12,662 nucleotides of DNA, taken from Anaerolineae bacterium. GTDB lineage: Bacteria; Chloroflexota; Anaerolineae; B4-G1. The position numbers and the translations under genes were made by a program. Shown here in pieces: positions 1 to 12,662 of this stretch. Every line of letters starts with the position of its first letter. Within the stretch, counting starts at the first letter, position 1. The notes under the pieces are model-generated. The model had not been told where the DNA came from. It worked only from the letters and a program-made list of their open reading frames with translations, and searched no databases. Location of the stretch: positions 1 to 12,662 of the forward strand of contig JAUXFI010000034.1 of the NCBI GenBank assembly GCA_030620125.1, given 5' to 3'.

Positions 1-2
1 AG

Positions 3-110
3 ACCTATCAACTCGCTCCGGATGATCCCAGTTTCTCCGCAGACTACATCCTGACCATCGGCCAGCGCATCTCGTGGCTGGAACGACAGTGTGGCCGAGG
101 CGAAACATAA
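3..110 (+). CDS. C-terminal end of an unidentified protein (partial, starts before the window)
   Basis: The frame beginning at base 3 is open to a TAA at 108-110 and gives 35 residues ending in 'WLERQCGRGET'. The other two forward frames close earlier (TGA at 23-25 and 52-54). The next ATG lies 12 nt after the stop, which fits an operon-like arrangement with the STAND array. I do not recognise the family from so short a tail. If it is the gene upstream of the array, it would be a natural place to look for an effector or partner protein, but nothing in these residues shows that. The frame is plausible but not certain. Confidence 0.45.
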   Translation, partial: TYQLAPDDPSFSADYILTIGQRISWLERQCGRGET

Positions 111-122
111 GGCGGTAGAGCG

Positions 123-212
123 ATGATTAACTATTTGGACTCGATTGCCGAACGGACCAAAGACTTCACCGGTTGCGGGTGGGTCTTTTGCAAGAAGGTG
201 GAGGCCCGATGA
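123..212 (+). pseudogene. Relic of the start of a type-1 STAND NTPase gene
   Basis: A 29-residue ORF starts at ATG 123 and reads through 'IAERTKDFTG' to a TGA at 210-212. It resembles the N-terminus of the intact gene at 415, where a short helix leads into 'LLRDFTGRAWL'. The conserved R-x-W after DFTG is here C-G-W. After about base 185 the sequence stops resembling a coding N-terminus. It instead matches the leader that precedes the other two type-2 starts (a 'gcaag-aggt-gagg' pattern before ATGACA). The simplest reading is that a deletion joined the first ~20 codons of a type-1 gene to the leader of the following type-2 gene. It overlaps the next relic by ATGA. The match is short, so confidence is moderate. 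Confidence 0.5.
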
Positions 213-418
213 CAAACGTCCAGATCAAACTCACCGAATTTCCCGACCTCGTAGCCCTCTACACCACTGACTTCGTCGGGCGCGAGTGGCTGGTGGAGCA
301 GGTGAATGCGCTGCTCGACGAGCTCGACTGCCCCTTCGTCGTCCTCGCCGGCGGCCCAGGCGTGGGCAAAGCTGGAGGCGTTTCCGGAAAACGCGTCGGG
401 AGCTGGTTTGAGAGATGA
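209..418 (+). pseudogene. Type-2 STAND NTPase gene truncated just after Walker A
   Basis: From ATG 209 the product begins MTNVQIKLTEF and closely follows the N-terminus of the intact gene at 4980, through 'DFVGREWL' and the P-loop 'GGPGVGK'. Homology ends at about base 370, in the middle of Walker A: the expected T and the 'AFLAHLA' helix are replaced by unrelated residues, and the frame stops at 416-418. Walker B and everything downstream are missing, so it cannot be a working NTPase. I prefer ATG 209 over the upstream in-frame ATG at 173 because it aligns with the other two copies and has a GGAGG about 5 nt upstream. The stop overlaps the next gene's start by ATGA. The ~44 bases after 370 match no other part of the array that I can see. 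Confidence 0.75.
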
Positions 419-3400
419 GCCTTCTGCAGGACTTCGCCGAGCTTGCTGACGAACTACTCCGCGATTTCACGGGGCGCGCGTGGCTAGTCCAGTGCGTGCG
501 TGAGTTTCTAGATGACCCGCACGCTCCACATTTCTTTCTCATCGTTGGCGAGCCAGGGATCGGCAAGAGCGCCTTCATTGCATACCTATGGCAGCGCGTC
601 CAGATATCAGACGCCGTTCACCTCTGTATCGGTGGGCGAGGCGGCACGACCGAGCCGTTAAGCTTTGTCCAGTCCCTCGCCGTGCAACTGACCCATCGCG
701 TACCTGGCTTCGGTCAGGCTCTGGTGGAAGCGCAAGAAGCGTTTCCTGACCGCAACGTGATCATCACCGTCTCCCAGCCCATCAAGTCGATGGAGGGAGG
801 GCAGGTCACCGGAGTGAGTATCCAGCACCTGGAGGTTCGAGGCTTGCCCCCAGAGACAGCCTTTGACCGACTCATCCGCCTCCCCCTGCGGGCTCTGGAT
901 GAGGGAGGAGAACTGCCGCAAGTCGTCATCTTGGTGGATGCTCTAGACGAGGCCGTTGCTCATGTCAGCCGCCCCTATATCGTGGAGATCCTGAGACAGG
1001 CGCACGACTTACCGCTTCAGGTCCGCTTCGTCCTGACGAGCCGTCCCGATCCGAGTGTCCTGGGCAGTTTCGCCGACCTGCCTCACGTCACTATCGAGGC
1101 CCAGAGCCCCGAGAACCAGGAGGATGTCGCTCACTATTTGACCCATATCCTACAGTGTAACAAGCAACTAGTAGGAATCCTCATTGATGCGGGCTGGGAT
1201 GAAGCGCGATTCGTCAACGACCTGGGGGAGATGGGTGAGTGGAACTTCCTCTATCTGAGCTTGGTATTGCCAGAGATCGCTGCGGGCCGCCTTCATCTTG
1301 GGCAGCATGTGCTACCAAGCGAGCTCGACGGATACTACCGATATCTGCTGAGCACTCGCCTGGGGCTGGAGAAGTGGGGCGAGTGGGGTGCAGATCTGAT
1401 GGAGGTTGTGCTGGCCCTGCAAGAGCCAGCTTCGTTGAAACAGATAGCAGCCTACCTGAGGTGGTCGAAACGGCAGGCACACTGGCGACTGGAGCAAGTG
1501 GGCCAGTTGCTGGACCCTGGATTACGGGAACAGGAGCGATACTGGCGCTATCATTGGTCCGTAGCTGACTTCCTGACCGACCAGGACCAGGCCAGGGAGT
1601 TCTGGTGTGATGAACAGCAGGGTCACGCTCGCATCGCTGATCATTATCTGCGTGCTTGGAGGGGACTGGAGACCGGATTGCCGGGACTCCAGGAGCCGGA
1701 GAAGCGGGATCTGCACGGCGGTTATGGTCCGCGCCACCTAGTTGCCCACCTAGAGGGCGCAGACCGCGTGGACGATTTACACTGTCTGCTGTGCCTGGAA
1801 TGGCAAGTGGGTAAGCAGTGGGAGAACCTGTGGTACGCCGTGAAAGAAGGGACGGGTGATACGAGCGACTACTTGGCCGACGTAGCCCACGCCTGGCGGC
1901 TGGTAGAAGAGGCCTACGTCCCTACCGACAGCGCACATGCGGGGCAAAGCATCAGCCTGCAAATCCGGTACTCGCTTATCATTGCTTCTTTCAACAGCCT
2001 GGCCAACAACTTCCCACCTGCGCTGCTGACCATACTGGTGGAGAAAGGGGTGTGGAGCCCGGCTCAGGGGCTGGCCTATGCCCGGCAGATGCCGGAGCCA
2101 GAGCAGCGGGCCCTGACGCTGGCAAGGTTGGCCTCTCACTTGGCGGCGCTGGGCTGCTCTGAGAAGGCACTCGCAGTGGCACGAGAGTTGCCCCAGAAAG
2201 ACCGGTGGGGCGGAAGCCCCCAAGTGATGACACTGGCAGGGCTAGCGCCGCACTTGCCGGAGGTGAAGCGCTCGCAACTCTTGGGGGAGGCGTTGGTGGT
2301 GGCACGGGAATTGCCGGAGGAGATGGCCCCGGCGGCACATATCATCGAACAAGCCGGGGTTTGGTGTGCGGCCTGTCCAGGGCTGACTATTGGATCAGGG
2401 GACCTAACCATGCTGGAGACCAAAGAGGTTGCTTTGGGACAGGCAGGGGTACTGGCACAGCATCTTAACCGGCAGTACCGCAGAGGGCTGCTAACGGAGG
2501 ACGAGCTAGATGCCAGGGTGATGGCGGTGTGGACGGAGACCTCGGAGGCCGTCACAGAGTTGGTGGCGCAGGCACTGGCGGAGCTGGCATCCTGGGTGCC
2601 AGGGCCAAGCCACTTTGAGGAAATACTGGTAGCAGCGCGGGAGACTGAGGACGGGTGCTGGCAGGCGCGCGTGCTAGCCGGGATAGCTCCGCGCCTGCCC
2701 GAGCCGCTACTGCGGGAGGCGTTGGCAGTGGCACGGGCGATTGAGGACAAGGACGCCCGAGCGGTGGCACTGGCGGGGCTGGTGTGCCGGTTGGCTGAGC
2801 TGGGCCATCCTGACGAGGCGCTCGCGGTAATGCGGGTGATTGAGAGCGAGTACTGGCGAGTGAAGGCGCTGGCAAGGCTGGGGCTTCACATCTCACAATT
2901 AGAGCAGCCATTGCAGAACGCCCTGACGATAGCGCGGGCGATTGAGGACGAGTACTGGCGAGCACGGGCGCTGGCAGGGCTGGCCCCTCACCTGCCAGAA
3001 TCGCTGCTGCGGGAGGCACTCGCGGCGGCGCGGGCCGTTGAGGACAGGTACTGGCGAGAACGGGCGCTGGCGGAGCTGGCGTTGCGGATGGCTGAGTTGA
3101 GCCATCACGAGGAAGCGCTGGCGATAGCGCAGGCGATTGAGAACGAGTGGTGGCGAGCGAGGGCGCTGGCGGGGTTGGCCCTTCAGCTTTCGCGGCCATT
3201 GCTGCAGCAGGCGTTGGAGGCGGCACTGGTGATTGGATGGGGAAGGGCACGGGCAGAGGCACTGGCAGTGATGGCGTCCCGGCTCGCTGAGTTGGGCCAT
3301 CCCGAGGAGGCGCTGGCAACCGCGCGGGAGATCGAGAACGGGTACTGGCGGGCGCGGGCGCTGGCCGGTCTGGTTCCTCATCTGCCACAGTCGAAGCAGG

Positions 3401-4947
3401 TATTGCGGGAGGCGCTGGGGCAGGCACAGGAGGTTGGGGACGCGTATGATCGAGCACAAGCCCTTGTGGAACTAGCGTTGCATCTCCCGGAGCCGGACCA
3501 GGCGCTGCAGGAAGCGCTCGCGGCAGCGCGGGCGATTGGGGACGAGCAGAGACGGGTGTCGGTGCTGCTGGAGCTGGCGTCTCACCTGTCGAATCCGGAG
3601 CAGGCATTGCAGGAAGCGCTGGCGGCAGCGCGGGGGATTCAGAGCGAGCACTCGCGAGCACGAGTGCTGGAGGAGCTGGGCTCCTACTTGCCAGAGGATC
3701 TGCTGTGGGAGGCTCTAGTTGTGGCACGGATGGTTGAGGATGAGCGGTTGCGAGCACAGGTGGTGGAGAGTCTAGCGGTGCGACTGGCCGACCTGGGCCA
3801 CTCTGACGAGGCGCTGGCGGTGGCACGCGAGATTGAGAACGAGTACTGGCGAGCGGGAGCATTGGCAAGGCTGGTCCCTCACCTGCCGGAATCGCTGCTG
3901 CGGGAGGCCTTGGTAGAGACGCTGGCGTTGAGAACAGAGTTGCAGGAGCGTGTGTTCGACGAGGGGGACAAGCGAGGACGGGCGTTGGGGGAGATGGCGT
4001 CCCGACTGGCTGAGTTGGGCCATCCTGAAGAGGCACTGGCGATAGCGCGGGAGATTGAGGACGAGTACTTGCGAGCACGAACACTGGGAGAGCTGACCCC
4101 GCACCTGACGGAGCTCCTGCTAGAGGAGGCACTGGCGATGGCGTGGGCTATTGAGGACAAGTGGTGGGGAGCAGAGGCACTAGCAGGGCTGGGCGACCCC
4201 AACGGGGCACTAGCGAGAGCGCGAGAGGTTGAGAACAGGTTCAACCGTGTGAATGCACTGATGGCGCTCGTTCCACACTTGCCACTGCCGGAGCAGGCAC
4301 TGCAGGAAGCGCTAACAGAAGTCCAGAAGATGGAGGAAGAAGGCTGGCGGGCAGAAGCGCTGGCATTGCTAGCCCGCCTCTTGCCAGAGGATCTGCTGCA
4401 GGAGGCTCTGGTTGTGGCACGGGCGGTTGAGGATGAGTGGTTGCGAGCACCGGCGGTGGAGAGTCTGGCAGTACGGCTGGCTGACCTGGGCCACCCAGAC
4501 GAGGCGCTGGCGGTGGCGCGCGAGATTGAGAACGATCACTGGCCGTGGGCAGAGTTGGCCCCTCACCTGTCACAGACATCGCTGCAAGAGGCGTTGGGTA
4601 CAGTCCGGGAGATTGAGAACGAGTACTGGCGAGGACAGGCACTGGGGAAACTTGTTTCTCATCTGCCAAAACCACTCTTTCGGGAAGCGCTGGCGGCGGC
4701 GTGTGAGATTGGAAGGCGGCCCCGGGCGGAGATACTGGCCAGGCTGACTCCCCGTCTGACCAAGCTGTCCCCTGCCACCCTATACCCTCTTTGGTACGAG
4801 GCACTCCACATTCTGGCTCGTCGAACTCGCGAAGATCTCCTCTCCGACCTCCGTGCCCTGTCCCCCGTCATCGCCGAGCTAGGTGGCGAGGAAGCCATCG
4901 CTGAAACCTTCCACGCTATCCAGGATGTGGGCCGCTGGTGGCCGTGA
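415..4947 (+). CDS. Giant STAND/NACHT-like NTPase with TPR-like solenoid tail (type 1)
   Basis: Encodes 1510 aa. Residues 1-44 are a short leader with 'DFTGRAWL'. Walker A is GEPGIGKS (45-52). Walker B is VVILVDALDEA (170-180), whose acidic DALDE ending is typical of NACHT/STAND ATPases. 'FVLTSRPDP' (205-213) is the sensor-like strand. A winged-helix-like region follows, with 'YHWSVADFL' and then 'LPGLQEPEK'. From about residue 735 to 1450 there are some 22 helical repeats built around 'EALAVAREIENEYWRARAL'; two or three looser repeats lie nearer the NTPase. The protein ends in 'AIQDVGRWWP'. STAND proteins generally oligomerise on ligand binding, with the solenoid as sensor, so this is a likely cytoplasmic receptor or switch; the ligand and output are unknown. 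No N-terminal effector domain, signal peptide or membrane segment is visible. ATG 415 overlaps the upstream stop, and the Shine-Dalgarno sequence is weak. Confidence 0.9.
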   Translation: MSLLQDFAELADELLRDFTGRAWLVQCVREFLDDPHAPHFFLIVGEPGIGKSAFIAYLWQRVQISDAVHLCIGGRGGTTEPLSFVQSLAVQLTHRVPGFGQALVEAQEAFPDRNVIITVSQPIKSMEGGQVTGVSIQHLEVRGLPPETAFDRLIRLPLRALDEGGELPQVVILVDALDEAVAHVSRPYIVEILRQAHDLPLQVRFVLTSRPDPSVLGSFADLPHVTIEAQSPENQEDVAHYLTHILQCNKQLVGILIDAGWDEARFVNDLGEMGEWNFLYLSLVLPEIAAGRLHLGQHVLPSELDGYYRYLLSTRLGLEKWGEWGADLMEVVLALQEPASLKQIAAYLRWSKRQAHWRLEQVGQLLDPGLREQERYWRYHWSVADFLTDQDQAREFWCDEQQGHARIADHYLRAWRGLETGLPGLQEPEKRDLHGGYGPRHLVAHLEGADRVDDLHCLLCLEWQVGKQWENLWYAVKEGTGDTSDYLADVAHAWRLVEEAYVPTDSAHAGQSISLQIRYSLIIASFNSLANNFPPALLTILVEKGVWSPAQGLAYARQMPEPEQRALTLARLASHLAALGCSEKALAVARELPQKDRWGGSPQVMTLAGLAPHLPEVKRSQLLGEALVVARELPEEMAPAAHIIEQAGVWCAACPGLTIGSGDLTMLETKEVALGQAGVLAQHLNRQYRRGLLTEDELDARVMAVWTETSEAVTELVAQALAELASWVPGPSHFEEILVAARETEDGCWQARVLAGIAPRLPEPLLREALAVARAIEDKDARAVALAGLVCRLAELGHPDEALAVMRVIESEYWRVKALARLGLHISQLEQPLQNALTIARAIEDEYWRARALAGLAPHLPESLLREALAAARAVEDRYWRERALAELALRMAELSHHEEALAIAQAIENEWWRARALAGLALQLSRPLLQQALEAALVIGWGRARAEALAVMASRLAELGHPEEALATAREIENGYWRARALAGLVPHLPQSKQVLREALGQAQEVGDAYDRAQALVELALHLPEPDQALQEALAAARAIGDEQRRVSVLLELASHLSNPEQALQEALAAARGIQSEHSRARVLEELGSYLPEDLLWEALVVARMVEDERLRAQVVESLAVRLADLGHSDEALAVAREIENEYWRAGALARLVPHLPESLLREALVETLALRTELQERVFDEGDKRGRALGEMASRLAELGHPEEALAIAREIEDEYLRARTLGELTPHLTELLLEEALAMAWAIEDKWWGAEALAGLGDPNGALARAREVENRFNRVNALMALVPHLPLPEQALQEALTEVQKMEEEGWRAEALALLARLLPEDLLQEALVVARAVEDEWLRAPAVESLAVRLADLGHPDEALAVAREIENDHWPWAELAPHLSQTSLQEALGTVREIENEYWRGQALGKLVSHLPKPLFREALAAACEIGRRPRAEILARLTPRLTKLSPATLYPLWYEALHILARRTREDLLSDLRALSPVIAELGGEEAIAETFHAIQDVGRWWP
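3688..3849 (+). repeat. Internal segmental duplication, copy 1
   Basis: The 54 codons beginning 'LPEDLLWEALVVAR' recur 693 bp downstream (4381-4542). By hand count the two copies differ at about 18 of 162 bases and 8 of 54 residues, much closer to each other than to any neighbouring unit. An offset of 231 codons equals about seven repeat units. This indicates a recent duplication or gene-conversion event inside the solenoid that preserved the reading frame. Confidence 0.8.
4381..4542 (+). repeat. Internal segmental duplication, copy 2
   Basis: Partner of the block at 3688-3849, beginning 'LPEDLLQEALVVAR'. The replacements relative to copy 1 are W/Q, M/A, R/W, Q/P, V/A, S/P, E/D and Y/H. By hand count, about half of the changed codons alter the amino acid. 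The unit after this copy is shortened, going from 'NDHWPWAELAPHL' straight on, so the array length is still changing. Confidence 0.8.
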
Positions 4948-4979
4948 CCATCCGCCATGGGGGCGAAGGTTAAAGCGTG

Positions 4980-7900
4980 ATGACAAACGTCCGAATCAAA
5001 CTCACCGAATTCTCCGACCTCATCACTCGCTACACCGCCGACTTCGTCGGGCGGGAGTGGCTCGCGAAGCAAGTGAACGCGCTGCTCGACGACCCCGGCT
5101 GCCGCTTCGTCGTCCTCACCGGCGGTCCCGGCGTGGGCAAGACCGCCTTCCTGGCCCACCTGGCTGCGACCCATCCACAGTGGCCCCGCTACTTCATCCG
5201 ACGCGACAGCCGCGACCTCCTGCGCCCTGGCGATGCCAACACCTTTCTCCTCACCATCGGCGGGCAACTGGCTACCCTCTACCCCCACCTCTTCCACCCC
5301 GAGAACCTGGAGGTCGTCGTTCGCCAGCGGATTGGGAGTGTGGCCGCTGGCGGTGAGGCGACCGCTGTCCGCATTGACGAACTGCGCGCTTCACCTTTCT
5401 ACAGCGTGGCCCTGCGCGTCGAGCAGGAGATCCAGTGGGTGGCGGGCAAGGCCACGGCGGTAGAGATCAGTCGCCTGGTGAGCGATGCCCGGTTGTTGCA
5501 GATGCAGGACCTACAATACCTGGGCCTGCTGGACCCGGCCCGGCTGCTGGCGCAGACCGACCCAGAGGTGCGGATCGTGGTGCTGGTGGACGCCCTGGAC
5601 GAGCTGCGCTACAGCCCAGCCGAGCCGGACATCCTGCGGGTGTTGAGGGCACTACCCGAGGTTCCGTCCAACCTGCGCTTTGTGATCAGTTCGCGGCCGG
5701 AGGCGTTCCTGGGGCGACTGCTTTCGCGGAGCGATGCCCACGAACTGCTACTGGACGTGGCTGGGGTGGAGAACCAGGCCGACCTGCGGGCCTACACCGA
5801 GGGTGCGTTGGCCTGTGATGGGCTGGAACCAGCCCTGGCAGAGGAGGGACTGAGCCCAGAGGCGTTTGTTGAAGGGTTGTTGGACAAGGCTGCCGGCAAC
5901 TTTCTGTATCTCAAGAGCGTGCTGGGCGGGATCCAGGAAGCGCTTGTGGACCCGGCGAAGCGGGATCGGCTGCGTCGCCTTTTGCGCGTTGAGGAGTTGC
6001 CTGACGGCCTGGGCGCGTTGTATGGCTACTTTCTAGCGTCCATTGTGGATTGGGTCAAGCGGAGTGGATTCGGTGACGCAGCCTGGAGGAGGTATCTCTC
6101 GCCGTTCTTGGGCGTACTGGCTGTGGCCCAGGAGCCGTTGAGTGAGGGGCAACTCATTGGTTTCACGGAGCTCGAACCAGAGGACATACGGGACTTGCTG
6201 CGCGAGCTGAGCCAGTTTGTCGAGACTGTTGATGGCGGACAGGCAGTGTATCGTATCTATCACACTTCCTTTGCTGAGTACTTGCTTGATAGCGAGCGCA
6301 ACCGCCACTATTGGATTGACGGGCAGAAGGCGCACCGCCGCAGTGCCGACTACTACCTGAACGCTTGGGCTGGGTTGGAGGCCTGGCTGCCGGGATTGCA
6401 GGAACCTGAGAAGTGGGAGTTAGACGGCGGCTACGGCTTACGCCACGTAGTAGTACATCTTGTCCAAGCAGAGGGGGTGGAAGATGCCTTATCAATCATT
6501 AAGCCAGGCTTTCGCGAGGCGAAACGCGTTCATTTGGGCACTGATCTCAGTTTTGTCCGTGATCTTGAAGTCATCCTTGGTTACCTTGAAGAACGTGGAC
6601 AGGCCGATGGTCTGCCAGCGACAATTCGCTGCTCCCTGATCCACTCCCTGTTGACCAATCTCATGGATACTCTCCCCCCTGAGGTCTTGTCGGCACTCGT
6701 ATGGTTTGGTGAAAGCGATCGGGCACTTGAGTTAGCGACCCTGCCACCTGACAGTGAGGAGAAAGTTGCGCGGTTTTTAGCAATAGCGCAGGCACTCAGA
6801 CAATCAGGAGCAGATGCGGAGATACCCAAGCGTATTCTACAGGAAGCACTTCGAACCACTCGATCACTCACGCGAGTCGCTGAGGGAACCCAAGACTTGC
6901 TCCGGGTCAGGGTTGCCAAGCAGGTTGCTCACCTGGACTGGGATTGGTCTCAGAGAATACTCGGGGAAATCGAGCATCCTTACATTCGAGCTCAATCAAA
7001 GATGGCGGTCGCCGCTGAAGTGGCTGAAGATGAGACCAGGGCTATTGGGCTGCTACGTGAGGTGCTACCGACCATCACCGGTTCCTCCCCGTTGATCTGG
7101 GACTTCTCTATCGCGTTAGGGAAAGCAGCTCAGCATCATCTGGGGGCTATCCAGAGTCTCATCAAGTCTATCGGGGATCAGTGTCTGCAGGACCTGGTTC
7201 GCCGAGAGGTTGCCAAACAGCTCCTTGAAAACAACGCGTGCCATTTGGCGCTGAGCATCGCTGAGGAAATAAGGAAACCCACCGAATCAATGACTGTACT
7301 TGGTCACATTGCAAGCTGTCTGGCTGAAGAGAACGTCGAAGAAGCCTATCGTGTTTTGGAAGACATCTCGCCGGCTGAGAAAGGCTCACGGGCCCTACTT
7401 GATTGCATCGGGGCTCTTTCTCCTGAGCATGCTGGATTCGCTTTGAATATAGCGAACAGGATCGTGGATGCCAGCGAAAGATGTCGTGCATTGGCACAAA
7501 CGGACCTCCTATTTGCGAGAGCACATGACATCGACAAAGCTCAGGCAATTCTGAAGAGTGTACGCAACATAGCTGACCAACTACCACCCTCGGACGTTTC
7601 ACTTGTCTTTCTTCTAGCGACAATCGGTGAAACCATAGCAGAAATAGCCCTGGTCGATGAAGGCATAGCAAGGGAAATGATAGCCGAATGGCAATCTATT
7701 AAGGATGGTCAGTACATTGCGAACTCCATCTGCCGATTGCTGCTGGATCGTGATGCTGAACTTACACTTCGACTGGCTGAATTGATCACTCATCCATACC
7801 TGAAGGGGATTCTGCTCGCACGAGCAGTTTTTCGCTTGACCCCCGATGACCCGCGCGTCTTGACCCTGCGGGGGCATATTAGAGAGCTAATGAAAGTGGT

Positions 7901-9638
7901 AACTGATGAGGAGTGTAGGCGCCAACTGCAAGCCTATCTGCTCGCGTCCGAAGGAGTGGATACCCCGGAACGTCTCTTGTCTATCTGGGAGAAGGAACCC
8001 GAGCCAGGCGTTCAGGAAACAGGGTTCTCAACCGAGATTGTTATTGGCCCTTCGGGTGTCGATTACCCAGCCAGTGAAGACACAGAGCAAAGCGATGACG
8101 TCTTGATCGGTCTTGCTCTGGACGTTGCTCATAGAAATGCTGATCAAGCGCTTGTGGTCCTTCATGCTGTACTTGATCACAACCGTCAGATTCGTGGGTT
8201 GGCACAGATGGCCCGCCTTCTGAGCGGGCGGATTGGAATGACTGACCTTGACGATGAAGGTCAAGCCAGCCGTCTTCGGCACAGGAATTCTCTGATAGAC
8301 GATGTGTCTGTGGCCTGCGGACAACTGGTCAAACACGATGTTCAATTGGCATCAAGAATCGTGGAGGCTATACCGGATAGAAGTGAGCAATCTAGAGCCT
8401 ATGCAGCAATGGCCCTCTCTCTGAGAGATAGAGACTTCGACCAAGCTCAACTGTTCTTGGAGAGGGCCTTGGCTGTTGGTCAGGCACGACCTGAGTCTGC
8501 TCTGAGAACTATGGCCTACCTTGAACTTGACAGATGTATTCCGGAAGAGAGTCAAGAGGTTGATCTTGTTAAGAAGGCGCTTTCATCCCTTCCAGTGGAT
8601 AGCATCCCCGCCGCTGTTCCCGAAGTAACCAGACACATTGTGACGCATCTGGCTGCTAAGGGCAAGGAGGAAGTTGCTCTGGATATCGCGGAGAGGATGC
8701 CCGCTACTCATACACTTTTGGATATTCCTGACAAGATGAGAGCCCTGCTTGGAATCGCCGAGCACGCCATTGAACGTAAAAAACCGAGCGTTGGGAAGGA
8801 AGCCTTGGATGCGGCTCTCGACATCTTGCGGCTATCTTCTTATGAAGCCCCTTTGCTTCCCAGGTTGGCTTCACTCATGCACCACTACGATCCCGCACTG
8901 GCAGAGCAGTTGTTTGACAACGCCGTTGAGATTGCAATGAGTCGGCAGATGTATGGACCATCACGTTTCCAGATTCTTGGCGGTGTAGCACGCTTCCGGG
9001 CGGCCTTCAATGTTCAAGCTGCCCTTGACGCTGCGAGAAAGATCTCGGATCCATCAATAAGGGCAAATGCGTTGATGTCCGCTGTGACTCGAGGTAACAT
9101 ACCAGTTGAAAAGAAGCCAGAGGTTATAGCAGAGGTGCAAGCACTTCTGGCAAGTGACTCCGGTGATGCTATTGCAAAAGGGCGCGCGCTGCTGAAGCTG
9201 GTGGACACTGGAGCGCCTGAGCGGTTGAATCCTCGTGACTTGCTATGGAATGTGGCGCAAACGGCGAGACTCGCGCAGCCAGCGGATTGGTTCAAGCGAA
9301 TAGGTCTCTTGACTGAGATATACCACCTGTTCGAGGATCTGGGCGATCAGAAGGCTGCTGAAAGAATCCTATCCGAGGCTCTAGACACTGCACGAAACGA
9401 TCCGTTTAATCGAGCCGTGTGTACGGCTCAGGTAGCGCGGCTATATCTCAGCCGCGATCGCTCTAGGGCGATTCTCATTCTGTATGAGATTCTTAGAAGG
9501 GCCCGTCTGGAAGGGTATGACGCAGTATGGACGGCAATCACAGCTATCATTTCCGTTATGTGCAAAGTCGGTGGAAACACGTTGGCACAGCATGTTTATG
9601 AAGAACTCAACATTGCTGAGGAGTTCCTATCAGATTGA
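4980..9638 (+). CDS. Giant STAND/NACHT-like NTPase with divergent solenoid tail (type 2)
   Basis: Encodes 1552 aa from ATG 4980. The GTG one codon earlier is less likely because the two relic copies begin at the equivalent ATG. N-terminal 'DFVGREWL' (21-28) is followed by Walker A GGPGVGKT (48-55), 'YFIRRDSRDLLRP' (71-83), Walker B VRIVVLVDALDEL (197-209) and 'FVISSRP' (234-240). A winged-helix-like region follows, then 'YRIYHTSFAEYLLD' and the 'LPGLQEPEK' block shared with the upstream gene. The remaining ~1050 residues are degenerate helical repeats, interrupted at about 1005-1041 by an acidic linker rich in E, D, S, P and G. The gene lies 32 nt after the upstream STAND gene, so the two are probably co-transcribed. 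The coding DNA is about 65% GC before base ~6480 and about 50% after it (local samples). It is a probable cytoplasmic sensor ATPase with no visible effector domain; its ligand is unknown. Confidence 0.9.
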   Translation: MTNVRIKLTEFSDLITRYTADFVGREWLAKQVNALLDDPGCRFVVLTGGPGVGKTAFLAHLAATHPQWPRYFIRRDSRDLLRPGDANTFLLTIGGQLATLYPHLFHPENLEVVVRQRIGSVAAGGEATAVRIDELRASPFYSVALRVEQEIQWVAGKATAVEISRLVSDARLLQMQDLQYLGLLDPARLLAQTDPEVRIVVLVDALDELRYSPAEPDILRVLRALPEVPSNLRFVISSRPEAFLGRLLSRSDAHELLLDVAGVENQADLRAYTEGALACDGLEPALAEEGLSPEAFVEGLLDKAAGNFLYLKSVLGGIQEALVDPAKRDRLRRLLRVEELPDGLGALYGYFLASIVDWVKRSGFGDAAWRRYLSPFLGVLAVAQEPLSEGQLIGFTELEPEDIRDLLRELSQFVETVDGGQAVYRIYHTSFAEYLLDSERNRHYWIDGQKAHRRSADYYLNAWAGLEAWLPGLQEPEKWELDGGYGLRHVVVHLVQAEGVEDALSIIKPGFREAKRVHLGTDLSFVRDLEVILGYLEERGQADGLPATIRCSLIHSLLTNLMDTLPPEVLSALVWFGESDRALELATLPPDSEEKVARFLAIAQALRQSGADAEIPKRILQEALRTTRSLTRVAEGTQDLLRVRVAKQVAHLDWDWSQRILGEIEHPYIRAQSKMAVAAEVAEDETRAIGLLREVLPTITGSSPLIWDFSIALGKAAQHHLGAIQSLIKSIGDQCLQDLVRREVAKQLLENNACHLALSIAEEIRKPTESMTVLGHIASCLAEENVEEAYRVLEDISPAEKGSRALLDCIGALSPEHAGFALNIANRIVDASERCRALAQTDLLFARAHDIDKAQAILKSVRNIADQLPPSDVSLVFLLATIGETIAEIALVDEGIAREMIAEWQSIKDGQYIANSICRLLLDRDAELTLRLAELITHPYLKGILLARAVFRLTPDDPRVLTLRGHIRELMKVVTDEECRRQLQAYLLASEGVDTPERLLSIWEKEPEPGVQETGFSTEIVIGPSGVDYPASEDTEQSDDVLIGLALDVAHRNADQALVVLHAVLDHNRQIRGLAQMARLLSGRIGMTDLDDEGQASRLRHRNSLIDDVSVACGQLVKHDVQLASRIVEAIPDRSEQSRAYAAMALSLRDRDFDQAQLFLERALAVGQARPESALRTMAYLELDRCIPEESQEVDLVKKALSSLPVDSIPAAVPEVTRHIVTHLAAKGKEEVALDIAERMPATHTLLDIPDKMRALLGIAEHAIERKKPSVGKEALDAALDILRLSSYEAPLLPRLASLMHHYDPALAEQLFDNAVEIAMSRQMYGPSRFQILGGVARFRAAFNVQAALDAARKISDPSIRANALMSAVTRGNIPVEKKPEVIAEVQALLASDSGDAIAKGRALLKLVDTGAPERLNPRDLLWNVAQTARLAQPADWFKRIGLLTEIYHLFEDLGDQKAAERILSEALDTARNDPFNRAVCTAQVARLYLSRDRSRAILILYEILRRARLEGYDAVWTAITAIISVMCKVGGNTLAQHVYEELNIAEEFLSD

Positions 9639-9653
9639 GCCCGCGAATCTTGT

Positions 9654-9723
9654 GCCCAGTCCTAACTGTTTTGGAGGGGAGCATCGAGACCCTTATACCA
9701 TCCAGGACATAGGACACTGGTGA
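9654..9723 (+). pseudogene. Orphan relic of a STAND gene C-terminal end
   Basis: After the stop of the 1552-aa gene, the DNA from 'gcccagtcct' to TGA 9721-9723 lines up with the last codons of the 1510-aa gene (about 4855-4947) and with the tail of the deleted copy at 10016-10109. The final codons read 'TIQDIGHW' where the other copies read 'AIQDVGRWWP'. The middle has lost some 20 bases and the frame is broken upstream. The sequence beyond the stop ('tgaccat' followed by a 'gcaaggttgagg' leader) also matches the spacer after the 1510-aa gene. I read it as the last trace of a type-1 gene that once stood between the 1552-aa gene and the next type-2 start. Confidence 0.65.
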
Positions 9724-9772
9724 CCATAACCGTTCGCTACGTTGATATGGACGGAAGCAAGGTTGAGGTCTA

Positions 9773-10109
9773 ATGACAGACGTCCAAGTCAAACTCACCG
9801 AATTTTCCGACCTCATCACCCGCTACACCGCCGATTTCGTCGGACGGGAGTGGTTGGTGGAGCAGGTGGACGCGCTGCTCGACGACCCCGACTGCTGCTT
9901 CGTCGTCCTTACCGGCGGCCCCGGCGTGGGCAAGACCGCCTTCCTGGCCCACCTGGCCGCCACCCACTCCCAATGGCTCCGCTACTTTATCCGCCGCGAC
10001 AGCCGTGACCTCCTGCGCCCCAGTCCTCGTCATCGCCGCGCTGGGCAGGCCGGAGGCCATGGTGGAAACCTTCCGCGCTATCCAGGATGTGGGCCGCTGG
10101 TGGCCGTGA
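9773..10109 (+). pseudogene. Type-2 STAND gene reduced to its two ends by internal deletion
   Basis: Residues 1-83 from ATG 9773 (MTDVQVKLTEF through GGPGVGKT to 'DSRDLLRP') closely match the intact gene at 4980. At about base 10020 the sequence jumps to a type-1-style C-terminus in another frame (codons from 10020): 'VIAALGRPEAMVETF', then 'AIQDVGRWWP' and TGA 10107-10109. More than four kilobases of expected coding sequence are missing, including Walker B, the winged helix and all repeats. Both flanks carry a 'tgc(gc)ccc'-like word, so a short-homology deletion is plausible. It could be a deletion within one gene or a fusion between the start of one gene and the end of the next. The N-terminal frame runs on to a TGA at 10199-10201 without matching anything. 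Confidence 0.8.
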
Positions 10110-10173
10110 GGGCTTGGATCACTGAAGCGCTGAAGGGGATGAAGGCACTGAATGTGGTGTGCTCACAACCCCG

Positions 10174-10199
10174 CGTTCTTACGTTTCACGTTTTACGTT
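10174..10199 (+). repeat. Short degenerate cgtttYa direct repeats
   Basis: The words cgttctta, cgtttca, cgtttta and cgtt follow each other immediately before the ribosome binding site of the next gene. The tract is too short to assign a function. It may be simple-sequence slippage or part of a dispersed repeat. The rest of 10110-10173 shows no gene, clear promoter or hairpin. Confidence 0.4.
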
Positions 10200-10200
10200 G

Positions 10201-10207
10201 AGGAGGA
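10201..10207 (+). promoter_or_regulatory. Strong ribosome binding site for the URO-D-family gene
   Basis: AGGAGGA lies four bases before ATG 10212 and is the best Shine-Dalgarno match in the window. It decides the start in favour of 10212 over the in-frame ATG at 10152, which has no such site and whose extra 20 codons match nothing in the family. Confidence 0.85.
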
Positions 10208-10211
10208 GCCA

Positions 10212-11381
10212 ATGAACTGTCACGAACGAACCATTGCCGCGCTGAATCTGCAGCAGCCGGACCGAGTACCTGTGTTCTCCTGTACCGAGGAGCAGAACCA
10301 GATCTACGAGATCCTGGGCGAGAAGGGTGGCGCGGTACCGCTCAGTCTCGTCCAGGAAGGTATTACCGGCACACTGTTCAAACTGGCCGCCCCGCTGATC
10401 AACGCCTCGGGCTGGTTCAACCGCGAGATCGAGAAATTCATGGCCAAGAAAGTCGAGGCTGACATCGTGATGGGCTACGACTGCTCCTGGCTGATGTACT
10501 CGGCTATCTTTAGAGTGCGCGACAACCGGCAGGCCACCGACATCTACGGGCGGCTGTACGACTTCGTCGCCGACCCCGACGGAAACCTGGACACGCCCAT
10601 GTACCGTGAGGGGCTGCTGACCACGCCGGAGCGATGGGAGGCCTGGCCCCACCCCGACCCTGACAGATTTCACGAGAGCCTCCGCCGGGTTTTCACCGGC
10701 CTGCAACGTCGCTACGGCGACCGCATCTACCTGATGGGTAGCCTGTGTTGGGGCCTGTGGGAGAACGCTTCGCAGACGATGGGCCTGCCGGGCCTTGCGG
10801 TGGTGCTGCGCCGTGACCCCGGCTTTGTGCGCCGCATGGTCAAGTATTACGAGAGACTCTACCTGGCGGCCGTCCACGCCGGCGCCGACGCAGGGTTGCC
10901 CGGCTTCGTCTATTCCGACGACATGGGCTACAAGAGCGGCCCCCAGACCTCGCCGCGTGTCCTGGATGAGTTCTTCGGCCCCAGCATCCGCCGCATCGCA
11001 GGCGAGGCCCACGAACGCGGTCTCAAAATCATCATCCACTCCTGCGGCAACGTCTACCAGTTGCTCGACCTGTTCGTGGACTGGGGTTTCGACGGCGTGC
11101 ACTCGCTAGAGCCCACGGCCGGCATAGACCTGGCCGAGGTCAAGCGGCGTGTGGGGGACAAGATGTGCGTCTTTGACAACCTGGACATCGCCCACGTGCT
11201 CAGCCACGGCACGCGCCAAGAGGTGGAAGAGGCGGTCGAGTACGCGCTGCGGGTCGCTGCACAGGATGGCGGGTTCATCATGGCGATGACCAACTCTCAC
11301 AACGGTGTCAGAGTCGAAAACACCCGCTGGATGATCGAGTTCACCCATCGCTACGGAACCTACCCGCTGGCGCTGGACTGA
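10212..11381 (+). CDS. URO-D-family (MtaA/MtbA-like) corrinoid methyltransferase
   Basis: Encodes 389 aa of the uroporphyrinogen-decarboxylase superfamily. It opens with 'RTIAALNLQQPDRVPVF' (6-22), the usual family start. The middle holds 'YSDDMGYKSGPQTSP' (234-248), the family's D-D...SP motif, and then 'IIIHSCGN' (273-280), which gives the His-x-Cys pair that binds zinc in MtaA/MtbA methyltransferases. The third zinc cysteine of those enzymes is not obvious: the matching C-terminal region reads 'MTNSHNGVRVEN' (359-370). A corrinoid-binding protein gene follows. This makes methyl transfer to or from a corrinoid, not haem synthesis, the likely role. Substrate and methyl acceptor cannot be read from the sequence. 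The length is normal. It is probably the first gene of a small cytoplasmic methyl-transfer operon now interrupted by a MITE. Confidence 0.85.
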   Translation: MNCHERTIAALNLQQPDRVPVFSCTEEQNQIYEILGEKGGAVPLSLVQEGITGTLFKLAAPLINASGWFNREIEKFMAKKVEADIVMGYDCSWLMYSAIFRVRDNRQATDIYGRLYDFVADPDGNLDTPMYREGLLTTPERWEAWPHPDPDRFHESLRRVFTGLQRRYGDRIYLMGSLCWGLWENASQTMGLPGLAVVLRRDPGFVRRMVKYYERLYLAAVHAGADAGLPGFVYSDDMGYKSGPQTSPRVLDEFFGPSIRRIAGEAHERGLKIIIHSCGNVYQLLDLFVDWGFDGVHSLEPTAGIDLAEVKRRVGDKMCVFDNLDIAHVLSHGTRQEVEEAVEYALRVAAQDGGFIMAMTNSHNGVRVENTRWMIEFTHRYGTYPLALD

Positions 11382-11392
11382 GCATAAGGAGA

Positions 11393-11400
11393 ATGGAGAA
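11393..11400 (+). repeat. Target-site duplication, left copy
   Basis: The 8-mer atggagaa abuts the left terminal inverted repeat of the MITE-like element and is repeated exactly after the right one (11606-11613). An AAGGAG (11386-11391) just before it looks like the original Shine-Dalgarno sequence of the downstream corrinoid gene. Confidence 0.75.
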
Positions 11401-11605
11401 TTCTCTACCGTACAGAACTTCCGTTCTATACTCAGACATAGTGAAAAACACCAGTTTCTTGTACCAGAAGATCAATCTGTGCCTGAAAGTCGTTCAGCAA
11501 CCGACCAAACAGGACGATTACTAGCCTGTCCAGGGTAGCAAACTGTGAAGACAAAGGCTTTTTATCGCATTTGGGTGCAGAACAAACATTCTGTACGGTA
11601 GAGAA
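11401..11605. mobile_element. MITE-like non-autonomous element, 205 bp
   Basis: The ends are perfect 17-bp inverted repeats: ttctctaccgtacagaa at 11401-11417 and its reverse complement at 11589-11605. Pairing continues imperfectly for ten more bases on each side, giving 23 of 27 matches by hand count. Immediately outside lie exact 8-bp direct repeats (11393-11400 and 11606-11613), as expected of a target-site duplication. The interior is visibly more AT-rich than the flanking genes and has no convincing ORF, so movement would need a transposase in trans. Together with a few flanking bases it accounts for the whole 238-nt gap between the two methyl-transfer genes. The parent insertion sequence family is not identifiable here; an 8-bp duplication is shared by several. 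Confidence 0.8.
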
Positions 11606-11613
11606 ATGGAGAA
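11606..11613 (+). repeat. Target-site duplication, right copy, supplying the ribosome binding site
   Basis: Exact copy of 11393-11400. It contains GGAG at 11608-11611, eight bases before ATG 11620. The corrinoid gene therefore probably kept a workable Shine-Dalgarno sequence after the insertion because the duplication regenerated it. Confidence 0.7.
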
Positions 11614-11619
11614 TAGAGA

Positions 11620-12273
11620 ATGAATGTGGAAGAAGCCATTGGGCGTGTGCTGGAGGCAGTGATCGATTTGGACATTGACGGGGTGGCTGCTCGGGTGCGC
11701 GAGACGCTGCAGGCCGGAGCTGAACCGCGAGTCGTGCTGAACGATGGCCTCAGCGCCGGGATGCGAGTAGTGGGCGAGCGCTTCGAGGCCGGCGAATACT
11801 ACCTGACCGAACTCGTATTGGCAGGCGAGGTGATGAAAGAGAGCCTGGCTCCTTTGGAGCCATTATTGAAGGAGACCGACGTCCGTAGCAAGGGCGCCAT
11901 AGTGCTGGCGACCGTCGAGGGAGACATTCATGAGATCGGCAAGAACCTGGTGGGCACGATGCTGCAGGCAGCAGGGTTCGAGATCGTGGACCTGGGGGTG
12001 GATGTCCCGGCAACGCGTATAGTCGAGGCGGTGCGGCATCACGGGGCTGGCGTGGTGGCGCTCTCGGTGCTGCTCACGCCGATGGTGGGTCGACTGCGAA
12101 CGGTAGTCGAGGCGTTCACCGAGGCAGGGACACGCTCCCAGGTAAAGATCGTCGTCGGTGGAGCGTGCACCACCCCACGCCTGGCCGAAGAGATGGGCTG
12201 TGACGCCTACGGCCTGGACGCGGTGGCGGCAGTGCGCATCTGCGGGGGGCTGCTGGAAGAAAACACACGATGA
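11620..12273 (+). CDS. Corrinoid (cobalamin-binding) methyl-carrier protein, MtaC/MtbC-like
   Basis: Encodes 217 aa, the usual size for this family. Residues ~5-85 form the helical cap domain (B12-binding-2), with 'RFEAGEYYLTELVLAGEVM' (54-72). Residues ~91-215 are the Rossmann-type B12 domain. It carries DIHEIG (102-107), the DxHxxG motif whose His104 is expected to coordinate cobalt from below, then 'LSVLLT' (148-153) and the Gly-rich 'VVGGACTT' (178-185), where most relatives have Pro at the Cys position. It shuttles methyl groups between methyltransferases in the cytoplasm. The URO-D-family enzyme upstream is the obvious partner. The substrate-specific methyltransferase and the reductive activase are not in this window. 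The start at 11620 is supported by GGAG eight bases upstream. The stop overlaps the next start by ATGA, which suggests translational coupling. Confidence 0.92.
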   Translation: MNVEEAIGRVLEAVIDLDIDGVAARVRETLQAGAEPRVVLNDGLSAGMRVVGERFEAGEYYLTELVLAGEVMKESLAPLEPLLKETDVRSKGAIVLATVEGDIHEIGKNLVGTMLQAAGFEIVDLGVDVPATRIVEAVRHHGAGVVALSVLLTPMVGRLRTVVEAFTEAGTRSQVKIVVGGACTTPRLAEEMGCDAYGLDAVAAVRICGGLLEENTR

Positions 12274-12662
12274 AGCACTCACGTAGTCGCTTCCCCAAAT
12301 TGCGAGCCGTCGATGCCCGCCCGGTCGTCCAGGGCGGCAGGCCTTCTATCCTGCTGCGCGATCCGCTGCAACTGACCGACGAGACGGTAGTGATTCCACA
12401 GCAATTGGCTCCGGTGTTGGCACTGTGTGACGGGACGCGGGACAACAGCAGTTTGCGCACGGCACTCGCCGTGCGATTCGGACTGCGCATCGGGCCGGGC
12501 GTCCTGGAGCAACTCCTGGCCGCGCTCGACGAGGCGCTGCTGCTGGACAACGACCGCTTCGCCCGGGCGCGAGAACGGGCGCTGGCCGAATACCGCCAGG
12601 CTCCCTTCCGGCCGCCCGTCATGGCCGGGCAGTCGTACCCGGCCGACGCAGACGAACTGCGA
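12270..12662 (+). CDS. amrB: AmmeMemoRadiSam system protein B (MEMO1 family), 5' part
   Basis: The 131 codons from ATG 12270 stay open to the window edge. Residues 113-131 read 'FRPPVMAGQSYPADADELR', the conserved opening of MEMO proteins (usually RPPxVAGxFYP). The metal-site residues lie beyond the window. Before it is an extra domain of about 110 residues, with 'RPVVQGGRPSILLRDPLQL' near the start and 'LLAALDEALLLDNDRF' near the end. A similar extension occurs, from memory, in MEMO proteins of Chloroflexota and some other anaerobes. The biochemical role of bacterial MEMO proteins is not settled. They are generally encoded with AMMECR1-like and radical-SAM partners, which would be expected just downstream. 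The 4-nt overlap with the corrinoid gene places it in the methyl-transfer operon. Confidence 0.85.
   Translation, partial: MKHSRSRFPKLRAVDARPVVQGGRPSILLRDPLQLTDETVVIPQQLAPVLALCDGTRDNSSLRTALAVRFGLRIGPGVLEQLLAALDEALLLDNDRFARARERALAEYRQAPFRPPVMAGQSYPADADELR

What the first reader, a model, noticed from the sequence alone, without database searches (positions are those of the whole stretch)
123..10109. STAND NTPase genes arranged as a decaying array of type-1/type-2 pairs
Read left to right, the array gives: type-1 start relic (123), type-2 start relic (209), type-1 gene (415), type-2 gene (4980), type-1 C-terminal relic (9654), type-2 relic (9773). That is the same pair three times, with only the central pair intact. 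The three type-2 starts share a leader, and two type-1-like ends share the same downstream spacer. This suggests that a two-gene unit was duplicated as a unit and that outer copies were removed by deletion. The two proteins may work together, as paired sensor/helper receptors do in plant NLR clusters. The architecture is seen in the sequence; the functional pairing is inference.
Basis: partly seen in the sequence, partly recalled or inferred. Interest (0 to 1): 0.8.

Follow-up and report, generated by a model that had tools for sequence, protein, structure and literature searches.

The report
Modular bacterial receptor array, polymerase fragment captured
A bacterial contig holds a partly decayed row of immune-receptor-like genes that appear to swap their parts, and one of them carries a piece of RNA polymerase that might serve as bait for a virus protein.

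Summary
The array is real: two intact STAND NTPase genes (415-4947, 4980-9638) flanked by relics, with three type-2 heads 84-88% identical. "The same pair three times" does not hold. The tail read as type-1 (AIQDVGRWWP) ends proteins of both head types (6 of 13 close type-1-head and 10 of 34 close type-2-head proteins), so 9773-10109 is most simply one type-2-headed gene with an internal deletion. The 123 relic resembles another STAND subgroup more than type-1. Of 11 relatives with both flanks, one (L007) has a type-1-side/type-2-side neighbour pair in the same order. Best reading: a tandem array of modular genes whose heads, bodies and tails recombine; the type-2 gene is itself a compositional chimera (GC3 0.77 head, 0.50 body).

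None of the other 267 STAND-side proteins searched has it. It could be an integrated decoy; this is one instance and untested, and neutral capture is likelier.

The parts
123..194 (+). Relic: start of a STAND gene (29 codons, then a stop); nearest to L007's first STAND, not clearly type-1
   Evidence: Best of 252 proteins L007_6130 E 3e-5, P0001 E 45
195..369 (+). Relic: type-2 head (ATG 209) cut off just after the P-loop glycines
   Evidence: 83.5-84.6% identical to the other two type-2 heads
415..4947 (+). Intact type-1 STAND gene, 1510 aa: NTPase head, helical repeats, WWP tail
2326..2577 (+). In-frame fragment of RNA polymerase beta' (RpoC) inside type-1, residues 638-721: rim-helix hairpin with lead-in
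   Evidence: helix hairpin modelled
4846..4947 (+). Conserved tail of the type-1 gene (…AIQDVGRWWP)
   Evidence: 81.6% identical to 10007-10109; tail found with both head types
4980..9638 (+). Intact type-2 STAND gene, 1552 aa, chimeric: conserved head about 4980-6482, body of different composition about 6483-9635
   Evidence: GC3 0.77 vs 0.50; head relatives up to 79% identical
9654..9726 (+). Decayed copy of the conserved tail, out of frame; most simply the old tail of the 4980 gene
   Evidence: 1 of 200 shuffles; transitions dominate
9759..10109 (+). Relic gene: type-2 head (9759-10020, ATG 9773) joined to the conserved tail (10021-10109) by an internal deletion

Best explanation
A tandem array of NLR-like STAND NTPase genes, probably from an Anaerolineae-like Chloroflexota bacterium, in which each gene is built from exchangeable modules: a conserved NTPase head (two old types), a variable helical-repeat body that is probably the sensor, and a short conserved tail. 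Recombination between like heads and like tails duplicates genes, deletes bodies (leaving the relics) and lets foreign pieces in (the type-2 body; the RpoC fragment in type-1). Shown: the modules, the relics, the composition break, the captured RpoC hairpin. Inferred: that the body binds an invader's protein, that binding lets the NTPase head oligomerise as in other STAND proteins, and that the effector is a separate protein, because no effector domain was recognised in either protein.
For: Tails occur with both head types; P0021 joins a type-2 head (77%) to a type-1-like body (36%) and tail. GC3 0.77 in the type-2 head, 0.50 in its body. Head-tail deletion product at 9759-10109. Two head sides with 100% SH-aLRT. 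Relatives beside genes for patatin, clostripain and CHAT proteins (L007) or an LCAT-like protein (L004). Tandem STAND rows elsewhere: five in Phormidium.
Against: L007 keeps a type-1-side and a type-2-side gene side by side in the window's order, as a fixed pair would. Homology of the type-2 head to relatives fades over residues about 500-640, and reaches 800 in P0125, so the breakpoint is not sharp. No recombination was observed between strains; no genome or second copy of this locus is held.
Confidence: 0.65

Rival explanations
1. One reading: a two-gene type-1/type-2 unit was duplicated as a unit, the outer copies decayed, and the two proteins act as a sensor/helper pair.
For: L007 has one gene of each side, same order, same strand. 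The 123 relic (nearest to L007's first gene) stands before a type-2 head relic. A tail-spacer-head block is present twice.
Against: The tail is shared by both head types, so no third type-1 gene is shown. 10 of 11 flanked loci have no second head. The five Phormidium genes are all type-1-side.
Confidence: 0.25
2. About the RpoC fragment: neutral capture. A piece of an rpoC gene was inserted into the repeat region and has been carried along in frame without a role.
For: Single instance: none of the other 267 STAND-side proteins searched. 18 of 42 positions conserved among the 12 database RpoCs are changed. The locus seems to accept foreign pieces.
Against: After more than 50% divergence it is still ungapped, in its original frame and strand, without a stop, and its hairpin tip is intact.
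Confidence: 0.6
3. About the RpoC fragment: integrated decoy. The hairpin imitates the polymerase's docking site and senses phage or plasmid proteins that bind there.
For: Tip kept at 7 of 7 conserved positions against 8 of 22 elsewhere with nine independently fetched RpoCs (p 0.006). Glu697 aligns with E. coli beta' E677 (offset); E677G polymerase does not bind DksA (PMC6488371, passages). TraR and phage homologues bind the rim helices (PMC9239242, passages).
Against: One protein only; tip region chosen after seeing the data; no binding shown; the model in its repeat context has low confidence (block means 37-66).
Confidence: 0.22

Closest known systems
Bacterial STAND/NACHT antiphage receptors (Avs, bNACHT; recalled, with PMC12169576 abstract, and PMC12931631 listing)
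   Same: NTPase head plus C-terminal repeat body, large proteins; bNACHT25 senses phage indirectly through a host protein (DnaJ).
   Different: PADLOC has no model for type-1 and one weak match for type-2 (STAND_TPR, E 3.3e-5); no fused effector domain recognised; defence not tested; embedded RpoC piece not described for them in the searches made.
STAND-containing conflict systems of multicellular bacteria (PMC7159879, passages)
   Same: STAND NTPases with repeats, separate effectors, decoys by inactive enzymes suggested.
   Different: No vWA/MoxR, VMAP or EAD partner was identified in the window; not searched with dedicated models.
Plant and fungal NLR clusters with integrated decoys and sensor/helper pairs (PMC12258605, passages)
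   Same: A host-protein piece fused into a receptor; clustered genes.
   Different: Bacterial, same-strand tandem rather than head-to-head; no function shown; analogy, not homology of the arrangement.

Membership tests
STAND NTPases | P-loop NTPase with Walker A and B in a NACHT/AAA_16/NPHP3_N-like domain | tested here: met
   Type-1 NPHP3_N over cut-off (41.5 vs 24.8 bits); type-2 NPHP3_N 26.3 vs 24.8 and AAA_16 32.7 vs 32.6; motifs
STAND NTPases | C-terminal superstructure-forming repeats | tested here: met
   Type-1: 13 copies of a 119-nt repeat, helical repeats in the model. Type-2 body: no clear repeat family
Known antiphage STAND systems in PADLOC-DB | Match to a model of a known system | tested here: not met
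   Type-1 none; type-2 one weak partial match, STAND_TPR 20.3 bits
Paired sensor/helper receptors | The two types conserved as neighbours across relatives | tested here: inconclusive
   1 of 11 flanked loci, relatives distant at 35-39%
Paired sensor/helper receptors | One partner senses, the other executes | not testable with these tools
   Needs expression and gene removal
Integrated decoy receptor | Receptor carries a piece homologous to a host protein | tested here: met
   RpoC fragment
Integrated decoy receptor | The piece is bound by an invader's protein and this triggers the receptor | not testable with these tools
   No binding data

The most novel reading that the evidence does not exclude
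A bacterial NLR-like receptor has captured the docking hairpin of a bacterial RNA polymerase as an integrated decoy: phage or plasmid proteins that seize the polymerase through its secondary channel (TraR-, DksA- or Gre-like) bind the receptor's copy and trigger it. The surrounding array of recombining heads, bodies and tails is the workshop that makes such captures.
Probability: 0.22. Interest if true: 0.88.

Novelty: new variant of a known kind. Interest (0 to 1): 0.6.

Why it matters
If the RpoC hairpin is a working decoy, bacteria use the integrated-decoy strategy known from plant NLRs, and the bait itself would name the kind of ligand in advance, which is a directly testable prediction for a bacterial receptor. 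Even if it is not, the array shows receptor genes that seem to exchange heads, bodies and tails across two old NTPase types, with deletion products still in place.

Tried and rejected
Pair-unit duplication: not preferred, because the tail occurs with both head types; not excluded (L007).

P0044's precomputed ribosomal S7 domain looked like a second housekeeping fragment. Rejected: the Pfam match overlaps TPR matches, no stretch of it passes on its own, and NCBIfam shows no S7 match. It serves as an example of a spurious repeat match.

A SHOCT-like reading of the RpoC stretch (DUF1707, 19.7 bits, below its cut-off of 27.6): rejected, because the parts before and after the tip each match RpoC at colinear positions (before the tip 0, 0, 10 and 5 of 2000 shuffles reach the score in four RpoCs; after it 1, 7, 4 and 4 of 2000).

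Led nowhere: 370-414 has no assignable source and neither has the upstream fragment 3-110. Viral contigs: 38 pattern matches, none a relative of the type-2 heads. Phage records: no match to the type-1 head. Plasmids: 2 Streptomyces records at 34-36% for the type-2 head, none for the type-2 body. Solved structures: none for the type-2 body. The type-2 body matched only weakly in 3 of 396 genomes; the protein search took its words from the first 500 residues, so relatives of the body alone were not sought there. Chloroflexota samples held a close type-2 head in 1 of 396 and 1 of 400 genomes (the same genome), with only the top few candidates per genome scored. No RNA family at gathering threshold and no tRNA in the window. 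The structure model of the fragment was made with RpoC rows in its alignment, so its fold matches (all 50 listed of 520 are RNA polymerase or transcription-complex entries, best E 0.03, none at 0.001 or below) are not independent evidence.

Full report
What is in the window. The contig is 12,662 bases and appears to be the whole record (longest contig of both window proteins). Two long ORFs, 415-4947 (1510 aa) and 4980-9638 (1552 aa from the ATG), are STAND NTPases with Walker A and B motifs. Their heads are 31% identical. Downstream lie a URO-D family gene, a corrinoid-protein gene and a partial ORF without a Pfam match, which look unrelated. No whole genome is held. A Chloroflexota (Anaerolineae-like) source is inferred from named relatives (P0003; P0244 and P0251) and from L008.

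Relics. A nucleotide self-comparison gives three type-2 heads (195-369, 4966-5227, 9759-10020) and two clear copies of one tail (4846-4947, 10007-10109). A third, decayed tail near 9654-9726 is above chance (1 of 200 shuffles). In the tail-spacer-head alignment, the tail core to the first spacer bases has 31 identical positions, 12 transitions and 1 transversion; the whole tail block has 58, 26 and 12. The spacer alone is not above chance (62 of 200 shuffles). The relic at 123 is a STAND start, but among 252 proteins it matches L007's first STAND best (E 3e-5) and the window's type-1 poorly (E 45).

Why the pair reading is weakened. Among proteins close to the window heads, 6 of 13 with type-1 heads and 10 of 34 with type-2 heads end in WWP. 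Over all 252 it is 26 of 40 on the type-1 side, 24 of 134 on the type-2 side, and 57 of 78 without a head match (the window's proteins and some genome ORFs are counted, and the side is the better of two BLAST scores). The tail is thus commoner on the type-1 side overall, but it does not identify type-1. Relic 9759-10109 is a type-2 head joined to this tail: one gene with an internal deletion. The 9654 tail is most simply the old tail of the 4980 gene. That gene's body has GC3 0.50 against 0.77 in its head, with the fall near 6330-6480. Homology to other type-2-headed proteins stops at residue 502 in P0021, P0127 and P0134, but runs on to about 574-642 in others and to 800 in P0125, so the breakpoint is blurred. 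None of the other 251 proteins matches the body from residue 601 on at E 1e-3, although that set was collected by head words. This reading needs no lost third type-1 gene; it is inference.

Relatives. In a tree of 92 of the 180 heads found, one branch with 100% SH-aLRT support separates a type-1 side (42 rows) from a type-2 side (50 rows) (quick search). The second genome-contig scan gave 13 loci. Of these, 11 have more than 2 kb on both sides of the head (not L001 and L008), and only L007 has a second head at E 1e-6; several of the 11 come from the same genome or genus. L007 (Desulfobacterales) has a patatin gene, an unassigned ORF, a clostripain gene and a CHAT gene, then a type-1-side STAND with WD40 repeats, then a type-2-side STAND. 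In Phormidium, five STANDs stand in a row on one strand (869, 433, 1755, 468 and 1457 aa reading downstream), all on the type-1 side. L004 has an LCAT-like gene after its STAND, and L011 has a similar-looking gene before it.

The RNA polymerase fragment. NCBIfam matched type-1 residues 637-723 to RpoC (TIGR02386, E 5.4e-8). Against PDB sequences all 60 matches shown, of 74, are RNA polymerase chains (best E 1.6e-7). Against 5.8 billion proteins, with 342 candidates sharing words, the 12 hits other than itself all carry the same five core Pfam accessions (RNA polymerase beta' by recall; 4 are named so by a source), identity 39-46%, best E 4.0e-8. The alignments to these 12 are ungapped over 78-84 residues. 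A profile from nine RpoCs taken from genomes, found independently of that search, matches the fragment with 47.5 bits and none of the other 267 STAND-side proteins at E 1 or better. The true score against two RpoCs is 143 and 141; 2000 shuffles reach at most 27 and 23. In an alignment with eight type-1 relatives none shows a counterpart; P0004 has repeat sequence of its own there. The piece is the beta' rim-helix hairpin (region name recalled). AlphaFold, given RpoC rows, models two long helices (block means 81-95 over most of the hairpin), and in its repeat context with low confidence (block means 37-66).

Is the fragment kept for a reason? With the 12 database RpoCs, tip positions 686-697 are kept at 12 of 12 and other conserved positions at 12 of 30 (p 0.0003), but those RpoCs were found through shared words, which favours the tip. 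With nine independent RpoCs it is 7 of 7 against 8 of 22 (p 0.006). The tip was chosen after seeing the data. Glu697 lines up with E. coli beta' E677 by the offset (72 residues on both sides). An E677G polymerase does not bind DksA (PMC6488371, passages). TraR and its phage homologues bind the rim helices (PMC9239242, passages). This fits an integrated decoy but rests on one protein; neutral capture is at present more likely.

Prior work. PMC7159879 (passages) describes conflict systems with STAND NTPases and suggests decoys by inactive enzymes. Integrated decoys and sensor-helper pairs are described for plant and fungal NLRs (PMC12258605, passages). bNACHT25 senses phage through DnaJ (PMC12169576, abstract). 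PMC12409349 (passages) reviews phage sensing, including decoy nucleotides. Five searches for decoys or integrated domains (listings, apart from the passages cited) listed no bacterial receptor with an RNA polymerase fragment. Lists were cut at 8-15 rows, and the library lacks most subscription papers.

Noticed in passing
window 11393-11613: Imperfect inverted repeat (arms 11401-11434 and 11572-11605, 79% complementary) flanked on both sides by the same 8 bases (11393-11400 and 11606-11613, read): looks like a small non-autonomous transposon (MITE) between the URO-D and corrinoid genes.
   Followed up: partly
window 3-110: Last 35 codons of an upstream gene on the same strand; too short to identify; a possible partner of the array.
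   Followed up: partly
L043 (Phormidium, G747:C27): Five STAND genes in a row on one strand, long ones with repeats alternating with short NTPase-only ones of 433 and 468 aa.
   Followed up: partly
L008 2785-3966 and 1-357: A 393-aa ORF (hydrophobic stretch near its C-terminus by eye; only a weak Card1-like Pfam match) stands just before a 73%-identical type-2 head; at the other contig end a minus-strand ORF ends in what looks like another STAND start.
   Followed up: partly
window 2615-4701: Type-1 body holds a 13-copy family of 119-nt repeats with spacings of 96-276 nt, a likely substrate for unequal recombination.
   Followed up: no
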